A stretch of 64,000 nucleotides of DNA. Origin: Jiangella ureilytica. GTDB lineage: Bacteria; Actinomycetota; Actinomycetes; Jiangellales; Jiangellaceae. Location: positions 1-64,000 of the forward strand of contig NZ_SMKL01000030.1 of NCBI RefSeq assembly GCF_004348545.1, given 5' to 3'. Numbering within the stretch: the stretch's first letter is position 1; each line of letters starts with the position of its first letter. Both the position numbers and the translations under genes were made by a program. Under the pieces are notes generated by a model, which was not told the origin of the DNA, did not search any database, and worked only from the letters and a program-made list of their open reading frames with translations. Shown here piece after piece: positions 1 to 64,000 of the stretch.

Positions 1-53
1 CCGCGAACCCCGGCCAACCGCGAACCCCGGCCAACCGCGAACCCCGCCCACCT
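1..53. repeat. C-rich short tandem repeat at window edge
   Basis: A unit of about 17 bases (CCGCGAACCCCGGCCAA) occurs twice and then a third time in shortened form, ending in GCCCACCTC. The same C-rich vocabulary (GAACCCC, GCCCACCTC, GGCCAAC) flanks the right ends of the three intergenic elements described below. This may therefore be the outer flank of another copy lying just left of the window. That is inference; no element core is visible here. Confidence 0.6.
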
Positions 54-68
54 CTCAGCGCACTCTGG

Positions 69-656
69 TCAGCGGGCGAAGCAGCCGGCGAGGTGGTCGT
101 TGACGAGGCCGCAGGCCTGCATGGCCGCGTAGGCGGTGGTGGGCCCGACAAAGACGAAGCCGTTCTTCTTCAGCGCCTTCGCCAGGGCGGTCGACTCCGG
201 TGTCGTCGCGGGGACGTCGCCGAGCGAGGTGGGCACCGGGCGGCCGACGGGGTCGGGGGCGAAGGACCAGACCAGCCGGTCGAGGGCGCCGTCGCCGTCG
301 GCGTCCTGCAGCGCCACCAGGGCCCGCGCGTTGGTGATGGCCGCCGCGACCTTGGCACGGTTGCGCACGATGCCGGTGTCTTGCATGAGCCGCGCCTCGT
401 CGTCAGGGCCGTAGCCGGCGACCACCGCGGCGTCGAAGCCCGCGAACGCCTTCCGGAAGCCGTCGCGCTTGCGCAGGATGGTCAGCCATGACAGCCCGGA
501 CTGGAACGCCTCGAGGGTGAGCCGCTCGTACAGCGCGGTGTCGCCGTGGACGGGCCGGCCCCACTCGTCGTCGTGGTAGGCGATGTAGTCGGGGGCGCTG
601 AGGCCCCACGAGCAGCGCGGCCGCCCGTCGCGACCGTCGACCAGGTCAGTGGCCAC
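69..656 (-). CDS. tag: DNA-3-methyladenine glycosylase I
   Basis: A 195-residue protein of normal length for the TagI family, which excises 3-methyladenine from alkylated DNA as the first step of base excision repair in the cytoplasm. The N-terminal RCSWG segment, the YHDDEWGRP motif, LTLEAFQSGLSWLTIL, and the C-terminal HLAGCF provide the Cys/His residues that form the family's zinc site and the HhH-like core. The ATG lies inside the end of the upstream enoyl-CoA hydratase gene (11-bp overlap). It is therefore probably the last gene of a paaX / enoyl-CoA hydratase / tag minus-strand operon. No functional link to those two genes is evident. Confidence 0.95.
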   Translation of the reverse strand: MATDLVDGRDGRPRCSWGLSAPDYIAYHDDEWGRPVHGDTALYERLTLEAFQSGLSWLTILRKRDGFRKAFAGFDAAVVAGYGPDDEARLMQDTGIVRNRAKVAAAITNARALVALQDADGDGALDRLVWSFAPDPVGRPVPTSLGDVPATTPESTALAKALKKNGFVFVGPTTAYAAMQACGLVNDHLAGCFAR

Positions 657-1431
657 GGAACACCGCCTTCTGCTTGCTGAGGAACGCGTCGACGGCGGCG
701 CGGTGGTCGTGGGAGGCGCCGGTCCACTGCATCATGTCGGCCTCGTGGCCGAGGGAGTCGTCGAGGCCGTGCGTGGCGGAGAACTCCAGCGCCCGCCGCA
801 GCGCCGCGTACGCCCGGGTGGGCCCGGCGGCGAACCCGCGCGCCAGTTCCAGGGCCCGCGGCAGCACGTCGTCGGCAAGCACGACCTCGGTCGCCAGCCC
901 CAGCGCGAGCGCCTCGTCGGCCTTGACCGTGCGAGGGAGGAACAGCAGCTCGCGCGCCTTCGCCCAGCCGACCAGCCGCGGCAGCGTCCACGACGACCCG
1001 GTGTCGGACGACAGCCCGATGGCCGCGAAGGCGAGGTTGAACCCGGCGGTGTCGGCGACGATGCGCAGGTCGCAGGCGAACGCGTAGGACGCCCCCGCGC
1101 CGGCGGCGACGCCGTTGACGGCCGCGACCACCGGCTTGGGCATGGTGAGCAGCGCCTTCACCGTGGGGTTGTAGTGCTCGCGCACCGTCTCGGCCAGCCC
1201 GGAGTCGCCCGACGCGAGCGCTTGGGCGTGCTCTTTGAGGTCCTGCCCCACGCAGAACGCCTTGCCGGACCCGGTGAGCACCACCGCCCGCACGGTGTCG
1301 TCGTCGGCGGCGGCGAGCACGGCGTCGCGCAGCGCGACCTTGGTGGCGGTGTCGAGGCTGTTCATGGCCTCGGGCCGGTCGAGCGTGATGACGCCGACGC
1401 CGTCGTCGGCCTCGTAGCGCACCGGGGTCAC
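646..1431 (-). CDS. Enoyl-CoA hydratase/isomerase family protein
   Basis: A 261-residue crotonase-fold protein. ITLDRPEAMNSLD near the N-terminus, the oxyanion-hole segment GKAFCVGQDLKEH and the second oxyanion strand NGVAAGAGASYAFACDLRI mark the family, which hydrates or isomerises acyl-CoA thioesters in fatty-acid or aromatic-acid beta-oxidation. The acidic residue usual in hydratases is not obvious after AFAAIGLSSDTGSSW, a pattern resembling the PaaG-type isomerases, so the exact reaction is unknown. The start overlaps the stop of the PaaX-type regulator by 4 bp, which suggests co-transcription and control by that regulator. Confidence 0.9.
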   Translation of the reverse strand: MTPVRYEADDGVGVITLDRPEAMNSLDTATKVALRDAVLAAADDDTVRAVVLTGSGKAFCVGQDLKEHAQALASGDSGLAETVREHYNPTVKALLTMPKPVVAAVNGVAAGAGASYAFACDLRIVADTAGFNLAFAAIGLSSDTGSSWTLPRLVGWAKARELLFLPRTVKADEALALGLATEVVLADDVLPRALELARGFAAGPTRAYAALRRALEFSATHGLDDSLGHEADMMQWTGASHDHRAAVDAFLSKQKAVFRGH

Positions 1432-2234
1432 GGGTCACCCTCCTTGGTGGGTCGGGCGGACAGGCACGCGTCGACGAACCGGCCGGCGGCGGGCTGCAGC
1501 CGGGCCGCGTGCTCGTCGAAGAAGGTGGCGGCGTCGTCGCCGGGCCAGACCTCGGGCAGCAGCTCGCGCGGCAGGCCGGGGTCGGTGAACAGGAACTTGC
1601 GCCACTCGTGCACGAGCCGGCTGCGCACGGCGAACGCCTGCTCGTCGGAGGGCTGGCCGGGCAGCGAGCCGAGCAGCGACCGTGCCTCGGAGAGCCAGCG
1701 CAGGTAGGACCGTCCGACGGCGTCGAGGTCCCACGCGCGGCGCACGAGCTCGGCGTCGTCGCCCTGGTGCCGGGCGCTGAATCTCTCGGCGCGGAGGTCT
1801 TCGGCCTCGAGCAGCGAGGGCAGCTCGGGCGAGGGGCGGGCGGCGATCCAGGTGCCGTCGCCGACCGGCGCGTAACCGAGGTAGGCCAGGCCGTTGCGCA
1901 GCCGCTCGCGCGCGGCCCGCTGCGCCGACCGCTCGGGCACGACGACGTGCCAGCGGCCGTCCCAGTCGCCGCGGCCGTTGGTGCGGTAGATGCGGGTGGC
2001 GGCGTCCTCGAGTCGGCGGTCGGCGCGCTCGGTGAGCTCATAGCCGGGCGACCCGTCGATGCGCACCGGGCGCAGCCAGCCCTGCTTGACCATGCGCGAC
2101 ACGGCGGTGCGGACCGCCGGCGCGGCGACGCCCAGCGGGGCGAGCAGCCGCACCAGCGCGGCGACCCGGGCGCTGCCGCCACGCGAGCGCACGTGATCGC
2201 CATAGAGGTCGAACAGGGCGGATCTGGCGTTCAC
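1428..2234 (-). CDS. PaaX family transcriptional repressor
   Basis: A PaaX-like regulator of 268 residues when started at the GTG at 2234 (VNARSALFDLYGDHV). An upstream in-frame ATG would add 43 low-complexity residues, so I prefer the GTG. The N-terminal winged helix contains PAVRTAVSRMVKQGWLRPVR. The middle and C-terminal parts (DWDGRWHVVVPERS, LVHEWRKFLFTDPGLPRELLP) are typical of PaaX. Family members repress phenylacetate or related acyl-CoA catabolic genes and respond to a CoA-thioester. Here it sits directly upstream of an enoyl-CoA hydratase (4-bp overlap), consistent with local control. Confidence 0.9.
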   Translation of the reverse strand: MNARSALFDLYGDHVRSRGGSARVAALVRLLAPLGVAAPAVRTAVSRMVKQGWLRPVRIDGSPGYELTERADRRLEDAATRIYRTNGRGDWDGRWHVVVPERSAQRAARERLRNGLAYLGYAPVGDGTWIAARPSPELPSLLEAEDLRAERFSARHQGDDAELVRRAWDLDAVGRSYLRWLSEARSLLGSLPGQPSDEQAFAVRSRLVHEWRKFLFTDPGLPRELLPEVWPGDDAATFFDEHAARLQPAAGRFVDACLSARPTKEGDP

Positions 2235-2373
2235 AGTCCACCATCCTGCCAGTCCGCACTGACAGCCCGGTCCGCTACTCCGGCATCCCCAGGTGAGGAC
2301 ATACCGACCGCGGTCTCCCCGCGGCGACCAACATGCGGGATAATGACCTCCATCGTGACGCACACGGCTGGTG

Positions 2374-2392
2374 CTCCCTGGCCATCAGGGAG
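2374..2392 (+). promoter_or_regulatory. Perfect hairpin in the leader of the DUF3117 gene
   Basis: Inverted arms CTCCCTG and CAGGGAG (7 bp, 5-base loop GCCAT) are followed by TTT and lie about 36 bases before the DUF3117 start. A GATAAT -10-like box at 2339-2344 would place transcription start upstream of it. It could be a small attenuator or simply an mRNA 5' structure. The sequence does not decide which. Confidence 0.4.
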
Positions 2393-2427
2393 TTTGGGTG
2401 TGCGCCTGAAAAGGAAGGGGTGCGCGG

Positions 2428-2595
2428 ATGGCGGCGATGAAGCCGCGGACTGGCGATGGGCCGCTCGAGGTCACCAAGGAGGGGCGCGGCATCGTCATGC
2501 GTGTCCCGATCGAGGGTGGCGGTCGTCTGGTCGTCGAGCTCACGGCTGACGAGGCCGGCGCGCTGGGTGATGCGTTGAAGGATGTTGTCGGCTGA
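2428..2595 (+). CDS. DUF3117 domain-containing micro-protein
   Basis: A 55-residue protein beginning MAAMKPRTGDGPLEVTKEG and ending ALGDALKDVVG, which is the complete and strongly conserved DUF3117 family of Actinomycetota. Its function is unknown. An A/G-rich ribosome-binding stretch (AAGGAAGGGG) precedes the ATG. The next gene, pepA, is on the same strand 109 bases downstream. No membrane segment or cysteine is present. It is a real gene, although short, because it covers the whole family without gaps. Confidence 0.93.
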   Translation: MAAMKPRTGDGPLEVTKEGRGIVMRVPIEGGGRLVVELTADEAGALGDALKDVVG

Positions 2596-2704
2596 CGTGT
2601 CGTTGCCGTGAGCATTGAATAGGTGCCCTCGTCCGGCGCCGGTGGCGCTGGGCGGGGGCATTACTCTGCCCGGAGGACCGGGAATCGCAGAACGAGGAGT
2701 GCAC

Positions 2705-4315
2705 GTGTCGGCCGAGAACACAGTCAGCCCCACCGAGGTCGTGGTCGACGCCCGGCCGTTGCTGGACGCCGAGGCCGGCGTCCTCGCGCTGGCGGTGTGG
2801 CCCGGCGAGGCCCCGGACCAGCCGTCCGAGCGGGTGTCGCGCGACGATGCCGCTCCTGCCGGGCCCGACGGCGACAGCTCGCCCTGGGTCGGCCCCGGCG
2901 GCGCCGAGGTCGCCGACGCGCTCGGCCTCGATCTGTTCGCCGCGCTCGACCGCGACCACGCCACCGGCAAGGCCGGTGAGGTCGTCGCCGTCCAGGTGTT
3001 CGCCGAGGGCCGCGGCGCCGCGAGCGTCGACGGCGAGGTCGACGTCACCGAGGTGCTGCTGGTCGGCCTCGGAGACGGGTCGCCGGCCGCGTACCGGAAG
3101 GCCGGCGCGGCGCTGGCCCGGGCCGCCCGCGGCGTCGACCGGCTGGCGTCCGCCGTCACCGCGACCGCCGACGACGCCGCCACCCGCGCGTTCGTCGAGG
3201 GAGCCGTCCTCGCCACCTACACGCTGGGCGGCTTCCGCAGCACGCCCGTTCGGGAGACCCGGCTCCCGCTGGGCACGCTGGTCCTGACCGGCGACGGCGC
3301 CCGCGTCGACGTCGTGGCCGCCGCCGTCGCCGTCGCACGGGCCGGCTGGACCGCCCGCGATCTCGCGCAGACGCCGTCGAACATCAAGGACCCCGAGTGG
3401 CTGGCCGCGCAGGCTCTCCGTCTCGGCGCCGAGCACCGGCTCGACGTGCGGGTGCGTGACGAGAAGGCGCTGGCCGACGAGGGCTTCGGCGGCATCCTGG
3501 CCGTCGGCATGGGCTCCGAGCGCCCGCCGCGGCTCATCGCGCTGCGCTACGAGCCGCCGAAGGCCGGCCGGGACACACCGCACGTCGTCCTCGTCGGCAA
3601 GGGCATCACTTACGACACCGGCGGTCTGTCGCTGAAGCCGCGCGAGGGCATGGTCCCGATGAAGGCGGACATGACCGGCGGCGCCGTGGTCATGGGCGTG
3701 CTGTCGGCCGTGCGCGAGCTCGGCGTCGGCGTGCGCGTCACCGGCCTGGTCGCGGCGGCCGAGAACGCGCTCGGCGCCGCCGCGCAGCGGCCCAGCGACG
3801 TCATCCGGCAGTACGACGGCACCACCGTCGAGGTGCTCAACACCGACGCCGAGGGCCGCCTCGTGCTCGCCGACGGCATCGGCTACGCGGTCGCCGAGCT
3901 CGAGCCGACGGTCGTCGTCGACGTCGCCACCCTCACCGGCGCGGCGACGACGGCGCTCGGGCGCGGCCACGGAGCGCTCTACTCGCCGTCCGACGCACTG
4001 GCCGACGCCCTGCGCTCGGCCGGCGAGGCGTCGGGCGAACTACTGTGGCGCATGCCGCTGGTCGAGGACTACCGCTCCGCGCTCGAGTCCTCCATCGCCG
4101 ACATCTCGCACATCGACACCGAGCACGTGGGCGGCGGGTCCATCACCGCCGCGCTGTTCCTGCAGCGCTTCGTCGGCGACGTGCCGTGGGCGCACCTCGA
4201 CATCGCGGGCCCCGCCCGCGCCGACTCCGACAAGGGCGAGCTGACCAAGGGCGGCACCGGGTTCGGGGTGCGGGCGCTGCTCTACTGGCTCGAGGCCGGC
4301 GCCCCGGTCTCCTGA
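2705..4315 (+). CDS. pepA: Leucyl aminopeptidase (M17)
   Basis: A cytosolic di-zinc aminopeptidase of 536 residues, about 30 longer than the enteric enzyme. The GTG at 2705 is preceded by GAGGAG at good spacing and is preferred over an upstream TTG. The catalytic half carries VGKGITYDTGGLSLK (metal- and substrate-binding Lys299 and Asp304) and the family signature NTDAEGRL at 379-386 (Asp/Glu metal ligands and catalytic Arg). It removes N-terminal residues from peptides and is involved in peptide turnover. The N-terminal domain is Asp/Glu/Pro-rich and less conserved, as is usual in actinobacteria. Confidence 0.95.
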   Translation: MSAENTVSPTEVVVDARPLLDAEAGVLALAVWPGEAPDQPSERVSRDDAAPAGPDGDSSPWVGPGGAEVADALGLDLFAALDRDHATGKAGEVVAVQVFAEGRGAASVDGEVDVTEVLLVGLGDGSPAAYRKAGAALARAARGVDRLASAVTATADDAATRAFVEGAVLATYTLGGFRSTPVRETRLPLGTLVLTGDGARVDVVAAAVAVARAGWTARDLAQTPSNIKDPEWLAAQALRLGAEHRLDVRVRDEKALADEGFGGILAVGMGSERPPRLIALRYEPPKAGRDTPHVVLVGKGITYDTGGLSLKPREGMVPMKADMTGGAVVMGVLSAVRELGVGVRVTGLVAAAENALGAAAQRPSDVIRQYDGTTVEVLNTDAEGRLVLADGIGYAVAELEPTVVVDVATLTGAATTALGRGHGALYSPSDALADALRSAGEASGELLWRMPLVEDYRSALESSIADISHIDTEHVGGGSITAALFLQRFVGDVPWAHLDIAGPARADSDKGELTKGGTGFGVRALLYWLEAGAPVS

Positions 4316-4334
4316 CGTCTCTTTCGGAGGAACC

Positions 4335-4676
4335 ATGTACGGACTGAGCGTGCGCTGGTCGCTGGCGTCGGCGCCCGACGGGACCGACACCGCGCTGCGC
4401 GAGTACGTCCACGACACCTCGCTGGCCCGGTTCACCGGCATGGAAGGGCTGCGGTTCAAGACCTGGCGCACCCGGCCGGGCGAGTGGTTCGAAGGCACCT
4501 ACGTCTTCGAGACCGCCGCCGCCCGCGACGCCTTCGCCGCCTCGTTCGCCGAGGTGGCCGCCGACTCCCCGGGCTCCAAGATCATCGGGTCGGCGCCGGT
4601 GTTCCAAGAGACGTTCGACGTGGTCGCGGTCGCCGAGGGTAGCTCCGGGTTCGCCGCCGGCCCGGGGCCTGTTTGA
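4335..4676 (+). CDS. YdhR-like small protein (dimeric ferredoxin-like fold)
   Basis: A 113-residue protein starting 19 bases after pepA behind an AGGAGG-like site (CGGAGGAACC). The pattern of an N-terminal strand (YGLSVRWSL), helix, then LRFKTWRTRPGEWFEGTYVFETAAARDAFAAS and a C-terminal strand resembles YdhR-type putative mono-oxygenases, which are small ferredoxin-like dimers. No cofactor site is visible and the activity is not established for this family. It is probably co-transcribed with pepA and is followed at once by repeat element 1. The family assignment is tentative. Confidence 0.55.
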   Translation: MYGLSVRWSLASAPDGTDTALREYVHDTSLARFTGMEGLRFKTWRTRPGEWFEGTYVFETAAARDAFAASFAEVAADSPGSKIIGSAPVFQETFDVVAVAEGSSGFAAGPGPV

Positions 4677-4706
4677 GCTGTTGGTCCGTGGGGTTGCGTG
4701 GGGTTC

Positions 4707-5321
4707 CCCCGTCCCCCTGCTGCCCATTCTCTTGAGCCGCGCGGGGTGCCCTCGAGTCCGCGCGCTCTGTGCTTGCGCGCGGCCGGGGTCGTGGGGTTGG
4801 GTGGGTTCCCCCCGTCCCCCTGCTGCCCATTCTCTTAGCCCCGGACGGTCGCCTCAAGCGGACCGGTGGGCGCTGCGCGCCCTGGGGGTCCGCTTGACCC
4901 GCCCGTCCGGGGCCTAATAACGGGCAGCTATCAGGGGGACGGGGCGAGTCTGGCGACGTGCGCGGGGTCGGCGGGCCTTGGTGCGTCCGCGATGTGGGAT
5001 TTGGCGGTGTTCGCGGGGCCATCACGAGGTTCTCTGCCGCTTCACCAGGCCTGCATGCCTGGTGATGTGGCAGAACGCCTGGTGATGTAGCGGATCGCCG
5101 ATGATCATCGCGGTTCGCAGCCCGGCGAACCGGGACGAAACGGGCATGCGGAGGGTGAGGCGTGCCCAGGGTCTCCCCGTCCCCCTGATAGCTGCCCGTT
5201 CTTATGCCCCGGGTGCCCGGGTCAGGCCGAAGCCCCGCAAGCACACGGTCAAGCAACCACAGCGGGCGCCGGCTTGAGGCGGGTGCCCGGGGTTAAGAGA
5301 ATGGGCAGCAGGGGGACGGGG
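4707..5321. repeat. Intergenic composite hairpin element, copy 1
   Basis: Copy 1 spans 4810-5321, with an extra partial left arm at 4707-4737. The outer inverted repeat is 28 nt and perfect (4810-4837 against 5294-5321), containing CTGCTGCCCATTCTCTTA. The inner inverted repeat is 26 nt and perfect (4919-4944 against 5175-5200), containing CTGATAGCTGCCCGTT. The same sequences also form two local hairpins, 4810-4944 (stem GCCCCGGACGG/CCGTCCGGGGC, then CAAGCGGACC/GGTCCGCTTG) and 5175-5321. The core at about 5021-5118 carries the palindrome CGATGATCATCG and two GCCTGGTGATGT direct repeats. No coding sequence is credible here. It lies between convergent genes and fills the 670-base gap. Confidence 0.93.
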
Positions 5322-5347
5322 AGCCAACCCCGAACCCCCGGCCCACC

Positions 5348-6220
5348 TCAAACCCCCGGCGAACCTGCGGTGTGAGCGACCACCTCGGCGACGACGGTGT
5401 CCCAGACGGCGCGGGGCGGGTACTGGTGGCCCATGCCCTCGAGCGGCACCAGTCGCGCACCCGGAATCTCAGCGGCCAGCGCCTCGCCGTGCGGGAGGGG
5501 CAGCAGCGGGTCGGCGGTGCCGTGCAGGACCAGCGTCGGCGCGGTGATCCGGGCCAGCTGGCCGCGCTCCAACCCGCCGCCCTCGAGGATCCAGTGGTTG
5601 GTCTGGCTGGCGGCGATGTCGGCGGTGCGGTCGTACATGCGAGCGGCGACGGTGCGCTCGCCGTCGAGGTCGGGCGGGATGGCGCCGTCGAACGGGCGCA
5701 GTCCGTCGACCAGGGCCGCGAGGGCGGCATCGCGGTTGGACCAGTCCGGCCCGGGCTCCTCGGACGCGAACATCTCGGCCAGCTGCGCCGACATCGGCGG
5801 CAGGTCGGGGTTGTCCGGCCCGAGGGGCCCCGTGGGGCTGGTCGACTGCAGCGTCAGCGAGAGCACCCGCTCGGGGTGGTCGACGGCGATCTGCTGGGCG
5901 ATGCCGGCGCCCATCGAGATGCCGTAGAGGTGCGCGGCGGCCACGCCGTAGCCGTCCAGCACCGCCAGGGCGTCGGTCACCAGGTCGGCCCCCGAGTACC
6001 CCGGCGACCCGGCCGGATACGCCGTCGACCGGCCGGTGTCGCGGAAGTCGTACCGGATGACGAAGCGACCAGGCGCGGCCAGCCGCGAGCAGAACTCGTC
6101 CTCCCAGTAGTCCATGGACGCGGCCGCGCCGCCGATCAGCAGGATCGCCGGGTGGTCCGGCGAGCCGAACGCCTCGGCACACAGCTGGGCGTCACCGGCC
6201 GGGATCATCGTCTCCGTCAT
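5348..6220 (-). CDS. Alpha/beta hydrolase
   Basis: A 290-residue alpha/beta-hydrolase starting at MTETMIPAGD, with GAGGAG about 8 bases upstream. An earlier in-frame ATG would run into the divergent operator and is rejected. The nucleophile elbow is GISMGAG, the oxyanion region LLIGGAAASMDYW, the acid GTADPLLPL and the catalytic histidine GMGHQYPP. The layout resembles RdmC/aclacinomycin-methylesterase-like esterases, but the substrate is unknown. It is transcribed divergently from an HxlR-type regulator across a 70-base gap holding a 9-bp inverted repeat, so that regulator probably controls it. Confidence 0.88.
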   Translation of the reverse strand: MTETMIPAGDAQLCAEAFGSPDHPAILLIGGAAASMDYWEDEFCSRLAAPGRFVIRYDFRDTGRSTAYPAGSPGYSGADLVTDALAVLDGYGVAAAHLYGISMGAGIAQQIAVDHPERVLSLTLQSTSPTGPLGPDNPDLPPMSAQLAEMFASEEPGPDWSNRDAALAALVDGLRPFDGAIPPDLDGERTVAARMYDRTADIAASQTNHWILEGGGLERGQLARITAPTLVLHGTADPLLPLPHGEALAAEIPGARLVPLEGMGHQYPPRAVWDTVVAEVVAHTAGSPGV

Positions 6221-6237
6221 CGCTGGCTCCTCGCTTG

Positions 6238-6273
6238 CTATGAAAAACGTAGTAGGTGATATTCTTTTCATAG
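6238..6273. promoter_or_regulatory. Inverted-repeat operator between hydrolase and HxlR genes
   Basis: Perfect 9-bp arms CTATGAAAA (6238-6246) and TTTTCATAG (6265-6273) are separated by 18 bases. The region is strikingly AT-rich against a GC-rich background and holds both divergent promoters. This is the expected type of binding site for the neighbouring HxlR-type winged-helix regulator. The assignment is inferred from position and symmetry. Confidence 0.65.
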
Positions 6274-6290
6274 TTTTCGAGGAGGCGCAA

Positions 6291-6954
6291 GTGACCCGGA
6301 CCTACGGCGAGGGCTGTCCGATCGCCCTCTCGCTCGACATCGTCGGCGAGCGCTGGGCGCTGCTCGTGGTGCGTGAGCTGCGGCTCGGCCCGCGCCGCTA
6401 CAGCGACCTGCAGGCTGCGCTGCGCGGCATCACGCCGGCGGTGCTCTCGAAGCGGCTCAGGGAGCTCGAGGAGTACGGCGTCCTGCACCGGCGCGAGCTG
6501 CCGCCGCCGGCCGCCGCGAAGGTCTACGAGCTGACGGAGTGGGGCGCCGGCCTCGAGCCGGTCTTCCAGGCGCTGGCCCGCTGGGGCGTCCGCTCGCCCG
6601 TGCTGCCGCTGACCGGCGAGGTGAGCGCCGATTCCGTCATGCTCGGCCTGCGCACCTTCTTCTCGGCCGACGACGGCGACGGCGTCAGCCCGCGTCCGGC
6701 GCCGTGGTCGGCCTCCTACGAGGTCACCCTCGGCAGCGACGTCTACCGGCTGCGGGTCGAGCACGGCCGCCTGACGGAGCTCGCCCGCGGCCCGGCCGGC
6801 ACCGCCCCCGACGTGCTGGTCCGCACCACGAAGGCCGCCTGGCAGGCGGTGCTCGACGGCGCCGAGCCGCTCGCCGACGCCGTCGCCGCCGGCCGGCTGT
6901 CCGTCACCGGCGACCTCCGTGCGCTCCAGAGCCTGGTCGATGCGCCGCGGAAGA

Positions 6955-6983
<29 letters not shown>
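6291..6983 (+). CDS. HxlR-type regulator fused to an SCP2-like domain
   Basis: A 230-residue protein starting at GTG (VTRTYGEGCPIALSLDIVGERW) behind GAGGAGG. Residues about 8-100 are a winged-helix HxlR domain (ERWALLVVRELRLGPRRYSDLQ, LSKRLRELEEYGVLHRREL). Residues about 125-220 (SYEVTLGSDVYRLRVEHGRL, APDVLVRTTKAAWQAVLDG, GDLRALQSLV) look like a sterol-carrier-protein-2 lipid-binding fold. The C-terminal domain suggests a hydrophobic ligand sensor. It is divergent from the alpha/beta hydrolase and probably represses it through the palindrome at 6238-6273. Confidence 0.85.
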
Positions 6984-9233
<2,250 letters not shown>

Positions 9234-9237
<4 letters not shown>

Positions 9238-10049
9238 GTACCGACGGTAGCGCCAGGCGCCCGCCGGTGTGCCGCCCGGAGCGCCCTCGTGACGCGGTTG
9301 GCGCCGGTGCGGACCGCGCGCTCGATGTCCCAGCGGCGGGCCTGGAACTCCGGCGACGGCAGCGAGATGGCGACGGAGCCGATGACCTCGCCGCCGGCGG
9401 AGCGGACCGGGGCCGCCATGCACGACAGCCCGGCCTGCAGCTCGCCGATCTCGAGGGCCACGTTCGACTCGCGGACGTGCGACAGATGCCGCTCCAGCTG
9501 GTCGGGCTCGACGATGGTGGACCGGGTGAGATCGGCCATGCCGGCCTGGTCGAGATAGCAGTGCAGCTGGTCGCGGTCCATTCCGGCGAGCATGACCTTG
9601 CCGAACGCCGTGGCGTGCGCCGACTCGTCGAACCCGACGTCGAGCAGCTGGACCCGGCGGCGCCGCTCGGAGTCGGCGATGTGGGCGATGACGATGCCGG
9701 CCTCGCGGAACACGGCGTAGTAGGCGGCGGCGTCGGCGTCGTGGTGCAGCGCCCGGACGGCCGCCGCGACGTCGTCCTCGACGGCCAGCTGGCGGTGCAG
9801 CGCGCGATCGAGCCGGCGCACGCCGTAGCCCAGCGCGTAGCGGTGCTCGCTGGCGAGGTGGACGACGTAGCCGCTGTCGATGAGCGTGCTGAGCAGGTGA
9901 TAGGTGGTGGGGAGCGCGAGCCCGAGCTCCTCGGCGATGCTGCGCGCCGTGACGCCGCGCGGATCAGAGGCCACGACCTCCATGACCCGCAGCGCCTTCG
10001 CCACTGAGGCGATGGTTCCTGGCGAGGACCGCACCGACACCTGCCCCAC
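9234..10049 (-). CDS. IclR family transcriptional regulator
   Basis: A 271-residue IclR regulator. The N-terminal winged helix covers SVAKALRVMEVVASDPRGVTARSIAEELGL and PTTYHLLSTLIDSGYV. The C-terminal effector-binding GAF-like domain includes SAHATAFGKVMLA, LEIGELQAGLSCMAAPVRS and VIGSVAISLP, typical of the family. The GTG start directly abuts the TGA of the DUF59 gene and its own stop overlaps the FdhF-like start, so it is embedded in the operon rather than divergent. It probably controls the operon, and the palindrome at 12970-12990 in the ADH promoter is a candidate operator. Confidence 0.92.
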
Positions 10050-10796
10050 TCACCCAGCGTAGCTGCCGTACCGGGTGCTCAGCAGCCCCCGGCAGAGCCC
10101 GGCATTGCCCTCGATGCTGATCCGCGTCGTGCGGGCCAGCCGCAGCCGCATCGGCAGCGCCTCGGGCGGAATCGGGGCGCCGTCGTCGTCGACCAGCAGC
10201 GGGGCGTCGTCGTCGGCCGGCAGCCCCAGACGAGCCCGGCGGCGACGCAACCTGACGCCGTCGTCGCCCGGCACGTCACCCAGCAGGGCTCGGGCGAGGT
10301 CGACCCCGTCCTGCGCCAGTCCGGACGCGACCCGTTCCTGCTCGGCGGCGTGCGCCTTGCGCCAGAACGTCACCCGCAGCTCCTGCAGCTCACCTTCGGC
10401 GAGGCCCTCGAAGGCCGCGGCGAACCCGTCGCCGGCCGCCACACCACCGTTGATCTCCTCGGCCGCGAAGTGGTCCTCCAATCGCACGTCGACGGCGTCG
10501 ACCCCCGGCACCGCGCGGGCGGCCTCGTAGGCGTCGGCGACCATGAGGTAGGCGAAGTTCGGCGCGCAGAAGTAGGTCGGCAGCCGCAGCCGGATGCGCG
10601 CGGTGCCGTCCTCGACGCGCACCGACGAGACGAAGCCCAGCTCCGTCACCGGCTCGTCCAGCTCCGGGTCGACGACGGCGTCCAGCGCACGCAGGACGGC
10701 CGCCGTCACCGGGCCGGCGGAGGGGCGGCCGCCGGCCCGGGCGGCGTCGGCGCCGGCTGGGGGGCTAGCGGCGCTCGACGCGGTGGAGGCGGTCAC
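10050..10796 (-). CDS. DUF59 (MIP18-like) iron-sulfur assembly-type protein
   Basis: A 248-residue protein starting with a GTG that overlaps the amidohydrolase stop (GTGA). After an Ala/Pro-rich lead of about 30 residues comes a DUF59 domain (VLRALDAVVDPELDEPVTELGFVSSV, LRLPTYFCAPNFAYLM) with a single conserved Cys. A C-terminal extension of about 130 residues follows (VTFWRKAHAAEQERV, GLPADDDAPLLVDDDGAPIP). DUF59 proteins help assemble or repair iron-sulfur or metal centres. Proteins of this type are found beside binuclear-iron propane/acetone monooxygenase genes; no such monooxygenase is in this window. Here the client may instead be the FdhF-like enzyme, which is inference. Confidence 0.8.
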   Translation of the reverse strand: MTASTASSAASPPAGADAARAGGRPSAGPVTAAVLRALDAVVDPELDEPVTELGFVSSVRVEDGTARIRLRLPTYFCAPNFAYLMVADAYEAARAVPGVDAVDVRLEDHFAAEEINGGVAAGDGFAAAFEGLAEGELQELRVTFWRKAHAAEQERVASGLAQDGVDLARALLGDVPGDDGVRLRRRRARLGLPADDDAPLLVDDDGAPIPPEALPMRLRLARTTRISIEGNAGLCRGLLSTRYGSYAG

Positions 10797-11851
10797 GAGG
10801 CCACCGGAGCGGCCGGGCTGAGCGGCTCGGAGCCGATCGCCTCGCCGTCGCCGTCCGTGACGCCGTCGGGCAGCCGCAGGTCGGCCGGCACGTCGATGTC
10901 GTACAGCCGGGCGGCGTTCAGGCCGAGGATCTTCTTCTTGATCTCCGTGGTCAGCGTCCCGTACTCGGACTGCAGGTCCTCGGGGATCTGGAAGTCGACG
11001 AACCGCTCGATCAGCCAGCGCGGCGTCCAGATGGCGTAGTCGCTGGCGAACGTGATGCGGTCGGGGCCGATCCAGTAGAGCAGCTCGCCGAGGACCTGGG
11101 CGAAGTACCGCGGCCGCGAGTGGATGAACGGCATGGCCACCGCCAGCCCGCCGTAGACGTTGGGCTCCTGTGTGGCGATCCAGCAGAAGTCCTCCAGCCG
11201 CGGCAGGCCGACGTGCTCGACGACGAACGTCAGCCCCGGGAACGCCGAGGCGACCTCGTCGACGTCGGCGACGTCGAACGCGTCGCGGTTGAGCGGGTAG
11301 ATGGTCGGGCCCTTGTGCACGTGGATGGTGCGGATGCCCAGCTCCTGACACTTCTCCAGGTACCGGTAGGACCACGGGTCGGACAGCTTCCAGCCCTTCG
11401 AGTCGCCCTTCCACTCGGCGGTGTAGAGCTTCACGCCGCGCAGGTGCCAGCGCTCGGCCAGCTGTTCCAGCCGCTCCAGGCCCGCCTCGCCGTCGCGCGG
11501 GTCCCACGACCCGTTGACGATGAACCGGCCCGGGTGCTTCTCGGCCAGCGCGCCGTCCTGCTCGGTGGTGTTGAAGCCGTTGACGAAGAAGTCGGTGAGG
11601 TAGGTCGGCTGGAAGATCGCCTTGTCGACGTAGCCCACCTCGAACAGGTCGTGCATCACCTGGTCCTCGGACTGGCGCTGGAAGTGCTCCAGCGACCAGA
11701 CCTCGTCCTCGGGACTGAGGTTGCGGTGGTAGTCGTAGAAGCAGTTCAGGAAGCCCTCGCCGTACCGGTTGGCCTGGTTGGCCGGCGTCCCGTCCCAATA
11801 GTGGATGTGGCCGTCCACCACGAAGTAGCTCTGGCCGTCCTTGCTGTACAT
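10793..11851 (-). CDS. Amidohydrolase family 2 protein
   Basis: A 352-residue TIM-barrel amidohydrolase-2 protein with AGAGGAG before the ATG. Visible metal-ligand features are the N-terminal VDGHIHYWDG (H-x-H), IHVHKGP, VVEHVGLP and the C-terminal DRITFASDYAIW aspartate. The family includes decarboxylases and hydrolases, and the substrate is not predictable. It starts 11 bases after the alcohol dehydrogenase stop and overlaps the DUF59 gene. An amidohydrolase/DUF59/ADH trio is known from propane monooxygenase (prm/mim) loci, where the amidohydrolase has no proven reaction. Confidence 0.88.
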   Translation of the reverse strand: MYSKDGQSYFVVDGHIHYWDGTPANQANRYGEGFLNCFYDYHRNLSPEDEVWSLEHFQRQSEDQVMHDLFEVGYVDKAIFQPTYLTDFFVNGFNTTEQDGALAEKHPGRFIVNGSWDPRDGEAGLERLEQLAERWHLRGVKLYTAEWKGDSKGWKLSDPWSYRYLEKCQELGIRTIHVHKGPTIYPLNRDAFDVADVDEVASAFPGLTFVVEHVGLPRLEDFCWIATQEPNVYGGLAVAMPFIHSRPRYFAQVLGELLYWIGPDRITFASDYAIWTPRWLIERFVDFQIPEDLQSEYGTLTTEIKKKILGLNAARLYDIDVPADLRLPDGVTDGDGEAIGSEPLSPAAPVAS

Positions 11852-11862
11852 GCGTGTCTCCT

Positions 11863-12894
11863 CTAAAGGGCCGGGACGAGGATGGCGCGGCCGCCGGGGA
11901 CCAGGCCGTGGTGGAGGTCCGACAGCGCCTGCAGCGCGTCGTCGAACGCGTAGAGCTTCGTGTGCAGCCTGACCTTGCCGCGCGCGGCCAGGACCATCAG
12001 CTCGTCGAGGTCGTTGTACGAGCCGACGAGGTTGCCGATGACGTTGATCTCACTCGAGATCAGGTCGATCGTCGGGACGTCGACGTGGCCGCCGTAGCCG
12101 ATGACGTAGTACGACCCGGCCCGGCGGGTCATCGCCACGCCCTCGGCCTCGGTGCCCTTCTCGCCGACGAAGTCGAACACGACGTGCGCGCCGCCGCCGG
12201 TCAGGTCGATCACCTCGGCCACGTGGCCGCCGCCGGACCGGATCGTGTGGTGGGCGCCCAGGCCGGCGGCGAGCTCGAGAGCCTCGGCCGACAGGTCGAC
12301 GACGGTGACCTCGGCCGCCGTCGTCGCCAGCAGCGTCTGCAGGCCGATGTGGCCGAGCCCGCCCGCGCCGATGACGACGGCGTGCGTGCCCGGATGGAGC
12401 AGCGGCCAGGCCTTCCGGACCGCGTGGTAGGCCGTCAGCCCGGCGTCGGCCAGCGCCGCGACGTCGCGCGGGGCGAGGTTGTCGGCCAGCCTCACGACGG
12501 AGCGGGCGCCGGTGAGCAGCAGCTCGGCCATGCCGCCGTCGGCGTCGATGCCGGGGAACCGCGAGCTCTCGCAGTGCACGTCGTCGCCGCCGCGGCAGGC
12601 CCGGCACAGTCCGCAGGTGACGAGCGGGTGCAGGATGACGCGGTCGCCGGCGGCGACGTTGGTGACCGCGGGCCCGATGTCGACGACCGTGCCGGCGTTC
12701 TCGTGCCCGATCGTGTACGGCAGCGTGACGCCGCTCTTCTGCGCCCACTGGCCCTCGACGATGTGCAGGTCGGTGCGGCAGACGCCGGCCGCGTCGATCC
12801 GGACCAGCACGTCGAGCGGGCCCGAGACCACCGGCTCGGGCACGTCGTCGACGACCGGCTCCTTGCCGTACTCGTGGACGCGGACGGCTCGCAT
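11863..12894 (-). CDS. Zinc-dependent alcohol dehydrogenase, NAD(P)-linked
   Basis: A 343-residue MDR-superfamily alcohol dehydrogenase, started at MRAVRVHEYG behind GGGGAGAGG. The catalytic zinc site is indicated by AAGVCRTDLHIVEG and GHENAGTVVDIG. The structural zinc lobe is ILHPLVTCGLCRACRGGDDVHC (four Cys) and the Rossmann motif is VIGAGGLGHIGLQ. It oxidises an alcohol to an aldehyde or ketone; the substrate is unknown, and in prm-type clusters the homologue acts downstream of alkane hydroxylation. It is the first gene of a five-gene minus-strand operon, and its promoter contains the palindrome at 12970-12990. Confidence 0.93.
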   Translation of the reverse strand: MRAVRVHEYGKEPVVDDVPEPVVSGPLDVLVRIDAAGVCRTDLHIVEGQWAQKSGVTLPYTIGHENAGTVVDIGPAVTNVAAGDRVILHPLVTCGLCRACRGGDDVHCESSRFPGIDADGGMAELLLTGARSVVRLADNLAPRDVAALADAGLTAYHAVRKAWPLLHPGTHAVVIGAGGLGHIGLQTLLATTAAEVTVVDLSAEALELAAGLGAHHTIRSGGGHVAEVIDLTGGGAHVVFDFVGEKGTEAEGVAMTRRAGSYYVIGYGGHVDVPTIDLISSEINVIGNLVGSYNDLDELMVLAARGKVRLHTKLYAFDDALQALSDLHHGLVPGGRAILVPAL

Positions 12895-12969
12895 CGGCAC
12901 CTCTCCCCGGTCGCTTCGTTGCGCTGGTGCCAGGCAATCTGCCGCGTCGTCGCCGGGCTTGTGAACAAG

Positions 12970-12990
12970 GCTTATCGGATGGCGATAAGC
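12970..12990. promoter_or_regulatory. Palindromic operator candidate upstream of ADH operon
   Basis: Arms GCTTATCG and CGATAAGC (8 bp perfect, 5-base spacer GATGG) lie 76-96 bases upstream of the ADH start and about 100 bases before fdhD. The position between divergent transcripts and the symmetry suggest a binding site for the operon's IclR regulator. A rho-independent role is unlikely because no T-tract follows. Confidence 0.55.
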
Positions 12991-13088
12991 GCGTACCAAA
13001 CCTCCATGACGATCCTTCCGGCTCGGTTGTCGGACGCGGTTCGCACCGGGACGAGACGCGGGCCGGGCCGGGACCGTACGGTGGTCCC

Positions 13089-13907
13089 ATGGGGCAGATG
13101 ACGACACGGCGGCCGGTGCTTCGGCTGCGGCCGGGCCGGTCGGCCGAGCGCCCCGACACGCTGGCGGTCGAGGAGCCCCTGCTGGTCCGGGTCGGCGACC
13201 GGATCCTCACCTCCACCATGCGCACTCCCGGGCACGACTTCGACCTCATCGCCGGGTGGCTGGTCAGCGAGGGCGCCGCCGGCGACCGCAGCGACGTCGC
13301 CGGCATGAAGGAGTGCGTCGACGAGCAGAACACCGTCGAGGTCACCCTCGCCCACGGCGTCGCACCCCCGCGGGCCCGCGCCTTCGAGACCAGCAGCGCC
13401 TGCGGCGTCTGCGGCGCCGACCGCGTGGTCGACGTCCGCGCGTCCCTGCGGTGGCGGCTGGCCGACGACCCCACTCGCGTCGACGTCGGCGTCCTGGCCG
13501 CGCTGCCCGACCGCATGCGGGCCGAGCAGCGGGTGTTCGACCGCACCGGCGGCCTGCACGCGGCCGGTCTCTTCGGCGCCGACGGTGTCGTGGTGGCGGT
13601 CCGCGAGGACGTCGGCCGGCACAACGCCGTCGACAAGGTCGTCGGCTCGGCCCTCATGGCCGGGCTGCTGCCGCTGGCCGGTCACGTCCTGCAGGTCAGC
13701 GGCCGGGCGTCGTTCGAGCTGGTCCAGAAGGCGGCCGCGGCCGGCGTGCCGGTGCTGGCCGCCGTCTCCGCGCCGTCCAGCCTCGCCGTCGACCTCGCCG
13801 ACGAGTGCGGGCTCACCCTGGTCGGCTTCGTCCGCGGCGGCGGGATGAACGTCTACACCCACGCCGAGCGGGTCCGCGTGGCGCCCACGCTGGACGCCGT
13901 CGTCTGA
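13089..13907 (+). CDS. fdhD: Formate dehydrogenase accessory sulfurtransferase
   Basis: A 272-residue FdhD protein. The conserved TSSACGVCG loop holds the two cysteines that transfer sulfur from IscS to the molybdenum cofactor. EDVGRHNAVDKVVG, LQVSGRASFELVQKAA and PVLAAVSAPSSLAVDLA are family signatures. It is required for active formate dehydrogenases. It is transcribed divergently from the ADH/FdhF-like operon, which strongly suggests that the FdhF-like protein is its client. The start is ATG at 13089, with a second in-frame ATG at 13098 equally possible. Confidence 0.95.
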   Translation: MGQMTTRRPVLRLRPGRSAERPDTLAVEEPLLVRVGDRILTSTMRTPGHDFDLIAGWLVSEGAAGDRSDVAGMKECVDEQNTVEVTLAHGVAPPRARAFETSSACGVCGADRVVDVRASLRWRLADDPTRVDVGVLAALPDRMRAEQRVFDRTGGLHAAGLFGADGVVVAVREDVGRHNAVDKVVGSALMAGLLPLAGHVLQVSGRASFELVQKAAAAGVPVLAAVSAPSSLAVDLADECGLTLVGFVRGGGMNVYTHAERVRVAPTLDAVV

Positions 13908-13908
13908 C

Positions 13909-14060
13909 CTGGCCGAGTCGCACGTCGGCGACCGGGTGGCGGAACGCTACGAGCAGCTCTGGCCCGAGCCGTTCGAGCCCTCCGCCGTCGACCCGGTGGT
14001 CGCGCCGGGCGCGGCGGACTGGTGCCGCAGGACCGGTGCAGCGACCGGCATCGCACGCCC
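13909..14060 (+). pseudogene. Remnant of a SAM-dependent methyltransferase N-terminus
   Basis: A short reading frame (RVAERYEQLWPEPFEPSAVD, then PVVA) matches the usual beginning of class I methyltransferases (VAERYD..., VDP..V..LA), which should be followed by ALELGIGTGR. Instead it continues as APGAADWCRRTGAATGIARP, suggesting a decayed motif I, and it runs into the end of the GNAT gene on the other strand. No downstream methyltransferase body is present. I read it as a truncated relic; a chance match is possible. Confidence 0.4.
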
Positions 14061-14107
14061 TTCACCGGCGACAGCCGTGCACAGGTCTTCGTCCCGGCGA
14101 ATCCGGG

Positions 14108-14641
14108 TCAGCTGGCGGGGACCCAGTAGCGCAGCTTGCCGTGCCGCTCGTCCTCGAACTGCCCGCCGGCCGCCTCGATGACCTTGCGCGACGCGACGTT
14201 GTCGACATCGCACGTCACCAGCGCCGGGTCGATGCCGAGCTTGGCCGACCACGGCATCGCCTGCTGGAGCATGGCCGTCGCGTGGCCGCGGCGGCGGGCC
14301 GTGGGGCGCACGTCGTAGCCGATGTGGCCGCCGTAGTCGCGCAGCCAGGGCGTCAGGTGGTGCCGGATGGACAGCCGGCCCAGGAAGAGCGGCCCGTCGA
14401 TGTACCAGAGGTGCGTCGACGGGACCATGCCGCGCGAGCGCGGGGCGTCCTCGCGCTCGTCGTCGATCTGCCGGCGGACGTAGGCGGCGAAGCCCTCGGG
14501 TCGCACCATGTCGGCGAGCTGGAGGTCGTCGGCCCATCGCGGCTCGTACCCCGGCTCGCCGACGGCCTCGAGCCACGACTCGTGGACGTCGACGGTGGGG
14601 CGGACCAGTTCCGGCACGGGACCTATCGTGCCCCGATCCAT
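14108..14641 (-). CDS. GNAT family N-acetyltransferase
   Basis: A GNAT-fold acetyltransferase of about 177 residues. HIGYDVRPTARRRGHATAML is the acetyl-CoA pyrophosphate-binding loop (R-x-x-G/A). DPALVTCDVDNVASRKVIEAAGG is the typical C-terminal beta-helix segment with the conserved Asn and Ser, and the protein ends with KLRYWVPAS. The acceptor substrate is unknown. The start is uncertain: ATG at 14641 is used, ATG at 14650 is possible, and a GTG at about 14617 would begin nearer to conserved sequence. Confidence 0.88.
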   Translation of the reverse strand: MDRGTIGPVPELVRPTVDVHESWLEAVGEPGYEPRWADDLQLADMVRPEGFAAYVRRQIDDEREDAPRSRGMVPSTHLWYIDGPLFLGRLSIRHHLTPWLRDYGGHIGYDVRPTARRRGHATAMLQQAMPWSAKLGIDPALVTCDVDNVASRKVIEAAGGQFEDERHGKLRYWVPAS

Positions 14642-14698
14642 GCCCGTCATTCGGCCGGATCGCCGAATCGTGCCGATTCGTGACGGGGGCGCTGCCCG

Positions 14699-15352
14699 TC
14701 AGTCGGCGCGCTTGACGGCGACCAGCAGGCCGTCGCCGACCGGGAGCAGCGCCGGCACCAGGTGGTCGTCGTCGCGGACCAGGCGCACCAGTTCGCGGAT
14801 GGCGACGGTCTCGGGGTCGCGCTGGGCGGAGTCGGCGACGCGGTCGTGCCAGAGCGCGTTGTCGAAGGCCACGGCGCCGCCCGGGCGCAGCAGCCGCAGT
14901 GCCTGCTGGAGGTAGTCGCTGTACTCGTTCTTGTCGCCGTCGCAGAAGACGAGGTCGTAGGCGCCGTCGGTGAGCCGGGGGAGCACCTCGAGCGCCGGGC
15001 CGGCGATGAGCCGGGTGCGGTTGGCCGGGACGTTCGCCTCGGTGAACGCCTCGCGCGCCAGCCGCTGGTGCTCGGACTCGATGTCGACGCTGGTCAGAAC
15101 GCCGTCGGTGCGCATGCCGTTGAGGAGGTAGAGGCCGGAGACACCGCAGCCGGTGCCGACCTCGACGACGGTGCGCGCGTCGAGCGCCGCCGCGAGCAGC
15201 CGCAGCGCGGCGCCCCCGCCGGGCCCGATGGGGACGGCGCCGACCTCGGCGGCCCGCTGCCGGGCGCGGCCGATGACCTGGTCCTCGTCGAGGTAGGCCT
15301 CCGCGTAGGCCCACGACTCCGACGAGATCGCGGTGGTGCTGCCCGTGGAAAT
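14699..15352 (-). CDS. SAM-dependent O-methyltransferase, probable ATT start
   Basis: A class I O-methyltransferase of the caffeoyl-CoA-OMT type, syntenic with the methyltransferase that flanks sigE in mycobacteria (Rv1220c). The SAM motif VVEVGTGCGVSGLYLLNGM and the metal-site segment LVFCDGDKNEY are present, and the C-terminus is LLPVGDGLLVAVKRAD. The first ATG in frame (15115) lies after motif I and would cut off the cofactor site. Upstream there is no ATG, GTG or TTG before an in-frame stop. A perfect AGGAGG (complement at 15358-15363) lies 5 bases before an ATT at 15352, giving 217 residues (start, STGSTTAISSESWAYAEAY). The ATT start is inferred. Confidence 0.85.
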   Translation of the reverse strand: MSTGSTTAISSESWAYAEAYLDEDQVIGRARQRAAEVGAVPIGPGGGAALRLLAAALDARTVVEVGTGCGVSGLYLLNGMRTDGVLTSVDIESEHQRLAREAFTEANVPANRTRLIAGPALEVLPRLTDGAYDLVFCDGDKNEYSDYLQQALRLLRPGGAVAFDNALWHDRVADSAQRDPETVAIRELVRLVRDDDHLVPALLPVGDGLLVAVKRAD

Positions 15353-15450
15353 GACCGCCTCCTGGTCCGAACGTCCAGTGTGTCGCCAGTGTCGCGCGCG
15401 AACTGTGTCAGTCCTGAGCTTAGGCCGTCAAGGTTCCACATGGAGGGACC

Positions 15451-15477
15451 GGAACCTCTGCGGCGTCCTGGATCGTT
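15451..15477 (+). promoter_or_regulatory. ECF-sigma-type promoter upstream of sigE
   Basis: GGAACCTC at 15451-15458 followed after 15 bases by CGTT (15474-15477) fits the -35/-10 pattern recognised by SigE-like ECF sigma factors (GGAAC ... CGTT). It lies about 67 bases before the sigE start, which implies autoregulation. A second GGAAC occurs at 15489-15493. Confidence 0.6.
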
Positions 15478-15543
15478 CTGAGGTACAGGGAACGTCGGGA
15501 ATAGATGGGGGGCTTCCCTGATTGGCCACGAGAGGGGCAATGG

Positions 15544-16191
15544 GTGACGATGGACGTAGCGCTCGTGCCGACGAGCCGTGTCGAGGAAGGACCCCGCGTG
15601 GTCGACGTTGAGACCTGGACGCCGCCCAGCTGGGAAGAGATCGTCCGCGAGCACTCGGGGCGGGTCTACCGACTGGCGTACCGCCTGACCGGCAACGCGC
15701 ACGACGCCGAGGACCTCACCCAGGACGTCTTCGTCCGGGTGTTCCGCTCCCTGTCCTCCTACACGCCCGGCACCTTCGAGGGCTGGCTGCACCGCATCAC
15801 CACCAATCTCTTTCTCGACTCCGTCCGCCGCAAGCAGCGCATCCGGTTCGACGCCCTGGCCGACGACGCCGCCGAGCGGCTGCACGGCCGCGAGCCCACG
15901 CCCGAGCGCGTCATCACCGACAGCATGCTCGAGGCCGACATCCAGAAGGCGCTCGAGGCGCTGCCGCCCGACTTCCGGGCGGCGGTGGTGCTCTGCGACA
16001 TCGAGGGTCTGTCGTACGAGGAGATCGCGGCCACTCTCGGCATCAAGCTCGGCACCGTCCGCAGCCGCATTCACCGGGGCCGCGCCCAGCTGCGCGCCGC
16101 GCTGGACCACCGCGCCCCTGACGACGCCCGTGCGCTCAGCCTCCGCGACACCGAGGCCGAGGCGCCGCGCGACCACGGAGACCCGGTATGA
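15544..16191 (+). CDS. sigE: ECF RNA polymerase sigma factor SigE
   Basis: A 215-residue ECF sigma factor. Region 2 is [30 protein letters not shown] and region 4 is [26 protein letters not shown]. The GTG at 15544 is chosen because GAGAGGGG ends 6 bases before it; ATG 15550 is the alternative. Gene order (O-methyltransferase divergent, then sigE, anti-sigma, htrA, tatB) matches the mycobacterial sigE locus, which answers envelope and surface stress. The stop overlaps the anti-sigma start (ATGA), a common coupling that keeps sigma and anti-sigma levels matched. Confidence 0.95.
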
Positions 16192-16769
16192 AACACCTCG
16201 ACGAGCGGATCAGCGACCTCGTCGACGACCGCCTCGAACACGACGAGCGCGACCGCGCGCTGGTCCACCTGACCGTCTGCGAGCACTGCCGCGAGGCCGT
16301 CGAGATCGAGCGCGACGCCCGCAACGCGCTGCGCTCGCTGCCCGACGTCGCGCCGTCGCAGAAGCTGGTGGCGAGCCTGCTCGCGCTGGCCGAGCCCGGC
16401 GAGCCGCTGCCCCCCGCCCCGCCCGCGTCCGCAGCGCACCCGGCGCCGGTGGCCGGCTGGCGCCCGCGCGACTCCCGGCCGTCGTCGGGCCCGTCCGGTT
16501 CACGCCCCGGCGCCCGCTCCGGTCGCCGCGTCCGCGCTGTGCGCGTGGTCGCGCTGGGCATGTGCACCACGGGCGCCATGCTCATCCTGCTGGCCTCCAT
16601 CGGCGGCACGGGCTCGGACTCGCCCGGCACGCCCGACACCCCGGTCAGCGTGGTGCCGCCGCTCGACGAGTTCACCTTCGAGCACGCGCGCTCCGTCGGC
16701 GGGCTGCCCTTCGGCGAGCCGTCGTCGCTGCTGGTCACCAACGAAAGTCGCTCCGGAGACGGCTGGTGA
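16188..16769 (+). CDS. Zinc-finger anti-sigma factor (RseA/ZAS type), membrane-anchored
   Basis: A 193-residue protein. The N-terminal ZAS domain carries the H-x3-C-x2-C motif HLTVCEHC near residue 28. A Pro/Ser/Arg-rich linker follows, then a likely transmembrane helix at about 121-140 ([20 protein letters not shown]) and a short extracytoplasmic tail. It would sequester SigE at the membrane and release it under envelope or redox stress. It overlaps sigE by 4 bp and the next gene by 4 bp (GTGA), so three genes are translationally coupled. Confidence 0.93.
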
Positions 16770-17875
16770 GTTTGGGCTACCGCGTCGGGCACGGCAGGAC
16801 CGGCGGGTTGGCCGCCCTGGTCGTGCCGGCCCTGGCCGTACCCCTGCTGGTCGGGGCGCTCGCCGTCTTCGTGCAGGTGGTCCCGGCCGCCTCGCGCGAC
16901 GTCGGCGACGATCCCCGCGCCGTCCAGCTGCTGCGCCAGTCGGCCACGGCGGCCGAGCACGTCTCGTACCACGGCACCCAGTACGTCTCCACGTGGTCGG
17001 CGCTGACCCAGTCGGCCGAGTCGACCAGCGCCATCGTCCAGGTGCGCCACGGCGCCGGCGGCCAGACCGAGATCAGCCTGCACGACCGCCAGACCGCCAT
17101 CCTCGACGGCCGCACCGCCTCGCGCTGGCTGGCCGGCGAGGGCCCGGCCGACCTCCTGCTCGGCGCCTACACCGTCCGGCTGGCCGGCGAGGACGCCGTC
17201 GCCGGGCGCTACACCGATGTCATCGAGGCGTTCCGCAGCGACGGTTCCGTCGCCGCGAAGCTCTGGCTCGACCGCGAGACCGGCCTGCCGCTGCGCCGCG
17301 AGTCGTTCGCGCAGGACGGCTATCCGCTCAGCGCCAGCGCGTTCATCGACATCACCATCGGCGGTCCCGACCTGTGCTGCGAGTCGCCCTCGGGGGTCGG
17401 CTCCGCGGCGGTGTACGAGCAGCCCGAAGACACCATGCTCCGCTGGGACGACATCGAGGACCTGCGCGAGGACGGCTGGCACTGCCCCGGCTCGCTGGGC
17501 GAGGGCATGGACCTCTACGAGGCGCGGCGGGTCGGCGACGCCATCCAGCTCAGCTACTCCGACGGCGTCATGACGGTGTCGGTGTTCGAGCAGTCCGGCT
17601 GGCTCGACCCCGATGAGCTCGAGGGCTACGACACCGCCGACTACGAGGACGGCGTCGTCTACACCCGCCCCGGCCCGCCGGCCCGGCTCATGTGGTCCAG
17701 CGGCGGTCGCGTCATCACCGTCGTCGCCGAGGCGCCGCTGGCCAGCGTCCGCGACCTGCTCCAGCAGTTGCCGCCCGACCCCGCCGCCGAACCCGAGCAG
17801 AAGAAGGACGGCTTCGGCGACCGCATCGCCCGGGGCGCGCAGCGGGTGGGGTCGTGGCTCAACCCCTTCGACTGA
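16766..17875 (+). CDS. MucB/RseB-like extracytoplasmic regulator of SigE
   Basis: A 369-residue protein with a GTG start overlapping the anti-sigma stop. An N-terminal hydrophobic segment (LAALVVPALAVPLLVGALAVF) acts as signal anchor. The following region (LRQSATAAEHVSYHGTQYVS, RWLAGEGPADLLLGAYTVRL, YTDVIEAF, LWLDRETGLPLRRESF) matches the RseB/MucB lipid-binding fold. Family members bind the periplasmic part of the anti-sigma factor and block its proteolysis. The C-terminus (VISVVAEAP-like strand and LNPFD) is less conserved. Its place between anti-sigma and htrA supports a role in SigE control. Confidence 0.85.
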   Translation: MSLGYRVGHGRTGGLAALVVPALAVPLLVGALAVFVQVVPAASRDVGDDPRAVQLLRQSATAAEHVSYHGTQYVSTWSALTQSAESTSAIVQVRHGAGGQTEISLHDRQTAILDGRTASRWLAGEGPADLLLGAYTVRLAGEDAVAGRYTDVIEAFRSDGSVAAKLWLDRETGLPLRRESFAQDGYPLSASAFIDITIGGPDLCCESPSGVGSAAVYEQPEDTMLRWDDIEDLREDGWHCPGSLGEGMDLYEARRVGDAIQLSYSDGVMTVSVFEQSGWLDPDELEGYDTADYEDGVVYTRPGPPARLMWSSGGRVITVVAEAPLASVRDLLQQLPPDPAAEPEQKKDGFGDRIARGAQRVGSWLNPFD

Positions 17876-17933
17876 TCCGCACTCATCACGACCGGACGGT
17901 GCGCGGCGCGCCGTCGGCTGGGAGAATGACGCC

Positions 17934-19301
17934 ATGAAGGCAGGCTGGACCAGTCTGGGGCACGTCACGTCGCCCGAGGAGCGGACGGGCGCCGACCCCT
18001 GGGCGGGCGGGTCCTGGCGGTACACCGAGGGCACGAGCCGGCCGGCTCCGGGCCTCGCCGACCCCGGCGCGGTCACGCGCCGGCTGGCCGCGGGCGCCGG
18101 TGCCGGTGCCGCCGCCGGCAATGGGACGGCACCGGCGACCACCCGGCCCGTCGAGGCGCCGACGCGGTTCATCGAGACCGCGCCGCACGGCAACGGCGTC
18201 CCGGCCGGCGCGCCCGGGCACGGGCGGGCGCCGAAGCGCCGCCGCGGCCTGGCGACGTTCGGCGTGCTGCTGCTGGCGCTGGCCGCCGGCGCCACGGGCG
18301 GCCTGGTGGCCGAGGCCATCGACGACGACGCGTCGGGCGGCGGCGACACCGTCACCGTCATCGGCGCCGACCCCGCCGGGCTGGTCGAGCGGCCGCCGGA
18401 GTCCATCGCGGGCGTGGCCGCCAGCGTGCTGCCCAGCGTGGTGTCGGTCAGTGTGGCCGACGCCGGCGGTTCGGGCTTCATCATCTCCGAGGACGGCTAC
18501 GTCATCACCAACAACCACGTCATCGCCTCCGCGGGTGAGGACGGCATCGAGCTGGCCTTCGTCGACGGCCGCCGGCTCACCGCCGAGCTGGTCGGCACCA
18601 GCCCCAGCTACGACATCGCCGTGCTGCGCGTCGACGCCGACGACCTCCAGCCGGTGGTCTTCGGCGACTCCGCCTCCGTGGCCGTGGGCGACCCCGTCGT
18701 CGCCATCGGCAGCCCGCTGGGCCTCGACGCCACCGTCACCAGCGGCATCGTCTCGGCGCTGGAGCGGCCGGTCACCGCGGGCGGCGAGGACGACCAGTCC
18801 TACATCAACGCGCTCCAGACCGACGCCGCCATCAACCCCGGCAACTCCGGCGGCCCGCTGGTCGACAGCGCCGGGCGCGTCATCGGCGTCAACTCCGCCA
18901 TCGCCAGCCTCGGCCTCGGCGAGCAGGTCGGCTCCATCGGCCTCGGTTTCGCCATCCCCATCGAGCAGGTGCAGCGCACCGCGCAGCAGCTCATCGCCGA
19001 CGGCGAGGCCGTCTACCCGGTCATGGGCGTGCTGCTCGACAACGGCTTCGTCGGCACCGGCGCACGGGTGGCCGAAAACGGCGACAACGGCCCCGGCGTC
19101 AGCCCAGGCGGCCCGGCCGACGAGGTCGGCATCGAGTCCGGCGACGTCGTCGTCGAGGTCGACGGCCAAGACATCCGCACCCCGGCCGAGCTGATCGTCC
19201 GGCTGCGCGCGCACGAGCCCGGCGACCAGATCGAGGTGGTCGTCGACCGCGAGGGCGAGGAGCTCACCTTCACCCTCACCCTGGGCTCGGCCGTAGGTTG
19301 A
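17934..19301 (+). CDS. htrA: HtrA/DegP-like membrane serine protease with PDZ domain
   Basis: A 455-residue protein. A cytoplasmic Gly/Ala/Pro-rich lead of about 100 residues is followed by one transmembrane helix (FGVLLLALAAGATGGLVAEA). The trypsin-like domain has the triad His195 (ITNNHVIA), Asp227 (SYDIAVLRV) and Ser305 (NPGNSGGPLV). A C-terminal PDZ domain spans about 362-450 (GPADEVGIESGDVVVEVDGQ). It degrades or refolds misfolded exported proteins and, by analogy with mycobacterial HtrA, may process the SigE anti-sigma. It follows the RseB-like gene by 58 bases. Confidence 0.95.
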   Translation: MKAGWTSLGHVTSPEERTGADPWAGGSWRYTEGTSRPAPGLADPGAVTRRLAAGAGAGAAAGNGTAPATTRPVEAPTRFIETAPHGNGVPAGAPGHGRAPKRRRGLATFGVLLLALAAGATGGLVAEAIDDDASGGGDTVTVIGADPAGLVERPPESIAGVAASVLPSVVSVSVADAGGSGFIISEDGYVITNNHVIASAGEDGIELAFVDGRRLTAELVGTSPSYDIAVLRVDADDLQPVVFGDSASVAVGDPVVAIGSPLGLDATVTSGIVSALERPVTAGGEDDQSYINALQTDAAINPGNSGGPLVDSAGRVIGVNSAIASLGLGEQVGSIGLGFAIPIEQVQRTAQQLIADGEAVYPVMGVLLDNGFVGTGARVAENGDNGPGVSPGGPADEVGIESGDVVVEVDGQDIRTPAELIVRLRAHEPGDQIEVVVDREGEELTFTLTLGSAVG

Positions 19302-19359
19302 CGCAGCACGTAGTCTTGCGGGGACGGATGCACGTACGTAGCGGACGTGGGGGCCGGCT

Positions 19360-19938
19360 GTGTTCGACATAGGTATCGGCGAGGTGTTCGTGCTACTCGT
19401 CGTGGCCCTGCTCGTCTTCGGCCCCGACCGGCTGCCCGAGATGGCCAAGCAGGCCGCCGGGTTCGTCCGCGACCTGCGCACCATGGTGGCCAACGCCCGC
19501 AAGGACCTCTCCGGCAGTGTCGGCGATCTCGGCATCGACAAAGAGGATCTGAAGACCCTCTCGGACCTGCGCAACCCCAAGTCCTTCGTGCGCTCCAAGG
19601 TGCTCGACGGCATCGACCTCGGCCTCGACGACGACGACGCCGGCTCCAGCCGCACCAACGGCACCAATGGCGTCAACGGCACCCGCCCGTCGACGGCGGC
19701 GAGCACGGGGACCGAGCACGTGGGCGAGGTGGTCGACGTGCCGCCCCCGTCCGCCGACGTCCCGCCTCCGCCGGAGGACGACGTCCCCGACTTCGACAAC
19801 CCGCCGCCTCCCATGGAGGACACCCCCGAGGGCCCGCCCGCCGAGCCGGTCGTCGCATCGGCAGACGACGAGCAGGAGCAGGTGCCGGTGAACGCCGAGG
19901 CCTCCAGGTCGCCGCGGTTCGACCCGGACGCCACCTGA
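19360..19938 (+). CDS. tatB: Sec-independent protein translocase subunit TatB
   Basis: A 192-residue TatB started at GTG. The N-terminal membrane helix MFDIGIGEVFVLLVVALLVF is followed by the conserved hinge GPDRLPEMAKQAAG and the amphipathic helix, then a long acidic and Pro-rich tail (VPPPSADVPPPPEDDVPDFD), typical of actinobacterial TatB. It forms the twin-arginine signal receptor with TatC. The context sigE-anti-sigma-htrA-tatB is conserved in actinobacteria. The gene usually found next, mrp, is displaced here to 34466 by an accessory block. Confidence 0.93.
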   Translation: MFDIGIGEVFVLLVVALLVFGPDRLPEMAKQAAGFVRDLRTMVANARKDLSGSVGDLGIDKEDLKTLSDLRNPKSFVRSKVLDGIDLGLDDDDAGSSRTNGTNGVNGTRPSTAASTGTEHVGEVVDVPPPSADVPPPPEDDVPDFDNPPPPMEDTPEGPPAEPVVASADDEQEQVPVNAEASRSPRFDPDAT

Positions 19939-19955
19939 TCCGGTTGGTGGGGTTC

Positions 19956-20526
19956 CCCCGTCCCCCTGCTGCCCATTCTCTTAGCCGCGGGGACCCGCCT
20001 CAAGTCCGTGCCCTCTGTGGTTGCTTGGCCGTGTGGTTGGGGGCTTGGACTTGACCCGGGTCCCCGCGGTCTAAGAACGGGCAGCTATCAGGGGGACGGG
20101 GGGAGTCTGGCGACGGGCGCGGCGTCATCGGGCCTGTTGGTGTCCACGTGGTGGGATTTGGCGGCGTTGGCGGGGGCATCACGAGGTTCTCTGCCGCTTC
20201 ACGAGGCATGCATGCCTGGTGATGTGGCAGAAGGCCTGGTGATGTAGCGGATCGCCGATGATCATCGCGGTGCACAGCCCGGCGAACCGGGCCAACTGGG
20301 CGAAACGGGCACGCGAAACGGGGGCGCGAACGGGGACGCGAAACGGGGACGCGAAACGGTGAGGCGTGCCCAGTTCCTCCCCGTCCCCCTGATAGCTGCC
20401 CGTTCTTAAGCCCCGGGTGCCCGGGTCAAGCCGAAGCCCCGCAAGCACAGCGGCGAGGTGACCACAGCGGGCGCCGGCTTGAGGCGGGCGGCCGGGGCTA
20501 AGAGAATGGGCAGCAGGGGGACGGGG
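19956..20526. repeat. Intergenic composite hairpin element, copy 2
   Basis: Outer 28-nt inverted repeats are perfect (19956-19983 against 20499-20526), and so are inner 26-nt repeats (20076-20101 against 20379-20404). The left local stem is CCGCGGGGACCC (19985-19996) with GGGTCCCCGCGG (20058-20069), then CAAGTCC with GGACTTG. These differ from copy 1 in sequence but keep full pairing. The core 20179-20277 is identical over 99 nt to copy 3 and holds palindromes GGCATGCATGCC and CGATGATCATCG. A short tandem repeat of GGGGACGCGAAAC units is inserted at about 20312-20360. It begins 18 bases after the tatB stop and accounts for most of the 763-base gap before the GntR gene. Confidence 0.93.
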
Positions 20527-20675
20527 AGCCCACCTCAAACCCCCGCCAACCCCGGTTTCCCGGCGGACGCCCGCACGCTGCCGCTCACCTCGGCGAACGC
20601 CGCGATCGGCCGATCCCGGCTCGCATGACAACACGTGACTGTGGTCCCGCGCGTAGTCAGCCCTATCGACAGAAA

Positions 20676-20698
20676 AGTGATTTAGTGATCTAATCACT
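20676..20698. promoter_or_regulatory. GntR/FadR-type operator overlapping the regulator's start
   Basis: Arms AGTGATT and AATCACT (7 bp perfect, 9-base spacer) end only 3 bases before the ATG at 20702. No Shine-Dalgarno is visible between, so the mRNA may be leaderless, with the operator over the core promoter. The symmetry suggests autorepression by the encoded FadR-type protein. Confidence 0.6.
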
Positions 20699-20701
20699 CC
20701 C

Positions 20702-21409
20702 ATGACCACCGGAGAAGCGGGTCGCCGGACGCTGGCTGACGAGCTGGCGGCGGGTGTCGTGCAGCTGATCCGTGAGCGCCGGCTCGAGGCGGGCGCGCAG
20801 ATGGACACCGTCCGGTCCATGGCCGAGCGGTTCGCCGTCGCCGTCCCGACCATGCGCGAGGCGTTGCGCCGGCTCGAGGCGATGGGCGTGGTCGTGCTGC
20901 GGCACGGGTCCGGGGTGTACGTGGGCGAGAACGTGCGCCGCTCGGTGCTGCCGAACCCGCACGGGCCGCTGCTGACCAGCGAGAGCCTGGTCGACCTGCT
21001 GCAGGCGCGGAGCACCATCGAGCCGCCCATCGCGGCCGTGGCCGCCGCCGTCCGGCACGAGGACGGGGTGGCGCGCATCTCCGAGACGCTGGCCGAGGCC
21101 GAGCAGTGCCTGATCAGTCGCAACGAGCGGCTGTGGCTGGTCAACCTCGACTTCCACCGGGCGGTCGCGCAGGCGTCGGGAAACACGGTGCTGGCCGAGG
21201 TGGTCGACTCCATCGTGCTGGTCCACGCCCAGGAACAGCGCGAGATCCTGCGACTGCACGGCGACGAGGACGAGGACTTCGAGGAGCACCGGCGCATTGC
21301 GCGCGCGGTGCTCGGCGGCGACGCGGGCGAGGCCTACCGGGCCAGCAAGGAGCACCTCGACAACGTCATCGAGGCGATCCGCGCCAGGGCACCCGAATCC
21401 GGCCGATAG
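20702..21409 (+). CDS. FadR-subfamily GntR transcriptional regulator
   Basis: A 235-residue protein. The N-terminal winged helix (LADELAAGVVQLIRERRLEAG, RSMAERFAVAVPTMREALRRLEA, HGSGVYVGENV) is followed by an FCD effector domain (LLQARSTIEPPIAAVAAA, LDFHRAVAQASGN, EEHRRIARAVLGGDA), whose Asp/His residues bind a metal and a carboxylate ligand. FCD regulators often sense sugar acids or other organic acids. This fits the downstream solute-binding protein, permeases, SDR and enolase-superfamily genes, which it probably represses in the absence of substrate. Confidence 0.92.
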   Translation: MTTGEAGRRTLADELAAGVVQLIRERRLEAGAQMDTVRSMAERFAVAVPTMREALRRLEAMGVVVLRHGSGVYVGENVRRSVLPNPHGPLLTSESLVDLLQARSTIEPPIAAVAAAVRHEDGVARISETLAEAEQCLISRNERLWLVNLDFHRAVAQASGNTVLAEVVDSIVLVHAQEQREILRLHGDEDEDFEEHRRIARAVLGGDAGEAYRASKEHLDNVIEAIRARAPESGR

Positions 21410-21496
21410 CCACAAGGCCGTCATGCCGACCTGTCACGGGCACATGCTGACGGGTTACACCCGATGTCATACACGAATGCAACGAGGTGAATCATC

Positions 21497-22765
21497 GTGA
21501 GAATGCGTCACAGTGCGGTGCTCGCAGCCGTGGCCGGTTCAGCGCTGGTCCTGGCCGCGTGCGGCGGTGGGGACGACGACGACACCGAGGGTTCCGCCGG
21601 CCCCGGCATGATCAACTTTTACACCGACAAGGGCGCCTGGGAGCCTCAGTTCCTCGAGGTGTCCGACGTGTCGGAGCTGAGCCTGGGCCTCGGCCTCGAC
21701 TTCACCGGTTACTCCGACGCCGACCAGTACTCGGCCTTCATCCGGCAGTCGTTCCGGACCAACGAGAAGCCGGACCTGTTCACCTGGCACACCGGCAGCG
21801 AGCTCGAGGACCTGGTCGCCGAGGACCTGCTGGCGCCCACCACGGACATCTGGGAGTCGGCCATCAGCGACGGCAACGTGCCCGAGGCGCTGCGCGAGCA
21901 CTTCACCGTCGGCGACGAGCAGTACTGCGTGCCCATGAACGCCGCCTACTGGGTCATGTACTACAACAAGCCGCTCTTCGAGCAGTACGGCCTGGCCGAG
22001 CCCACCAGCTGGACCGAGCTCATGACCGTCGCCGACACCCTGCTGGCCAACGGCGTCACCCCGTTCTACGAGACCAACATCCTGTTCTCGTTCGTCTGGT
22101 TCCAGACGCTGCTGGCCGGCACCGATCCCGATCTCTACAACGCGCTCTCCAACGGCGAGGCCAGCTACACCGACCCCGGCATCGTCGAGGTCATGGAGCA
22201 GTGGCGGACCATGCTCGAAACCGGCTACTTCGGCGACCCGGGCGACCAGACCACGCCGCAGGACCAGCTGAAGAACGGCACCGTCGCGATGATCAACTTC
22301 GGGACGTTCCTCAGCGGCCAGCTCAACAGCGTCAGCATGGTGTCGGGCACCGACTACGACTTCTTCGTCATCCCGAACGCCAACGCCGAGCTGCCGCAGA
22401 CCTCGCTGATCTTCGAGACCGGCCCCATGTGCACCGCCAAGGACGCCGAGAACGAGACGTCGGCGCTGCAGTACGCCGAGTGGTGGATGTCCGAGGAGGC
22501 GCAGACCACCTGGGCCAACGCCCGCGGCGACGTGTCGTTCAACCCGAAGGCGCTGGTACAGGACCAGGCGCTCGCCGAGCTGAACGAGCAGTCCGCCGGC
22601 GACGACTACCTGCTGCTCGAGCGGTACTTCGAGGCGACGCCGACGCCGGTGCTGACGGCGGCGCTCGACGGCTTCGGGGCCTTCGTCACGAACCCGGGCG
22701 ACCCCATGCCGATCCTCGAGACCATCCAGGCCGAGGCCGACGCCTACTGGAGCGAGCAGGGCTGA
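21497..22765 (+). CDS. Sugar ABC transporter substrate-binding lipoprotein
   Basis: A 422-residue family-1 extracellular solute-binding protein. It starts at GTG behind GAGGTG. The signal peptide ends in lipobox LVLAAC, so it is lipid-anchored outside the membrane. INFYTDKGAWEPQF, YCVPMNAAYWVMYYNKPLFEQYGL and AALQYAEWWMSEEAQ-like segments are typical of the UgpB/MalE type. It would deliver a saccharide or sugar acid to the two permeases that follow. No ATPase is encoded in the cluster, so a shared MsiK-type ATPase elsewhere is likely. Confidence 0.92.
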   Translation: MRMRHSAVLAAVAGSALVLAACGGGDDDDTEGSAGPGMINFYTDKGAWEPQFLEVSDVSELSLGLGLDFTGYSDADQYSAFIRQSFRTNEKPDLFTWHTGSELEDLVAEDLLAPTTDIWESAISDGNVPEALREHFTVGDEQYCVPMNAAYWVMYYNKPLFEQYGLAEPTSWTELMTVADTLLANGVTPFYETNILFSFVWFQTLLAGTDPDLYNALSNGEASYTDPGIVEVMEQWRTMLETGYFGDPGDQTTPQDQLKNGTVAMINFGTFLSGQLNSVSMVSGTDYDFFVIPNANAELPQTSLIFETGPMCTAKDAENETSALQYAEWWMSEEAQTTWANARGDVSFNPKALVQDQALAELNEQSAGDDYLLLERYFEATPTPVLTAALDGFGAFVTNPGDPMPILETIQAEADAYWSEQG

Positions 22766-22777
22766 GGGAGAACGACG

Positions 22778-23719
22778 ATGTCCGCGCCGGCCACCGCCGC
22801 ACCCCCGACGTCCGCCGGCGGCTCCGCACCGCGCGAGCCGCGGCGGCGCGACCGGAACGCCTACGGCTGGCCGGCGCGGGCGTTCAGCCTGCCCGCGGTC
22901 GTGGTGGTCGCGGTCCTGCTGTACCTGCCGTTCCTCTGGACCACCTGGATCAGCCTCACCGAGTACGACGGCCTCGGCTCGCCCGAGTGGGTGGGGCTGG
23001 ACAACTACCGCGCGATGTTCGACGACGCCAACTTCCTGACGTCGCTGCGCAACACGCTGATCTGGGTGGCCGGCACCATCACGGTGCCGGTCGCCCTGGG
23101 CCTGCTGATCGCGATGCTCTCGCACGGGCTGCGGTTCGGGGCGTGGCTGCGGCTGCCGTTCCTCCTCCCATACGCGATCTCCGGCGTCGCCGTCGGCATC
23201 GTCTGGGTGTTCGTGCTGCAGAACGGCGGCGGGCTGAGCCAGGCCCTCGACACGTTCGGGCTGCCGGGGGCGGACACCCGATGGCTGCTGGACGCGCCGA
23301 TGAACACCGTCGTCATGATCGGCGCGGCGGCCTGGCAGCAGACCGGCGTGAACGCGCTGCTGTTCGTCATCGGGCTGCAGTCGATCCCGCGCGAGCCCAT
23401 CGAGGCGGCGCGCCTGGACGGGGCGTCGGGCTGGCGGATGTTCCGGCACATGTACTGGCCCATGCTGCGGCCGCTGACGACGGTGGTCGTCGGGCTGGGG
23501 CTGGTGGCCAGCCTGAAGACGTTCGACATCGTCTGGATCATGACGCAGGGCGGGCCGGGCCGGAACTCCGAGACCCTGGCGGTCACGATGTACGAGGAGA
23601 CGTTCGTGAACAGCGCCTACGGCTCCGGGTCGGCCGTCGCGGTGTTCCTGAGCGCCGTCACGTTCCTCGCCGCCATCACCTACCTGCGCCGTCAGCTGTC
23701 GACCGAGCGGACGGTGTGA
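22778..23719 (+). CDS. ABC sugar transporter permease (MalF/UgpA type)
   Basis: A 313-residue integral membrane protein with six predicted helices after a Pro/Arg-rich cytoplasmic lead. The EAA loop that contacts the ATPase is EPIEAARLDGASGWRMFRHM. VVVVAVLLYLPFLWTTWISL and ISGVAVGIVWVFVLQNGG are among the helices. It begins 12 bases after the solute-binding protein gene and pairs with the next permease. Substrate specificity cannot be read from the sequence. Confidence 0.92.
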   Translation: MSAPATAAPPTSAGGSAPREPRRRDRNAYGWPARAFSLPAVVVVAVLLYLPFLWTTWISLTEYDGLGSPEWVGLDNYRAMFDDANFLTSLRNTLIWVAGTITVPVALGLLIAMLSHGLRFGAWLRLPFLLPYAISGVAVGIVWVFVLQNGGGLSQALDTFGLPGADTRWLLDAPMNTVVMIGAAAWQQTGVNALLFVIGLQSIPREPIEAARLDGASGWRMFRHMYWPMLRPLTTVVVGLGLVASLKTFDIVWIMTQGGPGRNSETLAVTMYEETFVNSAYGSGSAVAVFLSAVTFLAAITYLRRQLSTERTV

Positions 23720-23720
23720 C

Positions 23721-24539
23721 ATGGCCGCCCGTGTGCTGCGCCCCGCCATCCTGCTGATCCTCGGCGTCGTCTGGCTGGCGCCGCTCTACCTGCTGATCGT
23801 CAACGCCGCCAAGCCCGCCGCGCGCTACGCGTCGGACCAGGTGTGGCGGCCCATCGGCGAGTTCGCACTCGTCGACAATCTGCGCGAGGCCTGGGACCTT
23901 GCGGGCCTCGCCGACGCCGTCACCAGCACCGTCATCTACAGCGTGGTGGCGCCGGCGCTGGCGGTGCTGATCGGCGCCGCCGTCGGCTTCGGCATCGTGG
24001 CGCTGCGTCTGAAGCACGGGTTCTTCTGGTTCGTGCTGGTGTTCGGCGGCACGATCTTCCCGCTGCAGATGATCCTGATGCCGCTGTTCGTCGGCTACGT
24101 CGAGGCCGACGTGTTCGACACCCGCCTGGGCCTGGTGGCGATCTACACGGCCATCTCGGTGCCGTTCGCGGCGCTGGTCATGCGCAACTTCCTCGGCGGC
24201 ATCGCGCACCAGGTGTTCGAGGCCGCGGTCGTCGACGGCGCGAGCACGTGGCGCATCTTCTGGCGCATCTACCTGCCGATGTCCGGCAGCGCGCTGGTGG
24301 CGGTGTTCATCCTGCAGGCGACGTTCGTCTGGAACGACCTGCTGCTGGGCCTCACGCTCAGCCAGTCCGACGAGGTCCGCCCGCTGATGACGGCACTCAC
24401 CGGCCTGCAGGACACCTACGGCGGGTCGTCGCTGGTGACCGTGCTGGCGGGCGGGCTGCTGGTGTCGCTGCCGACGGTGGTGCTGTTCCTGTCGACCCAG
24501 CGGATCTTCAGCCGGGGCCTCAACCTCGGCCAGTTCTAG
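23721..24539 (+). CDS. ABC sugar transporter permease (MalG/UgpE type)
   Basis: A 272-residue membrane protein, the second half of the permease heterodimer. The EAA loop is HQVFEAAVVDGASTWRIFWR. Helices include AILLILGVVWLAPLYLLIVN and ALVAVFILQATFVWNDLLLG. It starts one base after the stop of the first permease gene. It ends in NLGQF just before an AGGAGG-type site that serves the SDR gene. Confidence 0.92.
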   Translation: MAARVLRPAILLILGVVWLAPLYLLIVNAAKPAARYASDQVWRPIGEFALVDNLREAWDLAGLADAVTSTVIYSVVAPALAVLIGAAVGFGIVALRLKHGFFWFVLVFGGTIFPLQMILMPLFVGYVEADVFDTRLGLVAIYTAISVPFAALVMRNFLGGIAHQVFEAAVVDGASTWRIFWRIYLPMSGSALVAVFILQATFVWNDLLLGLTLSQSDEVRPLMTALTGLQDTYGGSSLVTVLAGGLLVSLPTVVLFLSTQRIFSRGLNLGQF

Positions 24540-24550
24540 GAGGCGTAGCG

Positions 24551-25339
24551 ATGACTGTGGCCGTGGTGACCGGCGGCGCGGCGGGCATCGGCCGGGCCGT
24601 CGTGGAGCGGCTGGCCGGCGACGGCGACCTCGTGGTCGCGCTCGATCGCGACGCGACGGCGCTCGGCGGGCTGGCAGCCGAGGCGGCGGCGCGCGGCTGG
24701 GACGTCCGGGTCCGAGAGCTCGACGTGGCCGACGACGCCGCCGTCGAGCGCTGCGCCGCCGACCTGACCGAGGAGTTCGGGAGCATCGGCACCCTGGTCT
24801 GCGCGGCCGGCATCCAGCGCTACGGCACCGTCGAAGAGACGGACCTGGCGCTGTTCGACGAGGTCATGAGCGTCAACCTGCGTGGCGTCTTCGCCGTCTG
24901 TCATTTCCTGATGCCGCTGCTGCGGGCCCACGGCGGCGGCTCGGTCGTCGTCGTGGCGTCCGTGCAGGCGTACCAGGTGCAGACCGGCGTCGCGGCCTAC
25001 GCGGCGTCCAAGGGCGCACTGGTCGCGCTGGTCCGCGCCATGGCCCTCGACCACGCGCCCGACGGCGTGCGCGTCAACGCCGTCCTGCCCGGCTCGGTCG
25101 ACACCCCCATGCTGCGCTGGGCGGCGCAGCGGTTCGCCGGCGGCCGGCCCGCCGATGACGTCGTCGCCGAGTGGGGCCGGACCCACCCGCTGGGCCGGGT
25201 CGCCCGGCCGGCCGAGGTGGCCGAGGCGGTCGCCTACCTGGCGAGCCCGCGGGCCAGCTTCGTCACCGGCACCGACCTGGTGGTCGACGGCGGCCTGCGC
25301 ACCGCGCTCGCGGTGGCGCTGCCCGAGAAGGAGAGCTGA
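24551..25339 (+). CDS. Short-chain dehydrogenase/reductase
   Basis: A 262-residue classical SDR. The cofactor motif is [13 protein letters not shown] (TGxxxGIG), followed by [10 protein letters not shown] (NAG-like). The catalytic residues are Ser137 (VVASVQAY), Tyr150 and Lys154 (AYAASKGAL), and the C-terminus has [13 protein letters not shown]. An Asp after beta-2 (ALDRD) favours NAD(H). It probably oxidises a sugar or sugar-acid hydroxyl in the pathway fed by the upstream transporter. The ATG is preceded by AGGAGG nine bases away. Confidence 0.9.
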
Positions 25340-25343
25340 GCAC

Positions 25344-26588
25344 GTGAAGATCGTCGACGTGCGGGCGACCACCGTGACGGTGCCGCTCGAGGCGCCGCTG
25401 CGGCACAGCAACGGCGCGCACTGGGGCCGGTTCGTCCGCACCATCGTCGAGGTCGAGGCCGACAACGGGCTGGTCGGGCTGGGTGAGATGGGCGGCGGCG
25501 GTCAGAGCGCCGAGGACGCCGTCCGCGGCCTGCGCGACTACCTGGTCGGCCACGACCCCGCCCGCACCGAGGCGCTGCGGTTCATGCTCGCCAACCCGAC
25601 GGCCAGCCTCTACAACAACCGCACCCAGCTGCTGGCGGCCGTCGAGTTCGCCTGCCTGGACCTGCAGGGCCGGCACCTCGGCGTGCCGGTGCACGAACTG
25701 CTCGGCGGCAAGGTACGCGACCGCGTCGCGTTCGCCAGCTACCTGTTCTTCCGCTACCCGGGCGCCGACGGCAGCGGCGAGGTGCGCACGCCCGCGCAGC
25801 TGGTCGCGCACGCCCGCGAGCTGAAGGAGCGGCACGGCTTCACGGTGCACAAGCTCAAGGGCGGCGTGTTCCCGCCCGACTACGAGCTCGAGTGCTACCG
25901 CGCGCTGGCCGAGGCGTTCCCCGGCGACCGGCTGCGCCACGACCCCAACGGCGCCTGGTCGGCCGAGGAGGCGGTCCGGTTCGCCGCGGCCATCGAGGGG
26001 CTGCGCAACGACTACCTCGAGGACCCGACCTGGGGGATGAACGGGCTGCGCCGGGTCCGCGAGAACACCGCCATCCCGATCGCCACGAACACCGTCGTCG
26101 TGACCTTCGAGCAGCTGGCCGCGAACGTGCGCGATCCCGCCGTCGACGTCGTGCTGCTCGACACCACGTTCTGGGGCGGCATCCGTCAGTGCGTCAAGGC
26201 GGCGGCGGTCTGCGAGACGTTCCAGCTGGGCGTGGCCGTGCACTCGTCCGGCGAGCTGGGCATCCAGCTGGCCACCATGCTGCACCTGGGCGCCGTCGTG
26301 CCGAACCTGTCGTTCGCCGCCGACGCGCACTACCACCACCTGACCGGTGACGTCATCGCCGGCGGGCCGTTCCGGTACACCGGCGGCGGCATCGACGTGC
26401 CCGACGGGCCGGGGCTCGGCGTCGAGCTCGACCGCGACAAGGTCGCCGAGTACGCCGAGCTGTATCGGGAACTGGGTGGGTACCCATACGACCGCGATCC
26501 CGGCCGGCCCGGCTGGTATCCGCTGCTGCCCAACTCGGACTGGGCCGACCCGGCGCAGGGCGGCCCGGTCGACCTCGGAGGACGCTGA
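25344..26588 (+). CDS. Enolase-superfamily sugar acid dehydratase (glucarate dehydratase-like)
   Basis: A 414-residue protein. The capping domain ([40 protein letters not shown]) precedes the barrel. The general base pair is K170-x-K172 (HKLKGG). Metal ligands are HDPNGAW (Asp), LEDPTW (Glu) and ATNTVV (Asn). The C-terminal catalytic His is in [10 protein letters not shown]. The Asn at the third metal site and the K-x-K motif fit the glucarate/galactarate dehydratase subgroup, which forms keto-deoxy sugar acids. The exact diacid is uncertain. The GTG start follows the SDR stop by 4 bases. Confidence 0.87.
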
Positions 26589-26591
26589 CCG

Positions 26592-28688
26592 ATGCGGCTC
26601 ATCCCCACCGTCGACGACTTCACCTCCGACCCCGTCGTGCAGGCCTACGACGACATGGTCAACCCGCCCGGCCTGACGAACTTCCTCGGTGCCGTGCAGG
26701 CCGACCATGACGTCACGGCGGTGCGAAGCGTCAACTTCGCCCCGGTCTCGCACGGCGACACCGTCACCGGCTCGCTGTGGATCGACGGACGGCTGCTGCG
26801 CTCGTTCGGGGCGGCGGTCGCGATCCAGTGGCGGCCCGACCGCGTCGTCCGCTCCACCCGGCTGGGCGACCTCATCGTGGAGTCGACGACGGTGACGCCG
26901 CCCGGTGTCGCGGGGGTCGCCGTCGACGTCGTCGTGACGAACACGTCGGCCGCGGAGCGCGGAGTCCGGCTGGGCCTGTCCGTGGCGTCGACGGCGACGC
27001 AGGCCGGCGCGTGGCGCACGCCCGAGCCGCCGTCGGAGCCCAACACACTCGCGCCCGTGCCCGGCCGCGCCGCGCTGCTGGGCCGCGCCGCGACCACCGA
27101 GGCGGTGAGCGTGCAGGGCCTCGACGCCGACGGCGCCCGCGTGCGTGAGCGGATGCTCGAGGTCGACGTCCGGCTGGAGCCCGGCGAGCGATACCGGTTC
27201 GGCTACGTGCACGTGGTGGGCACCGACGCCGAGGGCGCGCTGGCCGCCTACGACACCGTCGTCGCCGATGTGCTCGGGCAGGTCGAGGCCGCCCGCCGTC
27301 TCTGGGACGCCACGCTCGAGGCCGCGTTCACGCCGGGGAACGACCAGTTCAGCGGGCATGTGCCGACGCTCGAGACGTCCAACGACGCGCTGCGCCGGCT
27401 GTACTGGTGGGGCGTCATGGGCGTCATCTGGTTCCGCCGCGACAGCCCCGCCAGCCACCTCGGCCGCGTCTACGACACCCTGATGCCGCGGTACTGGCAG
27501 GGCACCACGTTCATCTGGGACTTCAGCCTCAGCTCGATGATCCACGCGCTGCTGGACCCGGAGCCGATGCGCCGGCAGATCGAGCACTGGATCTCCCTCG
27601 ACATCCACCGGCACTTCGGCACCGAGTGGCAGACCGGCGGCCCGGCCGGCTACTGGTACTCCGTCAACGACTATGCGATGATCCGGCTGGTCCGCGACTA
27701 TGTGCGCTGGAACGGCGCGCCGGACTTCCTCGGCGTCGAGCTGGCCGCCCACGATGGTCCGGCGAAGGCCGTCGCCGAGCACGTCGCCGACTGGGCCACC
27801 GCCTGGGAGGGCCTGCGCACGTCGCACGCGCTGGCCGACTACGGCGAGATCGACAACCTGCTCGAGTGCGTCAGCTCCTACGTGCACGAGGTGGCCGGCC
27901 TCAACGCCGCCAACGTGTGGTGCCTGCGGGCGGCGGCCGAGGTGGCAGAGCTGCGCGGCGACGGCGGCCGCGCGCAGGAGCTGCGGAAGAAGGCCGATGC
28001 GCTGGTGCCCGAGGTCGGCGAGCTGTACGTCGAGGGGCAGGGCTTCTGGCACGCCCGCCGGCCCGACGGCCGGCTGGTCCCGGTGCGGCACTGCTACGAC
28101 TTCACCACCGTCGGCATGACCATCGCGGCCGACCTGCCGGAGCGGCGGCGCGAGGAGATGGTGGCGTTCTTCGTCCGCGAGCTGCAGACGCCGGCCTGGA
28201 TGCGGGCGCTGTCGCCGTACGACGACGACGCCGCCTTCAGCCTGCGCCCGGACCACCAGTGGAACGGCGCCTACCCGGCCTGGCCGGCCGACGCCGCGCG
28301 GTCGCTGATCGAGCTGGGCCGGCCCGACGTCGCCGCCGCCTGGCTGCCGGGGCTCGCGCGGTCGGCGAACCAGGGCCCGCCCGGGCAGGCGCACTTCGTC
28401 GAGGAGGCGGGGGAGCCGGTCAACGGCGGCGCGGTGAAGTCGCCGCCGCAGTTCCCGTACCTCATCGACTGGTCCTGCTCGTCGGCCGGCGCGTGGTCCG
28501 CGCTGGTGGTCGAGGGGTTCTTCGGCCTGCGTCCGGAGCTGGACGGGTCGCTGACGGTGTCGTCGCGGCTCGCGTCGGTGGACCGGTCGGCGGTGCTGCG
28601 CGGGTTGCGGGTGGGCGGGCGGCTGGTCGACGTGACCATCGCCGGCGCCGTCGACGCACAGCCAGCACACAGCTCCGGCGAGGCCTGA
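26592..28688 (+). CDS. Glycoside-hydrolase-like (alpha/alpha)6-barrel protein of unknown family
   Basis: A 698-residue protein without a signal peptide. An N-terminal beta-sandwich-like region (about 1-235) is followed by a helical region with repeated aromatic-rich motifs (YWWGVMGVIWFRR, YWQGTTFIWDFSLSSMIHAL, TGGPAGYWYSVNDYAMIRL, DHQWNGAYPAWPADAARS) of the kind seen in six-hairpin glycosidases. Candidate catalytic acids are in WDFSLS and GEIDNLLECV. It is last in the uptake operon (RBS GGAGGA), so it may split an imported uronate-containing saccharide. I do not recognise a named GH family. Confidence 0.6.
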   Translation: MRLIPTVDDFTSDPVVQAYDDMVNPPGLTNFLGAVQADHDVTAVRSVNFAPVSHGDTVTGSLWIDGRLLRSFGAAVAIQWRPDRVVRSTRLGDLIVESTTVTPPGVAGVAVDVVVTNTSAAERGVRLGLSVASTATQAGAWRTPEPPSEPNTLAPVPGRAALLGRAATTEAVSVQGLDADGARVRERMLEVDVRLEPGERYRFGYVHVVGTDAEGALAAYDTVVADVLGQVEAARRLWDATLEAAFTPGNDQFSGHVPTLETSNDALRRLYWWGVMGVIWFRRDSPASHLGRVYDTLMPRYWQGTTFIWDFSLSSMIHALLDPEPMRRQIEHWISLDIHRHFGTEWQTGGPAGYWYSVNDYAMIRLVRDYVRWNGAPDFLGVELAAHDGPAKAVAEHVADWATAWEGLRTSHALADYGEIDNLLECVSSYVHEVAGLNAANVWCLRAAAEVAELRGDGGRAQELRKKADALVPEVGELYVEGQGFWHARRPDGRLVPVRHCYDFTTVGMTIAADLPERRREEMVAFFVRELQTPAWMRALSPYDDDAAFSLRPDHQWNGAYPAWPADAARSLIELGRPDVAAAWLPGLARSANQGPPGQAHFVEEAGEPVNGGAVKSPPQFPYLIDWSCSSAGAWSALVVEGFFGLRPELDGSLTVSSRLASVDRSAVLRGLRVGGRLVDVTIAGAVDAQPAHSSGEA

Positions 28689-28762
28689 GCACAGGTTCGG
28701 CGCCGACCGTGGAGCGCACGTGCACCGGCCGGTGCGCGCTCACCCACCCCACGGGAGGACCG

Positions 28763-29128
28763 ATGTCCGACAGCACGACACTCACCCGCGACCGCCTGAG
28801 GCGCTGGCGCACGCCGATCGTGGCGGCGGCCGTCTCGGGCGGAGTGCTGCTCGGCGGCTACGGCATCGCCGCGGCCGCCGACTCCACGCCCGCCCCGTCG
28901 TCGCCGTCCGCGCCGGAGTCCGCACCGGAGTCCGCGCCGGAGTCCGCGCCGGAGTCCGCGCCGGAGTCCGCGCCGGAGTCCGCGCAGCCGGAGTCGCCGG
29001 ACACCACGGAGCCGAACCGGGCCCGGCCGGACGCGCCGGGCGGCCGCGGCGAGGGCTGCGACGAGGAGGGATCCGCGCCGGAACAGTCCACGCCGGATGC
29101 GGAGTCCAGCAGCACCGCCACCACCTGA
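28763..29128 (+). CDS. Small exported protein with SAPE tandem repeats
   Basis: A 121-residue protein, started at ATG behind GGGAGGA. The N-terminus (RLRRWRTPIVAAAVSGGVLL, then GGYGIAAAADS) is a signal peptide or signal anchor. The mature part is nearly all Ser, Ala, Pro and Glu, with six exact SAPE repeats followed by SAQPE, then an acidic tail with one Cys. No enzyme motif is present. It lies between the saccharide operon and the response regulator on the same strand. It may be a cell-wall spacer or a target of that two-component system; function is unknown. Confidence 0.7.
   Translation: MSDSTTLTRDRLRRWRTPIVAAAVSGGVLLGGYGIAAAADSTPAPSSPSAPESAPESAPESAPESAPESAPESAQPESPDTTEPNRARPDAPGGRGEGCDEEGSAPEQSTPDAESSSTATT
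28907..28978 (+). repeat. Six 12-bp in-frame tandem repeats (SAPE)
   Basis: The unit TCCGCGCCGGAG occurs six times in tandem with one A/G change in the second unit, all in frame within the small exported protein. Slipped-strand changes would add or remove four residues without a frameshift. Confidence 0.9.
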
Positions 29129-29242
29129 CCGGCGTCCGCACCGGGAGCCGTCGCCGTCGCCGGTGGCGGCTCCCGGGCGTCTCACAGCAACTTCACAGGG
29201 TCGGCTCAGCAGCCTCTCAATCTCGGCGCGTAGACCGGACGC

Positions 29243-29944
29243 ATGACCGACACCCTCCCGCGCGTGCTGGTGGTCGACGACGAACCGAACCTCGCCGAGC
29301 TGCTGACCTCGGTCCTCAGGTACGAGGGCTGGTCCACCACGACGGCCATGACCGGCCAGGACGCCGTCCGCGCAGCGATCGAACAGCCGCCGGACGCCGT
29401 CGTGCTCGATGTGATGCTGCCCGACCTCGACGGCATCGAGGTGATGCGGCGGATCCGGGCGCACCGGCCGGACGTCCCGGTGCTCTTCCTCACCGCCCGC
29501 GACGCCGTCGAGGACCGCGTCGCCGGGCTCACCGCGGGCGGCGACGACTACGTGACCAAGCCGTTCAGCCTCGAGGAGCTGGTCGCGCGGCTGCGCGGGC
29601 TGCTGCGCCGGGCCGGGGCGACGCGGGCCCGCCAGGACGCCGTCCTCACCGTCGGCGACCTGGTCATGGACGAGGAGGCGCACGAGGTCGGCCGCGACGG
29701 CGAGCCGATCCACCTCACCGCCACCGAATTCGAGCTGCTGCGCTACTTCATGCGCAACCCGCGCCGGGTGCTGTCCAAGGCGCAGATCCTGGACCGCGTC
29801 TGGCGGTACGACTTCGGCGGCCAGGAGAACATCGTCGAGCTGTACGTCTCCTACCTGCGGCGCAAGATCGACAAGGGGCGCACGCCGATGATCCACACCG
29901 TGCGCGGCGTGGGGTACCAGCTCAAGCCGGCGAGCGGCCCGTGA
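29243..29944 (+). CDS. OmpR-family response regulator
   Basis: A 233-residue protein. The receiver domain has the acidic pair VVDDE near residue 10, phosphoacceptor Asp56 (VVLDVMLPD), the Thr in LFLTAR and the Lys in YVTKPFS. The C-terminal winged helix (LTATEFELLRYFMRNPRRVLSK, YDFGGQENIVELYVSYLRRK) binds DNA. It overlaps the sensor kinase gene by 4 bp. It resembles the TrcR/TcrX type. Likely targets include the neighbouring exported proteins and oxidase; no binding site was identified. Confidence 0.95.
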   Translation: MTDTLPRVLVVDDEPNLAELLTSVLRYEGWSTTTAMTGQDAVRAAIEQPPDAVVLDVMLPDLDGIEVMRRIRAHRPDVPVLFLTARDAVEDRVAGLTAGGDDYVTKPFSLEELVARLRGLLRRAGATRARQDAVLTVGDLVMDEEAHEVGRDGEPIHLTATEFELLRYFMRNPRRVLSKAQILDRVWRYDFGGQENIVELYVSYLRRKIDKGRTPMIHTVRGVGYQLKPASGP

Positions 29945-31431
29945 CCCGGCACCCGCTGCGGCGGCGGCTGGTCTGGACGGTCGTGGCGCTGGTGCTGACG
30001 GTGACGGCGACGCTCGCGCTGGTGTCGGCGCTGGTGCTGCGCTCGTCGCTGTACGACCAGCTGGACAGCCGGCTGCTGGCGGCGGCCGACCGGGCCAAGG
30101 GGTCGGCCGACCCGGGCGGCCACGGGTTCGGCGGGCCGGACGAGCCGCACGCCGTGCCCGGCCAGGCCGCCGGCACCGTCGAGGTCTACGCCGAGGACGG
30201 GCAGGTCGGGCAGGCCGGCTACGTCGACGCGGCGGGCGAGTTCCAGCCGCTCGACGACGCCCAGACGGCGGTGCTGACGGCGCTGCCGTGCGACGGCGAG
30301 ATCCGCGTCGCGGCCCTGCCCGGCCTGGGTGCGTTCCACGCCGTCTGCCAGCCGGCCGGGGGCGGCGACTCCGTCGTCACGGCCATGAGCACCGCGGACG
30401 TCGCGGGCACGCTGCGTTCGTACATCGGCCTGGAGGTCGGGCTGGCCGCCGCCGGGGTCGCGATCGCCGCGGGGGCGGCGACGGTGCTGGTCCGGCGGGC
30501 GATGCGGCCGCTGGACCGGGTCGCCGAGGCCGCGCGCCAGGTCACCGAGCTCCCGCTGGACCGCGGCGAGGTGGACACGATCCCGCGGGTGCCGCCCGCC
30601 CTCGCGGCGCAGCGGTCCGAGGTCGGCCGCGTGGGCGCGGCGTTCAACCGCATGATCGGCCACGTCGAGACGGCACTGTCGGCGCGGCACGAGTCCGAGC
30701 AGCAGGTGCGCCGGTTCGTCGCCGACGCCAGCCACGAGCTGCGCACGCCGCTGGCCTCGATCCGCGGTTACGCCGAACTGGTGCGCCGCTCGCCCGACAC
30801 CGTGCCGCCGTCGGCCGCGCACGCGATCGGCCGGGTCGAGGCCGAGGCCGGCCGCATGACCGGGCTCGTCGACGACCTGCTGCTGCTCGCGCGCCTCGAC
30901 GCCGGCCGGCCGCTGGAGCGGGCGCCGGTCGACCTGGCCGCGCTCGCCGTCGACGCCGTCGCCGACGCGCACGCCGCCGGGCCGGACCACGTCTGGCGGC
31001 TGGACCTCGGTCCGTCACCGGCGCCGGTGCTGGTCTGCGGCGACGAGGGCCGGCTGCGGCAGGTGCTGGCGAACCTGCTCGGCAACGCGCGGGTGCACAC
31101 GCCGGCGGGCACGACGGTGTGGGCGTCCTGTCGCGTCGTGGGTGACGAGGTGGTCGTCGAGGTGCGCGATGACGGGCCGGGCATCCCCGCGGACCTGCGG
31201 CCGCGGCTGTTCCAGCGGTTCAGCCGCGCCGACACCGCCCGGAACCGGGCCGGCGGCTCGACCGGGCTCGGGCTGGCCATCGCCGAGGCGATCGTGCACG
31301 CGCACGGCGGCACGATCACCGTCGGGAGCGGTGGGGGTGCGACGCTGACCGTCCGGCTGCCGGCGCTCACGAGCGATGCTCAACCGGCTCACGGGTGGCG
31401 CCGGGGCCGGCCGGTCGCCCTCGGCTCCTGA
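29941..31431 (+). CDS. Membrane sensor histidine kinase
   Basis: A 496-residue kinase starting at GTG. Two transmembrane helices (VWTVVALVLTVTATLALVSA and about 163-183, VGLAAAGVAIAAGAATVL) bracket an extracytoplasmic sensor of about 125 residues containing two Cys (PCDGE, AVCQP). A HAMP-like linker follows. The phosphorylated His265 is in DASHELRTPL, the N-box is NLLGNARVHTP, and the G boxes are DDGPGIP and GSTGLGLAIA. The two sensor cysteines might form a disulfide or respond to metal or redox state. It is co-translated with the response regulator. Confidence 0.94.
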   Translation: MTRHPLRRRLVWTVVALVLTVTATLALVSALVLRSSLYDQLDSRLLAAADRAKGSADPGGHGFGGPDEPHAVPGQAAGTVEVYAEDGQVGQAGYVDAAGEFQPLDDAQTAVLTALPCDGEIRVAALPGLGAFHAVCQPAGGGDSVVTAMSTADVAGTLRSYIGLEVGLAAAGVAIAAGAATVLVRRAMRPLDRVAEAARQVTELPLDRGEVDTIPRVPPALAAQRSEVGRVGAAFNRMIGHVETALSARHESEQQVRRFVADASHELRTPLASIRGYAELVRRSPDTVPPSAAHAIGRVEAEAGRMTGLVDDLLLLARLDAGRPLERAPVDLAALAVDAVADAHAAGPDHVWRLDLGPSPAPVLVCGDEGRLRQVLANLLGNARVHTPAGTTVWASCRVVGDEVVVEVRDDGPGIPADLRPRLFQRFSRADTARNRAGGSTGLGLAIAEAIVHAHGGTITVGSGGGATLTVRLPALTSDAQPAHGWRRGRPVALGS

Positions 31432-31522
31432 CGGGTGCTGGCACCCCGCCGAATCGCCTGCTGGCACCCTGCCCCGCCGGCCGCCGTCTCCGTAGCGTCG
31501 TCGCTGAGGAGAGGAGGCCCTC

Positions 31523-31966
31523 ATGCGGGCGACGTACCGGGTGTTGAGTGGGCTGATCGCGCTGGCGGTGGTGTTCCAGGCCGCGGCCGTCGCGTTCGGG
31601 ACGTTCGGGGTCATCAACGAGGTGGAGAGCGGGGCGGTGGTCACCTCGGACTCCGACCTGCCCAACGCCGGACCGATGCTGCATGGCATCGGCGGGACGA
31701 TGGTCATCCCGCTGCTGGTGCTGGCGCTGCTCATCGTGTCGTTCGTCGCGAAGGTCCGCGGCGGCGTGAAGTGGGCGGCGCTGCTCCTGCTGGCGGTCGC
31801 GCTGCAGATCACGCTGGGCTTCGCGGCGTTCGAGGCACCGGCGATCGGGCTGCTGCACGGCGTCAACGCCTTCGTGATCCTGGCGCTGGCGGTGGTGGCG
31901 ACGCGGGCAGCCGCGGGTCCGGCGGTCGCGGCGGCGGAGACCACCGGCGATGCCGCTCGGGTCTGA
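31523..31966 (+). CDS. DUF6220-like four-helix membrane protein
   Basis: A 147-residue membrane protein with four hydrophobic segments (VLSGLIALAVVFQAAAVAFG, MVIPLLVLALLIVSFV, WAALLLLAVALQITLGFAAF, LLHGVNAFVILALAVVATRA). Two conserved His-containing positions (MLHGIGG and LLHGVNA) resemble small haem- or quinone-related membrane proteins annotated as DUF6220. No function is established. Its last 17 bases overlap the multicopper oxidase gene, implying joint expression and possibly electron transfer between them. Confidence 0.7.
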   Translation: MRATYRVLSGLIALAVVFQAAAVAFGTFGVINEVESGAVVTSDSDLPNAGPMLHGIGGTMVIPLLVLALLIVSFVAKVRGGVKWAALLLLAVALQITLGFAAFEAPAIGLLHGVNAFVILALAVVATRAAAGPAVAAAETTGDAARV

Positions 31967-33455
31967 GCCGGGCCGGCGGCGGCGGAACGACCGGCTGGTC
32001 ATCGCATCGCTGGCGGCGCTGGCGATCCTGGTGACCGTCGGGCTGCTGTGGTCGTCGAGCCGGCTGCCCGCCACGTACTCGGTGATGGGCATGGGGCACG
32101 CCGAGTTCGGCGGCGGCCCGGCCGACGAGGTGCACGGCGGCCACACGGCGCACGGCTGGGAGGGCCCGCCGCGCCAGCCCGGCGACCGCGACGTGAGCGA
32201 GCTGACCGGCCCGCGGGACCGGCCGGCCGACGTCGCCGTCGAGCTGGTCGCGGCCCGCGACGGCGACCGCTACACGCTGAACGGGAGCACGCCCGGGCCG
32301 CAGCTGCGGGTGGAGCAGGGCGACCTGGTCGAGGTGACGCTGGTCAACGAGTCAGTGCCGGACGGCGTCACGCTGCACTGGCACGGGGTCGACGTCCCGA
32401 ACGCCGAGGACGGGGTCGCCGGGGTCACGCAGGACGCCGTCGCGGTCGGCGGGACGCACACGTACCGGTTCGTCGCCGACGACGCCGGCACCTACTGGTA
32501 CCACTCGCACCAGGTCTCGCACGCCCAGGTGCGCGGCGGCCTGTTCGGGACGCTCGTGGTCGCGCCGCCCACGGGGGAGGCGGCGGACCACGACGTCGTG
32601 GCGGCCGTGCACACGTACGGAGACGGGCCCACGGTGAACGGCCGGCGCGACGGGCTGCGGGTCGACGCGGCGCCGGGGGAGTCGGTCCGGGTCCGGCTGG
32701 TCAACACCGACAACGAGGTCAAGCGGGCGTGGCTGGCCGACGGCGTCGCGTTCCGGCTGCTCGCGGTCGACGGGCACGAGGTGCACGAGCCGGGGCCGGT
32801 GACGGCCGCCGTCGTGCTGGCCGCCGGCGGCCGGGCCGACCTCGGGTTCGAGGTGCCCGCCGACGGGACGGCGGTGCGGATCGAGCTGGGCGGGGTGACG
32901 GTCGTGGTGGCGCCGCCGGACGCCGACGTCTCGCCGCCCGACGCGCAGGACGCCCCGGCCGACGACGTCGACCTGCTGCACTACGGCACGCCGGCGCCGC
33001 TCGGGTTCGACCCGGGCGACCCCGACCGCGAGTTCGAGTACCGCATCGGCCGGCGGTTCGGGCTGGTCGACGGGCGGCCGGGCAGGCACTGGACGGTCAA
33101 CGGCCGGATGTTCCCGGACGTCCCGATGTTCGTGGTGAGCGACGGCGACGTGGTGCGCATGCGCATCGAGAGCTCCGGCGCCGACAACCACCCCATGCAC
33201 CTGCACGGGCACCACGCCGTCGTGCTGAGCCGTGACGGCGAGCCGGCGACCGGCAGCCCGTGGGTCGTCGACTCCCTCGACGTCGGCCGCGACGAGACGT
33301 ACGAGATCGCGTTCGTCGCCGGCAATCCGGGCATCTGGCTGGACCACTGCCACGACCTGGTGCACGCCCGCCAGGGGCTGGTGGCGCACCTGGCCTACAC
33401 GGGGGTCCACACGCCGTTCCGCATCGGCGGGCCGGGCGCGAACGAGCCGGAGTGA
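31950..33455 (+). CDS. Membrane-anchored multicopper oxidase
   Basis: A 501-residue protein with an N-terminal membrane anchor (LVIASLAALAILVTVGLLW) and then cupredoxin domains. All four copper motifs are present: TLHWHGVDV, YWYHSHQ, NHPMHLHGH and WLDHCHDLVHARQGL, which together form the type 1 and trinuclear sites. A His/Met-containing stretch (MGMGHAEFGG, EVHGGHTAHG) precedes the first domain and could gather copper. It would oxidise copper(I), a metal or a phenolic compound outside the cell. It overlaps the DUF6220-like gene and follows the two-component system. Confidence 0.93.
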   Translation: MPLGSEPGRRRRNDRLVIASLAALAILVTVGLLWSSSRLPATYSVMGMGHAEFGGGPADEVHGGHTAHGWEGPPRQPGDRDVSELTGPRDRPADVAVELVAARDGDRYTLNGSTPGPQLRVEQGDLVEVTLVNESVPDGVTLHWHGVDVPNAEDGVAGVTQDAVAVGGTHTYRFVADDAGTYWYHSHQVSHAQVRGGLFGTLVVAPPTGEAADHDVVAAVHTYGDGPTVNGRRDGLRVDAAPGESVRVRLVNTDNEVKRAWLADGVAFRLLAVDGHEVHEPGPVTAAVVLAAGGRADLGFEVPADGTAVRIELGGVTVVVAPPDADVSPPDAQDAPADDVDLLHYGTPAPLGFDPGDPDREFEYRIGRRFGLVDGRPGRHWTVNGRMFPDVPMFVVSDGDVVRMRIESSGADNHPMHLHGHHAVVLSRDGEPATGSPWVVDSLDVGRDETYEIAFVAGNPGIWLDHCHDLVHARQGLVAHLAYTGVHTPFRIGGPGANEPE

Positions 33456-33461
33456 CGCCGC

Positions 33462-34466
33462 TCAGTCGTTGCAGCGGTCCAGCAGCACGTAGCCGCCCAC
33501 GCCGGTGACGGTGACCGTCCCGGCGCCGGGGCCGCTGAGCACCACCCGCCGCAGGCTGACGCCGTCGTGCGTGGTCGTGACGTCGCTGTCGGGCGCGGGG
33601 ACCTGCGCGAACGAGTCCGCGCCCAGGTGCTCGACCCAGGTGCCGACGGCCTCGTCCGTGGTCTGGTCCTCGGTGCCGCCGACGACGGCGACGAGGCCGC
33701 CGGTGACGCACGCCGGCAGCACCGGCGGCGCCGCCAGCGCGTAGCCGTCGAGGAGTCGGTGCTCCTCGCCGGACGGGGTGAACGGCGCGCCGATGGTGTC
33801 GCCGGGGCCGGGGAGCTCGGCGGGGAACTCCGGCGCGGTGACCGGCGAGTCGCCCTCGGGTGTCGGCGCCTCGGCCTCGAGATCGGGCAGCGGCGACGAC
33901 GGGCTGTCCTGCACCTCGGTGACCCGGATGAACGAGAGGTAGGGCTCCGAGTGCTCGCTGACCACGAGCTTCAGGTCGAGCCGGTAGCCGCTGGGCCCGA
34001 ACGCGTGCGCCTCGCACTCCAGGCTGAGCGGGTCGTCGCCGCCGGGGATGTCGTCGCTGCCCAGCGGCCAGCGCTCGCCGGCGGTCTCCGGGTACGTGAC
34101 GTCGGCGACCAGGCAGGTCGACGGCTCGGCGTCTGCGTCCGGGTGGTAGGTCAGCGGGTCGAGCCCGGCCGTGCGGACCTGCTCGACCAGGTCGGCGAAC
34201 GCCTCGACCGGGTCGCCGGTGACCAGCAGCAGCGCCTCGGTGCCGGCCACCGGTCCGTCGTCCTCGGCGGCGTACGCGAACGGCGCGCCGGCCAGGACGG
34301 TGCCCGGCGGGACGGTCAGCTCCGCGGTGATCGCGGTGCCCGGCGGCGCACCGGTGGGATCGCCGGAGCCGGAGCTGCCGCCGTCGTCGCTCCCGCAGGC
34401 GACGAGCAGCGCGACGGTGAGCAGCAGTGCGATGGTGCGCGGCGGCGCATCCGCCGACCCTGCCAT
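33462..34466 (-). CDS. Putative lipoprotein, Asp/Pro-rich
   Basis: A 334-residue protein with lipobox LLVACG after a short hydrophobic segment (TIALLLTVALLVAC), so probably lipid-anchored and exposed. The rest is Asp/Gly/Pro-rich with several Cys (STCLVADV, LECEAHAF, PACVTGG, LLDRCND). No known domain was recognised. Its ATG overlaps the mrp stop by one base (TGATG), so it is probably translated from the mrp message. It ends 7 bases from the convergent multicopper oxidase stop. Confidence 0.75.
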   Translation of the reverse strand: MAGSADAPPRTIALLLTVALLVACGSDDGGSSGSGDPTGAPPGTAITAELTVPPGTVLAGAPFAYAAEDDGPVAGTEALLLVTGDPVEAFADLVEQVRTAGLDPLTYHPDADAEPSTCLVADVTYPETAGERWPLGSDDIPGGDDPLSLECEAHAFGPSGYRLDLKLVVSEHSEPYLSFIRVTEVQDSPSSPLPDLEAEAPTPEGDSPVTAPEFPAELPGPGDTIGAPFTPSGEEHRLLDGYALAAPPVLPACVTGGLVAVVGGTEDQTTDEAVGTWVEHLGADSFAQVPAPDSDVTTTHDGVSLRRVVLSGPGAGTVTVTGVGGYVLLDRCND

Positions 34467-35614
34467 CAGCCAGCGGGGGAGAGGCTCAGCGACATGCCGG
34501 CCAGGCCCCGCTGGCGGTGCGAGAGCCGCTTGGCGACCTGGAGCAGCGTGGCCGCCGCGGGGGCATCGGGCTCGCCGAGGACCAGTGGGGTGCCCGCGTC
34601 GCCGCCCTCGCGCAGCCGGGTGTCGAGCGGGATCTCGCCGAGCAGCGGCACCGTCGCGCCCAGCCGCCGGCTCAAGCCGTCGGCGACCCGCTGCCCGCCG
34701 CCGGTGCCGAACACCTCGAGCCGGTGCTCCGGGCCGCAGTGCGGGCAGGGCAGGAAGGACATGTTCTCGATGACGCCGGCGACCTGCTGGTGGGTCTGCA
34801 TGGCGATGGAGCCCGCGCGCTCTGCCACCTCGGCCGCGGCCAGCTGCGGCGTCGTGACGACCACGATCTCGGCGTTCGGCAGCAGCTGTGCCAGTGAGAT
34901 GGCGACGTCGCCGGTGCCGGGCGGCAGGTCGAGCAGCAGGACGTCGAGGTCGCCCCAGTAGACGTCGGTGAGGAACTGCTGCAGCGCGCGGTGCAGCATG
35001 GGGCCGCGCCAGGCCACCGGGATGTCGCGGTCGGGCTTGAACATCTCCGTCGAGATGAGCTTCACGCCGTGCGCCGGCACCGGCATGATCATCCGTTCGA
35101 CGACGGTGGGCTGCGAGCCCTCGACGCCGAACATGCGCGGGATCGAGTGCCCGTAGATGTCGGCGTCGACCAGGCCGACGCGGACGCCGTCGGCGGCCAT
35201 GGCGACGGCGAGGTTCGCCGTGACCGACGACTTGCCCACCCCGCCCTTGCCCGACGCGACCGCGTAGATGCGGGTCAGCGAGCCGGGCTTGGTGAACGGG
35301 ATCTCGCGCTCCGGCGCGCCGCCGCGCAGTTGCTGCGACAGCTCCTTGCGCTGCTCCGCCGACATGACGTCGAGCACGACCTCGACCTGGGTCGTGCCGT
35401 GCAGCGCCATGACCGCCGCGGTGACGTCGCGGGTGATGGTGTCGCGCAGCGGGCAGCCGGCGACGGTGAGGTACACCGCGACCGTGACGCGGCCGTCGGC
35501 CGCCACGTCGACCGACTTGACCATGTTCAGCTCGGTGATGGGTCGCTTGATCTCAGGGTCCTTGACCCCGGCCAGGGCCGCGGTGACGTCGTCGACGGTG
35601 GGGAGCGCGCTCAT
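34466..35614 (-). CDS. mrp: Mrp/NBP35-family iron-sulfur carrier ATPase
   Basis: A 382-residue protein. An N-terminal DUF59/MIP18-like domain (VTAALAGVKDPEIKRPITELNM, VAGCPLRDTI) is followed by a P-loop with deviant Walker A GKGGVGKSS, LVDADIYGHS and LLDLPPGTGD. A C-x-x-C (FLPCPHCGP) bridges an iron-sulfur cluster in the dimer. It hands clusters to apo-proteins. In mycobacteria mrp lies a few genes after tatB; here about 14.5 kb separates the two. It runs divergently from a MarR gene. Confidence 0.95.
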   Translation of the reverse strand: MSALPTVDDVTAALAGVKDPEIKRPITELNMVKSVDVAADGRVTVAVYLTVAGCPLRDTITRDVTAAVMALHGTTQVEVVLDVMSAEQRKELSQQLRGGAPEREIPFTKPGSLTRIYAVASGKGGVGKSSVTANLAVAMAADGVRVGLVDADIYGHSIPRMFGVEGSQPTVVERMIMPVPAHGVKLISTEMFKPDRDIPVAWRGPMLHRALQQFLTDVYWGDLDVLLLDLPPGTGDVAISLAQLLPNAEIVVVTTPQLAAAEVAERAGSIAMQTHQQVAGVIENMSFLPCPHCGPEHRLEVFGTGGGQRVADGLSRRLGATVPLLGEIPLDTRLREGGDAGTPLVLGEPDAPAAATLLQVAKRLSHRQRGLAGMSLSLSPAG

Positions 35615-35667
35615 GTGTCGATGCTACGTCCGCCGCGCTTCTGCGCCGTCTTGCGGGCGGCGGCGTC

Positions 35668-35673
35668 TAAAAT
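35668..35673 (+). promoter_or_regulatory. -10-like box immediately upstream of the MarR gene
   Basis: TAAAAT ends 9 bases before the ATG at 35683 with no Shine-Dalgarno between, so transcription would begin at or next to the start codon, giving a leaderless mRNA. It stands out against the GC-rich surroundings. Confidence 0.5.
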
Positions 35674-35682
35674 CTGGACACC

Positions 35683-36138
35683 ATGACCGCCAGCAAGGAC
35701 ACCGACCAGTGGGTCACGCCCGAGCAGCTCGAGGTGTGGCGACTGTTCATCCGCGCCCAGTCGCGGGTGCTGCGCCGCCTCGAGGCCGACCTGCTCGCCG
35801 TGCACGACCTCCCGCTGGCGTGGTACGACGTGTTGGTGCGCCTGCTCGAGGCCGACGGCCGGCGGTTGCGCATGAGCGAACTGGCCGAGCGGGTCATGCT
35901 CTCGCCCAGCGGCCTCACCCGTCTGGTCGACCGCATGGTGGAAGAGGGTCTGGTCGAGCGCACCCAGGCAGAGCGCGACGGGCGCGGCTTCTACGCGGTG
36001 CTGACCGACTCCGGGTTCGAGCGGCTGCGCGACGCCAGCGGGACCCACCTGCGCGGAGTGCACGACTACGTGGTCGGCCGCTTCGACGATCAGGAGCTGC
36101 GGACGCTCACCGAGCTGCTGCGTCGCATCGAATCCTGA
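35683..36138 (+). CDS. MarR family transcriptional regulator
   Basis: A 151-residue winged-helix regulator. The DNA-binding part is LRMSELAERVMLSPSGLTRLVDRMVEEGLVERTQAERDGRG, including the wing arginine and aspartate. The flanking helices (VWRLFIRAQSRVLRRLEADL, ELRTLTELLRRIES) form the dimer interface. The ligand is unknown. It is divergent from mrp (about 70 bases). The following large secreted-protein gene has its own LacI-type operators, so the two are probably controlled separately. Confidence 0.92.
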   Translation: MTASKDTDQWVTPEQLEVWRLFIRAQSRVLRRLEADLLAVHDLPLAWYDVLVRLLEADGRRLRMSELAERVMLSPSGLTRLVDRMVEEGLVERTQAERDGRGFYAVLTDSGFERLRDASGTHLRGVHDYVVGRFDDQELRTLTELLRRIES

Positions 36139-36297
36139 GGTGGGCCGGGTTCCCCTCCCTCTGAGGCCCATCGGTGTGGCGCGCGTCGGACCCGGGCGGT
36201 ATCCCGGGCTTTCATCACGTGCTGTTGCGGCGTGTCAGCGATCGCACAAGGGACATGATCATGGCGAACCGACGAATCGAACGGCTCTGACGATCTA

Positions 36298-36327
36298 TTG
36301 ACACCGGGTGACGAAAGTCCCTAGCGT
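36298..36327 (+). promoter_or_regulatory. Sigma-70-type promoter of the ThuA/sugar dehydrogenase gene
   Basis: A perfect TTGACA (36298-36303) is followed after 18 bases by TAGCGT (36322-36327). The expected start point falls at the first operator-like site (from 36332), about 75 bases before the ATG. Confidence 0.6.
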
Positions 36328-36331
36328 ACGC

Positions 36332-36391
36332 GGGAAAGCCCTTACCATCCCATCGACCTGCCGCTCGGCGGCGTGTGGGAAGGCGCTTTCC
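36332..36391 (+). promoter_or_regulatory. Tandem LacI-family operators
   Basis: The downstream site TGGGAAGGCGCTTTCC (36376-36391) is a near-perfect palindrome around central CGCG-like bases, matching the usual LacI/GalR-family operator form (GGAAAGCGCTTTCC). An imperfect second site GGGAAAGCCCTTACC (36332-36346) lies over the predicted transcription start. Their centres are about 45 bases apart. No lacI gene is adjacent, so the repressor acts from elsewhere. Confidence 0.65.
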
Positions 36392-36406
36392 GGTCAAGGA
36401 GGCCCG

Positions 36407-39400
36407 ATGTCCTGGAGCACCCGCCGCCTCACCTCGATCGTCGCCGCGCTGGCGCTGCTGCTGACCGCCCTCATAGGCGCGTCGACGGCCACCGCGCAGG
36501 AGGAACCGGCCGAGCCACGGTTCCGCGCGCTCGTGTTCTCGAAGGTCACCAACTTCTACCATCAGTCGATCCCCGCCGGCCGGGCGCTCATCGAGCGGCT
36601 CGGCGCGGAGCACGACTTCGAGGTCGTCAGCACCGACGACGCCGCGGTCTTCAACGACGAGGACCTCGCCACGTTCGACGTCGTGATCTTCAACAACACG
36701 AACTCGACCCCGCAGAGCGGCGACCTGCTGAACGCCGATCAGCGGGCCGCGTTCCAGCGGTTCATCCAGGCCGGCGGCGGGTTCACGGGCCTGCATGCGG
36801 CGACGGCGGCCGAGCGGGACTGGGAGTGGTACGAGGGCCTGGTCGGCTCGATCTTCACCAACCATCCGCCGGGCACGAACCCCGACGGGACGATCAACGG
36901 CCGGGTGAAGGTGACCGACCGCGTCCACCCGTCGACGGCGAACCTGCCGGAGCTCTGGGAGTTCGAGGAGGAATGGTACAACTGGAACCAGCGCGTCGTC
37001 GGTGACGTACACGTCCTGACCTGGGTCGACACCAAGGTCGGCATCTCCGGGCTCACCGAGGGCCCTCATCATCCGTTCTCGTGGTGTCAGATCTACGACG
37101 GCGGCCGCTCCTGGTACACCGCGGGCGGGCACAGCGCCGCGGCGTTCCAGGACGCCGAGTTCGTCGAGCATCTCAAGGGCGGCATCGAGTGGGCCGCGGG
37201 CGTGGCCGACGGCGACTGCGGCGGCACCGTCGAGGAGAGCTTCGACAAGGTGCAGATCGCCTCCAACCCGGCCGACCCCATGGCGCTGGGCTTCCTCGAC
37301 GAGAACGAGGTCGTCTTCGTCGAGCGCGGCGGCGCGGTGAAGGTCATCGACCAGTCGACGCTCGGGGTGACGACGGCGGGCACGGTCCCCGTCTACACAC
37401 CCGACTCCGACGGGCTGCTGGGCATCGCCATCGACCCCGACTTCGCGACGAACCGGTGGATCTATCTCACCTACTCGCACGCGACCCAAGCGAAGATCCA
37501 GATCTCGCGTTTCACGCTGACGACCGAGAACCAGCTCGACCTCGCCTCCGAGGAGGTGCTGATCGAGATCCCGACCTACCGGCAGCTGAACCGGTCCGGC
37601 GTGCACATGGGCGGCGCCATGGACTTCGACGCGGCCGGCAACCTCTACGTCGCGCTCGGTGACAACATCGACCCGTTCGAGTCCAGCGGCTACTCGCCGA
37701 TGGACGAGCGGCCCGGCCGGGCGCACTTCGACGCGCAGTCGACGTCGGCCAACACGGCGGACCTGCGCGGCAAGCTCATCCGTATCACGCCGACCGACGA
37801 CGGTGGCTACACCGTCCCCGACGGCAACCTCTTCGACGCCGAGACCCACGACCCGGCGCAGGCCCGCCCGGAGATCTATGCGATGGGCTTTCGCAACCCG
37901 TTCCGGTTCCGTGTCGACGACGAGACGGGACACGTGCTGCTCGGCGAGCACTCGCCCGACGCGCGCAGCAACAGCGCGACCCGCGGCCCGCAGGCGCACG
38001 GCGAGTGGAACCTCATCACCGAGGCCGGCAACTACGGCTGGCCGTACTGCATCGGCCCGAACCGGCCGTTCCACGACTACGACTTCGCGACGGCGACGGC
38101 GGGCGCCCCGTTCGACTGCGCGAACCCCGTCAACGACTCGCCGAACAACACCGGCCTGCGCGAGCTCCCGCCGATCCAGGGCGCGACGATGTTCGAGAAC
38201 TACGGCGCCACGCCCGAGTGGCCGGAGTTCGGCACCGGCGGCATCGCCCCGCACGGCGGCCCCATCTACGACTACGACCCGGAGCTGGACTCCGACACCA
38301 AGTTCCCGCCGTCGTACGACGGCAAGTGGTTCGTCGCCGAGTGGGACCGGCGCTGGATCAAGACGGTCTCCGTCCTGGCCGAGGACCACGTGGGCGAGCG
38401 GTACCCGTCGGCGAGCGCGGGCGACGTCTACTCCGTCGACCCGTGGGGCATCGACCAGACCTGGATCCGGCCGATGGACATGGACTTCGGCCCGGACGGC
38501 TCGCTCTACGTCATCGAGTGGGGCAGCAACTTCGGCGGGGCGCTGCGCGGCGAGCCGAACGACGACTCCGGCATCTACCGCATCGACTACGTCGCGGGCG
38601 ACCGGCCGCCGACGGCGCGCGCCGCGGCCACGCCGTCGGACGGCCAGGCGCCGCTGACCGTGCAGTTCTCCAGCGAGGGCAGCGGCCATCCGCAGGGCCT
38701 CACGGTGACGTACGCCTGGGACTTCGGCGACGGCGGCAGCTCCACTGAGGCGAACCCGGCGCACGTCTACACCGCCAACGGCACGTACACCGCACGGCTC
38801 ACCGTCACCGACGAGGAGGGCCGCGAGGCCCTCGCCGCGGTGCAGGTGGTCGTCGGCAACACCCGGCCGGTGGTGACCGTCGAGCTGCCGCCCGACGGCG
38901 GGTTCTTCGACTTCGGCGACCTGATCCCGTACGAGGTGGCGGTCGAGGACGCCGAGGACGGGTCCATCGCCGACGGCGGCATCGACTGCGCCGACGTGCT
39001 GGTCCAGACCCTGCTCGGCCACGACGAGCACGCCCACCCGCTGGACACCGTCGAGGGCTGCGAGGGGGTCGTCCCGACCATGACCGACGGCGGCCACGGC
39101 GGCGACGTCAACCTCTACTACGTGCTCGAAGGCGTGTACGTCGACCGCGGCGGCGCCGGTGTCGGCACGCTGACGGGCGCGTCCGGCGTCGAGCTGCGCA
39201 CCAAGTCGACCGAGGCGGAGTACTACGACGGCAACACCGGGGTCACCCCGCTGGCCCGGCCCGGCTCGAGCGCGGGCGTCCGGCTGGGCGAGATCCGGCC
39301 GGGCGACTGGGTGTCCTACGACCCGGTGAGCTTCCACGGCATCGACTCGGTGACGGTGGGGGCGTCGTCGGGCGGCCAGGGCGGCGTCATCGAGTTCCGC

Positions 39401-40774
39401 AAGGACGCGCCCGACGGCGAGGTCCTCGGCAGTGTCGAGGTGCTGAGCAACGGCAGCTGGGACAGCGTCCAGGAGCTCGACGTCGAGCTGGCGGACCCGG
39501 GCGGCACGTTCGAGTTGTTCATGGTGTTCCAGGCGCGCGCCGGCTACACGCCCGGCGGTCCCGACCTGCTCTCCGCCGACTGGCTGCGCTTCAACGGCCC
39601 CGGTGTCGCCGACCCGTCCGCCCCGGTCGTGACGGCGACGGCGTCGCCCGAGGCGGGGCAGGCGCCGCTGCAGGTCACGTTCACCGGCGGCGCGACCAGC
39701 CCGGCCGGCCGCGAGATCGTGTCGTACGCATGGGACTTCGGCGACGGCGCGACCGCGACCGGCGCGACGGCGACACACACCTATGCGACGCCGGGCTCGT
39801 ACGACGCCGTGCTGACGGCGACCGACAGCGCGGGCAGCGTCGGCCGCGCCCACGTCACCGTCGAGGTCGAGGAGCCGCCGTCGCAGTGCCCGGTCCGCGA
39901 CGACGAGTTCGACGGGACGGCGCTGGACACCTGCCGGTGGTCGCGGATCATCCGTGAGGCGGCCGCCGACCACCGGGTCGACGACGGCCGGCTCTGGGTG
40001 AACACGACGTCCGGCGGCAACTTCGGCGCCAACAACAACCCGCCCGTGCAGAACCAGTTCCTGCAGCCGGTCGAGCCGGGCGAGGACTGGCTGATCCAGA
40101 CCAAGGTGCACGCGCCGCTGGAGCAGCGCTACCAGCAGGTCGGGCTGCAGTACTACGAGGACGACGGCGACTACGTGAAGCTCGACCTGGTGTCGGACAA
40201 CTTGCCCGGCCAGCCGCGGACGCTGCGGGTCGAGCTGCGCTCGGAGACCGGCGACGTGCCGTCGGCGACGCAGCCGAACCTGCAGCCGGCGCCGGCCAAC
40301 CCGGGCGACGAGTGGTGGTTCCGGCTGAGGAAGTCCGGCACGACGTTCACCGGCTGGGTCAGCGTCGACGGCGTCACCTGGATCGAGATGCCGGGAACGG
40401 TGCAGAACACCGCGATCACCGACGGCGGCATCGGCCCGCTGCACCAGGGCCGCGGCCAGACGGCGCCGGTCGAGGTCGGGTTCGACCACTTCAGGGTGAA
40501 CCCGGAGGACGAGCCGGCCGCGTGCCCGTCGCCGGACGAGCGTGAGACCGTCGTCGTCGGCGGCGTCGACAGCGGCGTGCCGAACCGGGCGCTGGCCGAC
40601 GGCTGCACGGTCGGCGACCTCATCCTCGAGGACGAGGACTGGGCCAGCCACGCCGAGTTCGTCCGCCATGTCGGCGAGGTGCTCGACCAGCCCGAGGTCG
40701 CGGCGCTGATCACGCCGCGGGAGCGCTCCGCCGTCCTCCGTGCCGCCGCCCAGAGCGACATCGGCTCCACCTGA
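36407..40774 (+). CDS. Secreted multidomain ThuA / sugar dehydrogenase / PKD protein
   Basis: A 1455-residue exported protein starting at MSWSTRRLTS (RBS AAGGAGG). The order is: signal peptide to about 30; ThuA-like domain about 38-265 (ALVFSKVTNFYHQSIPAGRA, GGGFTGLHAATAAERDWEWY); six-blade PQQ/sorbosone-dehydrogenase-like propeller about 280-725 (DGLLGIAIDPDFATNRWIYL, YAMGFRNPFRFRVD); PKD 1 about 735-820 (YAWDFGDGGSSTEANPAHVY); linker; CBM6-like beta-sandwich about 928-1063; PKD 2 about 1073-1155; LamG/DUF1349-like domain about 1161-1365; conserved C-terminal tail. This layout belongs to saccharide-acting secreted proteins with ThuA domains. LacI-type operators upstream support sugar control. 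The actual substrate is unknown. Confidence 0.88.
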   Translation: MSWSTRRLTSIVAALALLLTALIGASTATAQEEPAEPRFRALVFSKVTNFYHQSIPAGRALIERLGAEHDFEVVSTDDAAVFNDEDLATFDVVIFNNTNSTPQSGDLLNADQRAAFQRFIQAGGGFTGLHAATAAERDWEWYEGLVGSIFTNHPPGTNPDGTINGRVKVTDRVHPSTANLPELWEFEEEWYNWNQRVVGDVHVLTWVDTKVGISGLTEGPHHPFSWCQIYDGGRSWYTAGGHSAAAFQDAEFVEHLKGGIEWAAGVADGDCGGTVEESFDKVQIASNPADPMALGFLDENEVVFVERGGAVKVIDQSTLGVTTAGTVPVYTPDSDGLLGIAIDPDFATNRWIYLTYSHATQAKIQISRFTLTTENQLDLASEEVLIEIPTYRQLNRSGVHMGGAMDFDAAGNLYVALGDNIDPFESSGYSPMDERPGRAHFDAQSTSANTADLRGKLIRITPTDDGGYTVPDGNLFDAETHDPAQARPEIYAMGFRNPFRFRVDDETGHVLLGEHSPDARSNSATRGPQAHGEWNLITEAGNYGWPYCIGPNRPFHDYDFATATAGAPFDCANPVNDSPNNTGLRELPPIQGATMFENYGATPEWPEFGTGGIAPHGGPIYDYDPELDSDTKFPPSYDGKWFVAEWDRRWIKTVSVLAEDHVGERYPSASAGDVYSVDPWGIDQTWIRPMDMDFGPDGSLYVIEWGSNFGGALRGEPNDDSGIYRIDYVAGDRPPTARAAATPSDGQAPLTVQFSSEGSGHPQGLTVTYAWDFGDGGSSTEANPAHVYTANGTYTARLTVTDEEGREALAAVQVVVGNTRPVVTVELPPDGGFFDFGDLIPYEVAVEDAEDGSIADGGIDCADVLVQTLLGHDEHAHPLDTVEGCEGVVPTMTDGGHGGDVNLYYVLEGVYVDRGGAGVGTLTGASGVELRTKSTEAEYYDGNTGVTPLARPGSSAGVRLGEIRPGDWVSYDPVSFHGIDSVTVGASSGGQGGVIEFRKDAPDGEVLGSVEVLSNGSWDSVQELDVELADPGGTFELFMVFQARAGYTPGGPDLLSADWLRFNGPGVADPSAPVVTATASPEAGQAPLQVTFTGGATSPAGREIVSYAWDFGDGATATGATATHTYATPGSYDAVLTATDSAGSVGRAHVTVEVEEPPSQCPVRDDEFDGTALDTCRWSRIIREAAADHRVDDGRLWVNTTSGGNFGANNNPPVQNQFLQPVEPGEDWLIQTKVHAPLEQRYQQVGLQYYEDDGDYVKLDLVSDNLPGQPRTLRVELRSETGDVPSATQPNLQPAPANPGDEWWFRLRKSGTTFTGWVSVDGVTWIEMPGTVQNTAITDGGIGPLHQGRGQTAPVEVGFDHFRVNPEDEPAACPSPDERETVVVGGVDSGVPNRALADGCTVGDLILEDEDWASHAEFVRHVGEVLDQPEVAALITPRERSAVLRAAAQSDIGST

Positions 40775-40782
40775 CCCGACTG

Positions 40783-40864
40783 GGAATGATCACAGCACGG
40801 GAACCCGTGTCGCACTACGGCTGCAATCGTGGTGTGGCACGGGATTTCGTGCTGTGATCATTCC
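40783..40864. terminator. Long inverted repeat between convergent genes
   Basis: A perfect 17-bp inverted repeat (40783-40799 against 40848-40864, GGAATGATCACAGCACG and complement) encloses a 48-base loop that itself pairs imperfectly (CCCGTGTCGCAC with GTGTGGCACGGG). It lies 9 bases after one stop and 24 before the convergent ykoC stop. Probably a bidirectional terminator without a T-tract, as is common in high-GC actinobacteria. Confidence 0.7.
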
Positions 40865-40887
40865 GGGGCCGGCGGGCGGGATGGGTG

Positions 40888-41694
40888 CTAGGAGAGGAGG
40901 GGGGACCAGGCGCCGGTGGCGACGGCGGTGGTGACGGCGAGGGCGGTGAGGAGCACGGAACCCGCAATCAGCGCGACGTCGGCCCGGGTGAACGTCTGAC
41001 GACGCGCCGACGTCCGGTGCGCCGACGCGGCGAACCCGCGCGCGTCCATCGCGACCGCCAGCTGCGTCCCCCGTCGCACCGCACCCACCAGCAGCGCGAA
41101 CAGCCGGCCGCCGAGCACCGCCAGGGCGCGCGCCGGGTTCCGGTCGCCGCCCAGTCCGCGGGCCCGGCGCGCCCGCCCCAGCACCTCCCACTCGGCGGCC
41201 AGCAGCGGCGCCAGCCGGAACGCCGCCAGCGACCCGTACGCGAACCGGGCCGGCACCCGCAGGTGCTGGACCAGCGCGTCGGCCAGGTCGACGGGGTCGA
41301 TGGTCAGGATCGCCAGCACGCCGGGCAGCGCGATCGCCGCGACCCGCAGGCCCGCCGTCAGCCCGGTCGCCAGGCTCTCCGCCGTCAGCAGCAGCGGCCC
41401 TGCCTCGAGCAGCGTCGCACCGCCCTTGCGGTCGGTGAACACGGCGTTGCCCAACGCCACCATGACGAGGGCGAGCCCCAGCGGCCAGAGCCGGCGCAGC
41501 AGCCCCGGCCAGCCCACACCCCACGCCGGGACCGAGACCAGCCAGGCGGCCAGCAGCAGCCCCGACGACACCGGGTCGACGCTGACCAGCAGCACCAGCG
41601 ACGGCAGCAGGGCGGCCGCCAGCTTCGCGACGGGGTTCCGGCGGGCCAGCGGTGCGGCCGGATCGGTCGAGAGATGGGTCTGCAGCAGCGTCAC
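40888..41694 (-). CDS. ykoC: ECF transporter transmembrane (T) component, YkoC/CbiQ type
   Basis: A 268-residue membrane protein starting at a GTG that overlaps the ATPase stop (GTGA). It begins TLLQTHLSTDPAAPLARRNP, has several hydrophobic helices (LLPSLVLLVSVDPVSSGLLL, VAAIALPGVLAILTID), and carries the two Ala-Arg-Gly-type coupling motifs (LGRARRARGLG and VAMDARGFA) that dock on the ATPases. It is the energising membrane subunit of the thiamine-precursor ECF transporter encoded with the next two genes. Confidence 0.9.
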   Translation of the reverse strand: MTLLQTHLSTDPAAPLARRNPVAKLAAALLPSLVLLVSVDPVSSGLLLAAWLVSVPAWGVGWPGLLRRLWPLGLALVMVALGNAVFTDRKGGATLLEAGPLLLTAESLATGLTAGLRVAAIALPGVLAILTIDPVDLADALVQHLRVPARFAYGSLAAFRLAPLLAAEWEVLGRARRARGLGGDRNPARALAVLGGRLFALLVGAVRRGTQLAVAMDARGFAASAHRTSARRQTFTRADVALIAGSVLLTALAVTTAVATGAWSPLLS

Positions 41695-43193
41695 GAGCGC
41701 ACCCTCGCGTCGGCGGCGAGCACGCCGCCGGCCACCGTCACCCGCTCGTCGGCCAGCGCGTCCGCGAACGCCTCGTCGTGCGTGACCGCCACGATCGCCG
41801 TCCCAGCCGCGCGCAGCCCCACGCACAGGTTCAGCAGCTCCGCCCACGTCCGGGCGTCCTGGCCGAACGTCGGCTCGTCCATGACCAGCAGGTCAGGTGC
41901 GGTCGCCAGCATCGCCGCGACCGACAGCCGCCGCTTCTCGCCGCCGGACAGCGTGAACGGGTTCGCGCCGGCCAGGCGGGTCAGCCGCAGCCGCTCCAGC
42001 AGCTCGTCCGCGCGCGCCGCCGCCTCGCCGGCCGCCACCCCGGCCCGCCGCGGCCCGACCAGCAGCTCGTCGCGGGCGGTGCGTGCGACGAACTGGTGCT
42101 CCGGGTCCTGGAAGACCGTTCCGACGCGCCGGCACAGGTCGCGCGGTCGCCAGCGGTGCAGCGGCCGGTCCGCGCCGTCGAGAAGCACCTCGCCGGTGTC
42201 CGGCGGCAGCAGCCCCGCCAGCAGCATCGCCAGCGTCGACTTCCCGCTGCCGTTCGTCCCCGTGACGGCGACCGCGGTGCCGCGCCGCACGGACAACCAC
42301 GCCGACGACAGTGCCGGTCGCCGGGCCCGCGGGTAGGTCAGGCTCAGGTCGCGAGCCGTCAGCAGTACGTCGCCGCCGGGTCCGGACGTGAACGGGGGAG
42401 CGGGCGGCCCCCACGGCGCCGGCACCCAGACCCCGGCCGCCGCCAGGGCCGCGCCGCGCCGGCCGAAGACCTCGGCGGGCGGCCCGTCGTCGGCCACGCC
42501 GCCGCCCGGCTCCAGCACGACGACGCGGTCGACCAGCCCGGCCGCGACGTCGACCCGGTGCTCGACCATGAGCAAGGTGGTCCCTGCCCCGGACCCGCCG
42601 GCCAGCGCGGACGAGACGGCGCCCAGCACCGTCGCAGTCCCCGCCGGGTCGAGGTTGGCGGTCGGCTCGTCCAGCACCAGCACCGACGGACGGCGGACCA
42701 GCGCGCCGGCCAGCGCCAGCCGCTGCTGCTCGCCGCCGGACAGCGCCGCCGTCGGCCGGTCGCGGTCGTACGGGAAGCCGACCTGCGCGAACGCGGCATC
42801 GACGCGTGGCCAGATGTGCTCCGGCGGCACACCGAGATTCTCGAGGCCGAACGCGACGTCGTCGCCGGACCGCGACATCACCAGCGACGACTCCGGGTCC
42901 TGCAGCAGCATCCCGACGCGGTCGCGCGCGGCCGCCGCCGGGACGCCGTCGACCAGCACCGAGCCCTCGTGCTCCGCGGCGGTCTCCGGGTCGAGCAGCC
43001 CGGCGACGGCGCGCAGCAGCGTCGACTTGCCCGCGCCCGACGGCCCGACCAGCAGCACCCGCTCGCCCGGCTCGAGGTCGAGGTCCACCCCGCGGCAGGC
43101 CCACGCCTTCCGGCCGGCATAGCGCCAGCCGAACCCGCGCAGCCGCACCGCGACCCCCCGCGCGCCTCCGGAACCGTCAGCCGACCCCGTCAT
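41691..43193 (-). CDS. ykoD: ECF transporter ATPase with two fused ABC domains (YkoD type)
   Basis: A 500-residue protein with two ABC ATPase domains. The first has Walker A GPSGAGKST, signature ALSGGEQQRLAL and Walker B VLVLDEPTANLD. The second has GTNGSGKST, LSGGEKRRLSV and LLVMDEPTFGQD. The start ATG overlaps the ykoE stop by one base. It powers uptake of hydroxymethylpyrimidine or thiamine with YkoE (substrate) and YkoC (coupling). An upstream in-frame extension lies inside ykoE and is rejected. Confidence 0.93.
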   Translation of the reverse strand: MTGSADGSGGARGVAVRLRGFGWRYAGRKAWACRGVDLDLEPGERVLLVGPSGAGKSTLLRAVAGLLDPETAAEHEGSVLVDGVPAAAARDRVGMLLQDPESSLVMSRSGDDVAFGLENLGVPPEHIWPRVDAAFAQVGFPYDRDRPTAALSGGEQQRLALAGALVRRPSVLVLDEPTANLDPAGTATVLGAVSSALAGGSGAGTTLLMVEHRVDVAAGLVDRVVVLEPGGGVADDGPPAEVFGRRGAALAAAGVWVPAPWGPPAPPFTSGPGGDVLLTARDLSLTYPRARRPALSSAWLSVRRGTAVAVTGTNGSGKSTLAMLLAGLLPPDTGEVLLDGADRPLHRWRPRDLCRRVGTVFQDPEHQFVARTARDELLVGPRRAGVAAGEAAARADELLERLRLTRLAGANPFTLSGGEKRRLSVAAMLATAPDLLVMDEPTFGQDARTWAELLNLCVGLRAAGTAIVAVTHDEAFADALADERVTVAGGVLAADARVRS

Positions 43194-43795
43194 CAGATCT
43201 CGCTCTGGGCCCGGCCGGCGGCGAACGGCGCCAGCGCGCCCGTGCGGGCCAGCGCCCGGACCAGCAGCCAGCCCAGCCCGCCCGCGAGCACCAGCCCGGT
43301 CGCCACGGCGGACAGGACGTAGACCAGCTTCCAGTCCGCCGCGTACGTCGAGACGTAGACGACGACCTCGTAGACCCCCATCGCCAGTCCGGCGCCGCCA
43401 CCGGCCAGGACCGCCGCCACCAGGCCCCACCGGCGGTAGAGCAGCAGCGCGAAGACCAGCTCGGCGCCGAGGCCCTGCCAGACGCCGGACATGAAGACCG
43501 ACATGCCCCAGGCCGAGCCGAAGAACATCGACACGGTTGCGGCGATCACCTCGGTGTAGAGCGCGGCGCCGGCCTTGCGGATCACCAGCCCGCCGACGAC
43601 GGCCGGGATCAGCCAGACGCCGGCGATGACCGGTTGCGCGGGCGAGCCGGACAGCGGCGCGCTGACGGTCGCGTAGACGACGTTGTTCCAGACGGCGAAC
43701 AGCACGCCGAACGTCACGCCCAGGACGGACGCGACGACGATGTCGACGGTGCGCCAGCGGTGCCGTCGTGCAGGGACGGTGGCCTGCTCACTCAT
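43193..43795 (-). CDS. ykoE: ECF transporter substrate-binding (S) component, YkoE family
   Basis: A 200-residue membrane protein with about five helices (VDIVVASVLGVTFGVLFAVW, VIAGVWLIPAVVGGLVIR, LVYVLSAVATGLVLAGGLGW). The VWNNVVYATVSAPLSG and YTEVIAATVSMFFGSAWG segments match the YkoE family, which binds thiamine or its pyrimidine precursor. It is the first gene after a TPP riboswitch, which confirms the thiamine link. A hairpin in the 5' leader (43805-43830) covers its Shine-Dalgarno. Confidence 0.93.
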   Translation of the reverse strand: MSEQATVPARRHRWRTVDIVVASVLGVTFGVLFAVWNNVVYATVSAPLSGSPAQPVIAGVWLIPAVVGGLVIRKAGAALYTEVIAATVSMFFGSAWGMSVFMSGVWQGLGAELVFALLLYRRWGLVAAVLAGGGAGLAMGVYEVVVYVSTYAADWKLVYVLSAVATGLVLAGGLGWLLVRALARTGALAPFAAGRAQSEI

Positions 43796-43804
43796 CGAAG
43801 GGCT

Positions 43805-43830
43805 CCTCTCGTACGGGGGGTACGACGAGG
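43805..43830 (-). promoter_or_regulatory. Shine-Dalgarno-sequestering hairpin of ykoE
   Basis: On the transcribed (minus) strand CCTCGTCGTAC can pair with GTACGAGAGG, with one bulged base and a CCCCC loop. The second arm contains the GAGAGG part of the ykoE ribosome-binding site, 10 bases from the ATG. This is the probable expression platform: with TPP bound the hairpin would form and block translation. Confidence 0.6.
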
Positions 43831-43889
43831 GGGCTCGAACATGACGCAGCGCGCCACCACGGGACGGATCCCGTGGGACGCGCTGCTGC

Positions 43890-43992
43890 GGTCGAGGTGT
43901 CGACTTCCTGCGCCGGCATTACCCGGATCAGGTTCGAGGGTCTGCGGGCACGTCCCGCACTCTCAGCGCTGCAGCGCTCCCCTGTCGTGGGT
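43890..43992 (-). ncRNA. TPP (THI-element) riboswitch
   Basis: On the minus strand the sequence contains the conserved TPP aptamer segments in order: a G-rich 5' stem, GCGCTGAGAGTGCGGGA (CUGAGA block), ACCCTCGAACCTGATCCGG, GTAATGCCGGCGCAGGAAG and the closing 3' stem CGACACCTCGA. It lies about 95 bases upstream of ykoE and controls the thiamine-precursor transporter genes. A TGTAAT box further upstream may be the promoter -10. Confidence 0.96.
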
Positions 43993-44203
43993 ATTCAGTT
44001 GTCGCGTGAAAGAGATTACACCCGTCTCTCATCACCCGCGATGATCAGCGCGAACGCACCGGCAGGGGCGTCCGGACGGCCATGGCCAGGTCACGTTTCG
44101 GTGACGACCCGGCCGAGGCGTGGGTATGCTCCATCAGGCGCTCCGGCCGGAGCCGCCTCGTGCTCGCCCCCGAGCCGACATCGAACGAAGAGGTCAGCCG
44201 CAC

Positions 44204-44971
44204 ATGCATCTGGTCGTTCGCCGACTGGCTGCAGCCGGTTCCGCCGTGCTCATGACCGTCGCCTTGACCGCCTGTACATCCGGTCCTGAACACCCCTCGG
44301 TCTCGCCGCTGGCGCAGATCAGCGTCGAGGAGGGCCTGGACGAGGCTCCCAACGGCATCGACGAGCTGGCCCCCGCCGACGTCCTCGACCAGTCGCTGGC
44401 GGCCATGCGCGCCACCGGCTCCTACCGCGTCACCGGCACCACGGTGGGCGGCAACACCATCGACATCGCCTTCAAGGACGGCGTCGGTTCCACCGGCACC
44501 GTCGGCGGCAACACCACGGTCCAGCTGGTCGCCACGCCGGGCGCCGTCTATGTCACCGGCGACACCGAGAGCCTGGCCGAGCAGGTCGGCGCCGACGTCG
44601 GCACCACCATCGCCGGCAAGTGGCTGCTCATCTCGCCCGAGGCCGCGTCGGGCTTCGCCATCTTCGCCGACGGCTCCACCTTCGCCGCCGCGGTGCTCGG
44701 CGCCGACGCCCCCGACGGGCTGACGGCGGTCCGCGAGGTCGACGGCCAGCCCGCGGTCGGCCTGCTGTTCCCCGAGACCGGGGGCACGCTGTGGGTCGCC
44801 GCCACGGGCGAGCCGCTGCCGTTGCGGCTCGAGGAGAAGGGCGCGTCGGCCGGCGCCGGCGTCATCAGCTTCACCGACTACGGCACCGAGGTCGCCGTCA
44901 CGCCGCCGGCCGAGGACGCCGTCGTCGACCTCACCAAGATCCCGGTGCCCACCGCGACGCCGACCCCGTGA
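44204..44971 (+). CDS. LppX/LprG-like lipoprotein
   Basis: A 255-residue protein beginning MHLVVRRLAAAGSAVLM, with signal peptide and lipobox ALTAC. The body (DVLDQSLAAMRATGSYRVTG, DIAFKDGVGSTGTVGG, VQLVATPGAVYVTGD, VVGLLFPETGGTLWVAATG-like strands) resembles LppX/LprAFG or LolA-like half-barrels that carry lipids, though similarity is weak. It ends in a Pro/Thr tail. It stands alone between the divergent thiamine transporter and the acyltransferase gene. RBS AAGAGG is 10 bases from the ATG. Confidence 0.72.
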   Translation: MHLVVRRLAAAGSAVLMTVALTACTSGPEHPSVSPLAQISVEEGLDEAPNGIDELAPADVLDQSLAAMRATGSYRVTGTTVGGNTIDIAFKDGVGSTGTVGGNTTVQLVATPGAVYVTGDTESLAEQVGADVGTTIAGKWLLISPEAASGFAIFADGSTFAAAVLGADAPDGLTAVREVDGQPAVGLLFPETGGTLWVAATGEPLPLRLEEKGASAGAGVISFTDYGTEVAVTPPAEDAVVDLTKIPVPTATPTP

Positions 44972-45018
44972 CGACGCGCCGTCACCGCCTCGTCGGACCG
45001 ATGGGATAATCTTCCATC

Positions 45019-45750
45019 GTGGAACTCGTGGGTGCGGTTGCCGTGGGTCTGACCAAGTGGTTCGGCCGCGTCGATCCCACCGGCCTGTCGCACCTGCCCT
45101 TGCAGGGTCCGGCCATCGTCGCCGTCAACCACACCACCATCGCCGACGTCCCGCCCGTGCTGGCCACGCTCTACAAGGCCGGCCTGCGGCCCAGCGTCCC
45201 GTGCCACCGCGACGGGTGCGGCGTCACCCACGGCCACGTGCGCTTCATGGCCTCGTCGCTGGTCTTCGCCAACCCGTTCATCGGACCGCTCGCGCGGCAG
45301 GCCGGCATGATCGAGGTCGGTGGCCGTCAGGCGGGTGCGGCCGCGCTCCGGGCGGCCTACGACGCGCTGGCCCGCGGCGAGGTCGTCGGCATCTACCCCG
45401 AGGGCGACGTCTCGGCCACCGATGACGGCTCGCCGCGGCGGTTCCGCTTCGGCGTCGGCCGGCTGGCGGCCGACGCGAAGGCCCCGGTCGTGCCGGTGGC
45501 CCACCACGATGCCCGGCGCATCGGCTCCGGGTCCATCGCGCGCAGCCTCGGCGGCGCGTTCACCTCAGTCGTCCGCCGTCCGACCATCAGGCTGCGGGTC
45601 GGCAAGCCGATCCTGCCCGACGAGTTCGCCGGCCAGCCGCTGCGCGATGTCGTCGAGGTCATCCAGGACCGCGTCACCGACGTGTGGCGCTCGGTGTCGG
45701 GCGAGTCGCTGCCACGGCTCGACCTGGACCAGAAGGAAAAACCGTTGTGA
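45019..45750 (+). CDS. 1-acyl-glycerol-3-phosphate acyltransferase (PlsC)-like
   Basis: A 243-residue membrane-associated acyltransferase. The catalytic H-x4-D motif is VNHTTIAD, the substrate-binding EGD motif is YPEGDVS, and PVVPVAHHDA is the fourth family motif. It would transfer acyl groups to lysophospholipid or a related acceptor in lipid synthesis. It starts at GTG. A GATAAT box about 10 bases upstream and the lack of a Shine-Dalgarno suggest a leaderless message. Confidence 0.88.
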   Translation: MELVGAVAVGLTKWFGRVDPTGLSHLPLQGPAIVAVNHTTIADVPPVLATLYKAGLRPSVPCHRDGCGVTHGHVRFMASSLVFANPFIGPLARQAGMIEVGGRQAGAAALRAAYDALARGEVVGIYPEGDVSATDDGSPRRFRFGVGRLAADAKAPVVPVAHHDARRIGSGSIARSLGGAFTSVVRRPTIRLRVGKPILPDEFAGQPLRDVVEVIQDRVTDVWRSVSGESLPRLDLDQKEKPL

Positions 45751-45835
45751 ACGCGGCGGTGTCGTTGCACTGTAGAGGCGGGTCCGCACGGGCGGGCGCC
45801 GCCGGCGATTGGTCCAGATTTTGCCGTTCCGTTCC

Positions 45836-45863
45836 TTGCCGAGTGAGTAGGCCACACTAGAGT
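45836..45863 (+). promoter_or_regulatory. Promoter candidate for the HNH endonuclease gene
   Basis: TTGCCG (45836-45841) and TAGAGT (45858-45863) are separated by 16 bases, about 48 bases before the ATG. The match is moderate. Confidence 0.4.
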
Positions 45864-45910
45864 CAGAGCGACGAGCCCTGACCCGGGCTCGGGAAGGAGG
45901 CGTGTGCGCT

Positions 45911-46417
45911 ATGAACACACTCGTTCTGAACGCCTCCTATGAACCGCTCGCCGTGGTCTCGGTCCGCCGGGCCGTCATCCTCATCCTCACCGAGAAGGCC
46001 GTCGTCGAGCACGCCGACACCGAGAAGCTCATCCGGTCGGCCACCCGCGAACTGCCCACTCCACTGGTCGTGCGCTTGCTGCGGTTCGTCCGCGTCCCCT
46101 ACCGGCGCAAGGTGCCGTGGTCACGCAGCGGGGTGCTCGAGCGTGACGGCCGGCGTTGTGCCTACTGCGCCGGCCGCGCCAACACCATCGACCACATCGT
46201 GCCGACCTCCCGCGGCGGTGCCCAGCGCAGCTGGCTCAACACCGTCGCGGCGTGCGTGTCGTGCAACCAGCTCAAGGCCGACCGCACACCGGCCGAGGCG
46301 GGCATGACCCTGCTCGTCGACCCGTTCGAGCCCAAGGCGCACCGCGCGCTGGTCCTGGCGCTGGGTGTCACGGCGGCCGCGGACCTGCCCGACTGGCTCA
46401 TCGCGTCCACCGCGTAG
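45911..46417 (+). CDS. HNH endonuclease family protein
   Basis: A 168-residue protein starting MNTLVLNASYEPLAVVSVRR, with AAGGAGG 10 bases before the ATG. The C-terminal HNH domain has RRCAYCAGRANTIDHIVPTSRGG and NTVAACVSCNQLKADR, including two C-x-x-C zinc pairs and the DH/N/H metal-binding residues. This is the widely conserved, single-copy HNH protein of actinobacteria and cyanobacteria. Its biological role is not established; it is not part of an evident mobile element or restriction system here. Confidence 0.9.
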   Translation: MNTLVLNASYEPLAVVSVRRAVILILTEKAVVEHADTEKLIRSATRELPTPLVVRLLRFVRVPYRRKVPWSRSGVLERDGRRCAYCAGRANTIDHIVPTSRGGAQRSWLNTVAACVSCNQLKADRTPAEAGMTLLVDPFEPKAHRALVLALGVTAAADLPDWLIASTA

Positions 46418-46497
46418 CCGGAGTCTGCCCGCCGCGCGTCGAATGAGCCGCCGGATGATCGGCCGCGCGAGTACTGTCGGCCTCAAGGAGGTGCGTC

Positions 46498-46965
46498 ATG
46501 GTGAGTCCTGTTCCCGGTCTCCCGACCGGCATCGTCGTCGGCACGTACGACGACTACCCCGCAGCGCAGAAGGCGGTCGACTTCCTCGCCGACCAGAAGT
46601 TCCCCGTCGAGAACCTGGCCATCGTCGGCAGCGACCTCCGCCAGGTCGAACGGGTCACCGGACGGCTGACGTGGGGCAAGGCGGCCCTCGGCGGACTGGC
46701 GACGGGCGCCTGGCTGGGCCTGTTCGTCGGCCTGCTGCTCGGCCTGTTCACCGACGAGGGGTGGCTGGCGATCATCCTGCTCAGCGTGCTGTGGGGCGCC
46801 ATCTTCATGATGATCTTCGGGTTGGTCGGCTACGCGCTGACCGGCGGCCGGCGCGACTTCACCTCGCAGAGCGTCACCGTCGCCAACCGGTACGAGATCT
46901 ACTGCCAGCACCAGCTCGCCGACGAAGCCCGCAACCACCTGGCCAAGCTCTCGCTGCAGACCTAG
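46498..46965 (+). CDS. General stress protein 17M-like membrane protein
   Basis: A 155-residue protein starting at ATG behind AAGGAGG. An N-terminal ferredoxin-like GSP17M part (VVGTYDDYPAAQKAVDFLAD, FPVENLAIVGSDLRQVERVT) is followed by two membrane helices (GAWLGLFVGLLLGLFT, LAIILLSVLWGAIFMMIFGL) and a C-terminal segment (TVANRYEIYCQHQLADEAR). Family members are stress-induced, with unknown mechanism. It overlaps the convergent corA gene by 4 bp at the stops. Confidence 0.82.
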   Translation: MVSPVPGLPTGIVVGTYDDYPAAQKAVDFLADQKFPVENLAIVGSDLRQVERVTGRLTWGKAALGGLATGAWLGLFVGLLLGLFTDEGWLAIILLSVLWGAIFMMIFGLVGYALTGGRRDFTSQSVTVANRYEIYCQHQLADEARNHLAKLSLQT

Positions 46966-47978
46966 AGCCAGCCGCGGCGCTTGAAGTTCCAGTACAGGAC
47001 GACGCAGATCGCCGCCATCACGAGCATGACCGCCGGGTAGCCGAACACCCAGTGCAGTTCGGGCATGTCGGTGAAGTTCATGCCGTAGATGCCGGCGATC
47101 GCCGTCGGCACCGCCACGATCGCCGCCCATGACGTGATCTTGCGCATGTCGTTGTTCTGCGACACCGACAGCTGCGCGAGGTTGGCCTGCAGCATCGAGT
47201 TGATGATGTCGTCGTGGGCGGCGAGCTGGCCGTGCACGTGGTCGAGGTGGGCGCCGACGCCCTGGAACAGCTGCTGCACCTTCGCCTGCACCGGCTCCGG
47301 CGCGTGCTGCATCAGCGTGCGCACCGGCGGCCCCAGCGGCACGACGGCGCGGCGCAGCTGCAGCAGCCGGCGCTTGGCCCGGTAGATGCGCCCGGCCTGG
47401 TTGCCGCTGGTGTCGTCGAACACGGCGGCCTCGATGTCGGTGAGGTCGGACTCGAACGCCTCGGCGGCCTCGGTGTACTCGTCGACGGTGGCGTCGGCGG
47501 TCGCGTACAGGACCGCGGCCGGGCCGTGTGCCAGCAGCTTCGGCTGCTCCTCGAGCCGCTGCACGATCGCGGGAACGGGGTCCGGCCCGCCCTCGCTGAG
47601 GGTGACGGCGAAGTCGGGCCCGGCGAACACCGTCAGCCGGCCGGCGTCGCGCACCCCGGTGGCCTCGCCCTCGTAGGCGACTCGGTGCAGGACCAGGTAG
47701 ACCAGCCCGTCGTAGAGCCCGGCCTTCGTGCCATGCCGCTCGTCGCGGGCGTCGTCGACGACGAGCGGATGCAGCCCGAACTCCGACGCGACGGCGCGCA
47801 CGTCCTCGCCCGTCGGCTCGTGCAGCCGGACCCAGACGAACCCCTGCCGCTCACGGGCCGCCGCGACGGCGTCGTCGTACTCCCGGCCGGGCTGCAACCG
47901 GCCGTCGCGGTAGAGCGCCCAGTCATCTGGGGCTGGCGTCGGACCTCGCGGCCGGCTGCCTCCTTCCCCCACCGTCAC
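46962..47978 (-). CDS. corA: CorA-family magnesium/cobalt channel
   Basis: A 338-residue CorA protein starting at GTG 47978 behind GAGGAGG. The soluble alpha/beta domain is followed by a long helix and two C-terminal transmembrane helices. The selectivity motif GMN is in IYGMNFTDMPELHWVFGYP, and the tail is basic (WNFKRRGWL). It imports divalent cations as a pentamer. It is divergent from the histidine phosphatase gene (45 bases). Confidence 0.93.
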   Translation of the reverse strand: MTVGEGGSRPRGPTPAPDDWALYRDGRLQPGREYDDAVAAARERQGFVWVRLHEPTGEDVRAVASEFGLHPLVVDDARDERHGTKAGLYDGLVYLVLHRVAYEGEATGVRDAGRLTVFAGPDFAVTLSEGGPDPVPAIVQRLEEQPKLLAHGPAAVLYATADATVDEYTEAAEAFESDLTDIEAAVFDDTSGNQAGRIYRAKRRLLQLRRAVVPLGPPVRTLMQHAPEPVQAKVQQLFQGVGAHLDHVHGQLAAHDDIINSMLQANLAQLSVSQNNDMRKITSWAAIVAVPTAIAGIYGMNFTDMPELHWVFGYPAVMLVMAAICVVLYWNFKRRGWL

Positions 47979-48023
47979 GGTTTCCTCCTCACCGAGCCGA
48001 CTCCCCGGACTAGCGTTACCAGC

Positions 48024-48623
48024 ATGGCGACGATCCGGCACACAGATCAGCCGACTCACCGGCCCGAGATCTGGCTGGTCCGGCACGGGCAGACCGAGTG
48101 GAGCCGCGACGGCAAGCACACCGGTGCCACCGACCTGCCGCTGACACCCGTGGGCGAGGAAGCGGCCAGGTCGCTGGCGGCGCGGCTCGACGGCGCCGCG
48201 TTCGGCCTGGTGCTCTCCAGCCCGCTGCAGCGGGCCCGGGTGACGGCCGAGCTGGCCGGCTTCGCCTCGGCGGAGCTCGACGACGACCTGCGCGAGTGGG
48301 ACTACGGCGATTACGAGGGCATCACCACGCCCCAGATCCGCGAGACCGACCCGGACTGGTCGCTGTGGACCGACGGCGCGCCCGGCGGCGAGCGCCCGAA
48401 GGACGTCGAGACCCGCGTCGACCGGGTGGTCGAGCGGCTGCGATCCTTCGACGGGGAGAAGGCGCTGGTGTTCGCGCACGGTCACATCCTGCGTGTCCTC
48501 GGCGCCCGCTGGGTCGGCCTGCCGGTCGCCGACGGCGCTCGCCTGCGGCTGGACACGGCGACGGTGTCGGTGCTCGGCTGGGAGCGCGAGACGCCCGCCA
48601 TCGACCGATGGAACGCCCCCTGA
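48024..48623 (+). CDS. Histidine phosphatase (phosphoglycerate mutase-like)
   Basis: A 199-residue protein. The catalytic RHG motif is LVRHGQTEWS, followed by SSPLQRARVTAEL (Arg), the acid in LREWDYGDYEG and the second catalytic His in LVFAHGHILR. The short length and motifs fit the SixA/GpmB-like broad-specificity branch rather than glycolytic mutase. The substrate is unknown. Its stop is followed within 42 bases by repeat element 3. Confidence 0.9.
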   Translation: MATIRHTDQPTHRPEIWLVRHGQTEWSRDGKHTGATDLPLTPVGEEAARSLAARLDGAAFGLVLSSPLQRARVTAELAGFASAELDDDLREWDYGDYEGITTPQIRETDPDWSLWTDGAPGGERPKDVETRVDRVVERLRSFDGEKALVFAHGHILRVLGARWVGLPVADGARLRLDTATVSVLGWERETPAIDRWNAP

Positions 48624-48664
48624 GCTGACGTTTCGTCGGGGGTGCGTGGGGGGTGCGTGGAGTT

Positions 48665-49178
48665 CCCCGTCCCCCTGCTGCCCATTCTCTTAGCCGCGAA
48701 TCCGCGCCTCAAGCGGACCGGTGGGCGCTGCGCGCCCTGGGGGTCCGCTTGACCCGCCCGTCCGGGGCCTAAGAACGGGCAGCTATCAGGGGGACGGGGG
48801 AGTCTGGCGACGGGCGCGGCGTCCTGGCGGCCTGCTGGCGTCCGCGATGTGGGATTTGGCGCGTTTCGGGGGGCCGTCACGAGGTTCTCTGCCGCTTCAC
48901 GAGGCATGCATGCCTGGTGATGTGGCAGAAGGCCTGGTGATGTAGCGGATCGCCGATGATCATCGCGGTGCACAGTCCGGCGAACCGGGGCGAAACGGGC
49001 ACGCGGGCGGCGAGGCGTGCCCAGGTTCTCCCCGTCCCCCTGATAGCTGCCCGTTCTTGGGCCCCGGGTGCCCGGGTCAAGCCGAAGCCCCGCGAGCACA
49101 GCGGCGGGGTGACCACAGAGGGCGCCGGCTTGAGGCGGGTGCCCGGGGTTAAGAGAATGGGCAGCAAGGGGGACGGGG
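48665..49178. repeat. Intergenic composite hairpin element, copy 3
   Basis: Outer inverted repeat 48665-48692 against 49150-49178 (28 nt with one inserted A on the right). Inner 26-nt inverted repeat 48774-48799 against 49030-49055 is perfect. The core 48877-48975 is identical over 99 nt to copy 2. The left hairpin is mosaic: its 5' stem (GCCGCGAATCCGCG) starts like copy 2 while the loop and 3' stem (CGTCCGGGGCC) match copy 1, so this stem no longer pairs well. It lies between convergent genes and fills, with the partial end at 49258-49298, the 705-base gap. Confidence 0.93.
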
Positions 49179-49257
49179 AGCCCACCTCATCACCCCCGAC
49201 CGACTCGGCGAGGAGCCAACCCGCCCTTGGAGATGATCGGCGGGTGCCCGGAGAGTC

Positions 49258-49298
49258 GAGAGAATGGGCAGCAAGGGCGACGGGGAGCCCACCTCGAA
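49258..49298. repeat. Partial right end of the composite hairpin element
   Basis: GAGAGAATGGGCAGCAAGGG followed by CGACGGGGAGCCCACCTC repeats the right terminus of copy 3, including its extra A, about 90 bases further on. It has no core or left arm, so it is a fragment or a duplicated end. Confidence 0.85.
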
Positions 49299-49328
49299 CC
49301 CCCGCCCACCTCACCGCCCCGGCCAACC

Positions 49329-51689
49329 TCAGATACTCCGCAACCGCCTCCGGGCGAGCCAGGCGTAGCCCGTCCCCAGCACCGCCAGCGCGATCAGCGC
49401 CCCCAGCCAGGCTGCCGGATGGTGGCTCCACAGCGCGTCGTCCGGGGCGTTGGGGACCAACTCGGTGACGTCGACCGTCGATGCGGCCGCGGCGTAGCCC
49501 CAGCGCGCCGGGACCAGCCAGGACAGCTGCGACACGACGGCCTGGCCCGTCACCTCGATGAGGCCGCCGCAGAGCACCAGTTGCGCCATGATCGCGACCA
49601 CCAGCGGCGGCATCGTCTGCTCCGGTGTGGAGACCAGCGACGAGATCAGCAACCCCAGCAGCGCCGACACGATGGCCGTCGCCGCCAGGGCCACGCCCAC
49701 CTCGACCTTGCCGGTGCCGAGCAGCACGCCGTCCTCGGGCCCGGCCCGGAACCAGTACACCAGCCGCAGCAGGATCAGCGTCTGCACGACGACGACACCG
49801 CAGAACACCGCGATCTTCGCCGCAAGGTAGGCGTCGGGCATCAGCCCCGCTGCTCGCTCGTGCCGGAAGATGCGCCGCTCGGCGACGAGGTCGCGGACGG
49901 TCGCGGCCATGCCCATGAATGCCGCCCCGACCACCAGGACGACCAGCAGCCGCATCGCCTCGGTGCTGCGCGGGCTCGCCGGCCGGGCGAGGCCGGTCTC
50001 GTCGGGAATGGCGAAGGTGAGCAACGCGAGCACCATCGGCAGCACCAGCAGGAAGCCGGCGTAGCCGCGGTCGGCCCAGATGAGCCGGAGCTGACGACGG
50101 GCCAGCACCCAGGTCTGCTGGCGGCGGCGCTGCTGGTCGATGGCCTGCGGGCCCACGATCTCGGGCAGCTCTCCGACGGTGCGCGGCCCGGCGGTTCCGA
50201 GGCGGGCCAGCCGGCGCGCGCTGGCCGCGGGATCTCCCGCGTCGGGCCGCCCGTAGCCGCTCGCACGGTCCAGCCAGGTCAGCGGGTTCAGCCGGTGCAG
50301 CCACGCGCGCACGTCGGCCGAGGAGACGGCCGGGCCCGACGACGGCGGGGGCGGCGGCACCGCCGCGTTGAGCCGCTCGAAGATGTCGGCCCAGTCGCTG
50401 GTGCCGAAGTGGGCCTCGATGCCGCCCGGCGGGCCGAAGTACTCCACGCGCCCGCCCGGCAGCAGGATCATCACCTCGTCGCAGAGATCGAGATGGGCGA
50501 GGTCGTGGGTGGTGACGATGATCTGGCGGCCGCCGTCGGCCAGCTCGCGCAGCCCGGTCATGATCTGCCGGACGAGGGCGGGGTCGAGGCCCGCGGTGGG
50601 CTCGTCGAGGATCAGCAGCGACGGCCGGGTCAGCAGCTCGAACGCGATGGCGAGCCGGCGCCGCTGGCCGCCGGACATCCGCCGCACCTGCGTGTCGGCG
50701 TGATCGGACAGCGACAGCTCGCGCAGGACGTCGTCGATGCGCTGCCTGCGCTCGGCGGCCGTGGTGTCCTGCGACAGCCGCAGCTCCGCGGCGTACTGCA
50801 GTGCCTTGCGGGCGGTCAGCTGTGCGTGCGCGATGGTGTGCTGCGGCACGACGCCGATGCGCCCGTGCACTTCCTCCTGCTGCCGGTGCGGGTCGATGCC
50901 CTGGTAGCGGACCGAGCCCTGCGACGGCTCCAGCTCGCCGCTGATCAGCCGCAGCAGCGTCGACTTCCCCGAGCCCGACGGCCCGATGAGCGCCACCAGC
51001 CGCGGCCCCGCCACGTCCAGCGAGACGGCCGACGTGAGCACCTTGCCGTCGGGCAGCGCATAGTGGACGCCGGAGACGTCGAGGCCGCCGCTCGACGGAG
51101 AGTCGGGCACCGGCAGCACACCGTCGCGGGTGACGACGAAGCGCACCTTGCCGAAGGTGACGACGTCGCCCTCGGCCAGCTGCGCGGTCTCGACGTCGGC
51201 GCCGCGGAGGAACGTCTGGTGGTGCTTGTCGAGGTCCTCGAGGTACCAGCCGGCCGCGTTCGGGGTGAGCCGCGCGTGGTAGCGGGCGGTGAGGAGGTCG
51301 TCGATGACGATGTCGTTGTCCGGCGCGCGCCCGACCCGGATGACCGACGGCGGCGGCGACGGCGGCGTCCCCGGCCCGGCCGCGACCGAGCGCGACGCCA
51401 GCGACACCGCGGGTCCGGACGGCCCGCCCAGCGTCAGCTCGACACCGTCGTCGACCGGCACCTCGGTGACCCGGACGCCGTCGCGCCAGGTGCCGCCGGA
51501 GCTGTCGGCGTCGCGCGCGACCCAGCCGCCGTCGTACGCGACGGTGAGATGCTGGCGTGAGACGCGGGACTCGGGGACGACGACGTTGGCTCCGGCCGCC
51601 CGCCCGATCCGGACGACCCCGGCGGACGGCGGGAAATGCTGGGTCACCCCGCCGACGGTGACCCGCAGCACGCTCACGCGCGGAATCAT
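49329..51689 (-). CDS. FHA-domain ABC transporter (Rv1747-like)
   Basis: A 786-residue fusion. Two N-terminal FHA domains (VVRIGRAAGANVVVPESRVS about 25-90 and IRVGRAPDNDIVIDDLLTAR about 118-190) recognise phosphothreonine. An ABC ATPase follows (Walker A IGPSGSGKST, signature MSGGQRRRLAI, Walker B LLILDEPTAGLD), then an ABC2-type membrane domain with six helices near 550-786. This is the architecture of mycobacterial Rv1747, an exporter regulated by Ser/Thr kinases. The start is ATG 51689 or GTG 51677; neither has a clear ribosome-binding site. It ends just beyond repeat element 3 and is divergent from hom. Confidence 0.9.
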   Translation of the reverse strand: MIPRVSVLRVTVGGVTQHFPPSAGVVRIGRAAGANVVVPESRVSRQHLTVAYDGGWVARDADSSGGTWRDGVRVTEVPVDDGVELTLGGPSGPAVSLASRSVAAGPGTPPSPPPSVIRVGRAPDNDIVIDDLLTARYHARLTPNAAGWYLEDLDKHHQTFLRGADVETAQLAEGDVVTFGKVRFVVTRDGVLPVPDSPSSGGLDVSGVHYALPDGKVLTSAVSLDVAGPRLVALIGPSGSGKSTLLRLISGELEPSQGSVRYQGIDPHRQQEEVHGRIGVVPQHTIAHAQLTARKALQYAAELRLSQDTTAAERRQRIDDVLRELSLSDHADTQVRRMSGGQRRRLAIAFELLTRPSLLILDEPTAGLDPALVRQIMTGLRELADGGRQIIVTTHDLAHLDLCDEVMILLPGGRVEYFGPPGGIEAHFGTSDWADIFERLNAAVPPPPPSSGPAVSSADVRAWLHRLNPLTWLDRASGYGRPDAGDPAASARRLARLGTAGPRTVGELPEIVGPQAIDQQRRRQQTWVLARRQLRLIWADRGYAGFLLVLPMVLALLTFAIPDETGLARPASPRSTEAMRLLVVLVVGAAFMGMAATVRDLVAERRIFRHERAAGLMPDAYLAAKIAVFCGVVVVQTLILLRLVYWFRAGPEDGVLLGTGKVEVGVALAATAIVSALLGLLISSLVSTPEQTMPPLVVAIMAQLVLCGGLIEVTGQAVVSQLSWLVPARWGYAAAASTVDVTELVPNAPDDALWSHHPAAWLGALIALAVLGTGYAWLARRRLRSI

Positions 51690-51866
51690 ACGACCGAAGG
51701 CCGGCCGCAGGTCCCAGGCGGCAGGAGTGCCGCAAGGGGAAAGGACGGAGGTGAGGGCAGCCCACCGAGGGCGTCGCGGGGGAGCGAAGGACTTGCGGCC
51801 CCGCCGCGCATGGTGAGACGGATGTCTCGCATCATGGATGGAAGGCGCGAGATCGTCCGGACCTCC

Positions 51867-51882
51867 CGGACACTGGTGTCCG
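51867..51882. promoter_or_regulatory. Inverted repeat upstream of hom
   Basis: CGGACAC and GTGTCCG with a 2-base spacer lie 28 bases before the hom start. It may be an operator or a small mRNA hairpin next to the ribosome-binding site. Confidence 0.4.
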
Positions 51883-51910
51883 AACGTCCGACCGGGGTGA
51901 AGGGGGAGTG

Positions 51911-53203
51911 ATGGCCAGCCTGCGCGTGGCACTGCTCGGATGCGGTGTGGTGGGCACAGAGGTCGCCCGCCTCCTGCACGAGCACGCCGACGACCTCGCC
52001 GCCCGGGCCGGCGCCCGGCTGGAGCTCGCCGGCATCGCCGTGCGCCGGGTCGGCCGCGACCGCTCCATCACCGGCGTCGACCCGAGCCTGTTCACGACCG
52101 ACGCGCGCGCGCTCGTCGAGCGCGACGACGTCGACCTCGTCGTCGAGGTCATCGGCGGCATCGAGCCGGCTCGCGGGCTGCTGCTGGCCGCCATGCAGCG
52201 CGGCGCTTCCGTCGTGACGGCGAACAAGGCGCTGCTCGCCGAGGACGGCGTCACGCTGCACACCGCGGCCGAGAAGCACGGCGTCGACCTCTACTACGAG
52301 GCCGCGGTGGCCGGCGCGATCCCGCTGCTGCGCCCGCTGCGCGAGTCGCTGGCCGGCGACCGCATCAAGCGCGTGCTCGGCATCGTCAACGGCACCACCA
52401 ACTACATCCTCGACCGCATGGACAGCGAGGGCAGCAGCTTCGCCGAGGCGCTCGAGGAGGCGCAGTCGCTCGGCTACGCCGAGGCCGACCCCACCGCTGA
52501 CATCGAGGGCTTCGACGCCGCCGCGAAGGCCGCCATCCTGGCCGGCATCGCGTTCCACTCGCCGGTGACGGCCGCCGACGTGCACCGCGAGGGCATCGCC
52601 GAGGTCACGTCGGCCGACGTCGCGTCGGCGCAGGCCATGAACGCCGTCGTCAAGCTGCTGGCCATCTGCGAGCTCTCGGCCGACGGCCAGGGCGTCGGCG
52701 TGCGCGTGCATCCGGCCATGCTGCCGCGCACCCACCCGCTGGCCAGCGTCCGCGGCGCCTACAACGCGGTGTTCGTCGAGGCCGAGGCAGCCGGCCGGCT
52801 GATGTTCTACGGCCCCGGCGCCGGCGGCGTGCCCACCGCGAGCGCCGTGCTCGGCGACCTCGTGACCGCCGCCCGCAACCGCATCGGCGACGCCGTCGGG
52901 CCGCGCGGCTCGTGGTACGCCGACCGCCCGGTGCGCCCGATGGGCCAGACCGTCACCCGGTACCACATCAGCCTCGACGTCGACGACCGCCCGGGCGTGC
53001 TCGCCGCCGTCGCCGCGGTGTTCGCCGAGCACGACGTGTCCATCGAGACCGTCCGCCAGCGCGCCGAGGGTCCCGACGACGCCGAGCTGGTGATCGTCAC
53101 GCACCAGGCGGCCGACGACGCGCTGGCGGCGACTGTCGACGGGCTCACGCGACTCGATACCGTTCGTGCTGTCCTTTCGGTGATGCGCGTAGAAGGCGAG
53201 TGA
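51911..53203 (+). CDS. hom: Homoserine dehydrogenase
   Basis: A 430-residue protein. The N-terminal Rossmann domain begins [19 protein letters not shown]. The family signature and catalytic region include [45 protein letters not shown] and [21 protein letters not shown]-terminal ACT domain ([21 protein letters not shown]) gives threonine feedback inhibition. It reduces aspartate semialdehyde to homoserine in the cytosol. It is the first gene of hom-thrC-thrB, with thrC starting 5 bases after the stop. Confidence 0.96.
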
Positions 53204-53208
53204 CCACC

Positions 53209-54288
53209 ATGGCTGTCGTGACTCAGTCTCGGCTGTGGCGTGGCGTGATCGAGGAGTACCGCGGCCGGCTGCCGGTCACGGCGGCCACCCCGGTGGTGAC
53301 GCTGCGCGAGGGCGGGACGCCGCTCGTCCCGGCTGCGTGGCTGTCCGAGCAGACGTCCTGCGAGGTGTACCTCAAGGTCGAGGGCGTCAACCCGACCGGC
53401 TCGTTCAAGGACCGCGGCATGACGGTGGCCATCTCGAAGGCCGCCGAAGAGGGCGCCGAGGCCGTCGTCTGCGCGTCCACCGGCAATACCAGCGCCTCGG
53501 CCGCCGCGTACGCCGTCCGGGCCGGCATGCGCCCGGTCGTGCTGCTGCCCGACGGCAAGATCAGCGGCCCGAAGCTGGCCCAGGCCGTGGTGCACGGCGG
53601 CGTCATCGCGTCGGTGCAGGGCAACTTCGACGACTGCCTGCGGCTGGCCCGCGAGCTGGCCGAGACGTACCCCGTCGCGCTGGTCAACTCCGTCAACCCG
53701 TACCGGCTGGCCGGGCAGAAGACCGCCGCGTTCGAGGTGGTCGACGACCTCGGCGACGCGCCCGACCTGCACGTGCTGCCGGTTGGCAACGCCGGCAACA
53801 TCTCGGCCTACTGGCTGGGCTACAGCGAGTACGCCGCCGACGGCCCGGCGAGGCGGCGCCCGCGCATGTGGGGCTTCCAGGCCGCCGGTGCCGCGCCGTT
53901 CGTGCACGGCGGCCCGGTGTCGTCGCCCGAGACGGTGGCCAGCGCCATCCGCATCGGCAACCCCGCCTCGTGGGACCTCGCCATCGCCGCGCGCGACGAC
54001 TCCGGCGGCCTCATCGACGCCGTCACCGACGAGCAGATCCTGGCCGCGCAGCAGGAGCTGTCCGGCCGCGAGGGCCTGTTCGTCGAGCCGGCGTCGGCGG
54101 CCGGCGTCGCGGGCCTGCTGCATTACGCGCGCACCGGGCGCGTCGACGCCGGGCAGCGCATCGTCGTCACGGTCACCGGGCACGGCCTCAAGGACGTCGA
54201 CACCGCAAGCGCCTACTACGGCGAGATCCGCCCCTATGTCGTCCCGGCCGAGGCCGGCGCCGCCGCGAAGGCGCTGGGCCTGGCGTGA
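53209..54288 (+). CDS. thrC: Threonine synthase
   Basis: A 359-residue PLP enzyme. The cofactor lysine is Lys67 in [10 protein letters not shown], and the phosphate/PLP loop is [27 protein letters not shown] and [14 protein letters not shown] are further signatures. It converts O-phosphohomoserine to threonine. It is of the short, actinobacterial type without an N-terminal extension. Its stop overlaps the thrB start (GTGA). Confidence 0.96.
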
Positions 54289-55193
54289 GCCCCACCACGG
54301 CGTCGGTCCGCGTCCGCACGCCCGCCACCAGCGCCAACCTCGGTCCGGGATTCGACACTCTCGGCCTCGCGCTGAGCCTGCACGACGAGGTCGAGGTGAC
54401 GGCGACCTTCGGCGGGCCCGAGGCTCCGGTCGAGGTGACGGTCGACGGCGAGGGCGCCGGGTCCGTGCCGCTCGACGAGCGCCACCTCGTCGTCCGGTCG
54501 CTGCGCGCCGCCTTCGCCGATCTCGGTGAGCAGCCGTCGGCGCTGCGGCTGAGCTGCCGCAACGCGCTCCCGCACGGCCGCGGGCTGGGGTCGTCGGCCG
54601 CCGCGATCGTGGGCGGCGTCGTCGCGGCTCGCGCGCTGAGCGGGATCACGGAGCACGACGACGCCCTCGCGCCGGCCGACCGCCTCGAAGGACACCCCGA
54701 CAATGTCGCCGCCTGCCTGCTGGGCGGGCTCACCGTCGCCTGGCGCGGCGACGACGGCGCCGCCCGGGCGACCCGCGTCGACGTGCACCCCGACGTGGTC
54801 CCGGTCGTGTGCGTGCCGTCGTTCGAGGTGTCGACGGAGAAGGCCCGAGGACTGCTGCCCGACAGCGTCCCGCATGCCGACGCCGCCGCCAACGCCGGCC
54901 GCGCCGCGCTGCTCGTCCACGCACTCGGCCGGCGGCCGGACCTGCTGCTCGACGCCACATCCGACCGCCTGCACCAGCACTACCGCGAGCCGGCCATGCC
55001 ACCGACGTTCGCGCTGGTCACGGCGCTGCGTGCGGAGGGTCTGGCGGCCGTCGTGTCCGGCGCCGGGCCGACCGTCCTGGTGCTCGCGACCGGCGACGAG
55101 ACGGGCCGGGTCGGGGCACTCGCCGAGGGGTGGGACGTCCGCGCATTGCAAGTGGACACGCGGGGTGCCGTTGTGGAATCCGCCACGGTGTGA
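54285..55193 (+). CDS. thrB: Homoserine kinase
   Basis: A 302-residue GHMP kinase starting at GTG overlapping thr[18 protein letters not shown] is the N-terminal motif, [20 protein letters not shown] the ATP phosphate loop, and [11 protein letters not shown] the third GHMP motif. It phosphorylates homoserine for ThrC. The product completes the threonine branch of the aspartate pathway within one operon. Confidence 0.96.
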
Positions 55194-55243
55194 GCGGGCC
55201 CGACCGGGGTGGGTCAAACGGCTGACGACGTGCTACGCTCGCT

Positions 55244-55459
55244 GTGCACCGACGTTCTGCTGGTCGGTATCCCATGGTGGTGACGTTCGTCGCCGATGGC
55301 CATGGTCTTCGCCCATCTCCTACGGTTCGCACGTGCGGATTCGGCAGAGGGGCGGCCCATCAGTCCGCGTCGTGCCTTTCCTCGGGAACCACCCGAGGTG
55401 TTCGATGCATCGGCTTGTCTGAACCGATGCCGGTCCAGGGAAGGACCCTGAGTGACTAA
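55244..55459 (+). CDS. Candidate leader ORF of rho
   Basis: A 71-codon frame beginning GTG (MHRRSAGRYPMVV) covers most of the rho leader and ends at a TAA (55457-55459) that overlaps the rho start GTG (55452) out of frame. It contains no known domain. Its length, lack of a clear Shine-Dalgarno and composition make it uncertain. It is listed because the stop/start overlap is what a translationally coupled leader peptide would show. Confidence 0.3.
   Translation: MHRRSAGRYPMVVTFVADGHGLRPSPTVRTCGFGRGAAHQSASCLSSGTTRGVRCIGLSEPMPVQGRTLSD
55380..55430 (+). promoter_or_regulatory. Two strong hairpins in the rho leader
   Basis: CCTCGGG-AACCA-CCCGAGG (55380-55398) and GCATCGG with CCGATGC (55407-55430, 10-base loop) are both perfect 7-bp stems, 21 bases upstream of the rho start. 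The rho mRNA leader is a known place for autoregulation by Rho in other bacteria. Here the structures could shape Rho access or translation, which is inference. Confidence 0.5.
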
Positions 55460-57617
55460 TACCGAGATCCCCGGCGTCACTGGGACGCCGGACGTTCAGG
55501 CGTCGTCCGACGACGCCGCCGCGGCGAAGCGCCCCGCGCGCCGCCGCGCTGCCGGCCTCGAGGGCATGGTCCTGGCTGAGCTGCAGCAGCTCGCCGCCGG
55601 CCTCGGGCTGAAGGGCACCGGCCGCATGCGCAAGGGCGAGCTGGTCGAGGCCATCAAGGCGGCTCAGTCCGGCGGCTCGGCGCCGGCCGCCGCCGAGACG
55701 CTTCCGGTCGAGTCCGCCGCACCGGCCGCCGCTCCGGCCGCCGCGCCCGCCACCACCGGCCGCAGCCGCCGCAGGGTCCAGCGCCCGCAGGCCGCCGCCG
55801 AGTCCCGCCTCGACGAGGTGGTCGTCCCGGCCGAGGCGCCGGCCGCCGACGCGCCGGCCGCCGACGCGCCGGCCAAGGCGCCCTCGCAGGTGCCGGCCGA
55901 GCCGCAGGCCCGCGAGGAGTCGCAGCCCGAGGAGCGCCCGCGCCGCAACCGGCGCGACAACCGCGGCAACGACGACACCCGCGGCGGCGACGACAGCGGC
56001 GAGAACACCCGCGACGACCAGCGGGGCGACGACCGCGGCGCCGACGATCGCGCCGACTCGCAGGACGGCGACGACGAGCAGGGCGAGCGCCGCGACGGCC
56101 GCCAGAACGACCGGCGCGGCCGCGACAGCCGTCAGGGCGGCCGCGACGGCGACCGCCAGACCGACCGCGAGAGTGGCCGGCAGCGCGACCGCCAGCAGCC
56201 CGACCGCGACCGCCAGCCCGACCGCGACCGTCAGCCCGACCGCGACGGCGCGCGTCAGGACGCCGACGGCGGGCGCCAGGGCGGTGGCCGCGACGACGCC
56301 CAGGACGATGACGACGACCGCGGCCGCCGGCGGCGCCGACGCGACCGCCGCGGCAGCAACCGCGACCGCAACGACCGCAACGATCGCACTGACCGCGACC
56401 GCGACCGCGACCGCCGCGGCGGCGGCCGCGAGCGCATCGAGGAGCCCACGGTCTCCGAGGACGACGTCCTCATCCCGGTCGCCGGCATCCTCGACATCCT
56501 CGACAACTACGCGTTCGTGCGTACGTCGGGCTACCTGCCCGGCCCCAACGACGTGTACGTGTCGCTGGCCATGGTCCGCCGCTACGGCCTGCGCAAGGGC
56601 GACGCCGTCACCGGCGCCGTGCGCCAGCCGCGCGAGGGCGAGAAGCAGCAGAAGTTCAACGCGCTGGTCCGGGTCGACACCATCAACGGCGCCGACCCCG
56701 AGGCCGCCAAGCAGCGTCCGGAGTTCTCGCGGCTGACCCCGCTCTACCCGCAGGACCGCCTGCGCCTCGAGACCGAGGCGACGAACATGGCGACGCGCAT
56801 CATCGACCTCATCGCGCCCATCGGCAAGGGGCAGCGTGGTCTCATCGTGTCGCCGCCCAAGGCCGGCAAGACGCTGATCATGCAGGCGCTGGCGCACGCC
56901 ATCACGCAGAACAATCCCGAGACGCACCTCATGGTCGTCCTGGTCGACGAGCGGCCCGAAGAGGTCACCGACTTCCAGCGCACCGTCAAGGGCGAGGTCA
57001 TCGCGTCGACGTTCGACCGCCCGCCGGTCGACCACACCATGGTCGCCGAGCTCGCCATCGAGCGGGCCAAGCGGCTGGTCGAGCTGGGTCACGACGTCGT
57101 CATCCTGCTCGACGGCATCACCCGCCTGGGCCGCGCCTACAACCTGGCGGCCCCCGCCAGCGGGCGCATCCTGTCCGGTGGTGTCGACTCCAGCGCGCTG
57201 TACCCGCCGAAGCGGTTCTTCGGCGCCGCGCGCAACATCGAGAACGGCGGCTCGCTGACCATCCTGGCCACCGCGCTGGTCGAGACCGGGTCCAAGATGG
57301 ACGAGGTCATCTTCGAGGAGTTCAAGGGCACCGGCAACATGGAGCTGCGGCTGCGCCGCGACCTCGCCGACAAGCGCCTGTTCCCTGCCATCGACGTCGA
57401 CGCGTCGAGCACCCGGCGCGAGGAGATCCTGGTCTCCCGCGAAGAGCTGGCCATCATGTGGCAGCTGCGCCGCGTGCTGTCCGCGCTCGACCCGCAGCAG
57501 GCCATCGAGCTGCTGCTCGACCGGCTCAAGAAGACCAAGAGCAACGCCGAGTTCATGCTCACGGTCCAGAAGACGACGCCGGCCATCGGCGGCAACGGCT
57601 CCAAGGACGCCGACTGA
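55452..57617 (+). CDS. rho: Transcription termination factor Rho
   Basis: A 721-residue Rho with a GTG start behind GGGAAGGA. The Rho N-domain (GMVLAELQQLAAGLGLKGTG) is split from the RNA-binding cold-shock domain by an insertion of about 230 residues rich in Arg, Asp, Asn and Gln (repeats of RDRQPD), typical of actinobacterial Rho. The primary RNA-binding region begins GILDILDNYAFVRTSGYLPG. The ATPase has Walker A PPKAGKT, VVLVDERPEEVTDFQR and the R-loop. It terminates transcripts genome-wide as a hexamer. The insertion lowers dependence on classical C-rich sites in related species. Confidence 0.97.
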   Translation: MTNTEIPGVTGTPDVQASSDDAAAAKRPARRRAAGLEGMVLAELQQLAAGLGLKGTGRMRKGELVEAIKAAQSGGSAPAAAETLPVESAAPAAAPAAAPATTGRSRRRVQRPQAAAESRLDEVVVPAEAPAADAPAADAPAKAPSQVPAEPQAREESQPEERPRRNRRDNRGNDDTRGGDDSGENTRDDQRGDDRGADDRADSQDGDDEQGERRDGRQNDRRGRDSRQGGRDGDRQTDRESGRQRDRQQPDRDRQPDRDRQPDRDGARQDADGGRQGGGRDDAQDDDDDRGRRRRRRDRRGSNRDRNDRNDRTDRDRDRDRRGGGRERIEEPTVSEDDVLIPVAGILDILDNYAFVRTSGYLPGPNDVYVSLAMVRRYGLRKGDAVTGAVRQPREGEKQQKFNALVRVDTINGADPEAAKQRPEFSRLTPLYPQDRLRLETEATNMATRIIDLIAPIGKGQRGLIVSPPKAGKTLIMQALAHAITQNNPETHLMVVLVDERPEEVTDFQRTVKGEVIASTFDRPPVDHTMVAELAIERAKRLVELGHDVVILLDGITRLGRAYNLAAPASGRILSGGVDSSALYPPKRFFGAARNIENGGSLTILATALVETGSKMDEVIFEEFKGTGNMELRLRRDLADKRLFPAIDVDASSTRREEILVSREELAIMWQLRRVLSALDPQQAIELLLDRLKKTKSNAEFMLTVQKTTPAIGGNGSKDAD
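56195..56246 (+). repeat. 18-bp tandem repeat inside rho insertion
   Basis: Units of CGCCAGCCCGACCGCGAC occur two to three times in tandem and in frame, encoding RQPDRD. The repeat lies in the disordered Arg/Asp-rich insertion, where length can vary without loss of the folded domains. Confidence 0.8.
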
Positions 57618-57749
57618 CGTTCCGGGCGGGGCCGCCACGGTTTGGCCGCGGCGGCCCGCACCTGGAATACTGATCTGCTGGCTCCGGTTCACGGTGCGAC
57701 GCCCCGTCGTGCCGACCCGGCGGCCCATGACACGCCAGGAGTACAGAGC

Positions 57750-57971
57750 ATGAAGTCCGACATCCACCCGGCCTACGTGGAGACCACGGTCACCTGCACC
57801 TGTGGCAACACGTTCACCACCCGGAGCACGGCGGCCAACGGCGTCATCCACGCCGACGTCTGCTCGGCCTGCCACCCGTTCTACACGGGCAAGCAGAAGA
57901 TCCTCGACACCGGCGGCCGGGTCGCGCGCTTCGAGTCGCGCTATGGCAAGAAGAAGTCCGACGCCAAGTAG
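57750..57971 (+). CDS. rpmE: Ribosomal protein bL31, zinc-binding form
   Basis: A 73-residue bL31. It begins [20 protein letters not shown] and has the zinc ligands in VTCTCGN and [12 protein letters not shown], the C+ form. The C-terminus is the basic [10 protein letters not shown]. Zinc-containing L31 is the normal copy used when zinc is available. It lies between rho and prfA, its usual place in actinobacteria. A CCAGGAG ribosome-binding site precedes the ATG. Confidence 0.97.
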
Positions 57972-57978
57972 GTCTTGG

Positions 57979-58080
57979 GCGGGGGCGCCTGTACTGCTCT
58001 GCCAGCTGCGTTCGACCCGGCGGTGAAGCATGCCGGATCGAACGCTTTGACGCTGGCTGCCGCAGTACAGGCGCCCCCGC
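57979..58080. terminator. Nested long hairpin between rpmE and prfA
   Basis: The outer arms are a perfect 19-bp inverted repeat (57979-57997 against 58062-58080, GCGGGGGCGCCTGTACTGC). Inside are further paired arms CCAGC/GCTGG (58002-58006, 58052-58056), GCGTTCGA/TCGAACGC (58008-58015, 58038-58045) and CCGGC/GCCGG. All arms nest into one long stem of about 102 bases. It starts 8 bases after the rpmE stop and ends 40 bases before prfA. Likely a terminator or processing structure; no T-tract is present. Confidence 0.75.
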
Positions 58081-58119
58081 TGTCCTATCGGGTCGGGCTT
58101 GTTGGTGAGAGGGGTCAGC

Positions 58120-59235
58120 ATGTTCGAAGGTGTCGAGGCGCTCGTCGCCGAGCATGCCGAGCTCGAGCAGCGCATGGCCGACCCGTCCGTGCACGCCGAC
58201 CCCGCGCTGGCCAGGCGGCTGGGCCGCCGCTACGCCGAGCTGTCGGCCATCGTCAAGGCGTACGCCGACTGGCGCCAGGCCGGCGGCGACCGCGCCGCCG
58301 CGCTGGAACTCGCCGCCGACGACCCCGCGTTCGCTGCCGAGGCCGACGAGCTGGGCGCCCGGCAGGCCGACGTCGCCGAGCGGTTGCGCACCTTGCTGCT
58401 GCCGCGCGATCCCAATGACGACCGCGACGCCATCCTCGAGATCAAGGCGGGCGAGGGCGGGGCCGAGTCCGCGCTGTTCGCGGCCGACCTGCTGCGCATG
58501 TACCTGCGTTTCGCCGAGCGGGCCGGCTGGAGCACCCAGGTGCTCGACGCCGAGGAGTCCGACCTCGGCGGCTACAAGGACGTCTCCGTCGCCGTGAAGG
58601 CGCGCGGCACGCCCGAGCCCGGCACCGCGCCCTTCGCGCGGCTCAAGTACGAGGGCGGCGTCCACCGCGTGCAGCGGGTTCCGGTCACCGAGAGCCAGGG
58701 CCGCATCCACACGTCGGCGGCCGGGGTGCTGGTGCTGCCCGAGGCCATGGAAGAAGATGTCGAGGCGGCCATTAGTCCCAACGACCTGCGCATCGACGTG
58801 TTCCGGTCGTCCGGCCCCGGTGGCCAGAGCGTCAACACCACCGACTCCGCCGTGCGCATCACCCACCTGCCCACCGGCATCGTCGTCTCGTGCCAGAACG
58901 AGAAGAGCCAGCTGCAGAACAAGGAACAGGCCATGCGCATCCTGCGCGCCCGGCTGCTGGCGGCGGCGCAGGAAGAGGCCGAGCGCGAGGCGTCCGACGC
59001 GCGGCGCAGCCAGGTGCGCACCGTCGACCGCTCCGAGCGGGTGCGCACGTACAACTTCCCCGAGAACCGCATCTCCGACCACCGCACCGGCTACAAGGCC
59101 TACAACCTCGACGCGGTGCTCGACGGCGACCTCGCCCCGATCGTGCAGTCGCTGGCCGACGCCGACGCCGAGGCGGCCCTCGCGGCCACCAGCGAGGCCG
59201 GCGTGGCCGCCACCCGCGAGGACGGCGGCGCATGA
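58120..59235 (+). CDS. prfA: Peptide chain release factor 1
   Basis: A 371-residue RF1. The codon-reading tripeptide is Pro188-Val-Thr190 ([10 protein letters not shown]), which reads UAA/UAG, and the peptidyl-transferase-centre motif Gly-Gly-Gln is at 234-236 ([16 protein letters not shown]). The C-terminal [21 protein letters not shown] is typical. The ATG is preceded by GAGAGGGG. The stop overlaps prmC (ATGA), which encodes the enzyme that methylates this Gln. Confidence 0.97.
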
Positions 59236-60104
59236 CGACGGCGCCGCCGCTGCTCGAGCAGCTGCGTGCGGCCACCGTACGGCTGGCCGCCGCCGAGGTG
59301 CCGTCGCCGCGGCACGACGCCGAGGCGCTGGCCGCCCACGTGCTCGGGGTCGAGCGCGGCGCTCTGCTCGCCCAGCCGGAGCCGGACCCGTCGTTCGCAC
59401 CCCGCTTCGACGAGCTGGTCCGCCGCCGCGCCGGTCGCGAGCCGCTGCAGCACCTCACCGGCGAGGCGCACTTCCGGCACCTGACTCTGCAGGTCGGGCC
59501 GGGAGTGTTCATCCCGCGGCCCGAGACGGAGCTCACCGCCGGCGTCGCCATCGACGAGGCGCGGGCGGTCGTCGCGGCCGGCCGGGTGCCCGTCGTCGTC
59601 GACCTCTTCGCCGGCTCCGGCGCCATCGCCGTCTCCGTCGCCACCGAGGTGCGCCCGGTCATGGTGCACGCCGTCGAGCGCGAGGACGACGCCGTCGCCT
59701 GGCTGCGCCGCAACGCCGCCGGCAACTCCGTCATCGTGCACCGCGACGACGTCGCTCTGGTCGCGCAGCGCAGCCTGTCCATGCTGCTCGGCCAGATCGA
59801 CGTCATCGCGGCGAACCCGCCGTACATCCCGGCGGCCGCCACCATCCGCGACGCCGAGGTCGCCGAGTACGACCCGCCCGCCGCGCTCTGGTCCGGCGAC
59901 GACGGCCTCGACGCCATGAGGGTGCTCGCCGACGTGGGCTCGCTGCTGCTCAAGCCCGGTGGCCTGCTGGTCGCCGAGCACGCCGACGTGCAGGGAGAGG
60001 CCGCGCCCGAGGTGTTCCGGCGCCACGGCGGCTGGACCGAGGTGAGCGATCATCTCGATCTCTCGGGCCGCCCGCGCTACGTCACCGCCCGCCGTGCGGG
60101 ATGA
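59232..60104 (+). CDS. prmC: Release factor glutamine methyltransferase
   Basis: A 290-residue methyltransferase. A helical N-domain ([22 protein letters not shown]) is followed by VFIPRPETE and the SAM motif [16 protein letters not shown], with the Gln-binding NPPY at 195-198. It N5-methylates the GGQ glutamine of RF1 and RF2. It overlaps prfA by 4 bp, the standard arrangement. Confidence 0.96.
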
Positions 60105-60111
60105 TGGCACC

Positions 60112-60759
60112 GTGAGTCCGCTGTACGACTGTTCCGACGAGACCAAGCGCCAGCGCGGCGTCGCCGCCGCGGCGCGCGCCATCGGCAACGGCAAGCTCAT
60201 CGTGCTACCCACCGACACCGTCTACGGCATCGGCGCCGACGCGTTCACGCCCGAGGCCGTCGCGGACCTGCTGCAGGCCAAGGGCCGCGGCCGCGACATG
60301 CCGGTGCCGGTGCTGGTCGGCTCGCCCGCCACGCTGGGCGGCGTCGCCGTCACCGACAAGACCATCGAGGCGCTCGTCGAGGCGTTCTGGCCGGGCGGGC
60401 TGACGCTCATCTGCCGCCAGCAGCCGTCGGTGCGCTGGGACCTCGGCGACACCGGCGGTACCGTCGCCGTCCGCATGCCCGACCACGAGATCGCCGTCGA
60501 GGTGCTCGAGACCACCGGCCCGCTGGCGGTCAGCAGCGCCAACGTCACCGGCCACCCGCCGGCGCAGACCGCGCGCGAGGCCCGCGACCAGCTCGGCGAC
60601 AGCGTCGCCGTCTACCTCGAGGCCGGCCCCACCGACAGCGACACGCCGTCGACCATCGTCGACGTCAGCGGCGGGGTCCCGCGGGTGCTCCGCCAGGGCG
60701 CCCTGGGGCTCGCCGACCTCCAGGCCGTCGTCCCGGAGCTCCAGGGCGCGGAAGACTAG
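60112..60759 (+). CDS. L-threonylcarbamoyladenylate synthase (Sua5/YciO/YrdC)
   Basis: A 215-residue YrdC-domain protein starting at GTG 60112. IVLPTDTVYGIGADAF, KGRGRDMPVPVLVG, FWPGGLTLICR and PLAVSSANVTGHPP are family motifs for ATP and threonine/bicarbonate binding. It makes the activated threonylcarbamoyl group for t6A37 of tRNAs. It lacks the extra Sua5 C-terminal domain. It follows prmC by 7 bases, the usual actinobacterial order. Confidence 0.95.
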   Translation: MSPLYDCSDETKRQRGVAAAARAIGNGKLIVLPTDTVYGIGADAFTPEAVADLLQAKGRGRDMPVPVLVGSPATLGGVAVTDKTIEALVEAFWPGGLTLICRQQPSVRWDLGDTGGTVAVRMPDHEIAVEVLETTGPLAVSSANVTGHPPAQTAREARDQLGDSVAVYLEAGPTDSDTPSTIVDVSGGVPRVLRQGALGLADLQAVVPELQGAED

Positions 60760-60775
60760 GAGGCGCGGTCCGCCG

Positions 60776-61891
60776 GTGCGCGAGTATCTACTGACCTTCT
60801 TCATCGCGGCCTCGGTCACGTACCTGGTGGTGGGGCTGGCGGGCCGGTTCGCCTACTGGGTCGGAGCGGTGCCGCCCACCCGCGACCGCGACGTGCACCG
60901 CGAGCCGGTGCCGCGCCTCGGCGGCATCGCCATGCTGGTGGGCCTGCTGGTCGCGATGCTGGTCGCGAGCTACCTGCCGCGCATGCGCGACGTCTTCGAG
61001 CAGTCCAGCGACGCGTGGGCGCTCATCCTCGCCGCGGTCGTCATCTGCCTCATCGGCGCCGCCGACGACATCTGGGAACTGTCGGCGCTGGCCAAGTTCG
61101 CCGGCCAGGTGGTCGCGGCCGGACTGCTGGTGGCGCTCGGCGTGCAGCTGCTCTACCTGCCGCTGCCCGGCGGGACGTTCGTGCTCGACTCCACCCAGGG
61201 CGCCATCATGACGGTGCTGCTGGTGGTGGGCGCCACCAACGCGGTGAACTTCGTCGACGGCCTCGACGGGCTGGCCGCGGGCGTGGTCGGCATCGGGGCC
61301 GCGGCGTTCTTCTCCTACGCCTACCTGCTGTCGGTGCAGAACAACAACCCGTCGTACATGACGACGTCCGCGCTGGTGTCGGTGGTGGTCGTCGGCATCT
61401 GCGCCGGGCTGCTCCCGCACAACGCACATCCGGCGAAGATCTTCATGGGCGACTCCGGCGCGATGCTCATCGGGCTGCTGCTGGCCGCCGGGTCGATCAG
61501 CCTCACCGGCCGGCTGCCCAGTCAGGACGTCGACACCTCCAGCTTCCTGCTGACGCTGTTGCCGCTGGTGCTGCCGCTGGCGGTCATCCTGCTGCCGTTC
61601 CTCGACATGATGCTCGCCGTCGTGCGCCGCACCCGGGCCGGCAAGTCGCCGTTCGCGCCGGACAAGATGCACCTGCACCACCGTCTGCTCGAGATCGGCC
61701 ACTCGCAGTGGCGCGCGGTCGCGATCATGTGGGTGTGGGCGGCGCTGGTCTCCGGTGGCCTGGTCGTCATCGCGCTCGTCGGCGGCTGGACCACCTACGT
61801 GCTGCTGGCGCTCGCCGTCCTCGTCATGATCGCGTTCACGACCGGCCACCCGCGCCGCCTCTTCCGCCGCGGACACGTGACCGCGATGTGA
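60776..61891 (+). CDS. wecA: Undecaprenyl-phosphate GlcNAc-1-phosphate transferase (WecA/MraY family)
   Basis: A 371-residue protein with about ten membrane helices, GTG start behind TAGGAGG. The catalytic and metal motifs are GAADDIWELS, NAVNFVDGLDGLAAG, AKIFMGDSGAML and the basic/His loop DKMHLHHRLLEIGHSQ. It transfers a sugar-1-phosphate from a UDP-sugar to polyprenyl phosphate, the first step in arabinogalactan/teichoic-type wall-polymer linkage. It lies between the tsaC-type gene and the atp genes as in other actinobacteria. Confidence 0.93.
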   Translation: MREYLLTFFIAASVTYLVVGLAGRFAYWVGAVPPTRDRDVHREPVPRLGGIAMLVGLLVAMLVASYLPRMRDVFEQSSDAWALILAAVVICLIGAADDIWELSALAKFAGQVVAAGLLVALGVQLLYLPLPGGTFVLDSTQGAIMTVLLVVGATNAVNFVDGLDGLAAGVVGIGAAAFFSYAYLLSVQNNNPSYMTTSALVSVVVVGICAGLLPHNAHPAKIFMGDSGAMLIGLLLAAGSISLTGRLPSQDVDTSSFLLTLLPLVLPLAVILLPFLDMMLAVVRRTRAGKSPFAPDKMHLHHRLLEIGHSQWRAVAIMWVWAALVSGGLVVIALVGGWTTYVLLALAVLVMIAFTTGHPRRLFRRGHVTAM

Positions 61892-61958
61892 GAAATGGCA
61901 CGTCGCGCCCGGGTGCGCGGCGAATCCGCCCCGCGCCAGGCCGTAGGCTGGGGCCGTC

Positions 61959-62408
61959 ATGACCCGACCCGCACCTCAGCCGGCCCGCCGGCGGCAGCCG
62001 CTCGCGGCCGCCCGGCCCGCCCTGCTGCTCACCCTCGTCGTCGGCGCCGGATGCGCCGTCGCCGCGTCCGTCGTCGCCGGCTCGGGCGGCCTGTGGGCCG
62101 CCATCGCCGCGACGGCGCTGGTCATCGCGTTCTTCGCCAGCGGGGCGCTGCCCGTCGTGCTGGCGCGGTACCTGCCGTCCAACGGCATGGCGGGCGCGGG
62201 TGTGCTGATCGTGACGTACTCGCTGCGGCTCGCGCTGATCTTCATCGTGCTGGGCGTGCTGACCACGGCCGACGGTGTGGACACCCGCTGGCTCGGATTG
62301 ACGCTGATGGCCTGCGCGCTGGTCTACACGCTGACCTACGCCGTGACGATGTTCCGCGAGAACGCCCAGCGTGGAGGCACTCCGGCAGCCACCGGCGGGC
62401 CGGAGTGA
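61959..62408 (+). CDS. AtpI-like membrane protein upstream of atp operon
   Basis: A 149-residue protein with four hydrophobic segments (ALLLTLVVGAGCAVAASVVA, LWAAIAATALVIAFFASGAL, SLRLALIFIVLGVLTTAD, LTLMACALVYTLTYAVTMF). Position and topology match the poorly conserved AtpI-like protein that precedes atpB, thought to help ring assembly or membrane insertion. Sequence similarity alone would not prove the family. Confidence 0.68.
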   Translation: MTRPAPQPARRRQPLAAARPALLLTLVVGAGCAVAASVVAGSGGLWAAIAATALVIAFFASGALPVVLARYLPSNGMAGAGVLIVTYSLRLALIFIVLGVLTTADGVDTRWLGLTLMACALVYTLTYAVTMFRENAQRGGTPAATGGPE

Positions 62409-62423
62409 CCGTGATCATGACGG

Positions 62424-62471
62424 GGTGGCGGGCTGGTAGTGGGACCCGATTTCACTACGCGCTGGGCCACC
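62424..62471. promoter_or_regulatory. Nested hairpin between AtpI-like and AtpZ-like genes
   Basis: GGTGGC pairs with GCCACC (62424-62429, 62466-62471) and inside it GTAGTG pairs with CACTAC (62436-62441, 62453-62458). It ends 19 bases before the AtpZ-like ATG. It could act as a terminator/attenuator separating the operon, or protect a processed 5' end. Confidence 0.45.
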
Positions 62472-62490
62472 CAGTAGTATTCGAGTCGCC

Positions 62491-62703
62491 ATGAGCCCGG
62501 ACGATCCCGATGACACACGTCGGACGGATCAGACCAGTGCGTGGGATGCCTTCTCGCTGGTCGTGTCCGGAGTAGCGGTATGGGGTGGCGTCGGCTGGCT
62601 CGTCTCCGAGTGGCTCAACAGTCGCGTCTTCCTCGTACTGGGGCTCCTGGTAGGGATGGGCTCCGCTCTGTACCTCGTATGGGTCAGATACGGTAAGCCC
62701 TGA
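62491..62703 (+). CDS. AtpZ/AtpI-family protein
   Basis: A 70-residue protein with a charged N-terminus (SPDDPDDTRRTDQTS) and two membrane helices (FSLVVSGVAVWGGVGWLVSE, VFLVLGLLVGMGSALYLVWV). This is the AtpZ/AtpI pattern found at the head of atp operons and linked to magnesium/calcium handling or c-ring assembly. The atpB gene starts 51 bases later. Confidence 0.82.
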   Translation: MSPDDPDDTRRTDQTSAWDAFSLVVSGVAVWGGVGWLVSEWLNSRVFLVLGLLVGMGSALYLVWVRYGKP

Positions 62704-62754
62704 CCTGGACCTCCTCGTCGAGCGCGTCCGCGAGCGCGCTGAAGAAAGGACCCC

Positions 62755-63540
62755 GTGAGCACTCGGATCGTTGCCGAGTCGGGATTCCACAGTCCCGGGC
62801 CGGCTGACTTCGAATTCCCGCCGCTGTTCGGCGAGGGTACGTTCTTCACCAAGCCGATGCTGGTCATCGTGCTGGGCACCATCGCCGTCGGCGCATTCTT
62901 CTACTTCGCGGCCCGGCGCAGCACGCTCGTCCCTGGCAAGTTGCAGTTCGCCGGCGAAGCGGTCTACGGATTCGTGCGCGACGGAATCGCGCGTGACGCC
63001 ATCGGTCGCGAGGGCATCAAGTACGTGCCCTACCTCGTGACGCTGTTCGGCTTCATCGCCGTCCTGAACATCTCCGGCATCATCCCGGTACTCCAGCTGC
63101 CGGCCACCTCGAAGATCGCGATCCCGCTGTTCCTGGCGCTGATCTCGTGGGTCATCTACAACTACGTCGGCATCAGCCGGCAGGGCTTCGGCGGCTACTT
63201 CAAGAACATGATGTTCCCGCCCGGTGTGCCCAAGGCGATCTATCCGCTGCTGGCGCCGCTGGAGTTCTTCTCCACCTTCATCGTGCGGCCGTTCACGCTC
63301 ACCCTCCGTCTCACGTTCAACATGTTCGCCGGACACCTCGTCCTGTTGCTGACGATTCTGGGTGGCGAATACCTGATCTTCGAGTACCAGGGGCTGGTCG
63401 GAATCGCGGCCGGCAGCGTGTCGATTCTGTTCAGCATCGTGCTGACATTCTTCGAGGCATTCGTCCAGATCCTCCAGGCTTACGTTTTCGTCCTGCTCTC
63501 CGCCATTTACATCGGCGGCGCTCTCTCCCACGAGCACTGA
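62755..63540 (+). CDS. atpB: F-type ATP synthase subunit a
   Basis: A 261-residue membrane protein, GTG start behind GAAAGGA. The essential stator arginine lies in RPFTLTLRLTFNMFAGHLVL, and LVTLFGFIAVLNISGIIPVL and FVQILQAYVFVLLSAIYIGG are conserved helices. It forms the proton half-channels facing the c ring. It starts the structural part of the operon. Confidence 0.97.
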   Translation: MSTRIVAESGFHSPGPADFEFPPLFGEGTFFTKPMLVIVLGTIAVGAFFYFAARRSTLVPGKLQFAGEAVYGFVRDGIARDAIGREGIKYVPYLVTLFGFIAVLNISGIIPVLQLPATSKIAIPLFLALISWVIYNYVGISRQGFGGYFKNMMFPPGVPKAIYPLLAPLEFFSTFIVRPFTLTLRLTFNMFAGHLVLLLTILGGEYLIFEYQGLVGIAAGSVSILFSIVLTFFEAFVQILQAYVFVLLSAIYIGGALSHEH

Positions 63541-63567
63541 GCTTCACTTAAAAGGAAAGGAAGAAAG

Positions 63568-63771
63568 ATGGAAGGCTCGCTCAACATGGTCGGTCTCGGC
63601 CTCGCGGCCATCGGCCCGGGCGTCGGCATCGGTCTGATCTTTGCTGCCTACATCAACGGCGTGGCTCGCCAGCCCGAGGCGCGCAGCGTCCTCCAGGGCA
63701 TCGCGATCCTCGGCTTCGCCCTCGCTGAGGCGCTGTTCATCATCGCCATCGGCCTCGCGTTCGCCATCTGA
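63568..63771 (+). CDS. atpE: F-type ATP synthase subunit c
   Basis: A 67-residue hairpin of two membrane helices, [20 protein letters not shown] and [20 protein letters not shown], with the polar loop ARQPEAR between. The proton-carrying carboxylate is the Glu in LAEALF. A strong purine-rich site (AAAAGGAAAGGAAGAAAG) precedes the ATG, suiting the high copy number needed for the ring. It is slightly shorter at the N-terminus than typical actinobacterial c subunits. Confidence 0.97.
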
Positions 63772-63773
63772 TC

Positions 63774-64000
63774 ATGGCTCTCTCGATGGCACCGATCGCG
63801 GTGATAGCGGCGGAGGATGGACCCGATCCGCTGCTGCCGCACACCTCCGAGCTGATCGTCGGTCTGGTCGCCTTCGCCCTGCTGTTCTTCTTCCTCCGCG
63901 CGAAGGTCTACCCGATCTTCGAGAAGACCTACGCGGAGCGGGCCGCCGCGATCCAGGGCGGCGCCAGGAAGGCCGAGGAGGCGCAGGCCGAGGCCCAGCG
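63774..64000 (+). CDS. atpF: F-type ATP synthase subunit b (partial, runs off window)
   Basis: The reading frame opens with MALSMAPIAVIAAEDGPDPL, two bases after the atpE stop. It then gives the membrane helix ELIVGLVAFALLFFFLRAKV followed by YPIFEKTYAERAAAIQGGAR and a charged helix, exactly the subunit b pattern. At least 75 codons are visible; the 3' end is beyond the window. It forms the peripheral stalk. Confidence 0.95.
   Translation, partial: MALSMAPIAVIAAEDGPDPLLPHTSELIVGLVAFALLFFFLRAKVYPIFEKTYAERAAAIQGGARKAEEAQAEAQ

Follow-up and report, generated by a model that had tools for sequence, protein, structure and literature searches.

A genus-wide family of paired hairpin repeats in Jiangella, with arms related to a hairpin of RepSA-type AICEs

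Introduction

The closest described counterparts of the repeats reported here are the REP dimers, BIMEs and REPINs (PMC3733652, PMC3116915), intergenic and multicopy inverted pairs of hairpins, often heterodimers, that are enriched downstream of genes and between convergent genes and that serve as targets for insertion sequences (IS). Single REP units measure 20-40 nt and are tagged by GTAG or CGTC, the CGTC type having no known enzyme (PMC3733652). Bacterial MITEs are likewise short and non-coding, with inverted ends, and are amplified species by species. Two further points of comparison come from conjugative elements, namely the RepSA-type AICEs (pSAM2 group), whose RepSA protein is a rolling-circle initiator with HUH motifs (PMC3218068), and the single-strand origins of ICEs, which are orientation-specific stem-loop regions (PMC4595007, ICEBs1 sso1).

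Here, we analyzed a window of 64,000 nucleotides (the whole stretch of DNA under study) from Jiangella ureilytica, three repeats of which belong to a family found across the genus. These repeats are intergenic inverted pairs of hairpin repeats and share with REP dimers their multiple copies, frequent heterodimers, location after genes and between convergent genes and role as IS targets, and with the CGTC-type REPs the lack of a known transposase. They differ from them by arms of ~130-150 nt, a separate palindromic core, the homology of the arm to an AICE hairpin, the absence of a RAYT from the five genomes searched and their actinobacterial host. The GTAG tag is absent from the arms, and a CGTC lies near the arm end, complementary to a GACG at the other end. 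Like MITEs, the repeats combine terminal inverted repeats, a lack of coding capacity and multiple copies, but each end is a hairpin, no autonomous IS with such ends was found among the loci read and no constant target duplication was seen in the host's own flanks. Finally, homologues of the arm hairpin occur singly near repSA in a fixed orientation in RepSA-type AICEs, whereas the dispersed Jiangella copies are inverted pairs outside AICEs.

Results and discussion

Anatomy of the repeat unit

A sequence-only reading of the window had reported three copies of one non-coding unit, and these are borne out letter by letter at 4810-5321 (512 nt), 19956-20526 (571 nt) and 48665-49178 (514 nt). Copies 1 and 2 have perfect 28-nt inverted repeats at their outer ends, the right end of copy 3 has one additional base, and the inner 26-nt repeats are perfect in all three (4919-4944/5175-5200, 20076-20101/20379-20404 and 48774-48799/49030-49055). 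Of the core motifs proposed in that reading, CGATGATCATCG and two direct repeats of GCCTGGTGATGT, 20 nt apart, were found in every copy, while the GCATGCATGC palindrome is exact in copies 2 and 3 and replaced by CTGCATGCC in copy 1. No ORF is common to the copies, as had also been noticed: all three phases are represented among their lengths, and none of the frames stays open throughout. The start at 4707 given earlier corresponds to a half-arm remnant and not to full copy 1. With R1, a covariance model of the arm whose E-values are rough, the window arms score 117-135 bits; a scan of the window returned these six arms only, otherwise weak noise of at most 13 bits. The features are as follows.

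4707..4776 (+): half-arm remnant, outer half only, outside copy 1
4810..4944 (+): left hairpin arm, copy 1; R1 134.7 bits; inverted repeat I6
4945..5174 (no strand): core/spacer, copy 1, between the arms
5020..5088 (no strand): central palindromic core module, copy 1, with both GCCTGGTGATGT repeats; related armless modules in other genomes
5099..5110 (no strand): CGATGATCATCG palindrome, copy 1
5175..5321 (-): right hairpin arm, copy 1; R1 121.4 bits
19956..20101 (+): left hairpin arm, copy 2; R1 130.7 bits
20102..20378 (no strand): core/spacer, copy 2; central palindrome 20177-20244, CGATGATCATCG at 20256
20379..20526 (-): right hairpin arm, copy 2; R1 131.8 bits
48665..48799 (+): left hairpin arm, copy 3; R1 130.2 bits; inner half apparently exchanged with another copy
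48800..49029 (no strand): core/spacer, copy 3; central palindrome ~48877-48940, CGATGATCATCG at 48954
49030..49178 (-): right hairpin arm, copy 3; R1 116.7 bits
49239..49292 (-): outer-end remnant outside copy 3

Across Jiangella, the unit is a core flanked by a left and an inverted right arm, both of ~140 nt (about 130-150) and with outer ends that always point outward. Paired arms follow each other in + then - order, with spacers mostly of 230-255 nt and of 835 nt at most. In the loci read, roughly every second arm lacks a recognised partner, in part owing to contig ends and insertions. The arm itself folds into an imperfect hairpin whose outer stem (CGTCCCCCTG/CAGGGGGACG) and TCAAG/CTTGA stem are conserved, while the middle stem between them and the tip vary. 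The stems carry conserved bulges and mismatches, and some asymmetries are near-invariant in dispersed arms, notably an additional CTAT in the inner half and unpaired C residues flanking TCAAG. The core, of ~230-280 nt, is an independent palindromic repeat, related armless palindromes being present in three Jiangella genomes (G003, G006 and, at an orthologous site, G007) as well as in other genera of the family.

Half-arm remnants were observed outside full copies, both in the window (4707-4776 and 49239-49292) and at loci L018 and L002. They end near the hairpin tip and are sometimes repeated with a ~100-nt spacing, as if copying had halted at the hairpin. At another locus (L157, 2139-3271), the spacer holds a duplicated core and an apparent gene fragment, which suggests capture.

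Family size and distribution

A 526-nt query matched 108 pieces in the host genome (G000), where the exact inner-end motif has 29 forward and 30 reverse occurrences (control pattern, 0); the similarity of the three window copies is not due to chance. A pattern search allowing two mismatches in 12 Jiangella genomes (control pattern, 0) yielded 61 (G000), 75, 218, 0 (G003), 13, 32, 3 (G006), 35, 72, 74, 98 and 14 arm ends. Many contigs of the G000 draft end within a copy, so that copy counts are minimal, and the element explains many of the contig breaks in this draft genome. R1, searched against 395 genomes of the class, matched 11 of the 12 Jiangella genomes and, outside the genus, only two Kribbella genomes, weakly. 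Public named records with the inner-end motif are nearly all from Jiangella species, and the phage, plasmid and viral contig collections gave no match to the element. A match in Planctomycetaceae (L060) was rejected as a 20-mer coincidence in which the arm structure is absent.

Rfam gave no match at the window elements, and no description of such a repeat was found in the literature on Jiangella, Kribbella or actinobacterial repeats, in agreement with the earlier remark that no described family fits, although the overall design resembles REP/BIME dimers. The three window copies are thus members of an undescribed repeat family of the genus Jiangella. The case of only three local duplications lacking structural conservation, which would have undone the earlier reading, is excluded by the genus-wide family and by the covariation described below.

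Turnover, homogenisation and insertions

The three window loci were compared with 11 congeners. Downstream of the gene preceding copy 2, which its tail sequence suggests to be dnaX-like, one species (G002) has a full copy and another (G001) a decayed, single-arm version; several have an unrelated palindrome (GTTGATCATGGAGAA...TTCTCCATGATCAAC) and others nothing, and a similar variety between species was seen at the other two loci. Around the copies of the host genome, the flanks show no constant target duplication, and the left and right outer flanks carry different G-rich extensions of ~20 nt. Since intergenic flanks are unalignable between species, neither a target duplication nor a clean empty site is definable. 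Of 190 arms, 163 have their nearest neighbour in their own species (33 on average after shuffling), with species labels that mix named records and the genomes analysed here, some of them possibly one genome. Apparent exchange of half-arms was seen among the host's own copies, the outer and inner halves of the left arm of copy 3 being of different types by sequence comparison. Together, the clustering and the exchange point to amplification or concerted evolution within genomes.

Other intergenic structures were noted on the way. Orthologues of window positions 19938-20700 (L189, L193 and L194) contain ~60-nt palindromes with conserved GTTGATCATGGAGAA ends and hypervariable, mostly paired interiors (perfectly paired in L193), and such GTTGATCATGGAGAA-ended palindromes look like a second undescribed repeat family. 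The window also holds an intergenic palindrome at 40775-40887 (GGAATGATCACAGCACGGG.../...CCCGTGCTGTGATCATTCC-like), of a TGATCA type recurring in other Jiangella gaps, a TPP riboswitch at 43888-43993 (-) and an L31 actinobacterial leader at 57678-57725 (+).

In a complete genome (G009), an IS was found inside eight of the 20 elements read, the first two of which had been picked for their long spacers. Pfam assigned the inserted transposases to IS3 (rve), IS256 (Mutator), IS5-like (DUF4096, DDE_Tnp_4) and IS1380-like (DDE_Tnp_1_4) elements. Insertions into arms lie mostly at CTTAG/CTAAG, with apparent duplications of 3 nt (TTA/TAA) or 5 nt (CTTAG) as read from the sequence, which recalls REPs as targets of IS (PMC1525189). 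At three loci (L212, L217 and L229), several IS families, including IS1380- and IS5-like ones, are stacked in single elements at CTTAG/CTAAG.

The perfect or nearly perfect inverted ends, the dispersed copies and their presence/absence variation are what one would expect of a classical MITE, which arises from a DDE-transposase IS by internal deletion and is mobilised in trans via its terminal inverted repeats. However, no autonomous IS with the element's ends was found among the loci read, where all ORF-bearing spacers and arms contain IS3, IS5, IS1380 or IS256 insertions with their own ends; no constant target duplication was seen in the host's own flanks, and the ends are two self-complementary hairpins rather than simple terminal repeats. 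We therefore regard a classical MITE as improbable. The label "MITE-like" used in the sequence-only reading holds broadly, the copies being dispersed, non-coding, multicopy inverted repeats that vary between orthologous loci, but neither a transposase partner nor a target duplication was found. Two G009 spacers of 1.6-1.7 kb, considered as an autonomous version, each turned out to contain an inserted IS3 element with ends of its own, the two being near-identical. Tn3-type ends (TIMEs), suggested by a GGGG...TAAG look, were set aside as unlikely, the polarity being reversed.

Two local hairpins at gene ends

Which of two alternative folds suggested earlier is conserved, side-by-side hairpins or one long-range cruciform, was decided by covariation. 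Among 62 diverse arms, standard pairs make up 97.3% of paired cells and ten pairs have changed on both sides; the covariation score is 0.209, versus 0.076 for shuffled arms and no more than 0.046 for slid structures. Across 58 complete elements, pairing inside each arm is preserved in 91% of cells at variable pairs, whereas left and right arms agree in 52% versus 62% for random same-species partners, 500 of 500 shuffles being as high or higher. The local hairpins are supported, a left-right match below that of shuffled partners leaves the cruciform unsupported as the conserved fold, and the gap between 91% and 52% indicates that selection or some process maintains two local hairpins. The two arms of one copy tend toward different types, so that a perfect long palindrome is avoided. 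The family is a clear case of covariation deciding between alternative folds.

Mispairs in the stems are about equally G-U (63) and A-C (82; p=0.13), with no sign of one transcribed strand as the target, and maintenance at the DNA level fits better than maintenance at the RNA level. A structured RNA, another earlier suggestion, is therefore not favoured despite the strong covariation of the stems, neither strand being preferred, and selection on RNA only is unsupported by these counts.

Gene contexts were obtained with a simple codon-usage gene caller. Copies lie between convergent (69), tandem (54) or divergent (13) genes and never inside genes, whereas copy-free gaps of the same loci are convergent in 14, tandem in 83 and divergent in 67 cases (convergent versus divergent enrichment, p=1e-15); the loci having been selected for holding copies, this baseline is only local. 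Copies between tandem genes lie a median of 54 nt past the upstream stop versus 264 nt ahead of the next start.

This location directly 3' of genes, the strong convergent enrichment and the covarying hairpins would suit bidirectional intrinsic terminators selected by the host for an RNA-level function and multiplied for their usefulness at 3' ends. Against this speak the balance of G-U and A-C mispairs, the absence of a U-tract, the orthologous genes of sister species that have no such hairpin or unrelated palindromes, and a long composite architecture conserved beyond the needs of termination. We consider this origin rather unlikely, a terminator function being compatible with the data as a secondary role.

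A protein-binding or supercoiling site comparable to the BIMEs of E. coli would account for the conserved bulges and mismatches in the stems, and the layout and location resemble BIMEs as well; however, the distribution is patchy between species (0 to 218 arm ends), which argues against an essential chromosomal role. We regard this reading as very unlikely. Least probable by far is a REPIN/REP system mobilised by a RAYT (Y1 tyrosine transposase), which the intergenic inverted hairpin pairs, convergent-gene bias and IS hot spots recall (PMC3733652, PMC1525189) but which is contradicted by arms several times the REP length, the missing GTAG tag and the absence of any Y1_Tnp (PF01797) gene from all five Jiangella genomes searched, three arm-rich ones among them, with positive control genomes, a result that refutes a resident RAYT in those five.

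Solitary relatives of the arm near repSA

RepSA genes are carried by all 12 Jiangella genomes, and R1 matched, with 24-53 bits, 15 of 20 stretches upstream of them. Two further RepSA loci of G003 have an arm relative (L243, and a match at 895126 adjoining RepSA at 896940), so that a diverged, solitary relative is present at 17 of 21 Jiangella RepSA loci; the stretches examined at the four others showed no hairpin. G003 is devoid of dispersed arms, and each of its four R1 matches across the genome has a RepSA gene within 10 kb. At each of the 17 Jiangella loci, the AICE hairpin scores better on the strand opposite to repSA (two-sided p=1.5e-5), as it does at a Kribbella locus (L241). The sequence-only reading had not noticed this link to AICEs. 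R1 matches were found in nine of 15 Kribbella genomes, in segments sharing ~200-500 nt, mostly with no further flanking homology. Several of these segments have a tRNA 3' half ~250 nt from the hairpin, and one arm relative lies on an element with RepSA and FtsK/SpoIIIE genes, adjoining a tRNA 3' fragment. At L241, a group II intron with a reverse transcriptase (10355-11916) adjoins the arm-like hairpin of the AICE.

Dispersed and AICE hairpins have in common CGTC, TCAAG...CTTGAC and GGCAGCTA (A2 alignment). In the AICE form of most Jiangella elements, CTCATAGC and GCTATGAG are paired, while in dispersed arms the bulge arises from bases missing in the outer half. The similarity is modest (24-53 bits with R1), and in the tree, which has a midpoint root only, all sampled dispersed arms form one 100/100 group apart from the AICE and Kribbella forms. 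The dispersed arm is homologous in sequence and structure to the AICE hairpin near repSA. AICEs may instead have captured a chromosomal hairpin, as the midpoint root does not prove the AICE form ancestral.

The orientation of the AICE hairpin, fixed relative to the replication gene, is consistent with a single-strand origin, of which it is not a proof. Given the rolling-circle nature of RepSA (PMC3218068) and the orientation-specific stem-loops of ICE single-strand origins (PMC4595007), the AICE hairpin would most simply be a single-strand origin or a transfer/initiation site, and in all likelihood it acts in cis in replication or transfer. A search by term in PMC3218068 returned no such hairpin. 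The present analysis supplies RepSA-type AICEs with a conserved hairpin for which no description was found. Its invariant CTTGA may resemble a nick motif of the pC194 type.

Proposed origin and implications

We think it probable that the Jiangella repeats are a genus-wide, non-coding and non-autonomous REPIN- or MITE-like family whose arm is related to a cis-acting AICE hairpin that may be a single-strand origin. The dispersed pairs have the appearance of a non-autonomous derivative that resembles REPINs but lacks a RAYT in the genomes searched. The arm would descend from, or have a common ancestor with, the solitary, orientation-fixed hairpin of RepSA-type rolling-circle AICEs, and would have been turned into a dispersed pair in the Jiangella lineage outside G003 and G006. 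Pairs would then have multiplied inside each genome, with exchange between copies keeping them homogeneous. They may persist directly after gene ends because a strong hairpin is harmless or useful there, perhaps as a bidirectional transcription barrier, and they serve as a landing pad for IS elements. The amplification route may have been RepSA or other rolling-circle machinery acting in trans.

A bolder and only tentative proposal is that Jiangella chromosomes carry dozens of paired origin hairpins of rolling-circle ICEs, spread and renewed in trans by the RepSA (HUH) protein of resident AICEs. If so, the system would be a rolling-circle counterpart of REPIN/RAYT, and AICEs could act on chromosomal segments between such sites. 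Where the intergenic palindromic repeats of bacteria come from has long been asked outside the RAYT systems. The large family described here has an identifiable relative on a class of mobile elements whose HUH initiator is known, which makes its source, enzyme and function directly testable.
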